Source: an uncultured beta proteobacterium
GTDB taxonomy: Bacteria; Pseudomonadota; Gammaproteobacteria; Burkholderiales; Burkholderiaceae_C
Direction of reading: 5' to 3'
Assembly: GCA_903864505.1 (NCBI GenBank)
Contig: CAIPGC010000106.1
Span: 1-64,000, forward strand
DNA length: 64,000 bases
Both the position numbers and the translations under genes were made by a program. The first letter of the stretch is position 1; each line of letters starts with the position of its first letter. The notes below the pieces were generated by a model that was not told the origin of the DNA, did no database searches, and was given only the letters and a program-made list of their open reading frames with translations. Of this stretch, positions 1-64,000 are shown one piece after another.

Positions 1-181
1 ATCTACGCGAGGAGCTGATCCGCTTGGCGTCGATTTCCACCGCCCGTGCTTCCCACGGGACCAGCAGCGAGGGGTCCAGGCCCAGACCCGCAAATGCCGT
101 GCTGAACAGGATCGAGTCGGCCTTGTCCTCGGGCCCGTCCACGGGCGACTTGGGTTTGAGGAACTTGAACAGTCCTGACAT
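1..181 (-). CDS. Partial CDS (N-terminus only), MSGLFKFLKPKSPVDGPEDKADSILFSTAFAGLGLDPSLLVPWEARAVEIDAKR..., possibly a cyclic-nucleotide-binding protein of the pilT locus
   Basis: Reverse-strand reading frame starting at cat 179-181 and running off the window edge, just downstream of pilT. The functional guess rests only on pilT context. Confidence 0.45.
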   Translation of the reverse strand, partial: MSGLFKFLKPKSPVDGPEDKADSILFSTAFAGLGLDPSLLVPWEARAVEIDAKRISSSRR

Positions 182-214
182 CCAGTGCTCCCGCTGCCGA
201 TCGCCGATCGCCGC

Positions 215-1260
<1,046 letters not shown>

Positions 1261-1294
1261 AAATCCCCCCGAGGTTTGTTACGCTTGCCAGATT

Positions 1295-2017
1295 ATGACC
1301 ATGATTGCCGAGAATCTCCAACGCGTTCAAAACCGCATGGCGCAGGCCTGTCTGCAGACCGGGCGCGCGACCTCAGCGGTAGGGCTGCTGGCGGTGTCCA
1401 AGACCTATGGCCACGAGGTGGTGCAGCAAGCATTTGAGGCTGGGCAGCGCGCCTTTGGCGAAAACTACATCCAGGAGGCGGTGGACAAGATCGCTGCCCT
1501 GCGCCATCTGCCGCTGCAATGGCACTGCATCGGCCCGATCCAGAGCAATAAGACGCGTCTGGTGGCGCAGCACTTTGACTGGGTGCACACGGTGGATCGG
1601 CTCAAGACCGCCCAGCGCCTGAGCCAGCAGCGCCCGGACAACCTCAGCCCGCTGCAGGTCTGCATCCAGGTCAATGTCGATGGCGGGCCGACCAAGTCCG
1701 GCGTTGCGCCGGACGACGCGCTGGAACTGGCGCGCCAGATCGCTGCCTTGCCGGGGATGCGCTTGCGCGGTCTGATGTGCATCCCGGAGCCTGCTCCTGA
1801 TTTCGCAGCTGCCTGTGCAGTGTTTGCAAGGGCTAAAGCCATTTTTGATGCAATTAATTCGGCTGGCATGACGCTGGATACGCTGTCCATGGGCATGAGC
1901 GCCGACCTGGAGGCCGCCGTGGCCAGTGGCAGCACGCTGGTGCGGGTGGGCAGCGCCATCTTTGGCGCACGCGAAAACGGATCAAAGGTGCGATACTGCG
2001 GCCAACGTGGGTCATGA
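1295..2017 (+). CDS. yggS: YggS/PROSC family pyridoxal phosphate homeostasis protein
   Basis: LLAVSKTYGHEVVQQAFEAGQRAFGENYIQEAVDKI, WHCIGPIQSNKTRLVA, DTLSMGMSADLEAAVASGSTLVRVGSAIFG. Confidence 0.93.
   Translation: MTMIAENLQRVQNRMAQACLQTGRATSAVGLLAVSKTYGHEVVQQAFEAGQRAFGENYIQEAVDKIAALRHLPLQWHCIGPIQSNKTRLVAQHFDWVHTVDRLKTAQRLSQQRPDNLSPLQVCIQVNVDGGPTKSGVAPDDALELARQIAALPGMRLRGLMCIPEPAPDFAAACAVFARAKAIFDAINSAGMTLDTLSMGMSADLEAAVASGSTLVRVGSAIFGARENGSKVRYCGQRGS
1793..1859 (+). repeat. Dispersed GCT-N11-AGC element, in frame in yggS
   Basis: gctcctgatttcgcagctgcctgtgcagtgtttgcaagggctaaagccatttttgatgcaattaat. Confidence 0.6.
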
Positions 2018-2697
2018 GGGGTCCAATGCTCATTGCTTTTTTGCTTGGTTTGGCACTTGGTGCAGCGCTGATGTTCTGGCGAAGCAAGAAGCCTGCCGCT
2101 CGCGCTGCGCGCCGGGTTCCCAGGGAATGGCCACTCAAGGCGCGCCCCCTGCTCAATAGTACCGAGCGCCAGGTCTGGGGCTGGCTGGCCAAAGTCATGT
2201 TCGACCAGCACATCATGGTCAAACTGCCCGTAACCCGCTTTACTCTGCCCCAGGTGCAGGGCGAGGCCCGGCAGTGGTTTGAATTGCTGCACGGCATCTA
2301 TTGCACCTTTACCGTCTGCGGGTCCGATGGGCGTGTGCTCGGCTGTGTCGATGTGGCTGGTGCCAAAGTCCTGTCGATGCGCAACCAGACCCTGAAGCAC
2401 GCCTTGCTGACGCAGTGCGGCATAAAGTACTGGGTGGTCGAACTCGACAATCTGCCGCACCGGACCCAATTGCGCACCGCATTTTTGGGTGAATGGGCGG
2501 CCAGGGCCGACCAGATCAGGGAGGCAGACTCGAAGCCGACCTCTGGTGGTAAACGGCCAACCGCAGCAGCTGCCGCAAGCGTCGATATGGACGCTGGCAG
2601 GGAGGCGGAAAGTATGGACAGTCGCCTGTCCTCGATCTGGTCGCAGGATTCGTTTATGGCCGGGCTGGACAGCCGATCGGCTGAGTTGAAACCCTGA
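2014..2697 (+). CDS. DUF2726 domain-containing membrane-anchored protein
   Basis: N-terminal TM (LIAFLLGLALGAALMFW), then LLNSTERQVWGWLAKVMFDQHIMVKLPVTRF...VDVAGAKVLSMRNQTLKHALLTQCGIKYWVV. Confidence 0.75.
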   Translation: MRGPMLIAFLLGLALGAALMFWRSKKPAARAARRVPREWPLKARPLLNSTERQVWGWLAKVMFDQHIMVKLPVTRFTLPQVQGEARQWFELLHGIYCTFTVCGSDGRVLGCVDVAGAKVLSMRNQTLKHALLTQCGIKYWVVELDNLPHRTQLRTAFLGEWAARADQIREADSKPTSGGKRPTAAAAASVDMDAGREAESMDSRLSSIWSQDSFMAGLDSRSAELKP

Positions 2698-2743
2698 CGC
2701 GCTCAGACCGGTCCGCGGTCCTTTCGGTTTTCGAAAAATATCG

Positions 2744-3220
2744 TTAGATCAAAGCAAGATGGGTTGTGCTTTTCACTTCTTCCATCACCGCATAGGTACG
2801 GGTTTCGCGCACGCCCGGCAGTTGCCACAGTACGGTACCGGCAAATTCGCGGTAGGCGTTCATGTCAGCCATGCGGGTCTTGAGCAGGTAGTCAAAGCCG
2901 CCCGCCACCATGTGGCACTCCATGATCTCGCCGCGCACCTGCACGGCGGCCTTGAACGCATCAAAGACATGAGGCGTGGTCTTGTCCAGCAGCACCTCGA
3001 CAAACACCAGCATGCCCGCGCCCAGCTTGAGCGGATTGAGCCGCGCCTCGTAGCCCAGGATGTAGCCGTCCTTGGTGAGTCGTTGCACGCGGGCCAGTAC
3101 GGCCGTGGGAGAGAGCGACACCGATTCAGCCAGCTTGAGGTTGGAGACCCGGCCATCCTGCTGCAGGCAGTCGAGGATTTTCAGATCGATGCGGTCGAGG
3201 TCGGCGAGGCTGGCGGTCAT
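2744..3220 (-). CDS. Lrp/AsnC family transcriptional regulator
   Basis: LDRIDLKILDCLQQDGRVSNLKLAESVSLSPTAVLARVQRLTKDGYILGYEARLNP... HTH plus RAM domain. Confidence 0.95.
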   Translation of the reverse strand: MTASLADLDRIDLKILDCLQQDGRVSNLKLAESVSLSPTAVLARVQRLTKDGYILGYEARLNPLKLGAGMLVFVEVLLDKTTPHVFDAFKAAVQVRGEIMECHMVAGGFDYLLKTRMADMNAYREFAGTVLWQLPGVRETRTYAVMEEVKSTTHLALI

Positions 3221-3281
3221 ATGGTCATAAACTATGCCACATCGCTACCCGCACGGGGCGCAGCCTTAACCGGAGAGACAA

Positions 3282-4307
3282 ATGTTTACTATGAAAAGAA
3301 TAGCTGCCTGCGCAATATTGATGGGCGCTGGCGCCGTATTTTCCCAGGATGGTGGTACCGTTAACGCCATCTGCAGCACCGACCTGAGCTGGTGCGAACT
3401 CGCCGCCCAGGAGTTCACCCGCGCCACCGGCATCAAGGTGATGCAGTCGCACAAGGCCACCGGCGAAGCAGCCGCGCAATTGCGCGCCGAAGCCGCCAAC
3501 CCCAAGACCGACCTCTGGTGGGGCGGCACCGGGGACCCATTTTTGCAGGCGGCCGAACTGGGGCTGCTCGAGCCCTACCGACCGACCTACCTGAACGACC
3601 TGCACAGCTGGAGCGTGCGCCAGTACGCCATGACGCAAAACATGGTGGGCGGCTTCTACACCTCGGCCATCGGATTTGGTTTCAACACCGAACTGCTCAA
3701 GAAAAAGAAACTGCCCGAGCCCACCTGCTGGGCCGACCTGCTCAAGCCCGCGTACAAGGGTGACATCGAAATTTCGCACCCGGCCTCCAGCGGAACGGCC
3801 TACACCATTCTGGCCGGATTGGTGCAGTTGATGGGTGAAGAGCCGGCGTTTGACTACATGAAAAAGCTGCACAGGAACATCAGCAACTACACCCGCAGCG
3901 GCCAGGCCCAGGCGCCCAATGTAGCCAAGGGCGAGGTGGCGGTGGGCGTAAGTTTTATGTTCGGCTTTGAAGGCTGGCGCGCCAACAAATACCCCGTCAA
4001 AACGGTGGCACCGTGTGAAGGCACCAGCTACGAAGTCGGCGGTATTGCCATGGTCAAGGGCCAGCGCAACAAGGACGCCGCCAAGCGCTATTACGACTGG
4101 CTGATGAGCCCGGCCGGGCAGTCGGTGGGGGGGCGGGCCAACAGCCTGCAGGTGCCTGCCAACAAGACCTTCAAACTCGACCCGCGCATTCCTTTGCTCG
4201 ATGACGTGCGGCTGATCAAGTATGACTTTGAGAAGTATGGCAAAGCGGCTGAGCGTGGTCGGCTGTTGGAGAAGTGGCGCAAAGAGGTGGAGTCGCTGCC
4301 TCGGTAG
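3282..4307 (+). CDS. ABC transporter substrate-binding protein (Fe3+/AfuA-like family), orphan
   Basis: Signal peptide; INAICSTDLSWCELAAQEFTRATGIKVMQSHKATGEAAAQLRAEAANPKTDLWWGGTGDPFLQAAELGLLEPYRP. No permease or ATPase gene adjacent. Confidence 0.9.
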   Translation: MFTMKRIAACAILMGAGAVFSQDGGTVNAICSTDLSWCELAAQEFTRATGIKVMQSHKATGEAAAQLRAEAANPKTDLWWGGTGDPFLQAAELGLLEPYRPTYLNDLHSWSVRQYAMTQNMVGGFYTSAIGFGFNTELLKKKKLPEPTCWADLLKPAYKGDIEISHPASSGTAYTILAGLVQLMGEEPAFDYMKKLHRNISNYTRSGQAQAPNVAKGEVAVGVSFMFGFEGWRANKYPVKTVAPCEGTSYEVGGIAMVKGQRNKDAAKRYYDWLMSPAGQSVGGRANSLQVPANKTFKLDPRIPLLDDVRLIKYDFEKYGKAAERGRLLEKWRKEVESLPR

Positions 4308-4314
4308 GGCTTTT

Positions 4315-4703
4315 AACTTCCCACTCTCCCCCAACCCCTCTCGCGCCGCTGGGCGAGAGGGGAGTTTGAACAGCCGATTTGGTGGCTGCGCGCCGAACAC
4401 GGAATTTGACGAGTGAGGTGCGTTACGTGGTTGTGCACCTGGGTTGCAGGCCGACGGTCGTAGGGAGCACGAACTGATTGGTTCGGCTCGGCTCGGCTCG
4501 GCACAGCCTGGCAGCGCAGCACCTGTGGGCGCACACGGCGCAGGGCCGTTGACTATGACCGCCGGACCGCGACCGTGGTGCGCCCGCCTGTAACGCGACC
4601 TCACTATCCGAATTCCGTAGCCGGCGCGAACCGGCCAAATGTGGCTGTTCAAACTCCCCTCTCGCCCAGCGGGGCGAGAGGGGTTGGGGGAGAGTGGGAA
4701 GTT
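4315..4703. repeat. MITE-like long inverted repeat (61-bp near-perfect arms 4315-4375 / 4643-4703, degenerate complementarity continuing inward)
   Basis: aacttcccactctcccccaacccctctcgcgccgctgggcgagaggggagtttgaacagcc versus the reverse complement of 4643-4703, one mismatch seen. Inner arms share cgcgccg..acggaatt..agtgaggt..cgttac. Confidence 0.85.
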
Positions 4704-4710
4704 CGCAATC

Positions 4711-4810
4711 CAAAGATGAATAATTAACTAAAAAATCACATAAAAATAGCAAATAAATATATAAAAATTAGAACAACATGGCAACTTAGTTCAAGAACCA
4801 GGAGAAAACC
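4711..4810 (+). promoter_or_regulatory. AT-rich putA upstream region, probable promoter/UP-element
   Basis: aataattaactaaaaaatcacataaaaatagcaaataaatatataaaaatt in otherwise GC-rich DNA; RBS-like aggaga before ATG 4811. Confidence 0.5.
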
Positions 4811-7800
4811 ATGCCCGTTCCGCAACGACTGCCTTTCCCTTATCGCCCTGAAGCCGAAGTCGTAGCCCACTGCCTGCAAAGTGTCCACCCGGTGCTCGAC
4901 TGGTCCGCCGCCGCCCGCATGGCCATGCCCTGGGTGCAGGCCGTGCGCGACAACCCGCCGCCGTTCTGGGCCATGGAAAGTCTGCTGCGCGAATACCCTA
5001 TCTCCAGCGCCGAAGGGTTGGCCCTGATGCGCCTGGCCGAAGCCCTGTTGCGTGTGCCTGACGCTGAGACTGCAATCGCGCTGACTGCTGACCAATTGGG
5101 CCGCGCCGATTTTGCGAGCAGTGGCGACAAGGTGCTTTCGCGCCTGTCCAGCACCGCCATTGCCATGTCCAAGCACTTCCTGCCCGGCGAGGGCAGCGAT
5201 GGCGCGGGCATCATGGGCAAACTGGGTGCTCGCACCGTGGTGGCGGCAACTTTGCGTGCGGTTCAACTGCTGGGACGCCAGTTCGTGCTGGGCCAGAGCA
5301 TGCCGGAGGCGCAAGCACATGCGGACATTGCGCGCAAACGCGACAAGGTGCGTTTCTCGTATGACATGCTGGGCGAAGGCGCCCGCACTGACGCCGACGC
5401 GCTGCGTTACCACAGGAGCTACACCAACGCTATTGAATCGATAGCTTCCTACGCACAGCAGACGGGGGCTGTGGAGGAAAACGACGGTATTTCCATCAAA
5501 CTCAGTGCACTGCATCCGCGGTTCGAGGATGCACAAAGCCAGCGCGTGATGCGCGAACTCGTACCGCGCGTCTGGAGCCTGTGCCAGAAGGCAGCTGCTG
5601 CCAACATCAACCTCACCATCGACGCTGAGGAAGTGGATCGCCAGGAGTTGTCGCTCGAAGTGTTTGAAGCACTGGTGGCGCAAGTGGCAGAACATTGCCC
5701 GCAGTGGCGTGGTTTTGGTGTGGCGCTGCAGACCTACCAGACGCGCTCGCTGGAACTGATCGAATGGGTCACGGCATTGGCGCGCAAATACCAGGTGCGG
5801 CTGATGTGCCGCCTGGTCAAGGGCGCGTACTGGGACGCCGAAATCAAGCGCGCCCAGGAAATGGGCCTGCCGCGCTACCCGGTGTTCACCCACAAGCACC
5901 ACACCGATGTGTCCTACCTCGCCTGTGCCCGTGCGCTGCTGGACGCGCCCGATGCGATCTACCCCCAGTTCGCGACCCACAACGCCGCCACCGTTGCCGC
6001 CATCATCCAGATGGCAAGTCGTGCCCCCACGCTCCCCGCTGCGCGTGGTTCGCTGCCCCCCGAGGGGGCGCGCGCGGCTTGGGGCGGCCCGGCACCGCTC
6101 GGGGCCGTACACCGGTTTGAGTTTCAGCGCCTGCACGGCATGGGCGAAGGCGTGTACCGCGAGGTACTCAAGAACCCGACCGTGGCCTGCCGTGTCTACG
6201 CGCCCGTCGGTGCACACCGCGACCTGCTGGCCTACCTGGTGCGCCGACTGCTGGAGAACGGTGCCAACTCCTCCTTTGTGCACCAGATGGCGGATGCCTC
6301 GGTGCCGATGCAGGACTTGCTGATCTCCCCGCTGCGCCTGGAGCCCCACCCCAGCCTGCCACTGCCAGCGGATCTGTTTGGCACCCATGCCGGAGCGCGC
6401 AGGAACAGCCACGGTGCCGATCTGACGGTGCCCTCCATGCGCGAGCCGCTGCTGGCGGCGCTGTCCACGCCCGTGCCGACGGTGCCCGAGTTTGATGTCA
6501 AAGCTATCGCAAACGCTTACCAGACCAGCGCAATCAGCTATAAAAAATGGAGCATTACCGAGGTGTCGGTGCGCTCCGCGATTCTGCGCAAAGCCGCGGA
6601 TGCGATGATGGAGCAACTCGCACCCCTGTGCGCGGTGCTGGTCAAGGAAGCCTTTAAGACCTGGGGCGACGCGGTGGCCGAAGTGCGTGAGGCGGTCGAC
6701 TTTTTGCGTTACTACGCCGATGAAGCCGAGCGCATCATGCAGCCCATTGCCTGCCCCGCGGTCCATGGCGCACAGGTTGGTCTGACCTACGGTGTGACGG
6801 GAGAGACCAACACGCTGCGCCTGACCGGACGCGGCGTGTGGGTCTGCATCAGCCCGTGGAACTTTCCGCTCGCAATATTTGCGGGTCAGGTCGCCGCCGC
6901 GCTTTCCACCGGCAACACGGTGCTGGCCAAACCGGCTGAACAGACCCCTGGTGTTGCCCAAGCCGCCGTCGACATCCTGCACGCTGCCGGCGTTCCTGCA
7001 GATGCCTTGCAGTTGTTGCACGGTGCCGGGGAAACGGTGGGCGCGACGCTGGTGGCTCAACCGGGTGTGGCAGGCGTGGTGTTCACCGGCTCGACCCAGG
7101 TGGCCAAGACCATCCTGCGTGCATTGGCGAACAAGGACGGTGCCATCGTGCCACTGATTGCCGAGACCGGTGGCATCAATGCCATGCTGGTCGACTCAAG
7201 CGCTCTGCCCGAGCAGGTGGTTGACGCAGTGATGACGAGTTCCTTCCGCTCTGCCGGTCAGCGCTGCTCCGCGCTGCGACTGTTGTGTGTGCACGAGGGC
7301 ATTGCCGACGGCGTGATCGAGATGCTCAAGGGCGCTGCCAGGGAACTGTCCTGTGGTGACCCGTCCGATATCGCCACCGATATCGGACCGGTGATTGACC
7401 GGGAAGCGTACGACAACATCCAGCGCCACATTCACCGCCTAAAATTGGAAGCAAAAGTGCTTGTAGCCCCCGAAAACAGTGCGCAGGCAGCTGCATATTC
7501 CATAGCAAACCTGATCCCGCCCCATGCCTTTGAAGTGGTCCGCATTGCCGACGTGCAAGCCGAAATCTTCGGCCCGGTGCTGCAGGTGGTGCGCTGGAGC
7601 GGTGACCCCGACGCGGTCATTGCGCAGATCAATGCACTCGGTTACGGCCTGACGCTGGGCATCCAGACCCGCATCGACAGCCGCGCCCAGGCGCTGGCCC
7701 ACGCCGCCCATGTGGGCAACATCTACATCAACCGCAACATGATCGGTGCCGTGGTGGGCGTGCAGCCCTTTGGTGGCGAAGGCCTCTCAGGCACAGGTCC

Positions 7801-7909
7801 CAAGGCGGGCGGCCCGCACTACCTGTACCGCTTCTGCGCCGAGCAGACCGTCACGGTGAATACGGCGGCGGCCGGGGGCAACGCGGCGTTGCTGGCGGCA
7901 CAGCACTGA
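4811..7909 (+). CDS. putA: Bifunctional proline dehydrogenase / delta-1-pyrroline-5-carboxylate dehydrogenase PutA (no N-terminal RHH DNA-binding domain)
   Basis: PRODH motifs (DAEEVDRQELSLEVFEAL, MCRLVKGAYWDAEIKRAQ, YPQFATHNAATVAAI, FQRLHGMGE) and ALDH motifs (WNFPLAIFAGQVAAALSTGNTVLAKPAEQTP, GAGETVG, FTGSTQVAK, SAGQRCSALR). 1032 aa. Confidence 0.96.
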   Translation: MPVPQRLPFPYRPEAEVVAHCLQSVHPVLDWSAAARMAMPWVQAVRDNPPPFWAMESLLREYPISSAEGLALMRLAEALLRVPDAETAIALTADQLGRADFASSGDKVLSRLSSTAIAMSKHFLPGEGSDGAGIMGKLGARTVVAATLRAVQLLGRQFVLGQSMPEAQAHADIARKRDKVRFSYDMLGEGARTDADALRYHRSYTNAIESIASYAQQTGAVEENDGISIKLSALHPRFEDAQSQRVMRELVPRVWSLCQKAAAANINLTIDAEEVDRQELSLEVFEALVAQVAEHCPQWRGFGVALQTYQTRSLELIEWVTALARKYQVRLMCRLVKGAYWDAEIKRAQEMGLPRYPVFTHKHHTDVSYLACARALLDAPDAIYPQFATHNAATVAAIIQMASRAPTLPAARGSLPPEGARAAWGGPAPLGAVHRFEFQRLHGMGEGVYREVLKNPTVACRVYAPVGAHRDLLAYLVRRLLENGANSSFVHQMADASVPMQDLLISPLRLEPHPSLPLPADLFGTHAGARRNSHGADLTVPSMREPLLAALSTPVPTVPEFDVKAIANAYQTSAISYKKWSITEVSVRSAILRKAADAMMEQLAPLCAVLVKEAFKTWGDAVAEVREAVDFLRYYADEAERIMQPIACPAVHGAQVGLTYGVTGETNTLRLTGRGVWVCISPWNFPLAIFAGQVAAALSTGNTVLAKPAEQTPGVAQAAVDILHAAGVPADALQLLHGAGETVGATLVAQPGVAGVVFTGSTQVAKTILRALANKDGAIVPLIAETGGINAMLVDSSALPEQVVDAVMTSSFRSAGQRCSALRLLCVHEGIADGVIEMLKGAARELSCGDPSDIATDIGPVIDREAYDNIQRHIHRLKLEAKVLVAPENSAQAAAYSIANLIPPHAFEVVRIADVQAEIFGPVLQVVRWSGDPDAVIAQINALGYGLTLGIQTRIDSRAQALAHAAHVGNIYINRNMIGAVVGVQPFGGEGLSGTGPKAGGPHYLYRFCAEQTVTVNTAAAGGNAALLAAQH
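5429..5475 (+). repeat. Dispersed GCT-N11-AGC element, in frame in putA
   Basis: gctattgaatcgatagc (perfect GCTAT-N7-ATAGC) ttcctacgcacagcagacgggggctgtgg. Confidence 0.65.
6021..6105 (+). repeat. Palindromic GC-rich repeat (ctgccccccgagggggcgc family) in frame inside the putA PRODH domain
   Basis: gtgcccccacgctccccgctgcgcgtggttcgctgccccccgagggggcgcgcgcggcttggggcggcccggcaccgctcgg; related to 26768-26840. Confidence 0.75.
6491..6553 (-). repeat. Dispersed GCT-N11-AGC element (reverse), in frame in putA
   Basis: Reverse complement: gctccattttttatagctgattgcgctggtctggtaagcgtttgcgatagctttgac. Confidence 0.55.
7441..7507 (-). repeat. Dispersed GCT-N11-AGC element (reverse), in frame in putA
   Basis: Reverse complement: gctatggaatatgcagctgcctgcgcactgttttcgggggctacaagcacttttgcttccaatttt; resembles the copies at 1793, 23656 and 34980. 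Confidence 0.7.
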
Positions 7910-7926
7910 AATCAATCGCGGCACCG

Positions 7927-9828
7927 CTATGGTGTGAGCGATGTTCTGAGCCGGTGTACGTCAAACTCGCTCACCGCCGGGGCCTGGTTGCCCCAACCGG
8001 TTCGGATGTAGGTCAATGCCGCCGCTATTTCCTTGTTGCCCAGTTGCAGCATGAACGGTGGCATGCCAAAGGGTCGCGGGTTGCTGGCGGTGGCCGGTGC
8101 AAAACCGCCATACAGGACGGTGAGAATCAAGTTGTTGGTGTTGGCCAGCACGACCGCGCGATTGCGGGCCAGCGCCGGATACGCCTTGGGCTGTCCCTGG
8201 CCCGATGTTCCGTGGCACCCGGCACAGTGCTTTTCATAGACTTGCTGGCCCGTCCCGACGCTGGGTTCCATGGCGGGCACCCTTCGGTCGGCCGTACTGT
8301 CCGGCACAATCGGCAGTGATTTCAGGTAGCGCGCCATGGACAGCGCGTCGGCGCTCGTCAAATACTGGGTGCCGTGCAGCACCACCTCCGCCATCGGGCC
8401 ACTGGCGACACCCTGAGAAGAAGTGCCGGTGGTCAGCAGCGCGGCGATGTCTTCCAGCTGCCAGTCGGCGACCGATGCCTGGGTCGGGTGGGTGAGCGAT
8501 GGTGCGTACCAGTGGTTGGCGGGCAGGGTTGTGCCCGATGCGCTGGCATCGCGCGAAATTGCGCCCAGCGCGTTACGTTTGGCGTGGCATTCGTAACAGT
8601 GGCCCAAACCCTGCACCAGATAGGCGCCGCGTTGCAGGTCCGCATCGGCGGGTGCTTGCGCAATTTCGACGATGGGTGCCCCCGGCGTAAAGAACAGGGC
8701 ACGCCACACGCCCAGCGCAGCCTGTGTGCTGTAGGGCCAGCGCAAGGTGTGGGCGGGCGGGGTCTGCGCGGAAGCAGGTACGGCGCGCAAAAAAGCAAAC
8801 AGCGCATCCGAGTCGTCGCGGGTGATCAGCGTGTAACTGGTGTAGGGAAAGGCCGGATAGAGCCAGCGCCCGTTTTTAGACTTTCCATGGTGCAGCGCGT
8901 TCCAGAAATCGTCGGCGCTCCACTGGCCGATGCCAAAGGCAGGGTCTGGCGTGATGTTGCTGGAAAACACCGTGCCGAAGGGCGTGTCAATGCCTCGCCC
9001 ACCCGCATACGCAGCGCCGCCACGGGCGGTGTGGCACAGGGCGCAGTTGCCAATGCGGGCCAGGTAGGTCCCGCGCGCGACTTGCGCCGGCGGGACCGAA
9101 GCAGTCGCCTCTGCGCGGGCATCGCTGCCGCACTCAATCGCGGCAACGCCGGGCGCCAATGCAGGTCTGCTGGTCGCCGCTCTGGCATGGGGCGGTGGTG
9201 CTTGCGAAGCCAGCCAACTGGTGATGGCACTGATGTCGGAGGCATCGAGTTTTTGCGCAATGCGAGCCATGCAGTCCGGTGTCCGGGCGTGACGCTGTCC
9301 GGTTTTCCAGCCACCCAACTGGGCGTTCAGATAGTCCCGCGGCAGGCCCATCAGTCCCGGGGTGCTGGGAAGAACGCCGGTCAGCGCCGTGCCGTGGCAC
9401 TGGCTGCAGGCGGGAATGCCCAGCGCTTCATCGCCCTGACTGGCCAATAGCTTTCCCCGCGCCAGCACGGCCGGAGTTGCCGAAGCTGCGATGGGGGGTG
9501 CATAGGGCAGATCGAGTTCTGAAAAGTATTGGGCAATGGCGCCAAGATAGGGCGTACTGAGTCGGTCCAGCAGGCCCGTCATCAGGGGGTAATGCCGGCT
9601 GCGACCCGCGCGAAAGCTTTCCAGTTGGTTGTACAAGTAGCCGGCCGGCTTGCCTGCCAGTCGGGGGTAGTAGCCGTCCGGCCCGGCGCGTCCCTGCTCG
9701 CCATGGCATGCCGTGCAGGCCAGCGTGCGTTCGGCCATACTGTCTTCAAAGGCGCGTGCGTGAGCCGCCTGGTACAAGGCAAGGACGCACGCCAGCGCAG
9801 GGAAAAAGCGTCTGCATAAGCCGTTCAT
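7927..9828 (-). CDS. Penta-heme c-type cytochrome (diheme c4-like part plus triheme alcohol-dehydrogenase-subunit-like part)
   Basis: Signal peptide and five CxxCH motifs: CTACH, CSQCH, CALCH, CYECH, CAGCH. Confidence 0.9.
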   Translation of the reverse strand: MNGLCRRFFPALACVLALYQAAHARAFEDSMAERTLACTACHGEQGRAGPDGYYPRLAGKPAGYLYNQLESFRAGRSRHYPLMTGLLDRLSTPYLGAIAQYFSELDLPYAPPIAASATPAVLARGKLLASQGDEALGIPACSQCHGTALTGVLPSTPGLMGLPRDYLNAQLGGWKTGQRHARTPDCMARIAQKLDASDISAITSWLASQAPPPHARAATSRPALAPGVAAIECGSDARAEATASVPPAQVARGTYLARIGNCALCHTARGGAAYAGGRGIDTPFGTVFSSNITPDPAFGIGQWSADDFWNALHHGKSKNGRWLYPAFPYTSYTLITRDDSDALFAFLRAVPASAQTPPAHTLRWPYSTQAALGVWRALFFTPGAPIVEIAQAPADADLQRGAYLVQGLGHCYECHAKRNALGAISRDASASGTTLPANHWYAPSLTHPTQASVADWQLEDIAALLTTGTSSQGVASGPMAEVVLHGTQYLTSADALSMARYLKSLPIVPDSTADRRVPAMEPSVGTGQQVYEKHCAGCHGTSGQGQPKAYPALARNRAVVLANTNNLILTVLYGGFAPATASNPRPFGMPPFMLQLGNKEIAAALTYIRTGWGNQAPAVSEFDVHRLRTSLTP

Positions 9829-9883
9829 GACGCAAGCTTACTGCATGAAAAGTTTGTATTCAGTGCGCTGGTAGCATGCCCGT

Positions 9884-11446
9884 ATGCAAAGCTCAGATGG
9901 AACCGACCTCGAGGCGTTTGGCACCGCCATTGTGTTGTGCACGCTGAACGCAAAATTCATCCATGCGTCACTTGGTTTGCGTTACCTGCAGGCCAACATG
10001 GGCGCGTTGTCTGGCCAGACAACGTTGTGCGAATTCACCATTGCACGTGATCCGCAGGACATGGTCGATGCACTGTTGGCACTACAGCCGAAGATCATAG
10101 GCCTCGGCGTTTACATCTGGAACGTGGTGCAGACGACCGACCTGGTGCGCAGGCTCAAGGAGCGCCAGCCAGAAGTGATCGTGGTTCTCGGTGGACCGGA
10201 GGTCAGCCATGAAACTTCCGGGCAGGCCATCGTGATGCTGGCTGATTTTGTCATCACGGGTTGGGGCGATGTTAGTTTTCCGAAGTTGTGCCAATCCCTG
10301 TTGCAGGGACCACCACCGTTGACGAAGATCATCGCCGGCGAGCAACCTGCGCTGGATGCCATTGTGCTGCCGTACACGCACTACACCGAGGCCGACCTGG
10401 CGAACCGCCTGCTCTATGTCGAGGCTTCGCGTGGCTGTCCTTTTCACTGCGAGTTCTGCCTGAGTGCGATGGACGAGACGGCGTGGGCATTTGATCTGGA
10501 GAGACTTCTGGCTGCGCTGGATGCGCTGTACCAGCGGGGCGCACGCAACTTCAAGTTTGTGGACCGCACCTTCAATCTCAAGACCCGTAGCGCGGTGCGC
10601 ATTCTGCAGTTCTTCCTGGACCGCATGGCGCCAGGGCTGTTGGTGCACTTTGAGGTCATACCCGACCACTTGCCAGATGCGTTGAAAGAGCCGATTTCCC
10701 GCTTTCCGCCGGGTACGCTGCAGTTGGAGGTGGGGGTGCAGACATTCAACGCCGAAGTACAGCAGCGCATTGCGCGCAGACAGAACAATGCCCGAACCGA
10801 ATTCAACCTGCACTGGCTGTTGCAGCACAGTCAGGCCCATGTGCACGCCGATTTGATCTTTGGGCTGCCCGGTGAAACGCTGCAGAGCTTTGCATCAGGG
10901 TTTGATCGCCTGCAGGCGTTGGGCCCCCACGAGATTCAGCTTGGTCTGCTCAAGCGCTTGCGCGGCGCCCCCATTGCACGACACACTCAGGCGCATCGCA
11001 TGGTGTACGGTGCCGAACCGCCCTACACGGTGCAGCAGACCGGTGTGCTGGATGCGGCAACGGTGGCGCAATTTGTACGCCTGGCGCGTTACTGGGATTT
11101 GGTGGCGAATTCGGGGCGCTTTCCCCGGACCTTGCGCCTGCTGTTGCAAGGGCCGTCGGCCTTTGCCGCTCTTTGGGATTGGTCGGACTGGCTGTGGCGC
11201 CGTGGGGGCATCACCAGCGGGCTGACACCCGAGTACCTGGTGGATGCGTTGTGGAATTTTCTTAGGATCGACCGGGCACTGCCGGGGGAAGCTGTGCGCG
11301 ATGCGCTACTGTCCGACTATGTGGCCAGTGGCGCCCGCGCCAGCCCGGTGTGCCTGCGCGGTTACCTACCGGCACAGGGCGCCCCGGCAACCACAGGCCG
11401 ACCACCGCTGGCACGGCGCCAGCACCAGCACCAGCACAGAGGATGA
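9884..11446 (+). CDS. B12-binding domain radical SAM protein (DUF4080-type)
   Basis: LCTLNAKFIHASLGLRYLQANMG, GLGVYIWNVVQTTDLVRRLKERQPEVIVVLGGPEVSHE, CPFHCEFCLSAMDETAWAF radical SAM CxxxCxxC. Confidence 0.9.
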   Translation: MQSSDGTDLEAFGTAIVLCTLNAKFIHASLGLRYLQANMGALSGQTTLCEFTIARDPQDMVDALLALQPKIIGLGVYIWNVVQTTDLVRRLKERQPEVIVVLGGPEVSHETSGQAIVMLADFVITGWGDVSFPKLCQSLLQGPPPLTKIIAGEQPALDAIVLPYTHYTEADLANRLLYVEASRGCPFHCEFCLSAMDETAWAFDLERLLAALDALYQRGARNFKFVDRTFNLKTRSAVRILQFFLDRMAPGLLVHFEVIPDHLPDALKEPISRFPPGTLQLEVGVQTFNAEVQQRIARRQNNARTEFNLHWLLQHSQAHVHADLIFGLPGETLQSFASGFDRLQALGPHEIQLGLLKRLRGAPIARHTQAHRMVYGAEPPYTVQQTGVLDAATVAQFVRLARYWDLVANSGRFPRTLRLLLQGPSAFAALWDWSDWLWRRGGITSGLTPEYLVDALWNFLRIDRALPGEAVRDALLSDYVASGARASPVCLRGYLPAQGAPATTGRPPLARRQHQHQHRG

Positions 11447-11482
11447 TGCTCCCCCCCAGGAGCGGGGCAGGAGCACTTGGAC

Positions 11483-12520
11483 TTACTTCTTGCGCGCAGC
11501 GATGTCGCGTTCGGCGGCCTTGACCAGATCGACGCCCACCGTGTTCTTCCACTTGTCGTACACCGGGCGAGTCACCTTGACAAAGGCTTCGCGCTCGACC
11601 GGGCTCAATTGGGTCACGGTGACCCCCATCGCCGCGATGTCCTTGAGCAGGGGCTTGTCGGCTTCCACCAGGCCCTTGCGGGCCAGGGTGATCTCCTGCT
11701 TGCCGGAGTCGATCGCAGCCTGTCTGACGATGGCTTGGTCCGCCGCCGTCCAGGAGTTCCAGATCTCCTTGTTGACCACGAATACCAGCGGGTCGGCCAT
11801 GTAGCCCCAGGTGGTGACGAACTTCTGGCCCACGTTCTGCATCTTCAGGATGGTGAACAGGAATAGGGGGTTTTCCTGCCCGTCCACTGCGCCACTGGAG
11901 AGCGCCGGCTGCGCGTCGGCCCAACTCATTTGCGTGGGGTTTGCCCCCATGGCAGTGAACATGTCCGAGAAGATGGGGGATCCCACCACGCGGATCTTCA
12001 TGCCCTTGAGATCTTCAGGTGACTTGATGGCGCGCTTGGAGTTGGTCACTTCGCGGTAGCCGTTTTCACCCCAGGCCAGCGGCACCACCCCCGATTTGTC
12101 CAGCGTCTGGAAGATCTTCTTGCCAACTTCGCCCTGGGTCAGCGCATCGATGGCCGCGTAGTCGGGCATCAGGAATGGCAGCGAGAACAGGTTGAGTTCC
12201 TTCACCTGGGGCGACCAGTTGATGGTGGACCCCACGGCCATGTCGATAACACCCTGGCGCAGCGCGGAGAACTCGCGCGTCTGGTCGCCCTGAATCAGCG
12301 ACACGCCTGGATAAAGCTTGATATTGATGCGACCCTGGGTGCGCTCCTTCACAAGATCAGACCAGACCTTGCCGGCTGTGCCCCACGGCGTGGGGGGCCC
12401 CAGCACCAGCGACATGCGGTACTCGGTCTTGTAGGCTTCGGCAGCCGTTGCAGCTACCGAGAGCGCACCCAATGCTGCCGCAGCAGCAACCAGACCCACC
12501 AGTGTTCTACGCAATTTCAT
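11483..12520 (-). CDS. dctP: TRAP transporter substrate-binding protein DctP
   Basis: MKLRRTLVGLVAAAAALGALSVAATAAEAYKTEYRMSLVLGPPTPWGTAGKVWSDLVKERTQGRINIKLYPGVSLIQGD. Confidence 0.93.
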   Translation of the reverse strand: MKLRRTLVGLVAAAAALGALSVAATAAEAYKTEYRMSLVLGPPTPWGTAGKVWSDLVKERTQGRINIKLYPGVSLIQGDQTREFSALRQGVIDMAVGSTINWSPQVKELNLFSLPFLMPDYAAIDALTQGEVGKKIFQTLDKSGVVPLAWGENGYREVTNSKRAIKSPEDLKGMKIRVVGSPIFSDMFTAMGANPTQMSWADAQPALSSGAVDGQENPLFLFTILKMQNVGQKFVTTWGYMADPLVFVVNKEIWNSWTAADQAIVRQAAIDSGKQEITLARKGLVEADKPLLKDIAAMGVTVTQLSPVEREAFVKVTRPVYDKWKNTVGVDLVKAAERDIAARKK

Positions 12521-12561
12521 GTTGTATGTCTCCTTGTTGAAAATATAAAAAACTTGCCGGT

Positions 12562-13860
12562 TCAGTAGCCCAGATAGCGCGGCAGCCACAGTGCCAGTTC
12601 GGGCCAGATGATCACCGCCACCATCACCAAAAACATCGAGAAAAGCATCCAGCCAACCCAGCGCACCGTCTCTTCCATGCGCACATTGGCAATGCGGCAC
12701 GACACCATCAGGTTGACCGCCAGCGGTGGTGTGAATTGTCCGAGCGCGACCTTGAGCGTCAGGATCACACCAAACCACACCGGGTCCCAGTGGTAGAACT
12801 GGACGATGGGCCACAGCAGCGGCACGAAGATCAGGAAAATCGACACACCGTCGAGAAACATTCCCACCGTGATCAGCATCAGGATCAGCAGCGACAGCAC
12901 GCCGTACTCGCCCAGCCCGGAGTTGACGATGGCCCGTGTGACCGGGTCAATAACTCCCAGCGTCGACAGCGAGTAGGCAAAGATGCCTGCGAGCGAAACC
13001 ACCAGCAGGATGACCGCTGAGAGTTCACCCGACTCGCGCAGGATGGTGAACAGGTCGCGCACCTTGATCGTGCGGTGGACCGCCATGCCGACAAACAGAC
13101 CATAGAACACAGCCACCACCGCCGCTTCGGTCGGCGTAAACCAGCCCGCCCGCATGCCGCCCAGTATCAGCACCGGCGCAGCCAGGCCCCAGGTCGCTTC
13201 CTTGAAGCTTTGCCACAGCGCTGGGCGCGGCAGACTCGCTTCGAGTGCACCCATCTTGTGCTTGCGTGCCATCCAGACGGTGGGAACAATCAGCGCCAGA
13301 CCGGCCAGCACGCCGGGAATCATGCCCGCAGCAAACAGCGCAGGCACGGACGCGCCGGGCACCAGCACCGAATAGACGATGAAAGCCACCGAGGGCGGAA
13401 TGAGAATGTCGGTGGCTGCCGCCGCACCCACTACACTGGCCGAGAACGCCGCCGGGTAACCCGCGCGCGACATGGCGGCGATCATCACCGCGCCGACGGC
13501 AGCTGCATTGGCCGGGCCGGAGCCCGAAATACCACCCAAAAACATGGCCACCAGAATCGCCACCATGGGCAGCATGCCGGGGCCGCGTCCCACGATGGCC
13601 ACGGCGAAGTTGACCAGGCGTAGCGCCACGCCGGAGCGGTCGAAGATGGAGCCCACCAGCACAAACATGGGAATAGCCAGCAGCGGGTATTTGCCCAGCC
13701 CGGCGTAGAAGTTTTGCGGCACTGCCAGCAAGCCGAACCACATGGCGTCCGAATTGGCCAGGGCAATGCAGGCAGCGCCGGCCAGACCCAGCGCCGCGCC
13801 AATAGGCACCCCCAACAGCATCATGACCACGAAGGCCGTGAAGAGAAGGGTGGGAATCAT
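12562..13860 (-). CDS. dctM: TRAP transporter large permease DctM
   Basis: MIPTLLFTAFVVMMLLGVPIGAALGLAGAACIALA... GGISGSGPANAAAVGAVMIAAMSRAGYPAAFSASVVGAAAATDILIPPSVAFIVYS. Confidence 0.95.
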   Translation of the reverse strand: MIPTLLFTAFVVMMLLGVPIGAALGLAGAACIALANSDAMWFGLLAVPQNFYAGLGKYPLLAIPMFVLVGSIFDRSGVALRLVNFAVAIVGRGPGMLPMVAILVAMFLGGISGSGPANAAAVGAVMIAAMSRAGYPAAFSASVVGAAAATDILIPPSVAFIVYSVLVPGASVPALFAAGMIPGVLAGLALIVPTVWMARKHKMGALEASLPRPALWQSFKEATWGLAAPVLILGGMRAGWFTPTEAAVVAVFYGLFVGMAVHRTIKVRDLFTILRESGELSAVILLVVSLAGIFAYSLSTLGVIDPVTRAIVNSGLGEYGVLSLLILMLITVGMFLDGVSIFLIFVPLLWPIVQFYHWDPVWFGVILTLKVALGQFTPPLAVNLMVSCRIANVRMEETVRWVGWMLFSMFLVMVAVIIWPELALWLPRYLGY

Positions 13861-13888
13861 GGCAGAGCCCCCACGTTCGGTGCGGCGC

Positions 13889-14443
13889 TCACTCCCGACG
13901 CCCCCGGCGGACGAACAGGCCCAGGGCGCGTCCTGCGATGGCGATCGACATGACCGGGAGCCAGATCGTGTACCACCACTGCGGCACACCAATGCCGGGC
14001 GAGGTTTCACCGAACCGGATATCGTCCCATACCATGCGCATGCTCAGCACAGCGATCAGGGTAAACAGCAGAAAAACCATGATGGCGCCAAAACGCGCCA
14101 GTGCGCGCTGACGCGCCAGCGAGCCGCTGTCGGCAAAGTATTCGATGCGGATCTGCCGGTTGCGCGCCACCGACGCTGAACCGGCCACCAGCGACAGCAC
14201 GATCATCAGGAACACCGAAAATTCCTCGGTCCAGGCAAACGACTGGTCGGTGAAGTAGCGCACCAGCACATTGGCAAAGGTAATGAGTGACAGCAGTCCC
14301 ATGACGATGACGGTGAGCCAGTCTTCAATTTTCAGCGGAATGACCGTCACCTCGTCCTGCGCGGACGGGTCGGGTACCTCGATCGGTAAATGGGAGGGTT
14401 CGTGCAAGTGGGGCATGAAAGATCGCAGGGTGGGGCGGGTCAC
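13889..14443 (-). CDS. dctQ: TRAP transporter small permease DctQ
   Basis: Four TM helices, VRYFTDQSFAWTEEFSVFLMIVLSLVAGSASVARNRQIRIEYFAD; GTG start overlaps the upstream stop (an ATG at 14416 is also possible). Confidence 0.9.
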   Translation of the reverse strand: MTRPTLRSFMPHLHEPSHLPIEVPDPSAQDEVTVIPLKIEDWLTVIVMGLLSLITFANVLVRYFTDQSFAWTEEFSVFLMIVLSLVAGSASVARNRQIRIEYFADSGSLARQRALARFGAIMVFLLFTLIAVLSMRMVWDDIRFGETSPGIGVPQWWYTIWLPVMSIAIAGRALGLFVRRGRRE

Positions 14444-15390
14444 TTTAGCATGGCGCGTGCGGCCACGGCTACATCGTCGACCGAGATGTGCGACTGCGCT
14501 TCGAGCACCGGAGCATAGCCCACCGGGATGCGCGGGGCACCCAGCCGGCGCACCATGCAGCCGGTGGCTTCGGCGGCAGTGGCAGCAATCTCGGCACCAA
14601 AACCCGCCGCCTGCACGGCTTCATGCACCACCAGCAAGTGGCCAGTTTTGGCGCAGGAAGCAAGTACCGCATCGCGGTCCCAGGGCCAGATGGTTCGCAA
14701 ATCAATCAATTCGACTTCAACACCTTCTTGCGCCAGCATTTCGCTCGCCTGTGCGCAGGCATGCACCTGTTTGCTCCAACTCACCAGGGTCAAGTGCTGG
14801 CCGGTACGCAGTGTGGCGGCGCGTCCCAGTTTCACCGACTGCGCGGTGTCCACTTCGCCCTGCAAACCCCACAGCGTCTTGTGTTCCATGTACACCACCG
14901 GGTCGCCGCTCACCAATGCCGCACGCAGCAGGCTGTAGTTGTCCTGCGGGGTGGCCGGGCACACCACCACCACGCCAGGCAAATGGGCGAACCAGGTTTC
15001 CAGCGATTGCGTGTGCTGCGCGGCAGACGCGTCCCAGATGCCGATCGGCATCCGCATGACGAGCGGCACCCGACCCTGACCGCCAAACATGAAGCGGTTT
15101 TTGGCGGCCTGATTGACAATTTCGTCCATGCCACACAGGGCAAAGTCAACCACACGCATTTCGACCACCGGCCGTAACCCCGCCAGTGCCATGCCAACGC
15201 CCGCGCCCACAATTGCCGACTCACTGATAGGCGTGTCGATCACGCGCTCTGCACCAAACTCCTGTTGCAGCCCCTTGTATTGGCCGAAGATGCCTCCGCG
15301 TCCCACATCCTCGCCCAGCACCACCACATTGGCATCGGCAGCCATCTCGTGTTGCAAGGCCGACACCGCTGCCTGCGCATAGCTCATCAT
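14440..15390 (-). CDS. TPP-dependent dehydrogenase E1 component beta subunit (acetoin/pyruvate-type)
   Basis: MMSYAQAAVSALQHEMAADANVVVLGEDVGRGGIFGQYKGLQQEFGAERVIDTPISESAIVGAGVGMALAGLRPVVEM. Confidence 0.93.
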   Translation of the reverse strand: MMSYAQAAVSALQHEMAADANVVVLGEDVGRGGIFGQYKGLQQEFGAERVIDTPISESAIVGAGVGMALAGLRPVVEMRVVDFALCGMDEIVNQAAKNRFMFGGQGRVPLVMRMPIGIWDASAAQHTQSLETWFAHLPGVVVVCPATPQDNYSLLRAALVSGDPVVYMEHKTLWGLQGEVDTAQSVKLGRAATLRTGQHLTLVSWSKQVHACAQASEMLAQEGVEVELIDLRTIWPWDRDAVLASCAKTGHLLVVHEAVQAAGFGAEIAATAAEATGCMVRRLGAPRIPVGYAPVLEAQSHISVDDVAVAARAMLK

Positions 15391-16403
15391 CGCCACTGGC
15401 CTTCTCCCACAGTCTGTATGTCGGTAAATGCGCTGCTGGAGTCGGGCCAAGGGGCGGCTTCAGCGAGCGCCACTGCAGTCAGCACTTCTTGCTGTGCCTC
15501 GCGCTCGATTGCGTCCAGGTGCGTTGCACTGCTGCCTGGCAGGGTAAGGTAGTGTGCACGCGCCCGCACAATGGGGTCGGTCTGGAGTGCCGCCTCCAAT
15601 TCCTGCGCATCACGATAAGCCGCCGTGTCGACCGACACATGGCCTTTGACGCGGTAGGTGATGGCATGCAGCAAACGCGGACCGCGATCACTTCGCACCT
15701 GCCCCACCAGTTTTTCTGCGCAGGCATGGACCGCCAGCACATCATTGCCGTCCACCTGTTCGGCTGCGATATCCAGGCTCAAGGCACGCGCCGAAGCACC
15801 GGCACCGGCGGTCATGGGGCCACTGGCGGTGGTGGCGCTCCAGCGGTTGTCTTCGCAGATAAATAGCACTGGCAACTGGTAGACACGGGCCCAGTTAAGT
15901 GCCTCCAGGAATGGGCCGCGGTTGATGGCGCCATCACCAAAAAAACAGGCCGTGATTGCATCGCGGCGTTGCAGCTTTTGGGCATGCGCCGCACCCACTG
16001 CAATCGGCAATCCGGCAGCCACAACACCATTTGCCCCCAGCATGCCGACCGAGAAATCGGCGATGTGCATGGAGCCTCCCTTGCCGCCATTGGTGCCGCT
16101 GGACTTGCCAAACAACTCGGCCATCATGCGTTGGATATCCGCACCCTTGGCCAGCGTGTGGCCGTGGCCGCGATGGGTGGAAGTCAGGTAGTCACTGCGT
16201 CGCAAATGAGCGCACACCCCGGCTGGCACGGCTTCCTGCCCGGTGGAAAGGTGCAGCGGCCCGCGTACCTTGGCACTGCCGTCAGCCGACTTGCCGTAGG
16301 CGCTGACTCCGCCCTGGCTGGAAACCTCCGCCGCATTCTCGAACGCGCGAATGCGAACCATGCAGCGGTACAGTGCTGCCAACGTGTCTGCTTCTGTGCT
16401 CAA
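15387..16403 (-). CDS. TPP-dependent dehydrogenase E1 component alpha subunit (acetoin/pyruvate-type)
   Basis: YRCMVRIRAFENAAEVSSQGG, LTSTHRGHGHTLAKGADIQRMMAELFGKSSGTNGGKGGSMHIAD, FFGDGAINRGPFLEALNWA; TTG start proposed. Confidence 0.9.
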   Translation of the reverse strand: MSTEADTLAALYRCMVRIRAFENAAEVSSQGGVSAYGKSADGSAKVRGPLHLSTGQEAVPAGVCAHLRRSDYLTSTHRGHGHTLAKGADIQRMMAELFGKSSGTNGGKGGSMHIADFSVGMLGANGVVAAGLPIAVGAAHAQKLQRRDAITACFFGDGAINRGPFLEALNWARVYQLPVLFICEDNRWSATTASGPMTAGAGASARALSLDIAAEQVDGNDVLAVHACAEKLVGQVRSDRGPRLLHAITYRVKGHVSVDTAAYRDAQELEAALQTDPIVRARAHYLTLPGSSATHLDAIEREAQQEVLTAVALAEAAPWPDSSSAFTDIQTVGEGQWR

Positions 16404-16485
16404 TTTGTCTCCACCGCCATGAAACCACTGGGTCGTGATTGTAGAAGGCGCTTCGGCGCCGAATTCGGCGCTACAGTCAACCACT

Positions 16486-17124
16486 ATGAACTGGCAAGAA
16501 CTCTCCGCCCTGCTGGCACTGGCGACCGCCATGACTTTCACGCCAGGTCCCAACACAACCTTGTCCACCGCGCTGGCTGCCAACCATGGCCTGCGACGTG
16601 CTCTGCCATTTGTCTGCGCCGTGCCGGTTGGGTGGAGCGCGCTGCTGCTGGTGTGCTTTCTGGGGCTGGGGGCCCTGCTGCTGGCATTTCCGGTATTGCA
16701 GTGGACGGTCAAACTATTGGGGGTGGCGTACCTGCTTTGGCTGGCCTGGGGTCTGGCGCGTGTCAAGTCAATTGCAGCAGGCAGTGCCAGGCCCCAGTCG
16801 AATGTGCGTGCGTTGACCCTGTTCTGGCAAGGCGTGGCACTGCAGTTTGTCAATATCAAGGCATGGATGCTGGCGTTGGCCCTGATTGGCGGCTGGGTCA
16901 CCGGGCGCGCCGATGCGGGGCAACGCCTGGCGGTGGTGGTGCCGGTGATGCTGGTGTATGCCTTTGCCAGCAACTTGACCTATGCGCTGGTGGGCTCCCT
17001 GCTACGCACCTGGCTCGGTGGACCCGACGGCAGCGGGCATCGCCTGCGGTGGTTTAACCGCGCCATGGCGCTGGTGCTGCTGGCTACGGCCGCGTGGATG
17101 CTGGCATTGCCGCAGGCTACCTAG
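16486..17124 (+). CDS. LysE/RhtB family translocator
   Basis: MNWQELSALLALATAMTFTPGPNTTLSTALAANHGLRRALPFVCAVPVGWSALLL, multi-TM. Confidence 0.9.
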   Translation: MNWQELSALLALATAMTFTPGPNTTLSTALAANHGLRRALPFVCAVPVGWSALLLVCFLGLGALLLAFPVLQWTVKLLGVAYLLWLAWGLARVKSIAAGSARPQSNVRALTLFWQGVALQFVNIKAWMLALALIGGWVTGRADAGQRLAVVVPVMLVYAFASNLTYALVGSLLRTWLGGPDGSGHRLRWFNRAMALVLLATAAWMLALPQAT

Positions 17125-17773
17125 CCTTTTCTTTTTTGATGAGTGCCTCGTCGGCATCGCTGTAGGGACGATTGGCGCATTCAGCACGCCAGTCTTCGAG
17201 GCCGTAGTTGTGTTCTTCAATGCGGTGTTGCAGGGCTTTGGAGCGGGCGTTGCTGGCTTCAATGCGGGGATCGAACTGGGCCTTGGCGGCATTGAATGCG
17301 TCTTTGGCCGCATTGAAGTCATCGACGCGCTTCTTGTTGATCTCAATGCGCTCGTTGTAGGCAACCCGACGTGCTTCCGCCGCCTTGACCTCGGAGCGTT
17401 CAACCGGTTGCGCGAATTCCTTCGCGGCGATAACCAGTTCTTCCTGCTCTGTGACAACGGCCTTGGCCTCTGCCTTCAAGATCTCGGACCGTTTCAGTAG
17501 CGCGGCCTGGTCCGCGACCAGCCGACCATGCTCCTCCTCGAATTGAGCCTTTTCCGCCTTCAGCACCTCCGCTTCGGTCGCATTGTCGTCGTTGAGTTTG
17601 AAGCAGCGCCGGAGTTGATCCAGCGTCAGCAGCCTTGGCTTGGGCTGGGCCGCGCTGGCGGGGGCAACCGGTTTCTTGCCGGACGACTTGCCCGGCGCTG
17701 GCGCAACGGTTTGGGAAAACGCGGCTGAAGCGCCCAAGGCCGCAATACAGAGGGTGAACAGAAATTGTTTCAT
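17117..17773 (-). CDS. Secreted/periplasmic coiled-coil hypothetical protein
   Basis: MKQFLFTLCIAALGASAAFSQ signal peptide, then highly charged helical sequence with FNAAKDAFNAAKAQFD repeat and two Cys. Confidence 0.75.
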   Translation of the reverse strand: MKQFLFTLCIAALGASAAFSQTVAPAPGKSSGKKPVAPASAAQPKPRLLTLDQLRRCFKLNDDNATEAEVLKAEKAQFEEEHGRLVADQAALLKRSEILKAEAKAVVTEQEELVIAAKEFAQPVERSEVKAAEARRVAYNERIEINKKRVDDFNAAKDAFNAAKAQFDPRIEASNARSKALQHRIEEHNYGLEDWRAECANRPYSDADEALIKKEKAR

Positions 17774-17936
17774 GCGTTGTGTCCGTTTCTGGTGCCGATC
17801 ATGCGGCAAGGTTAACCCGGTGAGATACCCTCCTCCGGCCCGACCAGAATCATGCCATGCCAGCCGCAGCAGATGAAGCGCCCTGCCGATTGGGCGATAC
17901 TCGGTGGACTTCAGGGAAACTGGAGAGGGGGATCGA

Positions 17937-19475
17937 ATGCAAGGTTGCAACACGTCTTGGGTGTTTGGCGGCGTGGACGGTGGCGGTTCTGTTCGGCGTG
18001 CGCTGGCCTGCCTGACCCTGATCGCCGTAGCGGCGGCATCGCCGCAAATCGCAAGCGCTGGGGGACAGGTTACGCGATCCTGTCGTGTCGAGGGAATGCC
18101 CAATGAGTTGCAGTGCGGACTGGTACAGCGCCCGCTCGATCCGGCAAACCGGGCTGGGGTGCAGATCGAGGTGCATTACCTGGTGGTGCCAGCGATGGCG
18201 CGCAACAAACAGCCAGATGCCGTGTTGGTGCTTGCGGGCGGCCCTGGTCAAAGCGCGGTCGATATTGCACCGCTGGTCATGTCCCGGTTGTCCCGGCTCA
18301 ACAATCGCCGTGACATGGTGTTCATCGATCAGCGTGGAACCGGTCGCTCGGCGCCGTTGCAGTGCGAAGACGAGTCCCGTTTGTCGGTGCAGGAGTCGCT
18401 GGACCCCGAAAAACAGTTGGCACGCATACGCCAGTGCAGCGAAACGCTGGGCAAGTTGCCGTATGGAGATCTCCGCTTTTTTAACACAACGCTTGCGGTG
18501 CAGGACTTTGATGCCGTGCGGGCGCAGCTGGGTGTGCCGCAATGGAATCTGGTAGGGGCATCGTATGGCACGCGTGCGGCACTGGAGTATCTGCGTCTGT
18601 TCCCAGACAAAGTTCGTCGCACAATCATGGATGGTGTCGCTCCGCCCGATATGGTGCTGCCCGCAAGTTTCTCGGTGGACGGGCAGGCAGCGCTGGAGCA
18701 GATTTTTTCGGCTTGCGCCAAAGATACCCAGGGCAACACAGCGTGTAGCAGGCGTTACCCCAAGCTGCGCACGCAGTGGACCGAATTGCTGCAGAGTTTG
18801 CCGCGCGCGGTCAGCGTGGACCACCCGTTGACCGGCGTTTCGGAGCGCTTTACGCTCAGTCGCGGCGCATTGCTGCAGGCGGTGCGTGCACCCTTGTATG
18901 CGCCGACTCTGGCTTCCGGCCTGCCAGCCGCCATTCACGCAGCGGCACAGGGTCGCTTTGAAGGCTTGGTCGGATTGTCCGGCGCTCTGGGCAACCGCAA
19001 GTCGATGCGGCTGGCTTTGGGAATGCATTTTTCAGTGGTGTGTGCCGAAGACGTGCCCCGTATGACCAGCGCTGCAGCGGTGTCAGGGCCGGACTTTGGC
19101 GCCGAGGATGCCGAAAAATACGCCAGCGTGTGCAAGTTCTGGCCGCGTGGCAAAGTGGACGATGCGTTTTACACGGTGCCAACAGCATCATCACCGGTGC
19201 TGTTGCTCAGTGGCGGCGCGGATCCGGTCACGCCACCGCGCCATGGCGAGCGTGTGGCCAAGGCCCTGGGTGCCAAAGCGCAGCACATCGTTGTCCCGGA
19301 GGCGGGGCACGGCGTGAGCGGCATCGGTTGCATGCGCGACGTGGTTGCCAGGTTTGTTACGGAATCGTCCGATGCGCAGGCCATGCCGCACGATGTGGCA
19401 TGCGCCACCAAGATACCGCGCCCCGGCGCTTTTCTACCCATCCAGAGCGGCATCTCTGCGGGAGACCGGCCATGA
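17937..19475 (+). CDS. Secreted alpha/beta hydrolase, TAP-like C-terminal domain (proline iminopeptidase-like)
   Basis: LVLAGGPGQSAVD, VFIDQRGTGRSAPLQCE, NLVGASYGTRAALEYLRLFPDKVRRTIMDGVAPPD, LLLSGGADPVTPPRHGERVAKALG. Exact start uncertain. Confidence 0.88.
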   Translation: MQGCNTSWVFGGVDGGGSVRRALACLTLIAVAAASPQIASAGGQVTRSCRVEGMPNELQCGLVQRPLDPANRAGVQIEVHYLVVPAMARNKQPDAVLVLAGGPGQSAVDIAPLVMSRLSRLNNRRDMVFIDQRGTGRSAPLQCEDESRLSVQESLDPEKQLARIRQCSETLGKLPYGDLRFFNTTLAVQDFDAVRAQLGVPQWNLVGASYGTRAALEYLRLFPDKVRRTIMDGVAPPDMVLPASFSVDGQAALEQIFSACAKDTQGNTACSRRYPKLRTQWTELLQSLPRAVSVDHPLTGVSERFTLSRGALLQAVRAPLYAPTLASGLPAAIHAAAQGRFEGLVGLSGALGNRKSMRLALGMHFSVVCAEDVPRMTSAAAVSGPDFGAEDAEKYASVCKFWPRGKVDDAFYTVPTASSPVLLLSGGADPVTPPRHGERVAKALGAKAQHIVVPEAGHGVSGIGCMRDVVARFVTESSDAQAMPHDVACATKIPRPGAFLPIQSGISAGDRP

Positions 19476-20263
19476 TTCATATCGACAACGTCAGCAAGGC
19501 CTTTGTAACTGCGGGTCCGGGCAAGCTTTTTCGCCAAGCGCCAAAGCAGACCATCCAAGCGGTAAACAACGTCCGGTTGCATGCCCCGAATGGCCGCATT
19601 ACCGGACTGCTTGGGCCCAATGGGGCGGGCAAAACAACGACTCTGCGCATGCTCGGCGCACTGTTTCAGCCGGACTCCGGAAACATTACCGTGGACGATA
19701 TTGCAGTTGCCACGCAGCCACGGCAGGCGCTGGCGCGCATGGGCATGCTGGGCGATGCGCGTGGCCTGTATCCGCGACTGACGGCCCGTGAAAACATCGT
19801 GTACTACGGTCGCCTGCAAGGCATGGACGCGGGCTCTGCCGAGGCACGTGCGCAGGAGTTGTCGCTGCTGTTGGACATGAGAACCATCCTGGATCGCCGC
19901 ACCGACGGATTCAGCCAGGGAGAGCGAATGAAAACAGCCCTGGCGCGTGCCCTGGTGCACGATCCTGCCAACATCGTTCTGGACGAACCCACCAATGGGC
20001 TCGATGTACTGGCCACCCGTGCCTTGCGTGAGGTGCTGCGCTATCTGCGCTCACCCGAGGGCGGCTCCAAGTGCATCGTGTTTTCGACCCACATCATGCC
20101 CGAGGTGGAGCAGCTGTGCGAGCACGTGGTGGTGATGGCGCAGGGCCGCAGCGTTGCGCAGGGTTCGGTAGAGGAACTGCTGGAGCAATCCGGGAAAACC
20201 CAGTTTGAGGATGCATTTGTACAGCTTGCGTTTGAGGCGCCAGCACAGGGAGCAACCGCATGA
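19472..20263 (+). CDS. ABC transporter ATP-binding protein (NatA-like)
   Basis: MIHIDNVSKAFV..., GLLGPNGAGKTTTLRMLGALF, SQGERMKTALARALVHDPANIVLDEPTNGLDV; ATGA overlap with upstream gene. Confidence 0.95.
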   Translation: MIHIDNVSKAFVTAGPGKLFRQAPKQTIQAVNNVRLHAPNGRITGLLGPNGAGKTTTLRMLGALFQPDSGNITVDDIAVATQPRQALARMGMLGDARGLYPRLTARENIVYYGRLQGMDAGSAEARAQELSLLLDMRTILDRRTDGFSQGERMKTALARALVHDPANIVLDEPTNGLDVLATRALREVLRYLRSPEGGSKCIVFSTHIMPEVEQLCEHVVVMAQGRSVAQGSVEELLEQSGKTQFEDAFVQLAFEAPAQGATA

Positions 20264-21438
20264 GCACTGGATTCTGGAGGAATTTTCAGGTGGTGGCGGT
20301 CAAGGAAGTGATTGATGCACTGCGCGACCGGCGTACCTTGTTGCGACTGATGGTGCCGGCGATCATGATGGGACCGTTGATCCTGCTTGGGCTGTCAGCC
20401 CTGCTCGCGTCTTTTGAAGACCGCGCCGAAAAGCGCGAAATTCTGGTGGCCGGTATTGCCAACGCGCCGACTTTGCGCAATTTTCTGGAGCGCCAGACCT
20501 ATACGATCAAGGAAGCTCCCACCGACTACGAAGCCATGTTGCGCGAGCGTACGCTGACGGACCCGGTAGTGGTGGTTGGTGACAGGTTCGAGCAGGAATT
20601 GCAGGAGGGCGAGCGCCCGACCGTGGAAATCGTCAGCGACAGTGCCAACCAGCGCGCAGGGGCGGGCGTGGGCAGCACCCAGCGTCTGTTGACGGGTTTC
20701 AATCAGGAGCGAGCCGTTCTGAACCTGGCGCTGCGTGGTGTGTCCGGGGATTTGCTGCAGTCGGTATCAGTTGAGGAACGCGATCTGGCCAGCGTGCAGG
20801 CGCGCGCTTCGCGCATTACGTCCATCATTCCCATGTTCATCATCATGGCGGTCCTTTACGGTGCCTTGACCGCGTCGCTGGACAGCACCGCGGGTGAACG
20901 TGAACGCGGATCACTCGAACCATTGCTGATGAATCCGGTGCAACATCTGGCGCTGGTAGCGGGCAAGTGGAGTGCCGTGGCGACGCTGGGGTTGATGATG
21001 GCCTTGCTCGCCAGTTTGAGTTTCATTCCGGCCCAGTGGTTCATCAAGAGTGACAGCTTGCAGGCCATGTTCCAGTTCGGTGTGTGGGAAGTGCTGCCTT
21101 TCATCGTGCTGCAGGTGCCACTGGCAGCCGGCCTGGGCGCCGGCCTGATGGCGGTGGCGATTCGCTCCAAGTCGTTCAAGGAGGCGCAGGCCAGCAGCGG
21201 CTTGCTGATCGCAGCGGTGACGATGACCCCCATGATCGGTATCATGAATCCCGGAGGCGATGCCTGGTGGTATTTGTGGCTGCCCGGGCTGAGCCAAAAC
21301 ACGCTGATGCTGCGCGTGCTCAAGGGAGAGTCACTGGGTTTTCTGCAGATCATGCCCAGCCTGCTGGTGGGCACACTGCTGACGCTTGGGTGTCTGTATT
21401 ACGTGGCGCACTCCATGCGCCAGGCCGTGTCGCGGTAA
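20260..21438 (+). CDS. ABC-2 type transporter permease (NatB-like)
   Basis: VVAVKEVIDALRDRRTLLRLMVPAIMMGPLILLGLS..., DSTAGERERGSLEPLLMNPVQHLALVAGKW. Confidence 0.93.
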   Translation: MSTGFWRNFQVVAVKEVIDALRDRRTLLRLMVPAIMMGPLILLGLSALLASFEDRAEKREILVAGIANAPTLRNFLERQTYTIKEAPTDYEAMLRERTLTDPVVVVGDRFEQELQEGERPTVEIVSDSANQRAGAGVGSTQRLLTGFNQERAVLNLALRGVSGDLLQSVSVEERDLASVQARASRITSIIPMFIIMAVLYGALTASLDSTAGERERGSLEPLLMNPVQHLALVAGKWSAVATLGLMMALLASLSFIPAQWFIKSDSLQAMFQFGVWEVLPFIVLQVPLAAGLGAGLMAVAIRSKSFKEAQASSGLLIAAVTMTPMIGIMNPGGDAWWYLWLPGLSQNTLMLRVLKGESLGFLQIMPSLLVGTLLTLGCLYYVAHSMRQAVSR

Positions 21439-21461
21439 GCCAGCATCGGGGCCAGCAGGCC

Positions 21462-22376
21462 TTACTTGCGCATCAGCGTGCTCTTGCCAAACAGCGACTC
21501 GATCAGGTCCACCGCCACTTCGGCGGTGCGGTTGCGTTCATCGAGCGCGGGGTTGAGTTCCATCACATCCAGCGAGCCCAGGCGACCGGTGTCGGCAATC
21601 ATTTCCATGCACAACTGCGCTTCGCGGTAGCTTGGGCCGCCGCGCACAGTGGTTCCCACGCCGGGTGCAATGTCGGGGTCCAGAAAGTCCACGTCAAAGC
21701 TCACATGCAAGTGGGTGTTTACGTCCATCAGGGCCAACGCCAGTTCCACCGCGGCGCGCATGCCCATTTCGTCGATGTAGCGCATGTCGAACACTTCCAG
21801 GTCCTGCTCATGCACAAAGCGTTTTTCACCTTCATCGACACTGCGAATTCCGAGTTGCCGGACCCACTTGGGGCTGATGGCCGGCACCTTCCCTCCGATT
21901 TCGATCAGCGACTGGGGACCGTGTCCACACAGGCATGCCACCGGCATGCCGTGGATGTTGCCGCTGGGCGTGAGCGTACTGGTGTTGAAGTCGGCATGGG
22001 CATCGAGCCACAGCACGCGCAGCTTCTTGCCGGTATCGCGGCAGTAGCGTGCGACGGCGCTGATGGACCCAATGCCCAGGCAGTGGTCCCCCCCGAGCAG
22101 AATGGGCAACCGTCCCGCGGTCAGTTCGGCGTGCACCGCGTTGTGCACCACCTGGTTCCACGCGGTCACTTCTGCCAAATGCCGGTAGCCCTCCACCGGC
22201 GGCAACCACGGGTTACTCGGCCCGGTCAGGTTGCCACGGTCTTGCACGTCCAAGCCCTGGTGCGCCAGCACGCCTGCAATGTGGGCAACGCGCAGCGCCT
22301 CGGGCCCCATGCTGGCACCGCGACTGCCTGCACCAATATCGGTGGGGGCGCCAATCAGGCTGACTTTTTTATTCAT
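21462..22376 (-). CDS. Arginase/agmatinase family protein
   Basis: MNKKVSLIGAPTDIGAGSRGASMGPEALR, LLGGDHCLGIGSISAVA, WLDAHADFNT, SFDVDFLDPDIAPGVGTTVRGG. Confidence 0.93.
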   Translation of the reverse strand: MNKKVSLIGAPTDIGAGSRGASMGPEALRVAHIAGVLAHQGLDVQDRGNLTGPSNPWLPPVEGYRHLAEVTAWNQVVHNAVHAELTAGRLPILLGGDHCLGIGSISAVARYCRDTGKKLRVLWLDAHADFNTSTLTPSGNIHGMPVACLCGHGPQSLIEIGGKVPAISPKWVRQLGIRSVDEGEKRFVHEQDLEVFDMRYIDEMGMRAAVELALALMDVNTHLHVSFDVDFLDPDIAPGVGTTVRGGPSYREAQLCMEMIADTGRLGSLDVMELNPALDERNRTAEVAVDLIESLFGKSTLMRK

Positions 22377-23380
22377 GCTTTCTGCAGCTTGAAAGTGGGC
22401 AGGCGCTCGCCGACCAGGGTGCCGCGTGCGTTGATGAGGGGCTGGGCGCGCCAGGGCCGCAAAGACTCTCTTTGTTCTGCATCGAGCCATTCCAGTTGGT
22501 CCATGACCTCCACCGTGGCGGCATACAGCGCCGGTTTGTTGCCGTCGATGATCTTGATGGCGAATGCCTCGCCGCGCAGCGTGCTGCCTATCACCTGCAC
22601 GCCGTCGGCTCCTACCTTGCTGACCCAGTCACCGCGTCCGGCCTGCATGAAAGCCAGGTCGCTGCGCCCGGTGCCACTGACCATCTCGGGGTGCCGGGTC
22701 ATGGCCTGGCTGAGTTGTGCAAAGCTGCTTCCAAACTCGGTGTCGCGCTCGCCGCTGGCCAGCCGTGCATAGCCATAGGCCAGTTTCGACAGGGGCATCG
22801 CGTAGTTGGGGGCAGAGCAGCCGTCGGTACCCGGCTTAAGGTCTTCCACGCTCAACCCGACTGCGCGCGCCACGTCCCTGCGAATAGCGTGCTGCAGTGG
22901 ATGGTCCGGGGCAATGTAATCGTCCACGCTTTGGCCGTGCTGGACACAGTAGGCCAAAAACCCCGAGTGCTTGCCGCTGCAGTTGTTGTGCCGTTCGTCA
23001 AAGACAGCGTCGGGTGGCGGTGCCTTGTCGAAGAAAGTGAACCCGAGGGGCACGTGGCAGCCACAGCGCAGCGTCTTGTAGTTCAGGCCAATCCGGTCCA
23101 GCATGCCCTGCGCGGCCTGTACATGCGCTTCCTCGCCGCTGTGGCTGGCACACATCAGCGCTACCTGGGACGTGCTGAATCCAAAATGCCCGGGACCGCC
23201 GCCCTCCACGAAGGGCAGCGCCTGCAAGGCCTTGAGTGTGGAGCGCGTAAAGGTCAGCCTGTGCGGGTCCCCCGCATGGGCAGTGAGCTGGCCGCGCGTA
23301 TTGACGACGGCCACCGCTCCCAGGTGCAGGTTTTCGGTCAGGCCACCACGGGTGAGTTGGATCAGGGGTGCTAGATTCAT
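22373..23380 (-). CDS. Asparaginase (Pfam Asparaginase_II type)
   Basis: MNLAPLIQLTRGGLTENLHLGAVAVVNTRGQLTAHAGDPHRLTFTRSTLKALQALPFVEGG, NCSGKHSGFLAYCV, DGCSAPNYAMPL. Confidence 0.88.
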   Translation of the reverse strand: MNLAPLIQLTRGGLTENLHLGAVAVVNTRGQLTAHAGDPHRLTFTRSTLKALQALPFVEGGGPGHFGFSTSQVALMCASHSGEEAHVQAAQGMLDRIGLNYKTLRCGCHVPLGFTFFDKAPPPDAVFDERHNNCSGKHSGFLAYCVQHGQSVDDYIAPDHPLQHAIRRDVARAVGLSVEDLKPGTDGCSAPNYAMPLSKLAYGYARLASGERDTEFGSSFAQLSQAMTRHPEMVSGTGRSDLAFMQAGRGDWVSKVGADGVQVIGSTLRGEAFAIKIIDGNKPALYAATVEVMDQLEWLDAEQRESLRPWRAQPLINARGTLVGERLPTFKLQKA

Positions 23381-23461
23381 TCCAGCATTGTCGGACAAAT
23401 TTCCAGAGGCCGGGTCTTGTCACTTGCCTGACGCAGCGCAGCGCTGAAGCACAATGCCGAC

Positions 23462-25270
23462 ATGAACCAAATTCGCTCCCCCTTGCAGGCCCAGATTGTG
23501 CAGTGGCTGGTGTCGGCGGGCTCGCCCGTACGCGGCGGTGACGTGGTGGTCATTCTGGAGGCCATGAAGATGGAGCACGAGGTGCGCGCCGTGGTGGATG
23601 GCCGCATTACCGAGTTGCTGTACTCCCCCGGCGACATCGTGCACGAAGGCGAGGTGCTATGCATATCGGAGCATGCCACGCACGATTTGCGAGGGCTGGA
23701 GGCGAATACTGCTTCTAACTCCGAGCGAAAAAATGGCACGCAGGTGCGCGGCGATCTGCAACGATTGCAGCAACGCGTGGCCTTTGCGCTCGACAGCAGT
23801 CGGCCGCAGGCGCTCGCCAAGCGCCATGCGGCGGGGCTGCGCACGGCGCGGGAAAACATCGCTGACTTGTGCGATGCCGGGTCGTTCATTGAGTACGGGG
23901 CGCTGGCCGTGGCCGCCCAGAGTCGTCGCCGAACGGAAGCGGATCTGATACAGAACACCCCGGCCGACGGCATGGTCACAGGCGTGGGGACCGTGCACGG
24001 CAAGTCAGTGGTGGCCATGGCCTACGATGCCACCGTGCTGGCGGGCACCCAGGGCATGCGCAACCACCAGAAGACCGACCGCATGCTGGCCCTGGCGCTG
24101 CAGAACCAATTGCCGGTGGTGCTGTTTGCCGAAGGCGGTGGCGGACGACCGGGCGATGTGGACATGCCCATCGTGGCGGGTTTGCACGTCACCACCTTTG
24201 CCAGCTTTGCCCGCCTCAATGGACAGGTGCCGGTGGTCGGCATTGCAGCCGGGCGCTGCTTTGCCGGCAACGCGGCGCTGCTGGGTTGCAGCGATGTGAT
24301 CATCGCCACCAAGAACGCCAACATTGGCATGGGTGGGCCCGCCATGGTCGAAGGCGGTGGCCTGGGCCTGTTCAAGCCCGAACAGATCGGCCCGACCAGC
24401 GTTCAGCACCCCAATGGTGTGATCGACATCCTGGTGGACGATGAGGTCCAGGCCGCGGCTTCGGCCCGCCATTACCTGTCATTCTTCCAGGGTCCGACAG
24501 GCGAATCTTCTGCGCCGTCGCAGGAAGCATTACGCAACGTGGTGCCGGAGAACCGACTGCGGGTGTACGACACGCGCCTTGCCATGCAGGGCATTGCCGA
24601 TGCAAACAGCCTGCTCGCATTGCGTGACGGTTTTGGCATTGGCATCCACACGGCGCTGGCGCGTGTGGGGGGCAAACCGGTAGGCATGCTGGCCAGCAAC
24701 CCGTTGCATCTGGGTGGCGCCATAGATGCCGACGCGGCCGACAAGGCGGCGCGCTTCATGCAGTTGTGCAACGCGCACGGCTTGCCGCTGATCAGCCTGG
24801 TCGATACCCCCGGTTTTATGGTCGGGCCCGACACCGAAGCCACGGCCCAGGTGCGCCACGTGAGCCGCATGTTCGTGGCAGCGGCGCATCTGCGCGTGCC
24901 CTATCTGAGCGTGGTGCTGCGCAAGGGCTACGGTCTGGGCGCCATGGCCATGACGGCGGGCGGCTTTCATTCGCCCCTGTTTACCGTGGCCTGGCCCAGT
25001 GGTGAATTTGGTGCCATGGGGCTCGAAGGGGCTGTGCGTCTGGGCTTTCGCAAGGAACTCGAAGCCGTCCCTGAAGGGCCCGAGCGGCAGGCGCTGTACG
25101 AGCAGTTGCTGGCGCGGCAATACGACAACGGCAGCGCCATCCAGATGGCGACCACGCTGGAAATCGATGCCGTGATCGATCCGGCCCACACGCGGGAGTG
25201 GATACTGCGGGGGTTGCAGGCAGGGAAAGTGTTGTCGTCGACCGGCGGGCTCAGTGTTGACACCTGGTGA
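23462..25270 (+). CDS. Biotinyl-domain / carboxyltransferase fusion (acyl-CoA carboxylase type)
   Basis: N-terminal VVVILEAMKMEHEVRAVVDGRITELLYSPGDIVHEGEVL (biotinylation site) fused to carboxyltransferase domain RHAAGLRTARENIADLCDAGSFIEYG...GFHSPLFTVAWPSGEFGAMGLEGAVRLGFRKEL. Confidence 0.92.
   Translation: MNQIRSPLQAQIVQWLVSAGSPVRGGDVVVILEAMKMEHEVRAVVDGRITELLYSPGDIVHEGEVLCISEHATHDLRGLEANTASNSERKNGTQVRGDLQRLQQRVAFALDSSRPQALAKRHAAGLRTARENIADLCDAGSFIEYGALAVAAQSRRRTEADLIQNTPADGMVTGVGTVHGKSVVAMAYDATVLAGTQGMRNHQKTDRMLALALQNQLPVVLFAEGGGGRPGDVDMPIVAGLHVTTFASFARLNGQVPVVGIAAGRCFAGNAALLGCSDVIIATKNANIGMGGPAMVEGGGLGLFKPEQIGPTSVQHPNGVIDILVDDEVQAAASARHYLSFFQGPTGESSAPSQEALRNVVPENRLRVYDTRLAMQGIADANSLLALRDGFGIGIHTALARVGGKPVGMLASNPLHLGGAIDADAADKAARFMQLCNAHGLPLISLVDTPGFMVGPDTEATAQVRHVSRMFVAAAHLRVPYLSVVLRKGYGLGAMAMTAGGFHSPLFTVAWPSGEFGAMGLEGAVRLGFRKELEAVPEGPERQALYEQLLARQYDNGSAIQMATTLEIDAVIDPAHTREWILRGLQAGKVLSSTGGLSVDTW
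23656..23722 (+). repeat. Dispersed GCT-N11-AGC element at the domain junction of the biotinyl-carboxyltransferase fusion
   Basis: gctatgcatatcggagcatgccacgcacgatttgcgagggctggaggcgaatactgcttctaactcc. Confidence 0.6.
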
Positions 25271-25310
25271 GCCAAACGTTGAATCGGTGTACCGTCTTGA
25301 AGGAGCGATT

Positions 25311-25526
25311 TTGAGAACTATTTTTGCCTTGCTCGGGCCTGGTGTTGCTCTGGTTTTGCTTGTCTGCGGGTGTTCCACCGCCACGATGTACGAGTCCACC
25401 AAAGCGTGGCAGCGCAACGAGTGCCAGAAATTGCAGGACAAGGCCGAGCGCGACCGCTGCCTGGCCAGCAACAACGCCAGCTATGACACCTACCGCAAGC
25501 AGACTGAAACCGGGAAGAACGATTAG
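25311..25526 (+). CDS. Small lipoprotein
   Basis: TTG start preceded by aggag; MRTIFALLGPGVALVLLVCGCSTATMYESTKAWQRNECQKLQDKAERDRCLASNNASYDTYRKQTE. Lipobox-like LVCGC. Confidence 0.75.
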   Translation: MRTIFALLGPGVALVLLVCGCSTATMYESTKAWQRNECQKLQDKAERDRCLASNNASYDTYRKQTETGKND

Positions 25527-25632
25527 CCGATCGCTCCGCCGTGTGCACGGCAAGAAACAGTCTTTGCCCTGGCGTGATAAGCTGCCCGTTTCCATTTCTT
25601 GACCCGCACACTAGAACCATCAGGAGATTGCC

Positions 25633-26760
25633 ATGCCCGGCTTAGTACCCCACATTGACCCCGACGGATTGCTGGAATTTTCCGTCGTCTACACCGACCG
25701 CGCGCTGAACCATATGTCGCAGCGTTTTCAGGGTGTGATGAAGGACATTTCCAGTATTTTGAAAGAGGTCTACCACGCCAAGTCTGCGGTGCTGGTTCCC
25801 GGCAGCGGCACCTTTGGCATGGAAGCCGTGGCGCGCCAGTTCGCGCAAGACAAGAAGGTTCTGGTCATTCGCAACGGATGGTTCAGCTTTCGCTGGACGC
25901 AGATCTTCGACATGGGTCGTATCCCGGCCCAGTCCACGGTGATGAAAGCGCGTCGCGTCAACGACAGCAAGCAGTCGCCCTGGATTCCGTGCCCGGTCGA
26001 TGAGGTGGTGGCTGCCATTGAACGCGACAAGCCCGACGTGGTGTTTGCTCCGCACGTGGAAACCGCTTGCGGCATGATGCTGCCCGACGATTACCTGCGC
26101 ACCGTGGCCAACGCCGTGCATGCGGCGGGCGGCTTGATGGTGCTGGACTGCATTGCCTCCGGCGCCATGTGGGTGAACATGGAGCACACCGGTGTGGATG
26201 TGCTGGTGAGTGCGCCGCAAAAGGGTTGGAGTGGGTCGCCCTGCTGTGCCATGGTGATGCTCAGCGAGCGCGCCCGTGCTGCGATTGATGCCACCACCAG
26301 TTCCAGTTTTGCCTGCGACCTGAAGAAATGGCTGCAGATCATGGAAGCCTACGAGGGCGGCGGTCACGCCTACCACGCCACCATGCCCACCGACGCGCTG
26401 GCGCGCCTGCGCGAGGTGATGCAGGAAACCCGCGCCTACGGTTTTGAGCGGGTCTGCGCCGAACAGCTTGAATTGGGCACCCGGGTGCGGGCGCTGTTTG
26501 AGAGTAAAGGCATTCAAAGTGTTGCTGCCGAAGGTTTTCAGGCCCCCGGCGTGGTGGTGAGCTACACCGAAGACCCCGGCATTCAGAACAGCAAAAAGTT
26601 TCTGGCGCTGGGACTGCAAACCGCCGCTGGCGTTCCGTTGCAATGCGATGAGCCGGCGGACTTCATGACCTTCCGGGTTGGCCTGTTTGGCCTGGAGAAG
26701 TTGCACAACGTGGACCGCACGGTTCAGCATCTGAGCCAGGCGCTGGATTCCCTGAGCTGA
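25633..26760 (+). CDS. PLP-dependent class V aminotransferase (alanine-glyoxylate/serine-glyoxylate type)
   Basis: LVPGSGTFGMEAVARQFAQDKKVLVIRNGWFSFRW, HVETACGMMLPDDYL, VLVSAPQKGWSGSPCCAMVMLSERA. Confidence 0.9.
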   Translation: MPGLVPHIDPDGLLEFSVVYTDRALNHMSQRFQGVMKDISSILKEVYHAKSAVLVPGSGTFGMEAVARQFAQDKKVLVIRNGWFSFRWTQIFDMGRIPAQSTVMKARRVNDSKQSPWIPCPVDEVVAAIERDKPDVVFAPHVETACGMMLPDDYLRTVANAVHAAGGLMVLDCIASGAMWVNMEHTGVDVLVSAPQKGWSGSPCCAMVMLSERARAAIDATTSSSFACDLKKWLQIMEAYEGGGHAYHATMPTDALARLREVMQETRAYGFERVCAEQLELGTRVRALFESKGIQSVAAEGFQAPGVVVSYTEDPGIQNSKKFLALGLQTAAGVPLQCDEPADFMTFRVGLFGLEKLHNVDRTVQHLSQALDSLS

Positions 26761-26767
26761 GAGAAAT

Positions 26768-26840
26768 ATGCGCCCCCAAGCTCACATTCGTTCACTGCCC
26801 CCCGAGGGGGCGCATGCCACCCTAGAGGCGGCTCGTCGGG
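26768..26840 (+). repeat. Intergenic palindromic GC-rich repeat, same type as 6021-6105
   Basis: atgcgcccccaagctcacattcgttcactgccccccgagggggcgcatgccaccctagaggcggctcg. Confidence 0.7.
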
Positions 26841-26849
26841 AGGCATGAC

Positions 26850-28286
26850 ATGCGCCCCCAACAAGACTTTGCCTTCGCGCAAGGCGCGCTGGCCTATGCC
26901 CGTGAATCGGCCGAGTGGGCCGGCCTGCGCTACTCCAGCGAGACCACCGCGTCGCGCTGCATCCGCAACGATATGCCGGAGAAGAACGAAACCTCACATG
27001 ATGCCGGTGCCATGTGCGAAGTGCTGGTGGAGGGGCACTTTGGCTACGCCGCCACTGCCGATACCAGCGCGCAGGGCCTGCAGCGCGCTTTTGACCGTGC
27101 CATTGCCACCACGCGCACGGCCAGTGCGTACAAGGCCTATGGTTTTACCCCCGAGCAGCGCCCGGTAGTCACCGGGCAGTACCAGAGCGCACGCGTCCAG
27201 CCGTTGAATGCCACCTGCCTGGCCGACATCACCGATTGTTTGCGTGCCGCCAGTGCGGCCATGCAGGGCTCCGATCTGGTGGTGAACCGCAGCGCGCGGG
27301 CCATGACCGTTCAAACCGAGCTGGCGTATTACTCCAGCAGTGGAACTGCGATTCACCAGAGTTTTGACATGGTGAACATCGAGCTGGCTGCCACCGCCGC
27401 GCAGGGGTTGGAGTCGCAGACACGGACCTGGGCGCATACCGGGCAGTTTGGCGGCGAAGCCTTTGACCGCTTACGCTGGGTTGCCCAGGCGCAGCGGGTC
27501 GCGGCGGAGGCGCTCGAACTGCTGAGGGCAGACAACTGCCCCACTGGCGCGATGGACCTGATCCTGATGCCCGACCAGATGATGTTGCAGATTCACGAGT
27601 CCATTGGCCACCCGCTGGAACTTGACCGCATTCTGGGCGACGAGCGCAATTACGCCGGCTGGAGTTTTGTCAAACCGGCTGACTTTGGCGTCTTGCGCTA
27701 TGGCTCACCGCTGATGAACGTGAGCTTCGATCCGGGGGTGCGCCACGAGTTGGCCAGTTATGCGTTTGACGACGCTGGCAACCCAGCCCGGCGCGAATTG
27801 CTGATCGAGGGCGGTGTCCTGCGCCGGGGGCTGGGGTCGCTCGAGTCGCAACAGCGCAGTGGCTTACCGGGAGTGGCCAATTTCCGCTCGGCATCCTGGA
27901 ACCGCGCACCGATCGACCGCATGGCCAACCTCAATCTGGAGCCAGGTCAATCGACCTTGGACGAACTCATCGGGCAGGTGGAAAACGGGGTGCTGATGAG
28001 CACCAACCGCTCCTGGTCGATTGACGACTACCGCAACAAATTCCAGTTTGGCTGCGAGCGCGGCCAGCTCATCCGCAACGGCAAGCTCGCGCAAGTGGTA
28101 CGCAATCCCAATTACCGGGGCGTGACGGTGGACTTCTGGAGCCGCCTGGCGGGCGTGGGCAAGGAGCAGGTGGCCTATGGCACGCCCTACTGCGGTAAAG
28201 GCGAACCCAGCCAGGTGATACGGGTCGGCCATGCCTCACCGGCCTGCCTGTTCAAAGGTGTGCAGGTCTTTGGAGGTGCAGCATGA
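26850..28286 (+). CDS. TldD/PmbA family metalloprotease, TldD-like
   Basis: MLQIHESIGHPLELDRILGDERNYAGWSFV (HExxxH), STNRSWSIDDYRNKFQFGCERGQLIRNGKL. Confidence 0.92.
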   Translation: MRPQQDFAFAQGALAYARESAEWAGLRYSSETTASRCIRNDMPEKNETSHDAGAMCEVLVEGHFGYAATADTSAQGLQRAFDRAIATTRTASAYKAYGFTPEQRPVVTGQYQSARVQPLNATCLADITDCLRAASAAMQGSDLVVNRSARAMTVQTELAYYSSSGTAIHQSFDMVNIELAATAAQGLESQTRTWAHTGQFGGEAFDRLRWVAQAQRVAAEALELLRADNCPTGAMDLILMPDQMMLQIHESIGHPLELDRILGDERNYAGWSFVKPADFGVLRYGSPLMNVSFDPGVRHELASYAFDDAGNPARRELLIEGGVLRRGLGSLESQQRSGLPGVANFRSASWNRAPIDRMANLNLEPGQSTLDELIGQVENGVLMSTNRSWSIDDYRNKFQFGCERGQLIRNGKLAQVVRNPNYRGVTVDFWSRLAGVGKEQVAYGTPYCGKGEPSQVIRVGHASPACLFKGVQVFGGAA

Positions 28287-29632
28287 TGAGCGCTTGCGAC
28301 TTCATGGCGCATGTGCGCAGCCATTTCGATGGCGTCGCCAGCCATGTGCTTGGGCAACTCGCTGCGGGCGAGGCAGCCACGCTGAACCTCAGTGCAGAGG
28401 ACACGCTATACCTGCGATTCAATGCCAATCGTGTGCGGCAAAACACCGATGTGCGCCAAATCGGATTGGAACTGCAACTGCAGGCCCAAGGCCGCACTGT
28501 CGAGCAGTCGTGCATGCTGTCCGGGCAACACGAGGCCGATTGCGCCGCGATGACCGACGTGCTGCAGGCGTGCCGTGCCGAGGTCGCCGTGCTCGATGTC
28601 GATCCCAACCAGGTTCCTATCGTTAACCACGGCCACAGCGCCGAAGAATTTCGTGGAGTCCTGCTGCCGGCAAATGACCTGGTGCCAGCCATTCTGGAAA
28701 GTGCGCAGGGCTGCGACCTGGCCGGTCTGTACGCTGGCGGTGTCGTCATTCGGGCCAATCGCAACTCGGCCGGGCAGAGTCACTGGTTTGCCACTGAAAG
28801 TTTCTTTCTGGACTATTCCCTGTACGACGGCGCCAAGGCCGCCAAGGGCAGTTACGCCGGGGCACGCTGGGATAGTCAGCAGTGGGCCAGCAGTGTGCAG
28901 CGCACCATGCTGCTTCTGGAAAAGCTGAAACGCCCCACGGTGGACGTGAAGCCCGGGCAGTACCGCACCTATTTGGCACCGCGTGCCTTTGCTGACCTGT
29001 TGGGCATGATGGGCTGGAACGCATTGTCTGCGGCGGCCTGGAAGCAGGGACGCAGTCCCTTCAAGAAATTGTTGGAAGGCGAGGTAAAGCTGTCCGCGTT
29101 ACTGAGCTTTGGGGAAAATTTTGGACTGGCGCTGACACCGCGTTTCAACAGCCAGGGCGAGGTCAGCCAGAGTACGCTGGCGTTGGTGGAGGCAGGGGCG
29201 TTGCGCTCGCTACTGGTGAGCTCGCGCACCGCCAAGGAATACGGGCTAACGGGAAACGCAGCCGAAGAAGGCGAGGGCCCGCGCGCGCTGGACGTGGCTT
29301 GCGGCACACTGGCCGAAGCGGACATTCTTCAGGCGCTCGGAACCGGCTTGTACCTGTCCAATGTGCACTACCTCAACTGGAGTGACCCGGTGTCGGCTCG
29401 TGTGACCGGCATGACGCGCTATGCCTGCTTCTGGGTGGAGAACGGCGAAATTGTCGGCCCTATCAACGACCTGCGCTGGGATGAAAGCCTGTTTGACGCA
29501 CTGGGCCCGAAGCTGCTGGCGCTGACCGATTGGGCCGAGATTGACCCAGCCTGCGAAACCTACTACCGGCGTGCGCTGGGTGGCTCCAGGGTGCCCGGAG
29601 CCCTGGTCGATGGGTGGACCTTTACGTTGTAA
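28283..29632 (+). CDS. TldD/PmbA family protein, TldE-like partner
   Basis: YRTYLAPRAFADLLGMMGWNALSAAAWKQGRSPFKKLLEGEVKLSALLSFGENFGLALTPRFNSQGEVSQSTLALVEAGALRSLLVSSRTAKEYGL; ATGA overlap with the TldD-like gene. Confidence 0.88.
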   Translation: MMSACDFMAHVRSHFDGVASHVLGQLAAGEAATLNLSAEDTLYLRFNANRVRQNTDVRQIGLELQLQAQGRTVEQSCMLSGQHEADCAAMTDVLQACRAEVAVLDVDPNQVPIVNHGHSAEEFRGVLLPANDLVPAILESAQGCDLAGLYAGGVVIRANRNSAGQSHWFATESFFLDYSLYDGAKAAKGSYAGARWDSQQWASSVQRTMLLLEKLKRPTVDVKPGQYRTYLAPRAFADLLGMMGWNALSAAAWKQGRSPFKKLLEGEVKLSALLSFGENFGLALTPRFNSQGEVSQSTLALVEAGALRSLLVSSRTAKEYGLTGNAAEEGEGPRALDVACGTLAEADILQALGTGLYLSNVHYLNWSDPVSARVTGMTRYACFWVENGEIVGPINDLRWDESLFDALGPKLLALTDWAEIDPACETYYRRALGGSRVPGALVDGWTFTL

Positions 29633-29638
29633 GCCACG

Positions 29639-29693
29639 CCGCTAGCTACGTAGGTAGCGGTGCAAGGCGCTTCGCATGCCTGGTTTTCCAGGC
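29639..29693. terminator. Hairpins between convergent genes, candidate bidirectional terminator
   Basis: ccgctagctacgtaggtagcgg (near-palindrome) and gcctggttttccaggc between stops at 29632 and 29705. Confidence 0.5.
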
Positions 29694-29704
29694 TTCCCCT
29701 AATG

Positions 29705-31207
29705 CTAAAACCGCTCCAGTTCAGGGAACTTGATCTGCCCGCCACGCACCAGCATCTTGCCGTACTCGGCGCAGCGGTGCAGGGTGGGGATCACTTTGCC
29801 GGGGTTGAGCAGGCCCTTGGTATCGAAGGCGTACTTGATGGCAAACATCTGCGCGTTCTCCTCGGCCGAGAACTGCACGCACATGCTATTGAGTTTTTCG
29901 ACGCCGACACCGTGCTCACCCGTGACGGTGCCGCCCATGGCGACGCTGGTTTCCAGAATATCGGCGCCAAAAAGCTCGCAGCGGTGTAGCTGGTCGGGGT
30001 CGCTCGCATCAAAAAGGATCAGCGGGTGCAGGTTGCCGTCACCGGCATGGAACACATTGGCGCAACGCAACTGATACTTCTTTTCCATCTGTTGAATGGC
30101 CAGCAGGATGTCGGCCAGGCGCTTGCGCGGAATGGTCGAATCCATGCACATGTAGTCCGGACTGATGCGCCCGGACGCGGGGAAGGCATTCTTGCGCCCG
30201 CTCCAGAACTTCAGGCGTTCGGCCTCGCTCTGGCTGACTGCAATTTTTGTAGCGCCCGCTGCAGTCAGGACGGCGCTCATGCGGCCAATCTCTTCCTCAA
30301 CTTCTTCCGGCGTGCCGTCACTTTCGCACAGCAAAATCGCTTGCGCCGTGAGGTCGTACCCGGCGTGCACATAATCTTCCACCGCCGCGGTCATGGGCTT
30401 GTCCATCATCTCCAGTCCGGCCGGGATGATGCCCGCCGCAATCACCGCCGCCACCGCTTCGCCCGACTTGCGTATGTCGTCAAAGCTGGCCATGATGCAG
30501 CGCGCCAATTGCGGCTTGGGCACCAGTTTGACCGTCACTTCGGTGATGACGGCCAGCATGCCCTCGCTGCCCACGACGATGCTCAGCAGGTCGTAGCCCG
30601 GTGTGTCGAGCGCGTCGCTGCCAAATTCAATCGGCTCACCCTCGATGGTGAAGCCTTTGACCTTGAGCACGTTGTGCAGGGTCAGGCCGTATTTCAGGCA
30701 ATGCACGCCGCCCGAGTTTTCGGCCACGTTGCCGCCTATGGTGCAGGCAATCTGGCTGGAGGGGTCGGGCGCGTAGTACAGGCCATAGGGCGAGGCCGCT
30801 TCGCTGATGGCCAGGTTGCGCACGCCGCACTGAACTACCGCCGTGCGGCTGCGTGGGTCGATTTTGAGAATCCGGTTGAACTTGGCCAGTGACAGCGTCA
30901 CACCCATGGCGTGCGGCATGGCTCCACCCGACAATCCGGTGCCTGCACCGCGTGCCACCACCGGCACGCCCATGGCGTGGCAGGTTCTCAGCACAGCAGC
31001 TACCTGGGTTTGGCTTTCCGGCAGCGCCACCACCAATGGGCGCTGGCGGTAGGCGGTCAGCCCATCGCACTCGTAGGGCGTGGTGTCTTCCGCCTGGTAG
31101 AGCAGAGAATGGGCAGGTAAATGGGCCGCCAGCTTACGCACAACCTGCGCCTGCAGCTCTGATTTTTGTAGCGCGGTAGGGGAAGTGCTGGAAATCGTTG
31201 CATTCAT
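29705..31207 (-). CDS. glcD: FAD-linked oxidase (GlcD/D-lactate dehydrogenase family)
   Basis: RQRPLVVALPESQTQVAAVLRTCHAMGVPVVARGAGTGLSGGAMPHAMGVTLSLAKFNRIL, GGNVAENSGGVHCLKYGLT, NVFHAGDGNLHPLILFD, GTVTGEHGVGVEK. Confidence 0.94.
   Translation of the reverse strand: MNATISSTSPTALQKSELQAQVVRKLAAHLPAHSLLYQAEDTTPYECDGLTAYRQRPLVVALPESQTQVAAVLRTCHAMGVPVVARGAGTGLSGGAMPHAMGVTLSLAKFNRILKIDPRSRTAVVQCGVRNLAISEAASPYGLYYAPDPSSQIACTIGGNVAENSGGVHCLKYGLTLHNVLKVKGFTIEGEPIEFGSDALDTPGYDLLSIVVGSEGMLAVITEVTVKLVPKPQLARCIMASFDDIRKSGEAVAAVIAAGIIPAGLEMMDKPMTAAVEDYVHAGYDLTAQAILLCESDGTPEEVEEEIGRMSAVLTAAGATKIAVSQSEAERLKFWSGRKNAFPASGRISPDYMCMDSTIPRKRLADILLAIQQMEKKYQLRCANVFHAGDGNLHPLILFDASDPDQLHRCELFGADILETSVAMGGTVTGEHGVGVEKLNSMCVQFSAEENAQMFAIKYAFDTKGLLNPGKVIPTLHRCAEYGKMLVRGGQIKFPELERF
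31125..31172 (-). repeat. Dispersed GCT-N11-AGC element (reverse), near the 5' end of glcD
   Basis: Reverse complement: gctacaaaaatcagagctgcaggcgcaggttgtgcgtaagctgg. Confidence 0.45.
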
Positions 31208-31299
31208 CGAGTGGACTCCTGGCCCCCACTATAATTCGCCGCCCTGGGGGTCGACTGCCTGGGGCACCCAAATCCGGCCTATTTTTTCAGGAACCCGCC

Positions 31300-32172
31300 A
31301 TGTCCGATGCCCTTGCGGTGCTGCCGCAGTACCTGCTCCCCAAAAAGGCTCTGACCGTCCTGGCCGGCAAGGTGGCTGGTGCGCAGGGCGGGGCGGCCAC
31401 CACAGGCCTGATCCGCTGGTTTGTGAGGCGTTACAACGTCAATATGGCCGAGGCAGCCAACCCCGATGTGGCGAGCTACCCGACCTTCAACGAATTTTTT
31501 ACCCGCCCCCTGAATGCAGGCGCGCGACCGCTGGCCGATGCGAACTTCCTTTGCCCGGTGGACGGGGCCATCAGCCAGTTTGGCACGATCGACGCCGACC
31601 AAATCTTGCAGGCCAAGGGGCACCGCTACAGCACAACGGCGCTGGTGGGGGGTGATGCGAAACTGGCAGCCGAGTTTGACAACGGAAGTTTCGCCACGCT
31701 GTACCTGAGTCCGCGCGACTACCACCGCATCCACATGCCCTGCGATGGCGATCTGCGTCGGATGGTGTATGTGCCGGGCGACCTGTTCTCGGTCAACCCC
31801 ACCACAGCGCGTGGTGTGCCGGGTTTGTTTGCGCGCAACGAACGCGTCGTCTGCGTGTTCGATTCGGCTGCGGGTTCGTTTGTTCTGACCCTGGTGGGTG
31901 CCACCATTGTGGGCAGCATGGCCACGGTCTGGCATGGGCAGGTCAATCCTGCGCGTCGCCCCGATGTGTGTGTCTGGGACTATGCGCCGGGTGCAGTTGT
32001 GCTGGTGCGCGGCCAGGAAATGGGGCGCTTTCTGCTGGGCTCCACCGTAGTCATGCTGTTTCCCAAGGGGGCGCTGCAATTCAATCCACTGTGGCAGCCG
32101 ACGCGCGCCATTCGCATGGGCGAGGCGATGGGTAGTTCGATGGGTAGCACAAGTACATTGCCTGCGCGGTAA
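31300..32172 (+). CDS. psd: Phosphatidylserine decarboxylase proenzyme
   Basis: FNEFFTRPLNAGARPL, CPVDGAISQFG, LYLSPRDYHRIHMPCDG, GRFLLGSTVVMLFPKG (LGST cleavage motif). Confidence 0.96.
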   Translation: MSDALAVLPQYLLPKKALTVLAGKVAGAQGGAATTGLIRWFVRRYNVNMAEAANPDVASYPTFNEFFTRPLNAGARPLADANFLCPVDGAISQFGTIDADQILQAKGHRYSTTALVGGDAKLAAEFDNGSFATLYLSPRDYHRIHMPCDGDLRRMVYVPGDLFSVNPTTARGVPGLFARNERVVCVFDSAAGSFVLTLVGATIVGSMATVWHGQVNPARRPDVCVWDYAPGAVVLVRGQEMGRFLLGSTVVMLFPKGALQFNPLWQPTRAIRMGEAMGSSMGSTSTLPAR

Positions 32173-32192
32173 TCCGCTGTCAGAATGGCCCG

Positions 32193-32978
32193 ATGAACTA
32201 CGAATATCTGCTGCTCAGCCAGCGCGACACCATCACCACTGTCACCCTGAACCGGCCCGACAAGCGCAATGCGCTGGCGATGGAGGTGATGCTGGAGCTG
32301 ACGCAGGCGCTGAGCGAGATTGCCGCCGGCGACGCGCTCGGTGTCATTCTTGCAGCCAACGGCCCGGTATTCAGCGCGGGACACAATTTCGCCGACATGG
32401 CAGGTGCTACCGAGGCTCAGGCGCTGGAGCTATTCCGGGTCTGCACGGTGATGATGGACACGCTGCAGTCGCTACCGCAGCCGGTGATTGCCAAAGTGCA
32501 TGCACTGGCCACGGCCGCCGGATGCCAGCTGGTGGCGACCTGCGATCTGGCGGTGGCCGCCGATACCGCCTCGTTTGCCATTCCTGGTGGCAAGGCGGGC
32601 CTGTTCTGCCACACACCGCTGGTGGCCATTGCGCGCAATGTGGGGCGCAAGCGGGCGCTGGAAATGGCCCTGACGGGCGACCCCATTGATGCCAGCACGG
32701 CCGCCCAGTGGGGGCTGATCAACCGCTGCGTTGCGGCCGACCAGCTCGATGCCGTCACGCTGGACCTGATTCAGCGGGCGACCCGAGGCAGCGCCCTGTC
32801 CAAGCAATTGGGCAAGCAGGGCTTTTACCGGCAAGTCGGCTTGCCGCAGGAGCAGGCCTATGACGCCGCGGTGGCCCTGATGGCCCAAGCAGCAATGACA
32901 CCCGACGCGCAGGAGGGCATTGCCGCGTTCCTGGAAAAGCGACACGCGCAGTACACGCAGAAGCCTGTTGCTATTTGA
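32193..32978 (+). CDS. Enoyl-CoA hydratase/isomerase family protein
   Basis: VTLNRPDKRNALAMEVMLELTQAL, NGPVFSAGHNFADMAG, HALATAAGCQLVATCDLAVAADTASFAIPGGKAGLFCHTP. Confidence 0.93.
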   Translation: MNYEYLLLSQRDTITTVTLNRPDKRNALAMEVMLELTQALSEIAAGDALGVILAANGPVFSAGHNFADMAGATEAQALELFRVCTVMMDTLQSLPQPVIAKVHALATAAGCQLVATCDLAVAADTASFAIPGGKAGLFCHTPLVAIARNVGRKRALEMALTGDPIDASTAAQWGLINRCVAADQLDAVTLDLIQRATRGSALSKQLGKQGFYRQVGLPQEQAYDAAVALMAQAAMTPDAQEGIAAFLEKRHAQYTQKPVAI

Positions 32979-33819
32979 AAATGACGGTTTTGTGGCCGTT
33001 CAGCAGCACGCGGTGCTCGCTGTGCCACTTGACGGCGCGGGCCAGTACCTGGCTCTCGGTGTCTCGGCCCATGGCGGTGAGGTCATCCACCGTTTTGCTG
33101 TGGTCGGCGCGCGCCACATCCTGCTCGATGATGGGACCTTCGTCCAAATCGGCGGTCACGTAGTGGGCCGTTGCGCCAATCAGTTTCACACCCCGGTCAT
33201 GTGCCTGGTAGTAGGGTTTGGCGCCTTTGAAGCTGGGCAGGAACGAGTGGTGGATATTGATGGCCCGACCCGCGAGCTTGCTGCACAACTCGTTGGACAG
33301 AATTTGCATGTAGCGCGCCAGCACCACCAGTTCGGCCTGTTCGGTCTTAATCACTTCGTACATGCGCTCCTCGGCCTGGGCTTTGGTTTCGCGTGACACC
33401 GTGATGTGGTGGAACGGAACGTTATAGCTGGCGGCAAGCTGGTAGAACTCGCGGTGGTTGGAGACGATGGCCCGAATGTCCAGTGCCAGCAAGCCGCTTT
33501 TCCAGCGAAACAGCAGGTCGTTGAGGCAATGCCCTTCCTTGCTGACCAGAATGACGGTGCGCATGGGCTGCGCGGTGGCGTGCAGGCTCCACTGCATCTG
33601 AAACGGTGCGGCAAAAGATGTCAGCTGCGAGCGCAATTCGTCGGCGTTCCATTGCGCGCAACGAAATTGCACGCGCATGAAAAACAGTCCGGTGTCAGGG
33701 TCGTTATATTGAGCGGCTTCTTCAATGTTGCCGCTGCGCTCCAGCAGGAAGCCGGACACTGCATGGACCAGTCCCAGACGATCAGGACAGGAGAGCGTGA
33801 GTACGTAAGTCGGATTCAT
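32971..33819 (-). CDS. purU: Formyltetrahydrofolate deformylase
   Basis: YVLTLSCPDRLGLVHAVSGFLLERSGNIEEAAQYNDPDTGLFFMRVQF, SKEGHCLNDLLFRW, NIHHSFLPSFKGAKPYYQAHDRGVKLIGATAHYVTADLDEGPIIEQDVARADH. Confidence 0.96.
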   Translation of the reverse strand: MNPTYVLTLSCPDRLGLVHAVSGFLLERSGNIEEAAQYNDPDTGLFFMRVQFRCAQWNADELRSQLTSFAAPFQMQWSLHATAQPMRTVILVSKEGHCLNDLLFRWKSGLLALDIRAIVSNHREFYQLAASYNVPFHHITVSRETKAQAEERMYEVIKTEQAELVVLARYMQILSNELCSKLAGRAINIHHSFLPSFKGAKPYYQAHDRGVKLIGATAHYVTADLDEGPIIEQDVARADHSKTVDDLTAMGRDTESQVLARAVKWHSEHRVLLNGHKTVIFK

Positions 33820-33858
33820 GGTGCGACTATTGTCGCAGCATGGTTTGCGCGAGAAGGG

Positions 33859-34170
33859 TCAGTGCACCAGCACCGGGTTTTGGGCCAGTTCGGCAAATTG
33901 CTCCAGCGTGTCCTCCACTTCTTCCTGCGACGGCGTATTGACCTGCCAGGCCATGATGTGGCGCTGGAACAGTTCGGCCCAGGATCCATCGAGGTAAACC
34001 TCTTTACCAGCGCGTTTGTCCACGATCTCAAAACCATGGCGTGCCATCAGGGGCACACCGTCGGGAAAGCGTTCCGTCTTCAGGGAATCGGTTGCAACAC
34101 CACCGTCAGCCTCAGCGTTGGCCAGCATGTGCGTGACGGTGTAGGTGTCGGAGTCGTAAAGTGTTTGCAT
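33859..34170 (-). CDS. DUF3567 domain-containing protein
   Basis: MQTLYDSDTYTVTHMLANAEADGGVATDSLKTERFPDGVPLMARHGFEIVDKRAGKEVYLDGSWAELFQRHIMAWQ. Confidence 0.78.
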   Translation of the reverse strand: MQTLYDSDTYTVTHMLANAEADGGVATDSLKTERFPDGVPLMARHGFEIVDKRAGKEVYLDGSWAELFQRHIMAWQVNTPSQEEVEDTLEQFAELAQNPVLVH

Positions 34171-34219
34171 GTTCGCAATGATAGAGCTTCTGTCGCAACT
34201 GGGGTTGGCACACCCGATT

Positions 34220-35320
34220 TCAAGGTGTCTCGGTGGCACGCCAGAGCTGGTCTGCAAAGTCGCCATTGGCCTGTGTGAGACGAATGCGAACGGGAAGATA
34301 TCCCATTTCGGGGGCCAGCCAGATCTCGGCCCGGGAATCGAAGTCCGCGCCGGGTTCTCGGGTCAGTTTGATACCGCGCACCGATCCACCTGGCAGGTTC
34401 AGCATCTCGTATCCGCCGACGACAAACTCCCACTGCTCCGAAGTACGCGGACCAATGGCTTGAAATCCCACTTTGCTGCCCGGCGAAAATTGGTCCGGAT
34501 CGCCCCCCACCATGGATGCGAGTTGCATGAATACGCTGAGTTGGTCCTGGGCTCCGGGCAGCAAGGGCGCGTCGGGCGTATTGGCGCTGAAGGAAACCTT
34601 GCCTTTGGCGCGCTCAAAGTGCGCCGCTACCTCGCTGCGCACCTTGTCGCCGAAGCGGGTGGGGGCTAGCCCCTGGGGTCCCAATTCTCCTTTGCTGGTC
34701 TGCACCCGTGAGCCGAGCAGGAAATGGCTGATCTCCAGTCGGGCGAAGTAGGTGCTTTCGTCATGCTGCCACAACAAATCGCCGTTGACGTGGTAAGGAA
34801 ACCCCTTGACCTCCCCCTTGATGGTGTACTTCAAGCGCGCCGGGCCGGGGATGGCGTAGCGGCGCGTATTGGCAGCTGCCGCTGATGAGTTCGCTGCCGC
34901 TGCGACCCCGTCGTGCGATACGCCGCTTTGTGTTGCCGCCGCAACTTGCACCGGCACTTCCATGGGTGGTGTCGCAGGCGCTATGCTTTGCGTAGCTAGC
35001 GGCACAGTATTTTCCAGGTTTACAGGCGTAATTTTCTCAAAAACCTCGGCGCTCACTGGGTGCGCGGCGTTTGGTGCGGCAAGTGCGGGAAGTCGTTTTC
35101 TTGGCAACTCCGGTAGCGGGGCCACAGCCGGCGCGGACAGCGGTGCGATGGCGATGGTCCGCGTGCTGAAGACCCGGTCGGTCGCGGGCGAGTTCGCGTT
35201 GTCCAGGGATGCGGCCATGGGCACGCCATGCAAAAGCGCGCCGTGCGCCAGTAGCACGCCCAGCGCCATCACTGCCAATGTAGTGCGGTTTCTGCGGGCA
35301 GGTGGGGTGGGCAGGCTCAT
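34220..35320 (-). CDS. DUF3108 domain-containing protein
   Basis: N-terminal TM plus proline/alanine-rich linker; PGPARLKYTIKGEVKGFPYHVNGDLLWQHDESTYFARLEISHFLLGSRVQTSKGELGPQGLAPTRFGDK. Confidence 0.78.
   Translation of the reverse strand: MSLPTPPARRNRTTLAVMALGVLLAHGALLHGVPMAASLDNANSPATDRVFSTRTIAIAPLSAPAVAPLPELPRKRLPALAAPNAAHPVSAEVFEKITPVNLENTVPLATQSIAPATPPMEVPVQVAAATQSGVSHDGVAAAANSSAAAANTRRYAIPGPARLKYTIKGEVKGFPYHVNGDLLWQHDESTYFARLEISHFLLGSRVQTSKGELGPQGLAPTRFGDKVRSEVAAHFERAKGKVSFSANTPDAPLLPGAQDQLSVFMQLASMVGGDPDQFSPGSKVGFQAIGPRTSEQWEFVVGGYEMLNLPGGSVRGIKLTREPGADFDSRAEIWLAPEMGYLPVRIRLTQANGDFADQLWRATETP
34980..35043 (+). repeat. Dispersed GCT-N11-AGC element inside the DUF3108 gene linker (antisense to the gene)
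   Basis: gctatgctttgcgtagctagcggcacagtattttccaggtttacaggcgtaattttctcaaaaa. Confidence 0.65.
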
Positions 35321-35370
35321 GGCGGGATGCATAGCGTCTGTGCAGTTTAATTCAGAGCGACAATTCGCCC

Positions 35371-36354
35371 ATGAAACTAGCTACTTACCAAGATGGCTCC
35401 CGCGACGGTCAACTGATTGTGGTCTCGCGCGACCTGAGCCAGGCGCACTACGCATCCCACATCGCCAACCGGTTGCAGCAGGTGCTGGACGACTGGAATT
35501 TTCTGTCGCCACAACTTCAGGACCTGTCCGATGCGCTCAACGCCGGCAAGGCGCGCCATGCCTTTGCCTTCGACCCCCGCTACTGCATGGCGCCTCTGCC
35601 GCGCGCGTACCAGTGCGTCAGCGCCAATGCGTATGCCTCTGCACAGAACCTGCTGCCTGACGCGGGCGAACCCGCCCTAGCATGCGACCCGCGACGCGAG
35701 CGGAGTATGGTGCAAGTCGCCAGCGATTTCCTGCTGGGCGCGTGCGACCCCATGGTGTGTGTGTCAGAAACGTTGGGACTCGATTTTGGTGGTGGCGTGG
35801 CCGTGGTGACGGGGGATTTGCCCGCGGGTTGTTCGCCCGAGCGCGCACTCGAGGGGGTGCGGCTGGTGATGCTGCTGAATGAGGCGCGCTTGCAGACTCT
35901 GGGGTCGATCGTGGCCTGCGCCTTCAGCCCGGTGGCGGTAACCCCGGATGAACTCGGCGACGCCTGGGCCAAAGGTAAACTGAACCTGCCGCTGCAGTGC
36001 AGCTGGAATGGCCGCAAGGTGGGTTTGTGTGATGCCGGCAGCGGTATGCAGTCAAGCTTTGGTCGCCTGCTGGCGAATCTGTGCGAGACCCGAGACATTC
36101 GAGCCGGTTCCATCATTGCAACAGGCCCGGTGGGCAGCAAAGGGGAAGAGCGCAAGGGGCGCACTGAGTGGCCCCAGGGCTACTGTTGCATTGCAGACAA
36201 GCGTGCCATGGAGACCTTGCAGGACGGTCAGCCCAGCACCGATTACCTGCGCTTTGGCGACTCGATTCGGCTCGAGATGAAGCGCCCCGATGGAGGCAGT
36301 GTTTTTGGGGCGATTGAGCAGGACGTAGCGGCGGTGGCTACTGCGCAGCGCTAG
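35371..36354 (+). CDS. Fumarylacetoacetate hydrolase family protein
   Basis: MKLATYQDGSRDGQLIVVSRDLSQAHYA, VSETLGLDFGGGVAVVTGDLPAG, GRLLANLCETRDIRAGSIIATGPVG. Confidence 0.9.
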   Translation: MKLATYQDGSRDGQLIVVSRDLSQAHYASHIANRLQQVLDDWNFLSPQLQDLSDALNAGKARHAFAFDPRYCMAPLPRAYQCVSANAYASAQNLLPDAGEPALACDPRRERSMVQVASDFLLGACDPMVCVSETLGLDFGGGVAVVTGDLPAGCSPERALEGVRLVMLLNEARLQTLGSIVACAFSPVAVTPDELGDAWAKGKLNLPLQCSWNGRKVGLCDAGSGMQSSFGRLLANLCETRDIRAGSIIATGPVGSKGEERKGRTEWPQGYCCIADKRAMETLQDGQPSTDYLRFGDSIRLEMKRPDGGSVFGAIEQDVAAVATAQR

Positions 36355-36956
36355 CCGCGCATCAGTTGCTGCACGAACACCTTGAAACCACGCAACATCA
36401 TCTCGATCGCGACCGATACCAGCACCAACCCCATCAGACGCTCCACCGCCACCACCAATCGGGTGCCAATGATGCGCTGAACCCGCTCGGCCGATACCAG
36501 CACGATGGCGCTGATGGCCATGGTGACGCAGAGCGCGGCGATCCACTCCAGGCGACGTTCAGGTTGCTGCGAGACCAGCAGCAGCACCGTTGCCAGCGCT
36601 GAGGGACCGGCCACGGCAGGTACGGCCAGCGGCACGATCAGCGGCTCGGTCAGGATTTCGCTTTCTTCCGATGCCGGTGGCGGAAACACCATGCGCAGAG
36701 CGATCAGGAACAGGATCACGCCGCCGCCAATTTGCAGCGAGAGTTCACTCAGATTCATGACCCGCAGAAAGCTTTCACCGACGAACATGAAGGTCAGCAG
36801 AAGGGCAAAGGCAATCATGATCTCCCGCAATATCACTTTGGCCCGGCGCTCGGGTGCCACATGTTTGAGTGCGTTGGCGAAGATGGGAATATTTCCCACC
36901 GGGTCAGTAATAAGCACCAGCAGGATGGTCGCCGACAGAAAGGTGTAATTCATCAT
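36351..36956 (-). CDS. MarC family integral membrane protein
   Basis: MMNYTFLSATILLVLITDPVGNIPIFANALKHVAPERRAKVILREIMIAFALLLTFMFVGESFLRVMNLSELSLQIGGGVILFLIALRM. Confidence 0.92.
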   Translation of the reverse strand: MMNYTFLSATILLVLITDPVGNIPIFANALKHVAPERRAKVILREIMIAFALLLTFMFVGESFLRVMNLSELSLQIGGGVILFLIALRMVFPPPASEESEILTEPLIVPLAVPAVAGPSALATVLLLVSQQPERRLEWIAALCVTMAISAIVLVSAERVQRIIGTRLVVAVERLMGLVLVSVAIEMMLRGFKVFVQQLMRG

Positions 36957-37167
36957 GTCGGGCACAGCGCGTCGTAGGAGCGCAATTTTCTGACGTCGTT
37001 CAGGTTGGGGATGTTCAAGGCAAAGTGAATCAGGCGGTCCATCTGCCAATGCTAACTGCTTCAGTGATAATTTGTCCGTCAGTGGGTACTGTGTTGCCAT
37101 GGACTTGCTGCTGGAGGCGCGGACCATTCGCGCCGTCGTGTCTCAACTTTCAAACCAAGAAATCGCC

Positions 37168-37650
37168 ATGAAAACTCTTGTCAAGCTCAGCGCAGCGGTC
37201 ATCGGTGTCGCTCTCTCTATGCCCCTGCTGGCACAAACCGTTGATGTCAAGGACGCGTGGGCGCGATCCACCGTGCAGGGGCAGAAAGCCAGCGGCGCTT
37301 TCATGAAACTCACCGCCAAGGAGGGTACAAAACTGGTGGGTGGCAGTTCACCCGTGGCGGGCGTGGTGGAAGTCCACGAGATGAAAATGGAGGGCAACGT
37401 GATGAAGATGCGTGCGGTGGAGGGCGGTCTGGACCTGCCCGCGGGCAAGGCGGTTGAACTTAAGCCCGGTGGCTACCACGTGATGCTGATGGACCTGAAG
37501 GCTGCGCTGATGAAAGACACCACGATTCCCCTGACCCTTGTGTTCAGGGATGCCAAAGGCACCGAGAGCAAGATGGAAGTCAAGGTACCGGTTTCCACCG
37601 TCGCCCCGGGTGGCTCCATGACGATGGATCACAGCCAGCACAAGATGTAA
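37168..37650 (+). CDS. Copper chaperone PCu(A)C family protein
   Basis: Signal peptide; VDVKDAWARSTVQGQKASGAFMKLTAKEGTKLVGGSSPVAGVVEVHEMKMEGNVMKMRAVEGGLDLPAGKAVELKPGGYHVMLMDLK. Confidence 0.93.
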   Translation: MKTLVKLSAAVIGVALSMPLLAQTVDVKDAWARSTVQGQKASGAFMKLTAKEGTKLVGGSSPVAGVVEVHEMKMEGNVMKMRAVEGGLDLPAGKAVELKPGGYHVMLMDLKAALMKDTTIPLTLVFRDAKGTESKMEVKVPVSTVAPGGSMTMDHSQHKM

Positions 37651-37755
37651 ACCGCTTGTCGCAGCACCGGTGCGTTGCGGCGGTGCTACCCGGAAAGCGC
37701 ACAGTGGTGTAAGCTGCAATAGTCAGCGTGACACAACCAGCCTTTTGGAGACCCC

Positions 37756-38442
37756 ATGAGCGATTCAGATACCTCCGGTTTCGGCAAATTCGTACCCGGC
37801 TTTGACTTCCTGCAAAACCTGGCCAAGGGCGCGACCACCAACATTCCACAAATGCCCAACCTGAGCAATTGGGTGGCTCCTACCCTGAATGTGGAAGAGC
37901 TCGAAAAACGTATTGAAGAGCTGAAAGCGGTGCACTTCTGGCTGGAGCAAAATTCCCGTGCATTGGGGGCTACCATCCAGGCACTGGAAGTGCAGAAGAT
38001 GACGCTGGCGACGCTCAAGGGAATGAATTTCAACATCGGCGATGTTGCCAATGCGCTCAAGCTCAAGGCGGCCGACTCCGTGTATTCCGGGGTGCAGCGC
38101 GTGACCGAGAAAGCCGCCAGCACCGCCAAGACAATTTCTGACGTAGCCACCGGAAATAACAAGACCTCGGCCAAAAAGACGGAGAAGGCGGCGGGGATGG
38201 CCGGATTGGTTGACCCCTTGAACCTTTGGGCGTCGCTGACCCAGCAGTTCCAGCAAATTGCCGCCAGCGCCATGAAAGAAGCCACCACTAAAACTGCGGT
38301 GGACGTGACGAAAAACATGGCAACCGGGTTGGCAAAAGAGGCCTTGAAATCGGCCAAAGCTGCCGGCACCAGGGCCGCGGCTAGCAAGCGCACCAGCGTC
38401 GCAGCCAAATCGGCCGCCAAGAAGGCCGCACCACGTCGTTGA
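37756..38442 (+). CDS. phaM: PHA granule-associated protein PhaM-like
   Basis: FGKFVPGFDFLQNLAKGATTNIPQMPNLSNWVAPTLNVEELEKRIEELKAVHFWLEQNSRALGATIQALEVQKMTLATLKGMN, Lys/Ala-rich tail. Confidence 0.82.
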   Translation: MSDSDTSGFGKFVPGFDFLQNLAKGATTNIPQMPNLSNWVAPTLNVEELEKRIEELKAVHFWLEQNSRALGATIQALEVQKMTLATLKGMNFNIGDVANALKLKAADSVYSGVQRVTEKAASTAKTISDVATGNNKTSAKKTEKAAGMAGLVDPLNLWASLTQQFQQIAASAMKEATTKTAVDVTKNMATGLAKEALKSAKAAGTRAAASKRTSVAAKSAAKKAAPRR

Positions 38443-39707
38443 GTCTCTTTCCCTACGCACACGCGACCCACCCACAGTGGGGCCCCGCCTGTTCGCTGGT
38501 GCTGGCGCAGCTGCGCGCACAGATGGCGTCGGGCGCCTATGCGGCGTCGCCCACGCTGGCGCTGTTGTACATCACCGACCATTACGCAGCGGCCGCGCAG
38601 GGCATTCTCGAATATTTGCAGGCCGAGTTGCCACTGGTCACGGACTGGTCGGGCACGGTGGGCATTGGACTGGTGTCCAGCAACGTCGAGTACTGGGACG
38701 AACCGGCGCTGGCGGTCATGCTACTGGAACTTCCTCCGGACCAATACCGCGTGTTTTCCGGTGTGGCTCCATTGGGGCTGGCCTTTGAGGCGCATACCGC
38801 GCTGGTGCATGCCGATGGCAACACCCAGGACCTGACCGGTCTGATTGAAGAAATGGCCGAGCGCACCGATGCGGGCTATGTGTTTGGTGGTGTGTCATCG
38901 AGTCGAGCGCAGAACGTGCAGTTTGCCGTGGGCGGCAATGGCAATATTCGGGGTCAGGGGGCAGCCAGTGGTGTGTTCATGGGAGGCTTGAGCGGTGTCG
39001 CCTTTGGTGCCGGTGTGGGCCTGGTCTCGCGTGTGACGCAGGGCTGCACACCAGTGTCGGCGGTGCGCAGGGTGACCGAAGTGGATCACAACCTGGTATT
39101 GGCGCTAGACGGTGAACCGGCCTTGGATACGATGCTGGACGACCTGGGAGTTTCCCTGGACCAACCGCGAGAAGCACTGGACGTAGTGCGCGCCACGCTG
39201 GTGGGTTTGCAACAGGTCGGAGGTCGCACCGGTGACGCTGCCACCGTCAAACGAACCGGCAATTTTGGTGATGATGTGGTGGTGCGCCACATCATCGGGG
39301 TGGACCCGGGGCGCCGTGGCGTGGCCGTGGCGGACCAGGTGGAGGTTGGAACCGACTTGGTGTTCTGTCGGCGCAATGTGCAAGCGGCGTCGGCAGACCT
39401 GATGCGCATCTGCGCCGAAATTCGTGAGGAACTCGAACCCCAGGACCTTTCGCTGGCCACTGCTACCGCATTGCAAGAAGCGTCTCTGGACCCTTCGTTG
39501 CAGCACGCCTCGGGGATTGCAGGAGCAGTGTATGTGAGTTGCACGGGGCGCGGGGGGGCGCATTTTGGAGGGCCCAGTGCCGAGATGCAACTTATTCGCC
39601 GCGCGCTCGGGGATGTGCCGTTGGTAGGCTTTTTCGCCGGCGGTGAGATTGCTCGAAACCACCTCTATGGCTATACCGGTGTGCTCACCATATTCTTGAC
39701 CAATTGA
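38439..39707 (+). CDS. FIST N/C domain signal transduction protein
   Basis: YITDHYAAAAQGILEYLQAELPLVTDWSGTVGIGLVSSNVEYWDEPALAVMLLELP, AVYVSCTGRGGAHFGGPSAEMQLIRRALGDVPLVGFFAGGEIARNHLYGYTGVLTIF; TTG start proposed. Confidence 0.85.
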   Translation: MSLFPYAHATHPQWGPACSLVLAQLRAQMASGAYAASPTLALLYITDHYAAAAQGILEYLQAELPLVTDWSGTVGIGLVSSNVEYWDEPALAVMLLELPPDQYRVFSGVAPLGLAFEAHTALVHADGNTQDLTGLIEEMAERTDAGYVFGGVSSSRAQNVQFAVGGNGNIRGQGAASGVFMGGLSGVAFGAGVGLVSRVTQGCTPVSAVRRVTEVDHNLVLALDGEPALDTMLDDLGVSLDQPREALDVVRATLVGLQQVGGRTGDAATVKRTGNFGDDVVVRHIIGVDPGRRGVAVADQVEVGTDLVFCRRNVQAASADLMRICAEIREELEPQDLSLATATALQEASLDPSLQHASGIAGAVYVSCTGRGGAHFGGPSAEMQLIRRALGDVPLVGFFAGGEIARNHLYGYTGVLTIFLTN

Positions 39708-39755
39708 GGCCAAAGAGCTTGTAGAGACTGCGTAAACAGCTACCAAATTTGTAGC
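39701..39755 (-). repeat. Dispersed GCT-N11-AGC element (reverse), abutting the FIST gene stop
   Basis: Reverse complement: gctacaaatttggtagctgtttacgcagtctctacaagctctttggcctcaattg. Confidence 0.65.
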
Positions 39756-39766
39756 GCTTTGCTTGC

Positions 39767-40309
39767 TCAGGGGTGCAGCCACGCATGCCAGCGCTGGCGC
39801 CAATGGGCCCGAAATGCGCGCGCAGTGCGCCAGAGCCGGGAGCCGCGCACGCGTTCCAGCAAGGCTCCTTTCCAGTTCGCCCAACGGGCGTAGCTGCGGG
39901 CAAACCAGGTCAGTTGCATCAGGGAGGGTTGGGTCAGCGTGAACAGGCGCGCAACGATGGCGGTGCCTACAACCTTCGCCGCTACGATGACCAGGGTGCC
40001 CAGCAGCACGCGGCCCTGTCCGATCAGCCACAGCGCCAGCAGCTTTACCGGCAGCAGCAGCAGGGTCGGTAGCAGGAACAGTGCCAGCGCTGCATAGGGC
40101 GGCAGCCTGCGTATGGTCTTCTCCAGCCAACGCAGACCCGGCATGCGGCCGATCCAGACCAGCATCCGTTGCAGCGGCTCCCAGCCCCATTCCTCGAACA
40201 AGATGATCAACGCCAGCAGCGTGGCCAGCACTGCTTTGAGCGCGCGCACCGGCCAGCGCAGAAAGCTCTGCAGGCCGGGACCGGAATCGGGCGAGGAGGG
40301 TGTTGTCAT
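39767..40309 (-). CDS. Hypothetical membrane protein
   Basis: MTTPSSPDSGPGLQSFLRWPVRALKAVLATLLALIILFEEWGWEPLQRMLVWIGRMPGLRWLEKTIRRLPPYAALALFLLPTLLLLPVKLLALWLIGQG. Confidence 0.75.
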   Translation of the reverse strand: MTTPSSPDSGPGLQSFLRWPVRALKAVLATLLALIILFEEWGWEPLQRMLVWIGRMPGLRWLEKTIRRLPPYAALALFLLPTLLLLPVKLLALWLIGQGRVLLGTLVIVAAKVVGTAIVARLFTLTQPSLMQLTWFARSYARWANWKGALLERVRGSRLWRTARAFRAHWRQRWHAWLHP

Positions 40310-40322
40310 AGACGCAACCGGT

Positions 40323-41627
<1,305 letters not shown>

Positions 41628-41677
41628 TCAAGAAGGACACACCTTGCCGAACCAGCGGTAGCGGCTACTATGCTGGC

Positions 41678-43099
41678 ATGGATCAATCGCTCGTTCTTCC
41701 CATGAATCCGCTGCGCAATCGCCTGCTGGGCCTGCTCGATGCTCTTGAAACGGGGCTGGTCGAACGACGGCGGATCGTCCGGCTGTGCCTGCTGGCGGCC
41801 CTGGCCGGCGAACACACGCTGTTGATCGGGCCACCGGGCACTGCCAAGAGCGAACTGGCCCGGCGTCTGCACACGGTGTTTCGCAATGCGCGCTATTTTG
41901 AACGGCTGCTCACCCGGTTCTCGGTGCCAGAGGAACTGTTCGGTCCGCTCTCCATCAAGGCGCTCGAGGAGGACCGCTATGAGCGCCACACGGCCGGCTT
42001 CCTGCCGGATGCCTCGGTCGCCTTCATCGACGAAGTCTTCAAGGCCAACAGCGCCATCCTCAACGCCCTGTTGACGTTGCTCAACGAACGGGAATTCGAC
42101 AACGGCTCCGGTCGCCAGCGCTGTCCCTTGATCAGTGCAATTGGTGCCACCAACGAAGTGCCCGAGGATGCCGTGGCAGAAGCCTTCTTCGACCGGTTTC
42201 TGGTGCGAGTGCCAATGGAGCCCGTCTCTGCCGGGGCTTTCGAGCGCCTGCTCGAGACCGAGCGCGGGGCGTGCTGGGTGCATCCGCTGCCAGAGGTGTG
42301 CCTTGATGGAGCCGACCTCGCTGCAATGAACCAGGCCGCCACCCGGGTCCGCCTGCCCGACGGCGTCAAGGCCCTGCTGGGCCAGCTGCGCAGCCAGTTC
42401 GCTGCCGACCAGACCTATGTCTCTGACCGGCGCTGGGTCAAGATTGTCCACCTGCTGCGCATGGCTGCGGCCAGCGAGGAAAGGCCGGAGGTGCAACTCT
42501 GGGACCTGCTGCTGCTGCCCTGGTGTACTGCTCCCGATGCTAGGCGCCAGGCGGACGTAAGCGACTGGCTCCAGACCCGGCTGGGTGTTCGTGCCGCCTT
42601 TTCGCCGCCGCGCCTGCGCCGTGTCGTCGAGGCCTTCGAGGCGCAGCTCGAGCTTGAGCTCAAGGCCAATGACCTCGACTATGACGAGTCCGGACGGCTG
42701 CGTTTTTCTGCCAGCGACCTGGCGCAGGATATTGGCGATGCCAAGGGCGGGGCCCATGCCGTGCGCATGAGTTACAACCGGCAGCGTCGTTACGGCAAGC
42801 TGCACATCGATGCCCGCACCGGCCAGATCGATCAACTGTTGGCACGCATCGATACGTATGCCGACGAACTGGGCGATCAGTGCCAGAGCCTGGCCACCTA
42901 TTGCGCAAACAGTTTGTGGCTGGGTCACGAGATCACCGGGCAAATTTCGACCAATCTGGCGGCCACGGTCGAAGCCATCATCAACCTGCGTCATCGCACG
43001 GTCAGGGTCAGGGATGGATTTCTGAACCTGCCCAAACTCTCCGTGGATAGCGGCGATATACCGGCACCGGTCGATCACGAACCCCTGAGCGACGCGTGA
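41678..43099 (+). CDS. ravA: MoxR family AAA+ ATPase, RavA-like
   Basis: EHTLLIGPPGTAKSELARRLHTVFRNARYFERLLTRFSVPEELFGPLSIKALEEDRYERHTAGFLPDASVAFIDEVFKANSAILNALLTLLNEREFDNG. Confidence 0.88.
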   Translation: MDQSLVLPMNPLRNRLLGLLDALETGLVERRRIVRLCLLAALAGEHTLLIGPPGTAKSELARRLHTVFRNARYFERLLTRFSVPEELFGPLSIKALEEDRYERHTAGFLPDASVAFIDEVFKANSAILNALLTLLNEREFDNGSGRQRCPLISAIGATNEVPEDAVAEAFFDRFLVRVPMEPVSAGAFERLLETERGACWVHPLPEVCLDGADLAAMNQAATRVRLPDGVKALLGQLRSQFAADQTYVSDRRWVKIVHLLRMAAASEERPEVQLWDLLLLPWCTAPDARRQADVSDWLQTRLGVRAAFSPPRLRRVVEAFEAQLELELKANDLDYDESGRLRFSASDLAQDIGDAKGGAHAVRMSYNRQRRYGKLHIDARTGQIDQLLARIDTYADELGDQCQSLATYCANSLWLGHEITGQISTNLAATVEAIINLRHRTVRVRDGFLNLPKLSVDSGDIPAPVDHEPLSDA

Positions 43100-44676
43100 A
43101 AGCGGAGTCAGCCTGCCCCTTTTTGTTCGAGGCCAAGGAGCAGCGCATTGCCGCCCTTGACGGGCTTTCGCGCAAGCTCTGGCTGGGTGCTGCGACCCAT
43201 ACCCAGGGCGATCTTGAGCCCCGACTGCAGGCGCTCGTGAGCTTGCGCGCAGCGCTCGTTGCGGGACGGCTGCCGCGCGACGCTCTGGCGGGCTGGCCGG
43301 CACCGACTCTGGCCACGGCGCTGGCGGCCACCATGGAGCAGCTCGGTCTGGCCGGTTATTGCGCCGACCAGCTGGAGCTGGCCGATACGGTGCTGCTGAG
43401 CATCCTCTTCCACCTCGATTTCATTGTGGACTACCGTGACCGCGGCGCCAGCGAGGCCCAGGCCATGGGCATGGCCCTTAGTGCGTTCGCCGAAGACTGG
43501 AAGGAGCGTTGTGGCCAGATCGACGAGTTGGTGGAGGTGTTTGGTCTCCTTCCCGAAGACGGCAAGAATACCCGCTGGGACATGATCCGCGGCCTCCTGC
43601 GCAGCGAAGGCTGGCAGGACGTGGTGCGTATTCGCCGGTTGCTCGAACGCCTGCCGGAACTCAGCCGCCTGATCCGCAACCTTGGCCGCGCGCAGCAAAA
43701 CGAAGTCATCGACGAGTTCAGCCACAAAAGCATCCCGATCATGGAACAGGCCATCGCCCAGCGTCCCGACGGTCGGACGGTGCGGGTGCCGGACCTTCCC
43801 GGACAGACGCGGGGTGTCCAGCGCAGCGACCGCTTCGCCCGCATGCTGCCGGCCGAAGCGATGCTGCTTGGCCACCCTACGTTGCGCATGGTCTGGCATG
43901 CCAGGCGGGCCGAACGAACCCTGCTCTGTTACGAAGACGATGACCGCATGCAGGAAATCCGCCTGCACGAGGCACTGGTCTGGCGCCCCAATCCGCAGCC
44001 CGTGCCGGAGCGGCATCTGGAGATGGGGCCGATCATCATTTGTGTCGATACCTCCGGTTCAATGCAAGGCGGTGCCGAGGCGGTGGCCAAGGCCACGGTG
44101 CTGGAGGCCGTGCGCACAGCCCACGCACAGAAACGCGCTTGCCACGTTTTCGCGTTTGGCGGGCCGGACGAGGTCGTCGAGATGGAACTGGCGGTAGATG
44201 CCCAGGGCATCGAACGCCTGATGCGTTTTCTTGGCCAGGCCTTCTGTGGGGGCACTGACATCTGCGGCCCGCTCGAAAAGGCCATCGCCAAGCTCGAAGA
44301 CAAGCGCTGGCAGCTGGCCGACTTGCTGGTAGCTTCCGACGGCGAATTCGGAGCCACCCGGGAAGTGACGGCGCGCCTGGACAGGATCAAGGCCGAATGC
44401 GGCCTGCGCGTGCAGGGTTTCCTGATCGGTGACCGCGAGACCATCGGCCTGCTGGAGGTTTGCGACGACATCTACTGGGTTCGCGACTGGCGCCGCTACG
44501 GCGCTTTCAACGTGGAGTCGCCGCTGCAATCCAAGAGCGTCACCGCTACCTTTTTTCCGGGTGCTCTGCGTTCGTCACAGAGCCGGCAACCGAGCGCTTT
44601 CGCTGATGCTGCCGCGCTGGCGGTGCGCGCCGGGGTGCAGCGCGGCGAAGGCGATGCGGACACGGGCGCAGCATGA
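43096..44676 (+). CDS. viaA: VWA (MIDAS) domain protein, ViaA-like
   Basis: GPIIICVDTSGSMQGGAEAVAKATVLEAVRTAHAQKRACHVFAFGG...GIERLMRFLGQAFCGGTDICGPLEKAI; GTGA overlap with ravA-like gene. Confidence 0.85.
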   Translation: MKAESACPFLFEAKEQRIAALDGLSRKLWLGAATHTQGDLEPRLQALVSLRAALVAGRLPRDALAGWPAPTLATALAATMEQLGLAGYCADQLELADTVLLSILFHLDFIVDYRDRGASEAQAMGMALSAFAEDWKERCGQIDELVEVFGLLPEDGKNTRWDMIRGLLRSEGWQDVVRIRRLLERLPELSRLIRNLGRAQQNEVIDEFSHKSIPIMEQAIAQRPDGRTVRVPDLPGQTRGVQRSDRFARMLPAEAMLLGHPTLRMVWHARRAERTLLCYEDDDRMQEIRLHEALVWRPNPQPVPERHLEMGPIIICVDTSGSMQGGAEAVAKATVLEAVRTAHAQKRACHVFAFGGPDEVVEMELAVDAQGIERLMRFLGQAFCGGTDICGPLEKAIAKLEDKRWQLADLLVASDGEFGATREVTARLDRIKAECGLRVQGFLIGDRETIGLLEVCDDIYWVRDWRRYGAFNVESPLQSKSVTATFFPGALRSSQSRQPSAFADAAALAVRAGVQRGEGDADTGAA

Positions 44677-45506
44677 GTTTTGCCAGCGAATACCTTGCCC
44701 AACTCGAACGCTTTGCTGCGCGCACGCCCGTGCCCCGCATCCGCGCCCTGCACCTGCCGCCGCTGCGCCCGGTTGAACCCAACAAGGGCGAGTTTTGTGC
44801 GATCGAGCTGGAGGACGGCTCGCTCGGCCTGTCCTACGTGCTGCTCGACGATAGCCTGGCACGCCTGCGCGAGCGGGCCGACGGGCTGGGTTTGGCTGGT
44901 GCCGATGCGCGGCTGGTGGCGCGCCGCTACGCCGGTGCCGAAGGCATCGAAAAGACCATTGGTTTTGCCGCTGCCAATGCACTGACGCGCTGCTTCTACG
45001 ACCGCGCCGGTTTCCGGCCGCACGACAGTGGCGACTCGATCGGCCAGCTCCAGCCCGTGCGCGGCGAGCAGATCGGCATGATCGGGCTGTTCATGCCGCT
45101 GCTGGGACGCATTCTGACGGCCGGTGCGCAATTGATCGTGGTCGAGTTGCGCCCCGAACTGGTCGGCCAGCAGGACGGTTATCGGGTTACCCTGGACGCC
45201 GAGGAACTGATGCGGTGCAGCAAGGTGCTCTCGACCAGCACCCTGCTGCTCAACGACAGCCTCGACCGCATGCTGGCCTGCTGCCGGGATGCGCGCTGGT
45301 TCGCGCTGGTCGGCCCGAGCGCGGGCTGCCTGCCCGATGGTTTGTTCGCGCGCGGTGTGACCCTGATCGGTGGCAGCTGGGTCGAAGACCGCGAGCATTT
45401 CATCGCGGCGCTGCGAAGCGGCCAGGCGCGCGGCACGAGCGCGCGCAAATACGCGCTGAGCGCGCAGAGCTACCCCGGCTTTGCCGCGCTGCTGGCAAGA
45501 ATCTAG
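44673..45506 (+). CDS. DUF364/DUF4213 (putative heavy-metal chelation) family protein
   Basis: IGMIGLFMPLLGRILTAGAQLIVVELRPELVGQQDGYRVTLDAEELMRCSKVLSTSTLLLNDSLDRMLACCRDARWFALVGPSAGCLPDGLFARGVTLIGGSWVED; ATGA overlap with viaA-like gene. Confidence 0.72.
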   Translation: MSFASEYLAQLERFAARTPVPRIRALHLPPLRPVEPNKGEFCAIELEDGSLGLSYVLLDDSLARLRERADGLGLAGADARLVARRYAGAEGIEKTIGFAAANALTRCFYDRAGFRPHDSGDSIGQLQPVRGEQIGMIGLFMPLLGRILTAGAQLIVVELRPELVGQQDGYRVTLDAEELMRCSKVLSTSTLLLNDSLDRMLACCRDARWFALVGPSAGCLPDGLFARGVTLIGGSWVEDREHFIAALRSGQARGTSARKYALSAQSYPGFAALLARI

Positions 45507-45874
45507 TCGAAGACGCGGATGTGCCGGAAATGTGCCGGCGCGTGCGAGACCACCGACGAACCCAGGATCAGCCCCCAGAACAGGGCGATGGCGGCCCCGG
45601 GAAGTGCCAGCAGGGCACCGACCAGCAGCAGCTTGACCAGGATGAAGACGCCGGCGAGTTCGCCAAGGTGCTTCGGGTTGCACCACACATCGAGCCCGTA
45701 CATGGCCAGCCCGGTTGCAAGCACCAGGCCGCAGGCCACTTTCTGTTCACCGCTGGTCAGCAGGGCCGCGCCGAGCATCACCACGCCGACAAGATGCACG
45801 CAGCGCAAACCGATGCTCAGCCAGCGCCGGCCCCGGAAGTCGCGTTTGCCTAGCTTCTTCGGCGCAGTCGGCAT
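45503..45874 (-). CDS. Small multi-TM hypothetical membrane protein
   Basis: RGRRWLSIGLRCVHLVGVVMLGAALLTSGEQKVACGLVLATGLAMYGLDVWCNPKHLGELAGVFILVKLLLVGALLALPGAAIALFWGLILGSSVVSHAP. Confidence 0.75.
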   Translation of the reverse strand: MPTAPKKLGKRDFRGRRWLSIGLRCVHLVGVVMLGAALLTSGEQKVACGLVLATGLAMYGLDVWCNPKHLGELAGVFILVKLLLVGALLALPGAAIALFWGLILGSSVVSHAPAHFRHIRVFD

Positions 45875-45880
45875 AGCGGT

Positions 45881-46933
45881 TCAGGCGCGTTCGAGCAGCA
45901 TGGCGTCGCCATAGCTGAAGAAGCGGTACTCCTGTTCGATGGCGCGGCGGTACAGTTTCATTACATGGTCGTAGCCTGCGAAGGCACTCACCAGCATCAT
46001 CAGACTCGATTTTGGAAGATGAAAGTTGGTGACGAGCAGATCGACCAACTGAAACTGAAAACCCGGAGTGATGAAGATGGCGGTGTCGCCACAGACGCCC
46101 ATACCCTTGGCCCAGCTCTCCAGCGTGCGTACGGTGGTGGTGCCCACCGCCACGATGCGTCCGCCGCGCGCCTTGCAGTCGGCAATCGCCTGCAATGTTT
46201 CTGCGGGCACGTTGTACCACTCACTGTGCATTTGGTGCTCGGACAGGTTCTCCACCTTGACCGGCTGAAAGGTTCCTGCGCCCACATGCAGTGTCACATG
46301 CGCGCGCCGGACTCCCAACGCATCGAACTGAGCCAGCAGTGTTTCGTCAAAGTGCAGCGCCGCTGTCGGGGCAGCCACCGCGCCAGGGTGCTTGGCAAAT
46401 ACGGTCTGGTAGCGTTGCGCATCCTCGGGTGAATCGGTATGCGTGATGTACGGCGGCAGCGGCACATGACCGTGTCGTTCCATCAGCGTATAGGGGTCGT
46501 CGCCCGCATCGTTGCTCAGCACAAAGCGAAACAAGGCGCCGTCCGCTGCGGGCCAGCGACCCAGCAGCGTAGCGCTCAGACCGTCGGATTGCCCAGGGGC
46601 ACAGACCAGTTTCAGCGTGGCCCCTACCTCGGGCTTTTTGCTGACGCGCATGTGGGCAGCGACCTGGTTGCCACCCAGCACGCGCTCGATTAGCAGTTCC
46701 ACCTTGCCGCCGGTGGCTTTTTCGCCAAACAGCCGCGCATGGAGAACCTTGGTATCGTTGAATACCAGCAAGTCGCCCTGCATCAGTAACGATGGCAGGT
46801 CGCGAAAAGTGCGGTCTGCTGCGAGCGCACCCGTTCCATCGAGCAGCCGCGAGCCGCTGCGCTCTGGCGCGGGATGCTGTGCAATCAGATGCTCGGGAAG
46901 TGCGAAGTCAAAGTCGCTGAGTGTGAAGGTGTG
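45881..46933 (-). CDS. queA: S-adenosylmethionine:tRNA ribosyltransferase-isomerase
   Basis: VHTFTLSDFDFALPEHLIAQHPAPERSGSRLL, LVFNDTKVLHARLFGEKATGGKVELLIERVL, AAPTAALHFDETLLAQFDALGVRRAHVTLHVGAGTFQPVK. Confidence 0.96.
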   Translation of the reverse strand, partial: HTFTLSDFDFALPEHLIAQHPAPERSGSRLLDGTGALAADRTFRDLPSLLMQGDLLVFNDTKVLHARLFGEKATGGKVELLIERVLGGNQVAAHMRVSKKPEVGATLKLVCAPGQSDGLSATLLGRWPAADGALFRFVLSNDAGDDPYTLMERHGHVPLPPYITHTDSPEDAQRYQTVFAKHPGAVAAPTAALHFDETLLAQFDALGVRRAHVTLHVGAGTFQPVKVENLSEHQMHSEWYNVPAETLQAIADCKARGGRIVAVGTTTVRTLESWAKGMGVCGDTAIFITPGFQFQLVDLLVTNFHLPKSSLMMLVSAFAGYDHVMKLYRRAIEQEYRFFSYGDAMLLERA

Positions 46934-46978
46934 CACAGGCGGGCAGTTTAGCAATGAAACCCAAGGCACAATCCGTCC

Positions 46979-49138
46979 ATGCCGCGCAGCGCTCCGAGAC
47001 CATCATCTGCCAAGAACGCCCCACTCGTCTTCAAGAGCGCGGTGGAGACGGCGTTGACCAAGCTCGGTCTGGTGCGCGACATTGACCTGGCGCTGCACCT
47101 GCCCCTGCGTTATGAGGATGAAACACGCATTGCGAAGCTGCGTGATGCGCGGGAAGGCGACACGGCGCAGATTGAAGCTCTGGTGATGCGCTGCGAGGTC
47201 AGCTACCGCCCGCGCCGCCAGTTGGTCGTCACGGTGGACGATGGCACAGACATCTGTATCCTGCGATTTTTCAGTTTTTATCCGTCGCAGCAGAAGGCGC
47301 TTGCCGTGGGCAACCGTATCCGGGCGCGCGGCGAGCTCAAGGGTGGGTTTCTGGGCTGGACCATGCTGCATCCGGCCTTTCGCAGTGCGGTGGGCGACCT
47401 GCCCAAGGCGCTGACCCCGATCTACCCGACGGTGGCCGGGTTGGCGCAACATGTGCTGCGCAAAGAGGTGCTTGCCGGGCTTGCAAGGGCCGACCTGTCG
47501 GATACGTTTTCTCCCGGTGATTTGAGCCAGATCAGTCCACATTCGTTATGGACACTGCGTGATGCGCTATCATTTTTGCACCATCCCAAGGCCGACGTGG
47601 CGTTGGCTGCGCTGCAGGACCACAGCCATCCGGCCTGGCAGCGGCTCAAGGCCGAGGAGTTGCTTGCGCAGCAGATTTCGCAACTGCACACGCGCCGCGT
47701 GCGCGCCCACCTGCGTGCACCGGTGCTCAGGCAGATCAGCCCCGACTCGGGCACCCCGGCGCTGGAGCCAGACACGCCGGTGCTGCTGTCTCTGCCGGAG
47801 AGTCTCCTCACCAAGCTGCCGTTTGCACTGACCGCAGCGCAGCAACGCGTGCAAGCCGAAATCGCCCAAGATATGGCGCGGCTGGTGCCCATGCACCGGC
47901 TGTTGCAAGGTGACGTGGGTTCCGGCAAGACTGTCGTGGCTGCTTTGGCCGCAGCAGTCTGCATCGACGCGGGGTGGCAATGTGCGCTGATGGCACCCAC
48001 GGAGATATTGGCCGAGCAGCACTTTCGCAAACTTATTGGCTGGCTGGAGCCGCTGGGAGTAACCACCGCCTGGCTGACCGGCAACCAAAAGGCTACAGAG
48101 CGACGTGCCGTGCTTGCCATGGTGGAGAGCGGAGAGGCGCAGCTGGTGGTGGGAACGCACGCTGTGATCCAGGAGAAGGTGCAGTTCAAGAATTTGGCGT
48201 TGGCCATCATCGACGAGCAGCACCGGTTTGGCGTGGCACAGCGCTTGGCTCTGCGCAGCAAGTTGCGCCACGAAGGCATGGAGCCCCACTTGCTGATGAT
48301 GACCGCCACGCCCATTCCGCGCACCCTGGCCATGAGCTACTACGCGGACCTGGATGTCTCCACGCTCGACGAACTGCCGCCGGGGCGCACGCCGGTGGTG
48401 ACCAAGGTGGTCCACGAAGACCGCCGCGCTGAAGTAATCGAACGCATTCGCCACCAGATTGAACTCGGTCGCCAGGTTTATTGGGTCTGCCCCCTGATTG
48501 AAGAGAGCGAGGCGCTGGACCTGACCAATGCCACCGAAACCCATGCGGGCCTGCAGCTGGCCTTGCAGGGGGTTACCACGGCAGCCGGTGAAAAGGCGCA
48601 GGTTGGCCTGCTGCACTCGCGCATGCCGGCCGACGAGAAGAAGTCGGTGATGGCCGCCTTTACCCAGGGGCACATGGCGTTGCTGGTCAGCACCACGGTG
48701 ATTGAGGTGGGCGTGGACGTGCCCAATGCGTCGCTGATGGTGATTGAGCATGCGGAGCGGTTTGGTCTGTCACAGTTGCACCAGTTGCGCGGACGGGTCG
48801 GGCGGGGAGCCGCCGCTTCCGCATGTGTGCTGCTCTACTCCACCGGCGACAGCACCCGCTTGGGCGAGACAGCGCGCGAGCGACTCAAGGCGATGGCACA
48901 AACCAGCGACGGCTTCGAGATCGCACGGCGCGATCTCGAAATTCGTGGCCCCGGTGAATTCCTGGGAGCCCGCCAAAGCGGTGAGGCCATGCTGCGTTTT
49001 GCCGACCTGGCCACCGACACCGCATTGCTGGAGTGGGCACGGCGCGAAGCACGTGTTCTGCTGGACCACCATCCGGTACTGGCGGAAAAGCATGTGGCGC
49101 GCTGGCTCGGTGGAAAATCAGAATTTTTGAAAGCCTGA
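46979..49138 (+). CDS. recG: ATP-dependent DNA helicase RecG
   Basis: PMHRLLQGDVGSGKTVVAALAA, IIDEQHRFGVAQRLALRSK, MTATPIPRTLAMSYYADLDVSTLDELPPGRTPVVTKVV, LRGRVGRGAAASACVLLY. Confidence 0.97.
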   Translation: MPRSAPRPSSAKNAPLVFKSAVETALTKLGLVRDIDLALHLPLRYEDETRIAKLRDAREGDTAQIEALVMRCEVSYRPRRQLVVTVDDGTDICILRFFSFYPSQQKALAVGNRIRARGELKGGFLGWTMLHPAFRSAVGDLPKALTPIYPTVAGLAQHVLRKEVLAGLARADLSDTFSPGDLSQISPHSLWTLRDALSFLHHPKADVALAALQDHSHPAWQRLKAEELLAQQISQLHTRRVRAHLRAPVLRQISPDSGTPALEPDTPVLLSLPESLLTKLPFALTAAQQRVQAEIAQDMARLVPMHRLLQGDVGSGKTVVAALAAAVCIDAGWQCALMAPTEILAEQHFRKLIGWLEPLGVTTAWLTGNQKATERRAVLAMVESGEAQLVVGTHAVIQEKVQFKNLALAIIDEQHRFGVAQRLALRSKLRHEGMEPHLLMMTATPIPRTLAMSYYADLDVSTLDELPPGRTPVVTKVVHEDRRAEVIERIRHQIELGRQVYWVCPLIEESEALDLTNATETHAGLQLALQGVTTAAGEKAQVGLLHSRMPADEKKSVMAAFTQGHMALLVSTTVIEVGVDVPNASLMVIEHAERFGLSQLHQLRGRVGRGAAASACVLLYSTGDSTRLGETARERLKAMAQTSDGFEIARRDLEIRGPGEFLGARQSGEAMLRFADLATDTALLEWARREARVLLDHHPVLAEKHVARWLGGKSEFLKA

Positions 49139-49143
49139 GTTTC

Positions 49144-50151
49144 ATGGAGCCAGTAGGAACTTTTCAGCTTGTGTGGTGGGCCCTGATTGCCGCTCTTGTC
49201 GTGGGCGGCTCCATATACGCCTACATCGAGTACCACGCCTATTTGCTGCGCACCGAAGTCACAACTTTGCCTACTGGTTTGCGGTTTTCGGCACAAGGAT
49301 TCAGCGTCGAATCGCGTAATTCGAGCAAGGACATCGTGGTGCAAACGCGGGACGGGCACTACACACACAAAGCGGCTGCAGACGCGGAACCCACTGTGCA
49401 GACCGGCGGCATGACGGTGACCCTGTCTGCGGTGGGCACCCAGTTCGAAGTGGCCCGTCTGATGATCAAACCCGACGCGGGTTTGGCGACACAGGAAACG
49501 GGGTTCAGCAACCTCACTTTTTCGGCGTCCGACACCTTGCGTTGTCAGGCCGAGCGCCGCACGCCCGGCGAGCAGTCCGTCCTGCGTATTGAGCATGTGC
49601 CCAATGCGATTGCGGCTGATTTTCAGCTTTTTGTCGCCCGACTGCAACTCTGGATCGCCAAGATGGAGCGAACCATCCTGATTGATCTGGATGCACGGCG
49701 CAAGGCCGAAGAGGAAACGGCGCGGGCCGAAGCAAAAGCCGCGGCCGCGGCTAAGAAAGGCATGTCATCGACAACCACCAACGGACCCCTGACGGACGCT
49801 GAGCGGGAGGCCCGTGCGGCAGAACAAATCGCCAGTTGGCGCAAGGTGGCCGGCTTTAAGGGGAGTTCGACCGAAGTCAGCATCGGTCCAGCCGGTGAGG
49901 TGGTCTGGTTCATTGACCTGGACCCGGGCGGTCGTGTCATCCTGCACGCTGCAAATCGCACGTTCCATGGCAGTCTCAAGGGCGCCCACGTCACGGTTCT
50001 GGCGGGCGAACTGGAGATTGGTGTGCGCGACGACTTCTGGACCGAGTATGACCCCCAACTGGTAACTTTTCGGGTGCTGTCGGGCGTGGCGCCGGAAGCG
50101 CGGTTGGCCTGGAAGGAACGTTTGGATATCCTGATACGCAGCCTGCGTTGA
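49144..50151 (+). CDS. Hypothetical membrane-anchored protein between recG and oxyR
   Basis: TM at N-terminus (VWWALIAALVVGGSIYAYIEYHAYLL); region of RRKAEEETARAEAKAAAAAKK; no family recognised. Confidence 0.78.
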   Translation: MEPVGTFQLVWWALIAALVVGGSIYAYIEYHAYLLRTEVTTLPTGLRFSAQGFSVESRNSSKDIVVQTRDGHYTHKAAADAEPTVQTGGMTVTLSAVGTQFEVARLMIKPDAGLATQETGFSNLTFSASDTLRCQAERRTPGEQSVLRIEHVPNAIAADFQLFVARLQLWIAKMERTILIDLDARRKAEEETARAEAKAAAAAKKGMSSTTTNGPLTDAEREARAAEQIASWRKVAGFKGSSTEVSIGPAGEVVWFIDLDPGGRVILHAANRTFHGSLKGAHVTVLAGELEIGVRDDFWTEYDPQLVTFRVLSGVAPEARLAWKERLDILIRSLR

Positions 50152-50205
50152 AGGGGACTGCCGCGATCTGGCTTTGACAATCCCGCCTCGTTGCACAATA
50201 GACCC

Positions 50206-51165
50206 ATGACGCTGACCGAACTCAAATACATCGTTGCCGTGGCACGCGAGCGGCATTTTGGCAAGGCTGCAGAGGCCTGCTTTGTGTCGCAACCTACGCT
50301 TTCGGTTGCGGTAAAAAAACTTGAAGAAGAACTCGATGTGAAGCTGTTTGAGCGCAGCGCCAACGAGGTGACAGTTACCGCCTTGGGGGCAGAAATCGTA
50401 CGCCAGGCGCAAAGCGTGCTGGAACAGGCCGCCAGCATCAAAGACATTGCCAAACGCGGCAAGGATCCCTTGGCGGGCCCCTTGAAGCTAGGCATCATCT
50501 ACACCATCGCACCGTATTTGCTGCCCGACCTGGTGCACCAGGTCATCAAGCGCACTCCGCAAATGCCCTTGATCCTTCAGGAAAACTTCACGGTCAAACT
50601 GCTGGAGATGCTGCGCACCGGAGAGATCGACTGCGCCATTCTTGCTGAGCCATTTTCCGATGCTGGTCTGGCGGTGGCACCGCTCTACGACGAACCTTTT
50701 CTTGCGGCCGTTCCGGTGCAGCATCCGCTCGCCACGCTGGCCAGTGTGACCACCGAAGAGCTGAAGAAGGAAACCATGCTGCTGTTGGGTAATGGCCATT
50801 GCTTTCGCGACCACGTGCTTGAGGTTTGCCCCGAGTTTGCGCGTTTCTCCAGCGATGCCGACGGCATTCGCCGCAGCTTTGAGGGCTCGTCGCTGGAGAC
50901 CATCAAGCACATGGTGGCCGCCGGCATGGGCATCACCCTGGTGCCGCGTCTGTCGGTGCCCAAGGAAGCGTTTTCGGCCAAACCCCGGCGCAATGAGGAC
51001 GTGTACGTTAAATACATTCCGGTGCAGGATGGACCCAAGGGCGAACCGCCTACGCGTCGCGTGGTGCTGGTGTGGCGGCGCAGTTTTACGCGCTACGAGG
51101 CCATTGCCGCCTTGCGCAATGCCGTGGTGGCATGCGAGTTGCCAGGTGTCCAACGGATTTCGTGA
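50206..51165 (+). CDS. oxyR: LysR family regulator OxyR
   Basis: MTLTELKYIVAVARERHFGKAAEACFVSQPTLSVAVKKLEEELDVKLFERSANEVTVT...LLGNGHCFRDHVLEVCPE (redox Cys context). Confidence 0.93.
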   Translation: MTLTELKYIVAVARERHFGKAAEACFVSQPTLSVAVKKLEEELDVKLFERSANEVTVTALGAEIVRQAQSVLEQAASIKDIAKRGKDPLAGPLKLGIIYTIAPYLLPDLVHQVIKRTPQMPLILQENFTVKLLEMLRTGEIDCAILAEPFSDAGLAVAPLYDEPFLAAVPVQHPLATLASVTTEELKKETMLLLGNGHCFRDHVLEVCPEFARFSSDADGIRRSFEGSSLETIKHMVAAGMGITLVPRLSVPKEAFSAKPRRNEDVYVKYIPVQDGPKGEPPTRRVVLVWRRSFTRYEAIAALRNAVVACELPGVQRIS

Positions 51166-51218
51166 CAAATTGCCCCGCAGGCCGTATTCATCGCGCACCC
51201 AGCTACTATATTCATAGC
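51165..51218 (-). repeat. Dispersed GCT-N11-AGC element (reverse) between oxyR stop and ubiA start
   Basis: Reverse complement: gctatgaatatagtagctgggtgcgcgatgaatacggcctgcggggcaatttgt. Confidence 0.65.
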
Positions 51219-51223
51219 GTTTT

Positions 51224-52081
51224 GTGAGTCATAAGTTTCCGTTGTACCTGGACCTGATCCGCTGGAACCGTCCTGCGGGGTGGTTGCTTCTGCTTTGGCC
51301 CAGCCTGAGCGCACTCTGGATTGCTGCCGGAGGATTCCCGGGATGGCACCTGATTGCCGTGTTCACCCTGGGCACCATTCTCATGCGCAGCGCTGGCTGC
51401 TGCATCAATGACGTGGCAGACCGAGACTTTGACATGCACGTCAAACGCACCGCCCAACGCCCGGTCACCAGTGGCCAGATCAGCGTCAAGGAGGCCCTGG
51501 CGGTCGGCGCAGTGCTCGCGTCGGCAGCCTTTGCGCTGGTGCTGACTACCAATGCCGCCACGGTGCGATGGTCTTTCGCTGCGCTGGCGGTGACTGTGGC
51601 GTATCCGTATGCCAAGCGTTTCGTTTCCATGCCGCAGGCGGTGCTCGGCGTGGCCTTCAGCTTTGGTATTCCGATGGCGTTTGCCGCTGTACGCTCCGAG
51701 GTGCCGGCGCAGGCGTGGCTACTGTTACTGGGCAATCTGTTCTGGGTGCTGGCCTACGACACCGAATATGCGATGGTCGACCGCGACGACGACCTGCGTA
51801 TAGGGATGAAAACGTCTGCCATCACCCTGGGGCGATGGGATGTTCCGGCCGTGCTGGCGTTTTATAGCGTGCATCTGGCGATCTGGTGCTGGGTGCTGGC
51901 TCCTACGCTGCAGCGGCCCACCGGATGGTGGTTGGGGGTGGCGTTGGCTGCGACCCAGGTTGTGTGGCATGGCACCCTGATTCGGACTCGTACGCGCGAA
52001 GGCTGTTTCAAGGCGTTTCGCATGAACCACTGGGTCGGGATGGCCCTGTTTGCAGGCATTGTCACCAGCAGCGTAGGGTAG
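51224..52081 (+). CDS. ubiA: 4-hydroxybenzoate octaprenyltransferase
   Basis: [89 protein letters not shown] start. Confidence 0.95.
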
Positions 52082-52101
52082 TTGGCGCCGGAATATTTCC
52101 A

Positions 52102-53295
52102 ATGAATACATCAGAAATTTTTCTTATCGCAATGCTGATCATCCTGACGGTGCCGTACCTGACTTGGCGTGTATTCAACACCGAATACTTTGCGCCGCTG
52201 GTGGTGGTGCAAATCCTGACCGGCATCTTGCTTGGTCCGGGGGTGCTGGGAACTATTTTCCCAAGCTACTACGCCCTCGTCTTCAATCCGGCTGTGATTC
52301 AGTCGCTCAACGGGATTGCGTGGTGGGCGGTGATGCTGTTTGTGTGGATTGCCGGTGTGGAACTGGATCTGAAAGAGGCGTGGACCGATCGACGTGAAAG
52401 TGGCGTGACTGCCGGTTTCGCGCTGGGAATGCCACTGATATTTGGCTGCGCTGCCGCCATTGCTATGCTGTCAACTCCAGGGTGGCTGGGGTCCCAGGCC
52501 CAGGCCTGGCAGTTTGTGCTGGGTGTTGGCATGGCCTGTGCGGTGACTGCATTGCCGATCCTGATTCTTTTCATGGAAAAGCTTGATATTCTGCGTCGCC
52601 CTCTGGGCCAGCGCATTCTGCGCTACGCCAGCCTTGACGACATTGCCATCTGGGGTGTGCTGGCACTGATACTGCTGGACTGGAGTCGCTTGGGCAAGCA
52701 GGTCGCCTTTCTGGTCGCATTTGCAGTGGTCGGATTTGGTTTCAGAAAGCTGATGGCCCGCTTGCCGACCGCTGACCGCTGGTATGTCGGTTTGATCTGG
52801 CTGGCCATTTGCGGGTTTGGTGCCGATTGGTCGGGCCTGCACTTCATGGTCGGAGCATTTTTGGCCGGCGCCATCATCGACTCGCATTGGTTCGACCAGC
52901 AGCAGATGGATAGCCTGCGCCACCATGTCCTACTGATTATGATGCCGGTGTTCTTCCTGAGCACCGGGCTGCGAACCCACTGGGGCATGGGTGGTACAGC
53001 GGTCTTCATTGCGGCCGGATGGCTTCTGTTGGCATCGGTGTCGGGCAAGCTAATAGGCATTCACATCGCCGGCAAGGTCTTGCGCTGGCGGCCAGGCGAG
53101 GCATCCATGATCGGCTGGCTGCTGCAGACCAAGGCACTGATCATGATCATCTTTGCAAACATTTTGCTGGACAAGGAGATCATTAGCGACGACACCTTCA
53201 CCGCGCTCTTGCTGATGGCCGTCGCCAGCACCATGCTGACCGTTCCGATCGTCAATCCGATGCTCAAGCGCATGGTCCAGTTGCGGGGCAAATAG
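52102..53295 (+). CDS. Cation:proton antiporter (Kef/NapA-type, CPA2)
   Basis: LVVVQILTGILLGPGVLGTIFPSYYALVFNPAVIQSLNGIAWWAVMLFVWIAGVELDL, multi-TM, GWLLQTKALIMIIFANILLDKEIISDDTFTALLLMAVAST. Confidence 0.88.
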   Translation: MNTSEIFLIAMLIILTVPYLTWRVFNTEYFAPLVVVQILTGILLGPGVLGTIFPSYYALVFNPAVIQSLNGIAWWAVMLFVWIAGVELDLKEAWTDRRESGVTAGFALGMPLIFGCAAAIAMLSTPGWLGSQAQAWQFVLGVGMACAVTALPILILFMEKLDILRRPLGQRILRYASLDDIAIWGVLALILLDWSRLGKQVAFLVAFAVVGFGFRKLMARLPTADRWYVGLIWLAICGFGADWSGLHFMVGAFLAGAIIDSHWFDQQQMDSLRHHVLLIMMPVFFLSTGLRTHWGMGGTAVFIAAGWLLLASVSGKLIGIHIAGKVLRWRPGEASMIGWLLQTKALIMIIFANILLDKEIISDDTFTALLLMAVASTMLTVPIVNPMLKRMVQLRGK

Positions 53296-53420
53296 TTGGC
53301 GCTCAGACACTTTTCATGAACTTGCTGCACTCTTCACCTGCGAGTGCTTCAGTCTTCACGTCGGCATTGCGGGTGACCCGAAAACCATGGTCTTTGCGCC
53401 CAGCCCCGTAAAATCGCCGC

Positions 53421-55094
53421 ATGCAGACTGTAAAACATGATCTTCTGGAGGCGCTGGCCGCTTCCCTCGAAAAACTGTCCCCCGGTGCCGGTCCCAAGGC
53501 GGCGTTTGAGTCGCCCAAGGTGGCCGTGCATGGCGACCTGGCGACCACCGCCGCCATGCAGTTGGCCAAGCCACTCAAGCTCAATCCGCGCCAACTGGCC
53601 GAGAACTTGCGTGCTGATTTGCTGGCGCACCCCACCTATCAGCAGTGGGTGGACGCAATCGAAATTGCGGGCCCGGGGTTTATCAATATCCGGCTCAAGC
53701 CTGCCGCCAAGCAGCAGGCGGTGCGGGATGTACTGGCGCAGGGAGCCGGTTTTGGCGTACGGGCAGCGACCGGGCAGCGCCTGATGGTCGAGTTTGTCTC
53801 GGCCAACCCGACCGGCCCGCTGCACCTGGGCCACGCGCGTCAGGCGGCGCTGGGCGATGCGATCTGCTCGCTGTACCAGACCCAGGGTTGGGACGTGTTG
53901 CGCGAGTTCTATTACAACGATGCCGGGGTGCAGATTGCCACGCTGGCGCAGTGCACCCAACTGCGTGCGCGCGGCATTCATCCGGGCGATGTTCAGTGGC
54001 CCGAGTCGGCGTACAACGGCGACTACATTGCGGACATTGCGAGTGACTTCCTGGCACGCAAGACCGTCAAGGCCGATGATCGCGAAGTTACTGCCACCGG
54101 CAACGTGGACGATCTGGATGCGGTGCGCGAATTTGCCGTGGCCTATCTGCGTCACGAGCAGGACCTGGATTTGCGGGCGTTTGAGGTGCGCTTTGACAAC
54201 TACTACCTGGAGTCGAGTCTGTATACGTCCGGGAGGGTGGATGCTACCGTGAAGGCGTTGCAGGCCTCGGGCAAAACCTACGAACTCGATGGTGCGTTGT
54301 GGCTCAAGTCGACCGAATACGGGGACGACAAGGACCGTGTCATGCGCAAGGGCGATGGCAGCTACACCTACTTTGTGCCCGACGTGGCCTACCATATTGC
54401 CAAGTGGGAGCGCGGCTTTACCAAGGTGGTCAACATTCAGGGCACCGACCACCACGGCACCATTGCCCGCGTGCGGGCCGGGCTGCAGGCCGCCGGTGTC
54501 GGCATTCCAAAGGGCTACCCGGACTACGTGCTGCATACCATGGTGCGGGTGGTCAAGGGCGGCGAAGAAGTGAAAATTTCCAAGCGTGCGGGAAGCTACG
54601 TGACCCTGCGCGACCTGATCGAGTGGACCAGCAAGGACGCAGTGCGCTTCTTCCTGCTCAGCCGCAAGCCCGATACCGAGTACACCTTTGATGTGGACCT
54701 CGCGGTGGCCAAGAACAATGACAACCCGGTCTACTACGTGCAGTACGCGCATGCGCGGATCTGCTCAGTACTTTCAAGCTGGGGGGGGGATGTGGCGGCC
54801 CTGAAGCAGGCAGACCTGGCGCCACTGGACAGCCCGCAAGCTCAGGCGTTGATGCTGCTGCTGGCCAAGTACCCCGAGATGCTGACCAGCGCTGCGCAGG
54901 ACTTCGCGCCGCACGATGTCACTTTCTATTTGCGTGAACTTGCTGCCTGCTACCACAGCTACTACGATGTCGAGCGCATTCTGGTGGAGGATGAGCGCGT
55001 AAAAATGGCGCGCCTTGCGCTGGTCGCTGCCACCGCGCAGGTGTTGCACAATGGGCTGGCGGTGCTGGGAGTGAGTGCCCCGCGGAAAATGTAG
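53421..55094 (+). CDS. argS: Arginyl-tRNA synthetase
   Basis: [91 protein letters not shown]. Confidence 0.97.
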
Positions 55095-55169
55095 TAACCG
55101 GTCATTAACCTTGCGGGGCAGATCTTTGGCGCTGTCGCCAACTGATTAGATTTTGAGAAGAGGCGGCAC

Positions 55170-55871
55170 ATGAAGCGAGAGCGCGGCGGAACCATTCTGG
55201 GGTTCATCATTGGTATGGTGGTGGGGCTGGGCGTGGCACTGGGTGTGGCGGTATATGTCACCAAGGTACCCGTTCCATTTATGAACAAAGGGCAGAGTCG
55301 CTCGGCCGATCAGGACGAAGCCGAGGCCAAGAAGAACAAGGACTGGGATCCCAACGCCCCGCTGTATGGCAAGAACCCGGCAAAGAGCGGTCCAGCCAGT
55401 GCGGCACCCAGCGCACCGATTTCGGCAGCTTCATCGGCCAAACTGGTTCCCGCCGCCAAGGGCGAGACCAAACCCGATGCCAAGGTGGATGCCAAAGCAG
55501 CAGCGAAGTCCGACGCAAAGGTCGATGTGAAGACCGATGTGAAGACCGATACCAAAGCGGAGTCCAAGCCCGCCGTGTCGGCCGACCCGCTGGGCGATTT
55601 GGCCAAGTCCAAGTCAGCCGCATCTGATGCGGAGCCGTTCCAGTACTTTGTGCAGGTGGGTGCATTTCGTACGGTTGAGGATGCGGAGACGCAGCGCGCC
55701 AAGCTTTCACTCAGCGGTATTGAGACCAAAATTTCAGAGCGTGAGCAGTCCGGTCGGGTGGTATTCCGTGTGCGAGTCGGTCCATTCGACAAGAAGGAAG
55801 AGGCCGAGCGCGCCAAAGAGAAACTGGACAAGGCCGGTCTGGAGACTGCACTGGTGCGGGTGCAGCGTTAG
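55170..55871 (+). CDS. SPOR domain-containing protein
   Basis: N-terminal TM; low-complexity KPDAKVDAKAAAKSDAKVDVKTDVKTDTKAESKP; C-terminal FQYFVQVGAFRTVEDAETQRAKLSLSGIETKISEREQSGRVVFRVRVGPFDKKEEAE. Confidence 0.93.
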   Translation: MKRERGGTILGFIIGMVVGLGVALGVAVYVTKVPVPFMNKGQSRSADQDEAEAKKNKDWDPNAPLYGKNPAKSGPASAAPSAPISAASSAKLVPAAKGETKPDAKVDAKAAAKSDAKVDVKTDVKTDTKAESKPAVSADPLGDLAKSKSAASDAEPFQYFVQVGAFRTVEDAETQRAKLSLSGIETKISEREQSGRVVFRVRVGPFDKKEEAERAKEKLDKAGLETALVRVQR

Positions 55872-55944
55872 GTTTTTCGCAGGTGTTCAGCAGGAACTTT
55901 TGTGGTGTGGCACAGTCACACACCCCTATTTGGAGTGATAAGGC

Positions 55945-56598
55945 ATGAATATGAAACGTCGTGAGTTTTCTCGGGTGGCTGCAGCGACCGCGTTGGCAGT
56001 GTCGACCGGGGTGTCGGCACAGGCGCAAATGGCCAAACCCCAGGCGGGTAAGGACTACCAGGTGGTTGATCCGCGCGCGCCGGTGGAGGCGGCTGCGGGG
56101 AAAATTGAAGTGGTGGAGTTCTTCTGGTACAGCTGCCCGCATTGCAATGCCATTGAGCCCACCATGCCTGGCTGGATCAGGAGCCTGCCCAAGGATGTGG
56201 TGTTCCGGCGCGTACCGGTGGCCTTCAATGACAGTTTTGCTCCTCAGCAGCGCTTGTACTTCGTGCTCGAAGCCATGGGACTGGTTGAAAAGCTGCACGC
56301 CAAAGTGTTTACCGCGATCCATGTCGAAAAACAGAATCTTGCCAAAGGGGAGGCAATTTTTGACTGGGTTGCAAAACAGGGGGTGGATCGGGCCAAGTTT
56401 GAAGTCCAGTACAACTCGTTTTCGATTGCCACCAAGTCGACGCGGGCAACCCAGTTGCAAAACGCCTACAAGGTTGAGGGCGTGCCAGCGCTCGGCGTGG
56501 CAGGGCGTTTCTACACCGATGGCTCCATGGCGGGTACCATGGAACGGGCATTGCAGGTGGCCGAGTCGCTTATTTCGGTAGCTCGCACCGCGCACTGA
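55945..56598 (+). CDS. dsbA: Thiol:disulfide interchange protein DsbA-like
   Basis: IEVVEFFWYSCPHCNAIEPTMPGWIRSLPKDVVFRRVPVAF (CPHC), GVPALGVAGRFYTDGSM. Confidence 0.94.
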   Translation: MNMKRREFSRVAAATALAVSTGVSAQAQMAKPQAGKDYQVVDPRAPVEAAAGKIEVVEFFWYSCPHCNAIEPTMPGWIRSLPKDVVFRRVPVAFNDSFAPQQRLYFVLEAMGLVEKLHAKVFTAIHVEKQNLAKGEAIFDWVAKQGVDRAKFEVQYNSFSIATKSTRATQLQNAYKVEGVPALGVAGRFYTDGSMAGTMERALQVAESLISVARTAH

Positions 56599-56652
56599 AC
56601 CCTGACCCCCGACTAGAATGCCCTTTCTATAAAGCCCAGTGGAGGTCGCCTT

Positions 56653-57585
56653 ATGTCCAATCAGAAGTTTCGCCTGGTTACCCGCAGTGATTTTGATGGA
56701 TTGGTATGCGCCGTCTTGCTTAACGAGTTGGACTTGATCGATGACATCAAGTTTGTCCATCCCAAGGACATGCAGGATGGCAAGATAGAAATCACCGACC
56801 GCGATATCACCACCAACCTGCCTTTTGTACCTGGCGTACATCTGGCGTTTGACCACCATGCCTCGGAGCTGGTGCGCAATAGCGGAGAGCGCAGCAACCA
56901 CATTATTCTTGCGCACGCAGCGTCCGCAGCACGCGTGGTGTTTGACCACTACGGTGGTGCCAGTCGATTTCCGGCACGCTTCTTTGACATGATGGAAGCG
57001 GTGGACAAGGGTGATTCGGCCCAGTTTTCCCGTGATGAAATTCTGGAACCCAAGGATTGGGTGCTGTTGAATTTTTTGATGGATTCACGTACCGGTCTGG
57101 GACGTTTCCGCGAATTCCGCGTCAGCAACTACCAACTGATGATGGATCTCATCCAGTATTGCAAAAACCACGATATCGCAGACATTCTGCGCTTGCCTGA
57201 CGTGGTTGAGCGCATCGATCTGTACTTTGAGCACACAGCCAAGGCGCGTGAGCAGATCGAGCGTTGCACCACGCTGTACGGCAATCTGGCGGTGCTGGAT
57301 TTACGCAACGAGGAAACCATTTTTGCGGTCAACCGCTTCATGATTTACGCCATGTTTGCGCAGACCAACATCTCGATCCACGTTCTGTGGGGAGTGCAGA
57401 AACAAAATACCGTTTTTGCAACGGGCAAGTCCATCCTCAACCGCAGTTCTAGGACCAATATTGGTGAACTGATGCTGTCTTATGGAGGGGGCGGCCACGA
57501 AAACGCGGGCACTTGCCAGGTGGAAAACGGCCGCGCTGGCGCGGTCTTGAAGGAACTCGTCGTCCGCATCAACGCGGACGGTTGA
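56653..57585 (+). CDS. DHH family phosphoesterase (exopolyphosphatase-like)
   Basis: RLVTRSDFDGLVCAVLL, LAFDHHASE, GELMLSYGGGGHENAGTCQVE. Confidence 0.88.
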   Translation: MSNQKFRLVTRSDFDGLVCAVLLNELDLIDDIKFVHPKDMQDGKIEITDRDITTNLPFVPGVHLAFDHHASELVRNSGERSNHIILAHAASAARVVFDHYGGASRFPARFFDMMEAVDKGDSAQFSRDEILEPKDWVLLNFLMDSRTGLGRFREFRVSNYQLMMDLIQYCKNHDIADILRLPDVVERIDLYFEHTAKAREQIERCTTLYGNLAVLDLRNEETIFAVNRFMIYAMFAQTNISIHVLWGVQKQNTVFATGKSILNRSSRTNIGELMLSYGGGGHENAGTCQVENGRAGAVLKELVVRINADG

Positions 57586-57756
57586 TCAGCCGCCCTTTTT
57601 GGAGCGTTTTCCCGGATTTTTCTTGCTGCGGGTTGCCACGCCACGTTCCAGGCTGACCCGTTGACCGCGACCGGCCGTGGCCGACGTCGTGCCGGGCAGG
57701 GGTTTGGGTGCGGGGGTTGCTTTGCGGTCTGCTTCGGTGACGATTTTGTTGCCCAT
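57586..57756 (-). CDS. Small basic 56-aa protein (below the ORF-track cutoff)
   Basis: Translation of the reverse strand: MGNKIVTEADRKATPAPKPLPGTTSATAGRGQRVSLERGVATRSKKNPGKRSKKGG*. Stop directly abuts the DHH gene stop. Confidence 0.6.
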   Translation of the reverse strand: MGNKIVTEADRKATPAPKPLPGTTSATAGRGQRVSLERGVATRSKKNPGKRSKKGG

Positions 57757-57860
57757 GAAATTTCTCGGAAATAGAGTGGAAAGGCGCTATTAGGCCATAG
57801 GTCGGGGTGCATTCGCTCAGTACAATCAAGCCCTGTGTCCTGAGCAAGTTTCGTGCCTTT

Positions 57861-58478
57861 ATGAAAATCCCCCGTTGGTTCCCCTTGTTGCTGGTGGTCT
57901 TTGCCATGGCCCCGGTGTCAGCTCGGGCCGAGAAGGCCGACCGCGGCAAGCCTATGAATATCGAGGCAGATGCGCTGCGCTACGACGATGTCAAGCAACT
58001 CAGTGTGTTCAGTGGACGGGTGGTGCTGACCAAGGGCAGCATTGTCATTCGAGGCGGGCAACTCGAAGTTCGCCAGGACCCCGAGGGCTACCAGTTTGGT
58101 CTGGTGACGGGCATCGGGGACGCGCCTGCGTTTTTTCGACAAAAGCGCGAAGGCGTGGACGAGTTCATCGAAGGCGAGGGTGAATCGATTGAATACGATG
58201 GCCGCGCCGACACCGTGAAGTTCATCAAGAGGGCCCAACTGCGCCGCTACCGCGGGGCCACCGTTGCCGATGAAATTACCGGCGGACTCATCGTGTACGA
58301 CAACCTGAATGACTTGTTCAGTGTGGACGGCAATGTGAGCAAGGGAGCAGCAACCGCCGGGTCGGGTCGTGTCCGGGCCATGTTGACCCCCAAGCCCGAA
58401 ACTACCCAGCCTGCCAACGGTGCCATGACCACCCCGCCATTGCGGGTCACGCCTGCCCTGGGGGGGGCTCCCAGGTGA
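57861..58478 (+). CDS. lptA: Lipopolysaccharide transport periplasmic protein LptA
   Basis: Signal peptide; DRGKPMNIEADALRYDDVKQLSVFSGRVVLTKGSIVIRGGQLEVRQDPEGYQFGLV, QRKREGVDEFIEGEGESIEYDGRADTVKF. Confidence 0.94.
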   Translation: MKIPRWFPLLLVVFAMAPVSARAEKADRGKPMNIEADALRYDDVKQLSVFSGRVVLTKGSIVIRGGQLEVRQDPEGYQFGLVTGIGDAPAFFRQKREGVDEFIEGEGESIEYDGRADTVKFIKRAQLRRYRGATVADEITGGLIVYDNLNDLFSVDGNVSKGAATAGSGRVRAMLTPKPETTQPANGAMTTPPLRVTPALGGAPR

Positions 58479-59281
58479 ACGTCCTAGCCAGCGCTGTCGC
58501 ATCGTTGCAACCGGAGTCGCCCGCATGTGGTCGGGCGGGTGATGGGGTTTTGGAGGTCTGCCATTTGCAGAAGTCCTATGGCAAGCGTCAGGTGGTCAAG
58601 GACGTTTCGCTGGCGGTGCGTACGGGTGAAGTGGTCGGATTGCTGGGTCCCAATGGAGCCGGCAAGACCACGTCGTTTTACATGATTGTCGGACTTCTGC
58701 ATGCCAGCGCGGGTGATATCAGTATCGACGGGCAGTCCATTGAGCACATGCCCATCCACCGGCGCGCACGCTTGGGGTTGGGTTACCTGCCGCAGGAAGC
58801 GTCCATTTTTCGCAAGCTCAATGTGGAAGACAACGTGCGCGCTGTGCTGGAGTTGCAGCGCGACGATGAGGGTCAGCCTCTGCAGAGTCCGGAAATCGAA
58901 GCGCGCCTGACCGCGTTGCTGCGAGATTTGCGGGTCGAACATCTGCGCGCGTCACCATCCTTGGCGCTGTCTGGCGGGGAGCGCCGACGGGTTGAAATTG
59001 CCCGTGCACTGGCGACCCGGCCGCGCTTCATTTTGCTGGATGAGCCGTTTGCCGGCATTGACCCCATTGCGGTGATCGAGATACAGCGCATCATCAATTT
59101 CCTCAAATCACGGGGTATCGGGGTGTTGATCACCGACCACAACGTGCGCGAAACCCTGGGGATCTGCGACCACGCCTACATCATCAGCGAGGGCGTGGTT
59201 CTGGCCGAGGGTACCCCCACCGAGATCGTAAACAACGCCGACGTGCGGCGCGTCTACCTTGGTGAACACTTCAAGATGTGA
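58475..59281 (+). CDS. lptB: LPS export ABC transporter ATP-binding protein LptB
   Basis: LQKSYGKRQVVKDVSLAVRTGEVVGLLGPNGAGKTTSFYMIVGLL, LSGGERRRVEIARALATRPRFILLDEPFAGIDPIAV. Confidence 0.97.
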   Translation: MNVLASAVASLQPESPACGRAGDGVLEVCHLQKSYGKRQVVKDVSLAVRTGEVVGLLGPNGAGKTTSFYMIVGLLHASAGDISIDGQSIEHMPIHRRARLGLGYLPQEASIFRKLNVEDNVRAVLELQRDDEGQPLQSPEIEARLTALLRDLRVEHLRASPSLALSGGERRRVEIARALATRPRFILLDEPFAGIDPIAVIEIQRIINFLKSRGIGVLITDHNVRETLGICDHAYIISEGVVLAEGTPTEIVNNADVRRVYLGEHFKM

Positions 59282-60891
59282 TGAAACAGGGTCTGTCTCT
59301 GCGGGTTTCGCAGCATCTGGCGCTCACGCCGCAGTTGCAGCAGTCGATCCGCTTGTTGCAGTTGTCGACCCTGGAGTTAAGTCAGGAGGTCGAGCAGATG
59401 CTCGACGAGAACCCGTTTCTGGAACTGGCGCAGGACGATGTTCCACGCGAGGAATTTGGGGTGCCCCAGGCAGACACACCCGTAAATGAGGGTGAGCGTG
59501 AACTCGATGTTGCTACCTATTCTGTAGCGGACCACACAGATTCGACGGGGGCTACAGCTCAAAGCAGTGACGAGGTGACGCCCTTAACTGGCGACGATGG
59601 GCCGAGCTGGGACGGTGATGGCACGACAGAACTGGTGCCCGATGATGGCGAGTGGGGCGTGGAGGCCAAGGCCCGCGCCAACAACCTCGGTGATACCGAT
59701 GACACCGACGCGTCCGAACTGGCGCGCACGCAGGAGTCGCTACAGGCCCATTTGCACCGCCAGGCATTGAGCCTGCGCCTGGGCGAAGAAGACCGTTGTG
59801 CGCTGCACTTCCTGATCGAGTCGCTCAACGACGACGGTTACCTCGAAGAGTCGCTGGAGGATCTGGTCCGCGGCCTGGCCGGCAGCGACGATGAGGAGCA
59901 GTTGCAGGCGCTGGTCCACCACTTTACGGTGGCGTTGGGTCTGTTGCACAGTCTGGAGCCGGTGGGTGTTGGTGCACGCAATCTGGCGGAGTGCCTGCGC
60001 TTGCAACTCCGAGCCCTGCTGGCGCAGAGCAGTAGCCAGTCCCTGGGCAAGGATCGCCAGACGCTGCTGAAGCTGGCTCTGCGAATCTGCGCTCAACCGA
60101 TGGACCTGCTGGCTCGCCGTGATATCAAGACCTTGTCACAGCGCTGCGGCGGCACCGATGCCAATACACGCGAAGCCATCGCCCTGATTGCACGACTGGA
60201 GCCCAAGCCAGGCCGGCGTTTCGTGGACGTGGAACGCAACATCGTGGTGCCCGACGTGCTGGTCACACAGATCCTGAAGCCGGGTTCGACCACATCGCCG
60301 CAGTTTCGGGTGCAGCTCAATCCTGACGTGATGCCCAAGCTGCGCGTGCATGACATCTACGCCAACGTAATGCGCAGCCACCGTGGCGGCAAGGACAGCG
60401 CCAGCTACGCCGGTCTGCAGCAGCGCCTGCAGGAAGCGCGCTGGTTTATCAAGAACATCCAGCAGCGCTTTGACACCATTTTGCGTGTCAGCACCGCGAT
60501 TGTGGAGCGGCAAAAGAGTTTCTTCACCCACGGCGAACTGGCGATGCGCCCGCTGGTGCTGCGCGAGATAGCCGACGAGCTCGGGCTGCACGAATCCACC
60601 ATCAGCCGCGTGACGACGGCCAAGTACATGGCCACGCCGTTTGGCACGTTTGAGCTGAAATACTTTTTCGGCTCGGGTCTGGGCACGGAGTCTGGCGGCA
60701 ACGCCTCCAGCACCGCGGTGCGTGCGCTGATCAAGCAGTTCATCGCCGCCGAGAGTGTGAAAAAGCCCCTGAGCGACAACCAGATTTCGGAGATGCTCAA
60801 AGAGCAGGGCATTGAATGCGCGCGCCGCACCGTAGCCAAGTACCGCGAGGGCCTCAAGATTGCGCCGGCCTCGCTGAGGAAGGCGTTGTGA
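59281..60891 (+). CDS. rpoN: RNA polymerase sigma-54 factor
   Basis: MKQGLSLRVSQHLALTPQLQQSIRLLQLSTLELSQEVEQMLDENPFLE ... NQISEMLKEQGIECARRTVAKYREGLKIAPASLRK (RpoN box). Confidence 0.97.
   Translation: MKQGLSLRVSQHLALTPQLQQSIRLLQLSTLELSQEVEQMLDENPFLELAQDDVPREEFGVPQADTPVNEGERELDVATYSVADHTDSTGATAQSSDEVTPLTGDDGPSWDGDGTTELVPDDGEWGVEAKARANNLGDTDDTDASELARTQESLQAHLHRQALSLRLGEEDRCALHFLIESLNDDGYLEESLEDLVRGLAGSDDEEQLQALVHHFTVALGLLHSLEPVGVGARNLAECLRLQLRALLAQSSSQSLGKDRQTLLKLALRICAQPMDLLARRDIKTLSQRCGGTDANTREAIALIARLEPKPGRRFVDVERNIVVPDVLVTQILKPGSTTSPQFRVQLNPDVMPKLRVHDIYANVMRSHRGGKDSASYAGLQQRLQEARWFIKNIQQRFDTILRVSTAIVERQKSFFTHGELAMRPLVLREIADELGLHESTISRVTTAKYMATPFGTFELKYFFGSGLGTESGGNASSTAVRALIKQFIAAESVKKPLSDNQISEMLKEQGIECARRTVAKYREGLKIAPASLRKAL
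59512..59566 (+). repeat. Dispersed GCT-N11-AGC element, in frame in the variable linker of rpoN
   Basis: gctacctattctgtagc (perfect GCTAC-N7-GTAGC) ggaccacacagattcgacgggggctacagctcaaa. Confidence 0.7.
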
Positions 60892-62177
60892 ACCAGCTCC
60901 AGCTTTTCCTGCCCTGCGCTGCCGGTGTGGAGGACTATCTTGCACACGAAGTCCATGGCCTGACCGGCTTGATGGGGGAAGACCTGCTGACGCGCCGCGG
61001 CGGGGTCATGGTGCGGGCCGCGTGGCGCGATGCCATGCGTCTGAACCTGTACAGCCGTCTTGCCCAGCGCGTGCTGGTGCAACTCTCCTACACCGACTAC
61101 CGCACCGAGCAGGACCTGTACCGCGGCGCCGCTGCCGTGGCGTGGGAGATCTGGTTTACGCCCAGACAGAGCATCAAGGTCGAGGTGACAGCGCAGCACA
61201 GCCCCCTGAACAGCCTGAACTTTGCCGCGCTCAAGATCAAGGACGCGGTGTGTGATCGCTTTCGTGACAAGGCCCACGGCGTGCGCCCCGATGTCAACAC
61301 CCAGTGGCCCGATGTGCGCATCTACGCCCACCTCACCACCGACACCTGCTCGCTGTACATCGACACCTCGGGCGAGCCCTTGTTCAAGCGCGGCTGGCGT
61401 GAGGACAAGGGGGAGGCGCCGTTGAAGGAGACGCTCGCGGCTGCCATGCTCGCCGCCAGTGGCTGGGCCGATGGTGAAGACGATTTGCTGCCTCTGTACG
61501 ACCCCTGCTGCGGCAGTGGCACCATCGCCATCGAGGCAGCCCAGATGGCCTGCAATATCCCCGCAGGCATGCTGCGCCGCTTTGCTTTCGAGAAATACCT
61601 GCCGTTCCAGGAGCATGTCTGGAGTGCTATCAAAAAAGAAGCTGCTGACGCACAGGTGGTGCGCCCTGCAGGCCAATCTCCCTTGGTATTTGGGAGCGAC
61701 GTGGCGCACCGCATGGTCGATTTTGCCCAGCGCAACGCCCATCGCGCGGGGGTGGCCGACGTGGTCGAGTTCCGCGGTGGCGACGCGTTGCAGCGTATGC
61801 CCCCCAGCGCCGTGCCGGGAGTGATGCTGCTCAATCCGCCCTATGGTGAGCGCATTGGCGTGGGCGGCATCAGCGCCAGCGCAGCGCGGCGCTCGGGTGC
61901 ACCGCCGCGCGGCGACGCGCTGCCCGATTTCGAAGGCCACAGCGGTGCCCGTGAGCAGGCGGTTACCGAGGACGGTGGTGAGTTCTTCAGCCAGCTCGCT
62001 TCGCACTGGAAGAAAAATTACGCGGGCTGGACCGGCTGGATTCTCACGCCCGACCTGAAGCTGCCCGGCAAGATGCGCCTGAAGGAGTCGCGCCGTGTCC
62101 CCTTGTGGAACGGCCCCATCGAATGCCGTCTGTTCAGGTTCGATATGGTCCAGGGCACCGCACGCGAGCGAAAGTGA
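60888..62177 (+). CDS. THUMP-domain class I SAM-dependent RNA methyltransferase (RlmL/YpsC-like)
   Basis: FLPCAAGVEDYLAHEVHGL, QHSPLNSLNFAALKIKDAVCDRFRDKAHGVRPDV, YDPCCGSGTIAIEAAQMACNIPAG, LLNPPYGERIG; GTG start. Confidence 0.93.
   Translation: MNQLQLFLPCAAGVEDYLAHEVHGLTGLMGEDLLTRRGGVMVRAAWRDAMRLNLYSRLAQRVLVQLSYTDYRTEQDLYRGAAAVAWEIWFTPRQSIKVEVTAQHSPLNSLNFAALKIKDAVCDRFRDKAHGVRPDVNTQWPDVRIYAHLTTDTCSLYIDTSGEPLFKRGWREDKGEAPLKETLAAAMLAASGWADGEDDLLPLYDPCCGSGTIAIEAAQMACNIPAGMLRRFAFEKYLPFQEHVWSAIKKEAADAQVVRPAGQSPLVFGSDVAHRMVDFAQRNAHRAGVADVVEFRGGDALQRMPPSAVPGVMLLNPPYGERIGVGGISASAARRSGAPPRGDALPDFEGHSGAREQAVTEDGGEFFSQLASHWKKNYAGWTGWILTPDLKLPGKMRLKESRRVPLWNGPIECRLFRFDMVQGTARERK
61626..61673 (+). repeat. 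Dispersed GCT-N11-AGC element, in frame in the RNA methyltransferase gene
   Basis: gctatcaaaaaagaagctgctgacgcacaggtggtgcgccctgcaggcc. Confidence 0.55.
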
Positions 62178-62587
62178 ACATCGTTCTTGACACCAACATT
62201 GTTCTGGACCTCTACGTTTTCAGTGACCCGGCGGCGGCCCCCCTGTTTGAAGCGCTGAAAGCAGGCCGGCTGCGTTGGCTGGCCACAGCACCCATGCGCG
62301 ACGAACTGATGCGGGTTTTGACCTACCCGCAGATCGTCAAAAGCCTTCTCCACCACCGCCGGGGTCCCGCACCGGTACTGGCACAGTTTGATGCAGCTGC
62401 CACGATTTTTGCGCCCGCCCCCAAAGCCGGCGTCACCTGCAAAGACCCCGACGACCAGAAGTTCATCGACCTGGCAGTTGCGCAGCGGGCGATGCTGCTG
62501 AGCAAGGACCGGGCGGTGTTGTGCATGCGCAAGCGTTTGCTGACCCTTGGGGTGCCAGTGCACACAGGGTTCGGGGCACAAACATAG
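62174..62587 (+). CDS. PIN domain protein (putative toxin-like endoribonuclease)
   Basis: VNIVLDTNIVLDLYVFSDPAAAPLFEALKAG...MRDELMRVLTYPQI...CKDPDDQKFIDLAVAQRAMLLSKDRAVL; GTG start overlapping the upstream stop. Confidence 0.85.
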   Translation: MNIVLDTNIVLDLYVFSDPAAAPLFEALKAGRLRWLATAPMRDELMRVLTYPQIVKSLLHHRRGPAPVLAQFDAAATIFAPAPKAGVTCKDPDDQKFIDLAVAQRAMLLSKDRAVLCMRKRLLTLGVPVHTGFGAQT

Positions 62588-62595
62588 CCGCGTTC

Positions 62596-63585
62596 TTATG
62601 CTGGGAAGTGGTTAAAGGATGCGAACCGGTTCTCCACCGGCTCACCCCGCTCGTTCACCAGACGCAAGCCCGCAGCGGTTTCAATAACTCCAATACGGGT
62701 TACTGCCGCGCCGCAGCCTTGTGCAGCGGCCTCGACGGCGCCACGCCGGGCCGCTGGCGCGGTGAACACCAGTTCATAGTCGTCGCCGCCGGCGAGCACG
62801 CATTGCAGCGCTTGCTCGGTACTGAAGCTCGAACCGTTAGAGCCGTGAGGCCCCGTGGCATATGCGCGAGCAGCTAGCAAAGTTATAGCAACTGAGGTGT
62901 TGACGGTGGCACCCACGCCAGAGCGTTCCAGGATATGCCCGAGGTCCCCGAGCAGGCCATCACTGATATCGGCACAGGCGCTGGCAATGCCGCGCAGGGC
63001 CAGTCCGAGCGCTACGCGGGGGGTCGGTTGCTCCAGCCGCTGTCGGGCAGAGGCAAGTACCTGCGGTGCAAGTGCAAGCGTGCCCTGCAGTGCCCGCAAG
63101 GCAAGTGCTGCATCGCCCAGGGTGCCGCTGGCGTAGATGTCGTCTCCTGCACGGGCACCGCTGCGCAGCAGGGCCTGCCCGACCGGTACCTCGCCAAAGA
63201 CCGTGACGCAGATGTTCAAGGGGCCCTGCGTGGTGTCGCCGCCAATCAACTCACAGTCATGCTCATCGGCAAGCGCCAGCAGTCCCTGCGAGAATGGCTG
63301 CAGCCAGGCCGGGTCGGCTCGGGGTAGCGCCAGCGCCAGCGTAAACGCCAGCGGCCGCGCGCCACAGGCGGCCAGATCGCTCAGGTTCACCGCCAGCGCC
63401 TTGTGGCCAAGTGTGTGTGGGTCGACATTGGCAAAGAAGTGTCGGTTCTCCACCAGCATGTCGGTGGAAATCGCCAGCTGCATGCCGGGGGCCATCTGAA
63501 GCAGGGCGCAGTCGTCGCCGACACCCAGCACGGCACGCCGGGTGGGTCGTGTGAAATACTGCGCAATGAGTTCGAACTCGCCCAT
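62596..63585 (-). CDS. thiL: Thiamine-monophosphate kinase
   Basis: MGEFELIAQYFTRPTRRAVLGVGDDCALLQ, LAISTDMLVENRHFF, LAVNLSDLAACGARPLAFTLALALP, ISDGLLGDLGHIL, GGDDYELVFT. Confidence 0.96.
   Translation of the reverse strand: MGEFELIAQYFTRPTRRAVLGVGDDCALLQMAPGMQLAISTDMLVENRHFFANVDPHTLGHKALAVNLSDLAACGARPLAFTLALALPRADPAWLQPFSQGLLALADEHDCELIGGDTTQGPLNICVTVFGEVPVGQALLRSGARAGDDIYASGTLGDAALALRALQGTLALAPQVLASARQRLEQPTPRVALGLALRGIASACADISDGLLGDLGHILERSGVGATVNTSVAITLLAARAYATGPHGSNGSSFSTEQALQCVLAGGDDYELVFTAPAARRGAVEAAAQGCGAAVTRIGVIETAAGLRLVNERGEPVENRFASFNHFPA
62826..62889 (-). repeat. Dispersed GCT-N11-AGC element, in frame in thiL
   Basis: Reverse complement: gctataactttgctagctgctcgcgcatatgccacggggcctcacggctctaacggttcgag. 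Confidence 0.55.
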
Positions 63586-63986
63586 CAGTGCAGGGTGCGC
63601 GAGCCACCGGTGCCGCAATCGCCGCTGAGGGCATCGAGCACAAACATGGGCACATCGGCATCGAATTTTTCACCGTCTTCGGCCACGCAGAACAGGCTTC
63701 CGTGCATGGTTCCGGTGGGCGTGCGCAGGCGTGTGCCGCTGGTGTACTCGAACGATTGTCCCGGTTTGAGAAACGGTTGCTGACCAACCACCCCCAGACC
63801 CTTTACCTTTTCGGTGATGCCCTGGGCGTCATTGACGTTCCAGGTGCGGGAAATGACCTGCGCGGCAATGTCGCCGGTGTTGGTGATGGTGACGGTGTAG
63901 GCGAAAACGTACTGTTCCTCGTCCGGCGCGGACTGCTCGGACAGGTACTGCGGAACGACTTCCACCAAAAGCTGGTACTTGGGCAT
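63585..63986 (-). CDS. apaG: ApaG domain protein
   Basis: YLSEQSAPDEEQYVFAYTVTITNTGDIAAQVISRTWNVNDAQGITEKVKGLGVVGQQPFLKPGQSFEYTSGTRLRTPTGTMHGSLFCV. Confidence 0.96.
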   Translation of the reverse strand: MPKYQLLVEVVPQYLSEQSAPDEEQYVFAYTVTITNTGDIAAQVISRTWNVNDAQGITEKVKGLGVVGQQPFLKPGQSFEYTSGTRLRTPTGTMHGSLFCVAEDGEKFDADVPMFVLDALSGDCGTGGSRTLH

Positions 63987-64000
63987 GGCGCAATGCTACC

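Follow-up and report, generated by a model that had tools for sequence, protein, structure and literature searches.

A RavA-ViaA-DUF364 gene cassette associated with tungsten-type aldehyde oxidoreductase in Betaproteobacteria

Several pairs of a MoxR AAA+ ATPase and a VWA protein have been described as helpers of other enzymes. RavA and ViaA of E. coli have fumarate reductase and complex I as their targets (PMC10585395, PMC3893208). In addition, the AAA+ protein CoxD and the VWA protein CoxE mature the molybdenum site of CO dehydrogenase (PMC4240915), and NorQ/NorD insert FeB (PMC9976466). Most MoxR/VWA pairs lack known clients, and the DUF364 family is represented by two structures without a function, 3l5o (Dhaf4260) and 3npg (PH1506). 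The DUF364 structure paper suggested a pterin or flavin as ligand and noted gene contexts with transporters for tungstate and molybdate (PMC2954201). For tungsten-type aldehyde oxidoreductase (AOR), the publications consulted mention MoaD-like genes but no other dedicated chaperone of maturation; those on the aorABCDE operon of Aromatoleum aromaticum name the MoaD-like aorD/aorE as the only putative maturation factors, with no AAA+, VWA or DUF364.

Herein, a locus combining these elements is described in a 64,000-nucleotide stretch of DNA from an uncultured beta proteobacterium, referred to as the window. A RavA-like, a ViaA-like and a DUF364 gene form a putative co-transcribed unit (the trio), followed by a gene for a small membrane protein (Table 1). 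The stop codons of the DUF364 gene and the membrane gene are formed by one CTAG common to both, and the membrane gene is separated from queA by 6 bp. The tight layout described in the earlier note, with its 4-bp overlaps, shared CTAG, 6-bp gap and tgt/queA flanks, was borne out by the ORF coordinates.

Table 1. Features of the cassette and its flanking genes, in window positions.
Feature	Position	Strand	Details
tgt	40323..41624 as listed; 40323..41534 from better-supported start	-	TGT profile match
RavA-like MoxR AAA+ ATPase	41678..43099	+	473 aa; alternative start 41702
Walker A GPPGTAKS (residues 51-58, RavA-like protein)	41828..41851	+	invariant in 44 homologues
Walker B FIDE (residues 116-119, RavA-like protein)	42023..42034	+	invariant in 44 homologues
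ViaA-like VWA protein	43096..44676	+	526 aa; GTG start; 4-bp overlap with AAA+ gene
MIDAS motif DTSGS (residues 318-322, ViaA-like protein)	44047..44061	+	invariant in the homologue alignment
DUF4213/DUF364 protein	44673..45506	+	277 aa; 4-bp overlap with VWA gene
Small membrane protein gene	45503..45874	-	123 aa; convergent with DUF364 gene
queA	45881..46969	-	Pfam/NCBIfam Queuosine_synth match

The first two proteins are related to, and distinct from, E. coli RavA and ViaA. In Pfam/NCBIfam profile searches, the AAA+ protein reached 204 bits against bpMoxR, and the VWA protein passed the Pfam cut-offs of both VWA_2 and VWA_CoxE (37.1 vs. 26.4 bits for the latter). As in E. coli, the genes of a MoxR AAA+ protein and of a protein with a C-terminal VWA domain adjoin one another, the AAA+ core with its Walker A and B motifs is homologous to RavA from residue 12 to about 330, and the VWA protein matches the ViaA profile. 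However, both proteins fall far below the equivalog cut-offs (257.6 bits against the 681-bit cut-off of the RavA model NF010054, and 163.9 bits against the 500-bit cut-off of the ViaA model NF008230), and the third gene and the AOR association described below further separate the locus from the E. coli system. E. coli RavA was also the best structural match of the predicted AAA+ protein, with a model that is weak in the AAA+ core. Beyond about residue 330, close to the start of the LdcI-binding LARA domain of RavA, the RavA profile no longer matches; the C-terminal region thus appears to differ in sequence from that of E. coli RavA, although the model is weak in this part and a diverged domain may be present. 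In the ViaA-like protein, whose gene adjoins that of the RavA-like protein, the MIDAS is intact, with T387 invariant too and D415 nearly invariant in the homologue alignment. The RavA/ViaA-like pair proposed from the letters alone is supported.

Other described pairs share some features with the trio. CoxD/CoxE likewise constitute an AAA+/VWA pair for a molybdenum-pterin enzyme, and the window VWA protein passes VWA_CoxE; by sequence and structure, however, the window proteins are nearest RavA/ViaA, and the candidate client family is AOR rather than CO dehydrogenase. Unlike in CoxDEF, the XdhC-type CoxF is absent at the window locus, where the third gene is DUF364. NorQ/NorD and CbbQ/CbbO resemble the trio as MoxR/VWA pairs that insert a metal or activate a dedicated enzyme (PMC9976466), but they belong to another MoxR clade, lack DUF364 and serve other clients, a distinction drawn here by description.

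The third protein scored 93.5 bits against DUF364 (cut-off 23) and 26.9 bits against DUF4213 (cut-off 23.5) in Pfam. Its predicted structure (pLDDT 89.7) comprises an enolase-N and a Rossmann-like fold with 3npg and 3l5o as best matches, so that the suggested DUF364 assignment proved genuine. The two-domain fold and the main pocket residues are shared with both structures at ~18-20% identity in the structure alignment, whereas the location in an AAA+/VWA operon and extra invariant cysteines are not; four cysteines are invariant within the trio-associated DUF364 clade. The interdomain pocket residues of 3l5o are largely kept: Gly129, Glu148 and Thr174 correspond to G138, E158 and T188 or T190, while two are replaced (Asp180 by Asn194 and Thr182 by Ser196). 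The DUF364 protein is probably a pterin/metal-handling protein.

Among 49 database loci collected using the VWA protein, RavA, ViaA and DUF364 occur in the same order in 43, an arrangement that recurs in other genomes far more than expected from chance. The trio is distributed over Rhodocyclales and related Betaproteobacteria, travelling as a unit. At L090 and L091 no DUF364 lies beside ViaA, and L090 ends inside ViaA. The membrane gene was found beside DUF364 in four of the 49 loci and in one further genome (G794), which rules out a conserved four-gene unit and leaves this gene as an optional or occasional partner. The four-gene co-occurrence that the earlier note proposed to survey holds for RavA-ViaA-DUF364 but not for the membrane gene.

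The cassette shows a well-supported association with AOR. The AOR family PF01314 is encoded in 45 of 48 cassette genomes, and the three without it include L090 and L091. In a sample of 200 genomes from one family, AOR was present in 44/46 ViaA-positive vs. 46/154 other genomes (p=1.3e-16) and in 52/59 DUF364-positive vs. 38/141 others (p=5e-16), and DUF364 in 43/46 ViaA-positive vs. 16/154 others (p=1e-26); since species share ancestry, the p-values given here and below overstate independence. Collapsed to genera, AOR was found in 21/22 ViaA-positive vs. 18/46 others (p=5e-6), and in an order-wide sample of 300 genomes in 9/10 vs. 23/290 (p=5e-9). By comparison, the control nitrate reductase NarG, another molybdenum enzyme, of anaerobic respiration, was encoded in 17/45 ViaA-positive vs. 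39/154 genomes (p=0.13), which weakens an anaerobic lifestyle as sole cause of the AOR link. Exceptions occur in both directions: the family sample contains 46 AOR genomes without ViaA and two ViaA-positive genomes without detectable AOR, and in some genomes with the trio the AOR relatives are all BamB-like. In the window's genus, 15 of the 17 AOR-bearing species are without the trio, so a strict requirement of AOR for the trio is ruled out.

Gene neighbourhoods point in the same direction. Eight genomes have the cassette, or just the RavA-ViaA pair, within or close to an aor operon, which in several genomes is of the A. aromaticum aorABCDE type. The trio stands directly behind aor genes at four loci (L045, L046, L047 and L092) and faces the aor operon in three cases (L067, L074 and G697), while in G481 aorB-C-D-ravA-viaA are in line without DUF364. 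Relatives of the membrane gene are located directly upstream of aorA in G056 and G697. The trio is located away from aor at the majority of loci, including that of the window; the host genome carries AOR on contig 44 (G000:C44:914-2104), with aorA, aorB and aorC adjacent. A chaperone role of RavA-ViaA towards fumarate reductase and complex I as respiratory complexes, in which DUF364 would be a passenger and the AOR link would arise only from a shared anaerobic, aromatic-degrading lifestyle, would agree with the homology to RavA and ViaA, with the E. coli clients (PMC10585395, PMC3893208) and with the existence of more divergent RavA-ViaA pairs without adjacent DUF364. It is nevertheless improbable in view of the NarG control, the aor linkage, the fixed position of DUF364 in most loci and the poor fit to the equivalog models.

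Because genomes with the trio almost always encode AOR too, and the trio sometimes lies inside the aor operon, it probably helps AOR to be made or kept active, and a functional link to AOR or related tungsten/molybdenum enzymes is highly probable. The metal insertion or metalloenzyme activation proposed earlier thereby gains a metalloenzyme link with AOR as a named candidate client, whereas metal insertion itself is a step that we infer. As the best overall explanation, with a probability of about 0.5, RavA-ViaA-DUF364 would be a laterally moving maturation/activation machine, organised like CoxD/CoxE or NorQ/NorD but with DUF364 as third component. Its main clients would be bis-pterin enzymes of the AOR superfamily that contain tungsten (or molybdenum), with NADH-linked AorABC as the likeliest one. 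In this model, an ATP-driven ring of the RavA-like protein, with the ViaA-like protein as adaptor to the client, would act on AOR in its apo- or inactive form. With its pocket and clade-specific cysteines, the DUF364 protein may bind, modify or pass on the pterin-metal cofactor or the metal. We infer that the proteins form a complex and contact the client, that cofactor is inserted, and that DUF364 plays this part.

Whether this machine inserts or loads a cofactor is an evenly balanced question, and the more specific proposal of a dedicated ATP-driven tungstopterin (or tungsten) loader, with DUF364 carrying or modifying the cofactor, is held somewhat more tentatively. The same co-occurrence data would also fit a trio that repairs, reactivates or remodels inhibited or oxygen-damaged AOR, in the manner of the Rubisco activase CbbQ/CbbO, without cofactor insertion; MoxR/VWA pairs include activases (PMC9976466), and dispensability in many AOR species suits a conditional helper. 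This remains a rather unlikely alternative, as the proposed pterin/metal pocket of DUF364 and the tungstate/molybdate contexts favour cofactor handling. These contexts (PMC2954201), together with the family name (putative heavy-metal chelation) and a relative near a tungstate-binding-protein-like gene, one of several stand-alone DUF364 relatives, could instead indicate that DUF364, controlled by the AAA+/VWA pair, makes or holds a pterin-like metal chelator for tungstate/molybdate homeostasis and affects AOR only indirectly, via metal supply. Such a role is very doubtful: no transporter lies beside the trio in the window and none recurs among the loci, the linkage is to the AOR enzyme operon, and a function in molybdenum supply predicts the NarG link that the control did not show.

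The association of RavA-ViaA-DUF364 with AOR is new, and no earlier report tying them together was found in the literature. The co-occurrence joins AOR maturation, DUF364 function and MoxR/VWA clients into one testable proposal. If the loader reading is true, it would provide a first function for DUF364 and a dedicated maturation chaperone for the AOR family. Furthermore, the trio genes might aid tungsten-enzyme production in other hosts. Recombinant AOR has already been produced in Aromatoleum evansii (PMC10413684), which serves as expression host for the A. aromaticum enzyme, and the genome of A. evansii carries the trio (L053).

The genomic site is particular to the window genome, since none of the 49 database loci lies between tgt and queA; a conserved insertion site is ruled out, and the position highlighted in the earlier note is not a general feature of the system. 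The separation of the two genes itself, noted there as unusual, is real in comparison with E. coli K-12, where 55 bp lie between queA and tgt. The trio is unlikely to have been inherited vertically within the host genus, because only 2 of 37 species carry it and their ViaA copies fall in different, well-supported clades. No obvious mobile-element repeats were found at the cassette edges, and a PADLOC search for defence systems gave no meaningful match (best 17 bits). The GC content of the cassette is raised only slightly. As a separate observation, queA on a Comamonas plasmid stands alone.

The tgt–queA interval of the window holds four ORFs, three on the plus strand and one on the minus strand, in which successive genes of the RavA-like, ViaA-like and DUF364 trio are linked by 4-bp stop/start overlaps and a 6-bp gap separates the membrane gene from queA. 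The three plus-strand genes and the tgt and queA flanks were all verified by family searches, in which the membrane gene matched CopD alone, below threshold. The ORF coordinates bear out the tight packing described in the earlier note. In E. coli, queA and tgt lie 55 bp apart; by this comparison, the cassette breaks up a common arrangement. Elsewhere in the window (62174–62587), a small PIN-domain-like protein gene was noted by eye, with no obvious adjoining antitoxin gene called.

Genes of the cassette between tgt and queA in the window
Gene	Position	Strand	Remark
RavA-like MoxR AAA+ ATPase	41678-43099	+	
ViaA-like VWA protein	43096-44676	+	GTG start
DUF4213/DUF364 protein	44673-45506	+	
Membrane gene	45503-45874	-	123 aa; convergent with DUF364 gene

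With the ViaA-like protein as query, a database scan yielded 49 loci, mostly from Rhodocyclales. The RavA gene lies 5' of ViaA in 48 of them, the remaining locus beginning at a contig edge within ViaA, and DUF364 follows ViaA immediately in 43. Among the six others, the sequence of L090 stops within ViaA, and L081 and L085, on the basis of contig-length matching, carry DUF364 about 9 kb and 32 kb away, respectively. Of the four-gene co-occurrence proposed earlier, the RavA–ViaA–DUF364 part is thus recurrent, whereas the membrane gene follows DUF364 in 4/49 loci (L045, L046, L048, L092) plus genome G794. Neither tgt nor queA adjoins the cassette in any of the 49 loci. Across 37 genomes of the window's genus, ViaA-like and DUF364 genes are confined to the same two species, G000 (the window's genome) and G006; since their ViaA proteins sit in different, well-supported clades, the trio was likely gained twice separately.

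In L045, L047 and L092, genes for an iron-sulphur subunit, a tungsten-type aldehyde oxidoreductase (AOR), its FAD subunit and a MoaD-like protein directly precede the trio; L046 shares this arrangement but begins at a contig edge inside the AOR gene. These genes correspond to aorA-D of Aromatoleum aromaticum, where aorABC yield a tungsten enzyme and aorD and aorE are MoaD-like (PMC6365974). The trio faces an aor operon in L067, L074 and G697, and G481 carries a variant within the operon (L173, contig C386, 242–8127), with codirectional aorB-aorC-aorD-ravA-viaA, then a second AorC-like gene, and no adjoining DUF364. Relatives of the membrane protein directly 5' of aorA in G056 and G697 independently hint at its place in AOR biology. 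In the window's genome, the aor operon is located on contig 44, separate from the cassette. By eye, L045, L046 and L092 share a block 3' of the trio that encodes two small proteins besides a MobA-like protein and a SelB-like elongation factor, which suggests a selenium/molybdenum enzyme region nearby. Gene pairs that resemble an AAA+/VWA pair of the CoxD/CoxE type, also seen by eye, sit just 5' of aor operons in L185 (G586:C138, 3329–5378) and L186 (G659:C89, 2403–4541) and may serve AOR as a different MoxR/VWA helper.

Because aor genes stood beside the trio in several genomes, the AOR family (PF01314) was searched across genomes. It was found in 45/48 genomes bearing a ViaA-like locus and went undetected by this search in three; in some trio genomes, the AOR relatives are solely BamB-like. 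In 200 genomes of one family, AOR occurred in 44/46 ViaA-positive versus 46/154 other genomes (p=1.3e-16), with the same pattern for DUF364, and after collapsing to genera in 21/22 versus 18/46 (p=5e-6); these p-values are guides only, as species are not independent. Order-wide (300 genomes), AOR was present in 9/10 ViaA-positive genomes versus 23/290 others. NarG, the control for an anaerobic or molybdenum lifestyle, showed no association with ViaA in the family sample (17/45 versus 39/154, p=0.13). The trio–AOR link is well supported. AOR does not need the trio, which is missing from 15/17 AOR-bearing species of the window's genus.

The closest solved relatives of the DUF364 protein are the two DUF364 structures. 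The best matches to its AlphaFold model (pLDDT 89.7) were 3npg and 3l5o, with E values near 1e-13, so the DUF364 fold, whose absence would have counted against the earlier proposal, is present. The trio-associated clade retains pocket residues G138, E158 and T188/T190 and has invariant Cys 42, 182, 204 and 219; Cys182 is present in every homologue inspected, and in remoter homologues Cys42 is mostly and Cys219 often absent. For the first DUF364 structure, a pterin- or flavin-like ligand was suggested, and tungstate and molybdate transporter genes were reported as neighbours (PMC2954201). Some relatives are stand-alone genes; one adjoins a tungstate-binding-protein-like gene in L221 (G857:C1, 3976–8338) and another an FdhD-like gene in L223 (G873:C316, 2738–4906), both neighbours being recognised by eye and again pointing to W/Mo enzymes.

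The closest solved relative of the RavA-like protein is E. coli RavA. The window pair may be likened to RavA–ViaA, but it fails the NCBIfam cut-offs and is not its orthologue by them; sequence similarity to RavA stops close to the start of its LARA domain. As Walker A, Walker B and the VWA MIDAS are complete and conserved in the trio proteins, an ATP-driven ring (RavA-like) with a VWA adaptor (ViaA-like) would be expected by analogy with NorQ/NorD (PMC9976466) and with CoxD/CoxE, the pair through which CO dehydrogenase acquires a mature molybdenum site (PMC4240915). The trio is proposed to load or activate the pterin-metal cofactor of AOR-family enzymes, either by inserting it or by reactivation. 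A search of mostly non-subscription literature found nothing combining MoxR and DUF364, and for MoxR, tungsten and aldehyde only one paper on materials and one review of molybdoenzyme chaperones. The proposal is directly testable in Aromatoleum evansii, since this production host for recombinant AOR (PMC10413684) bears the trio in its genome (L053).
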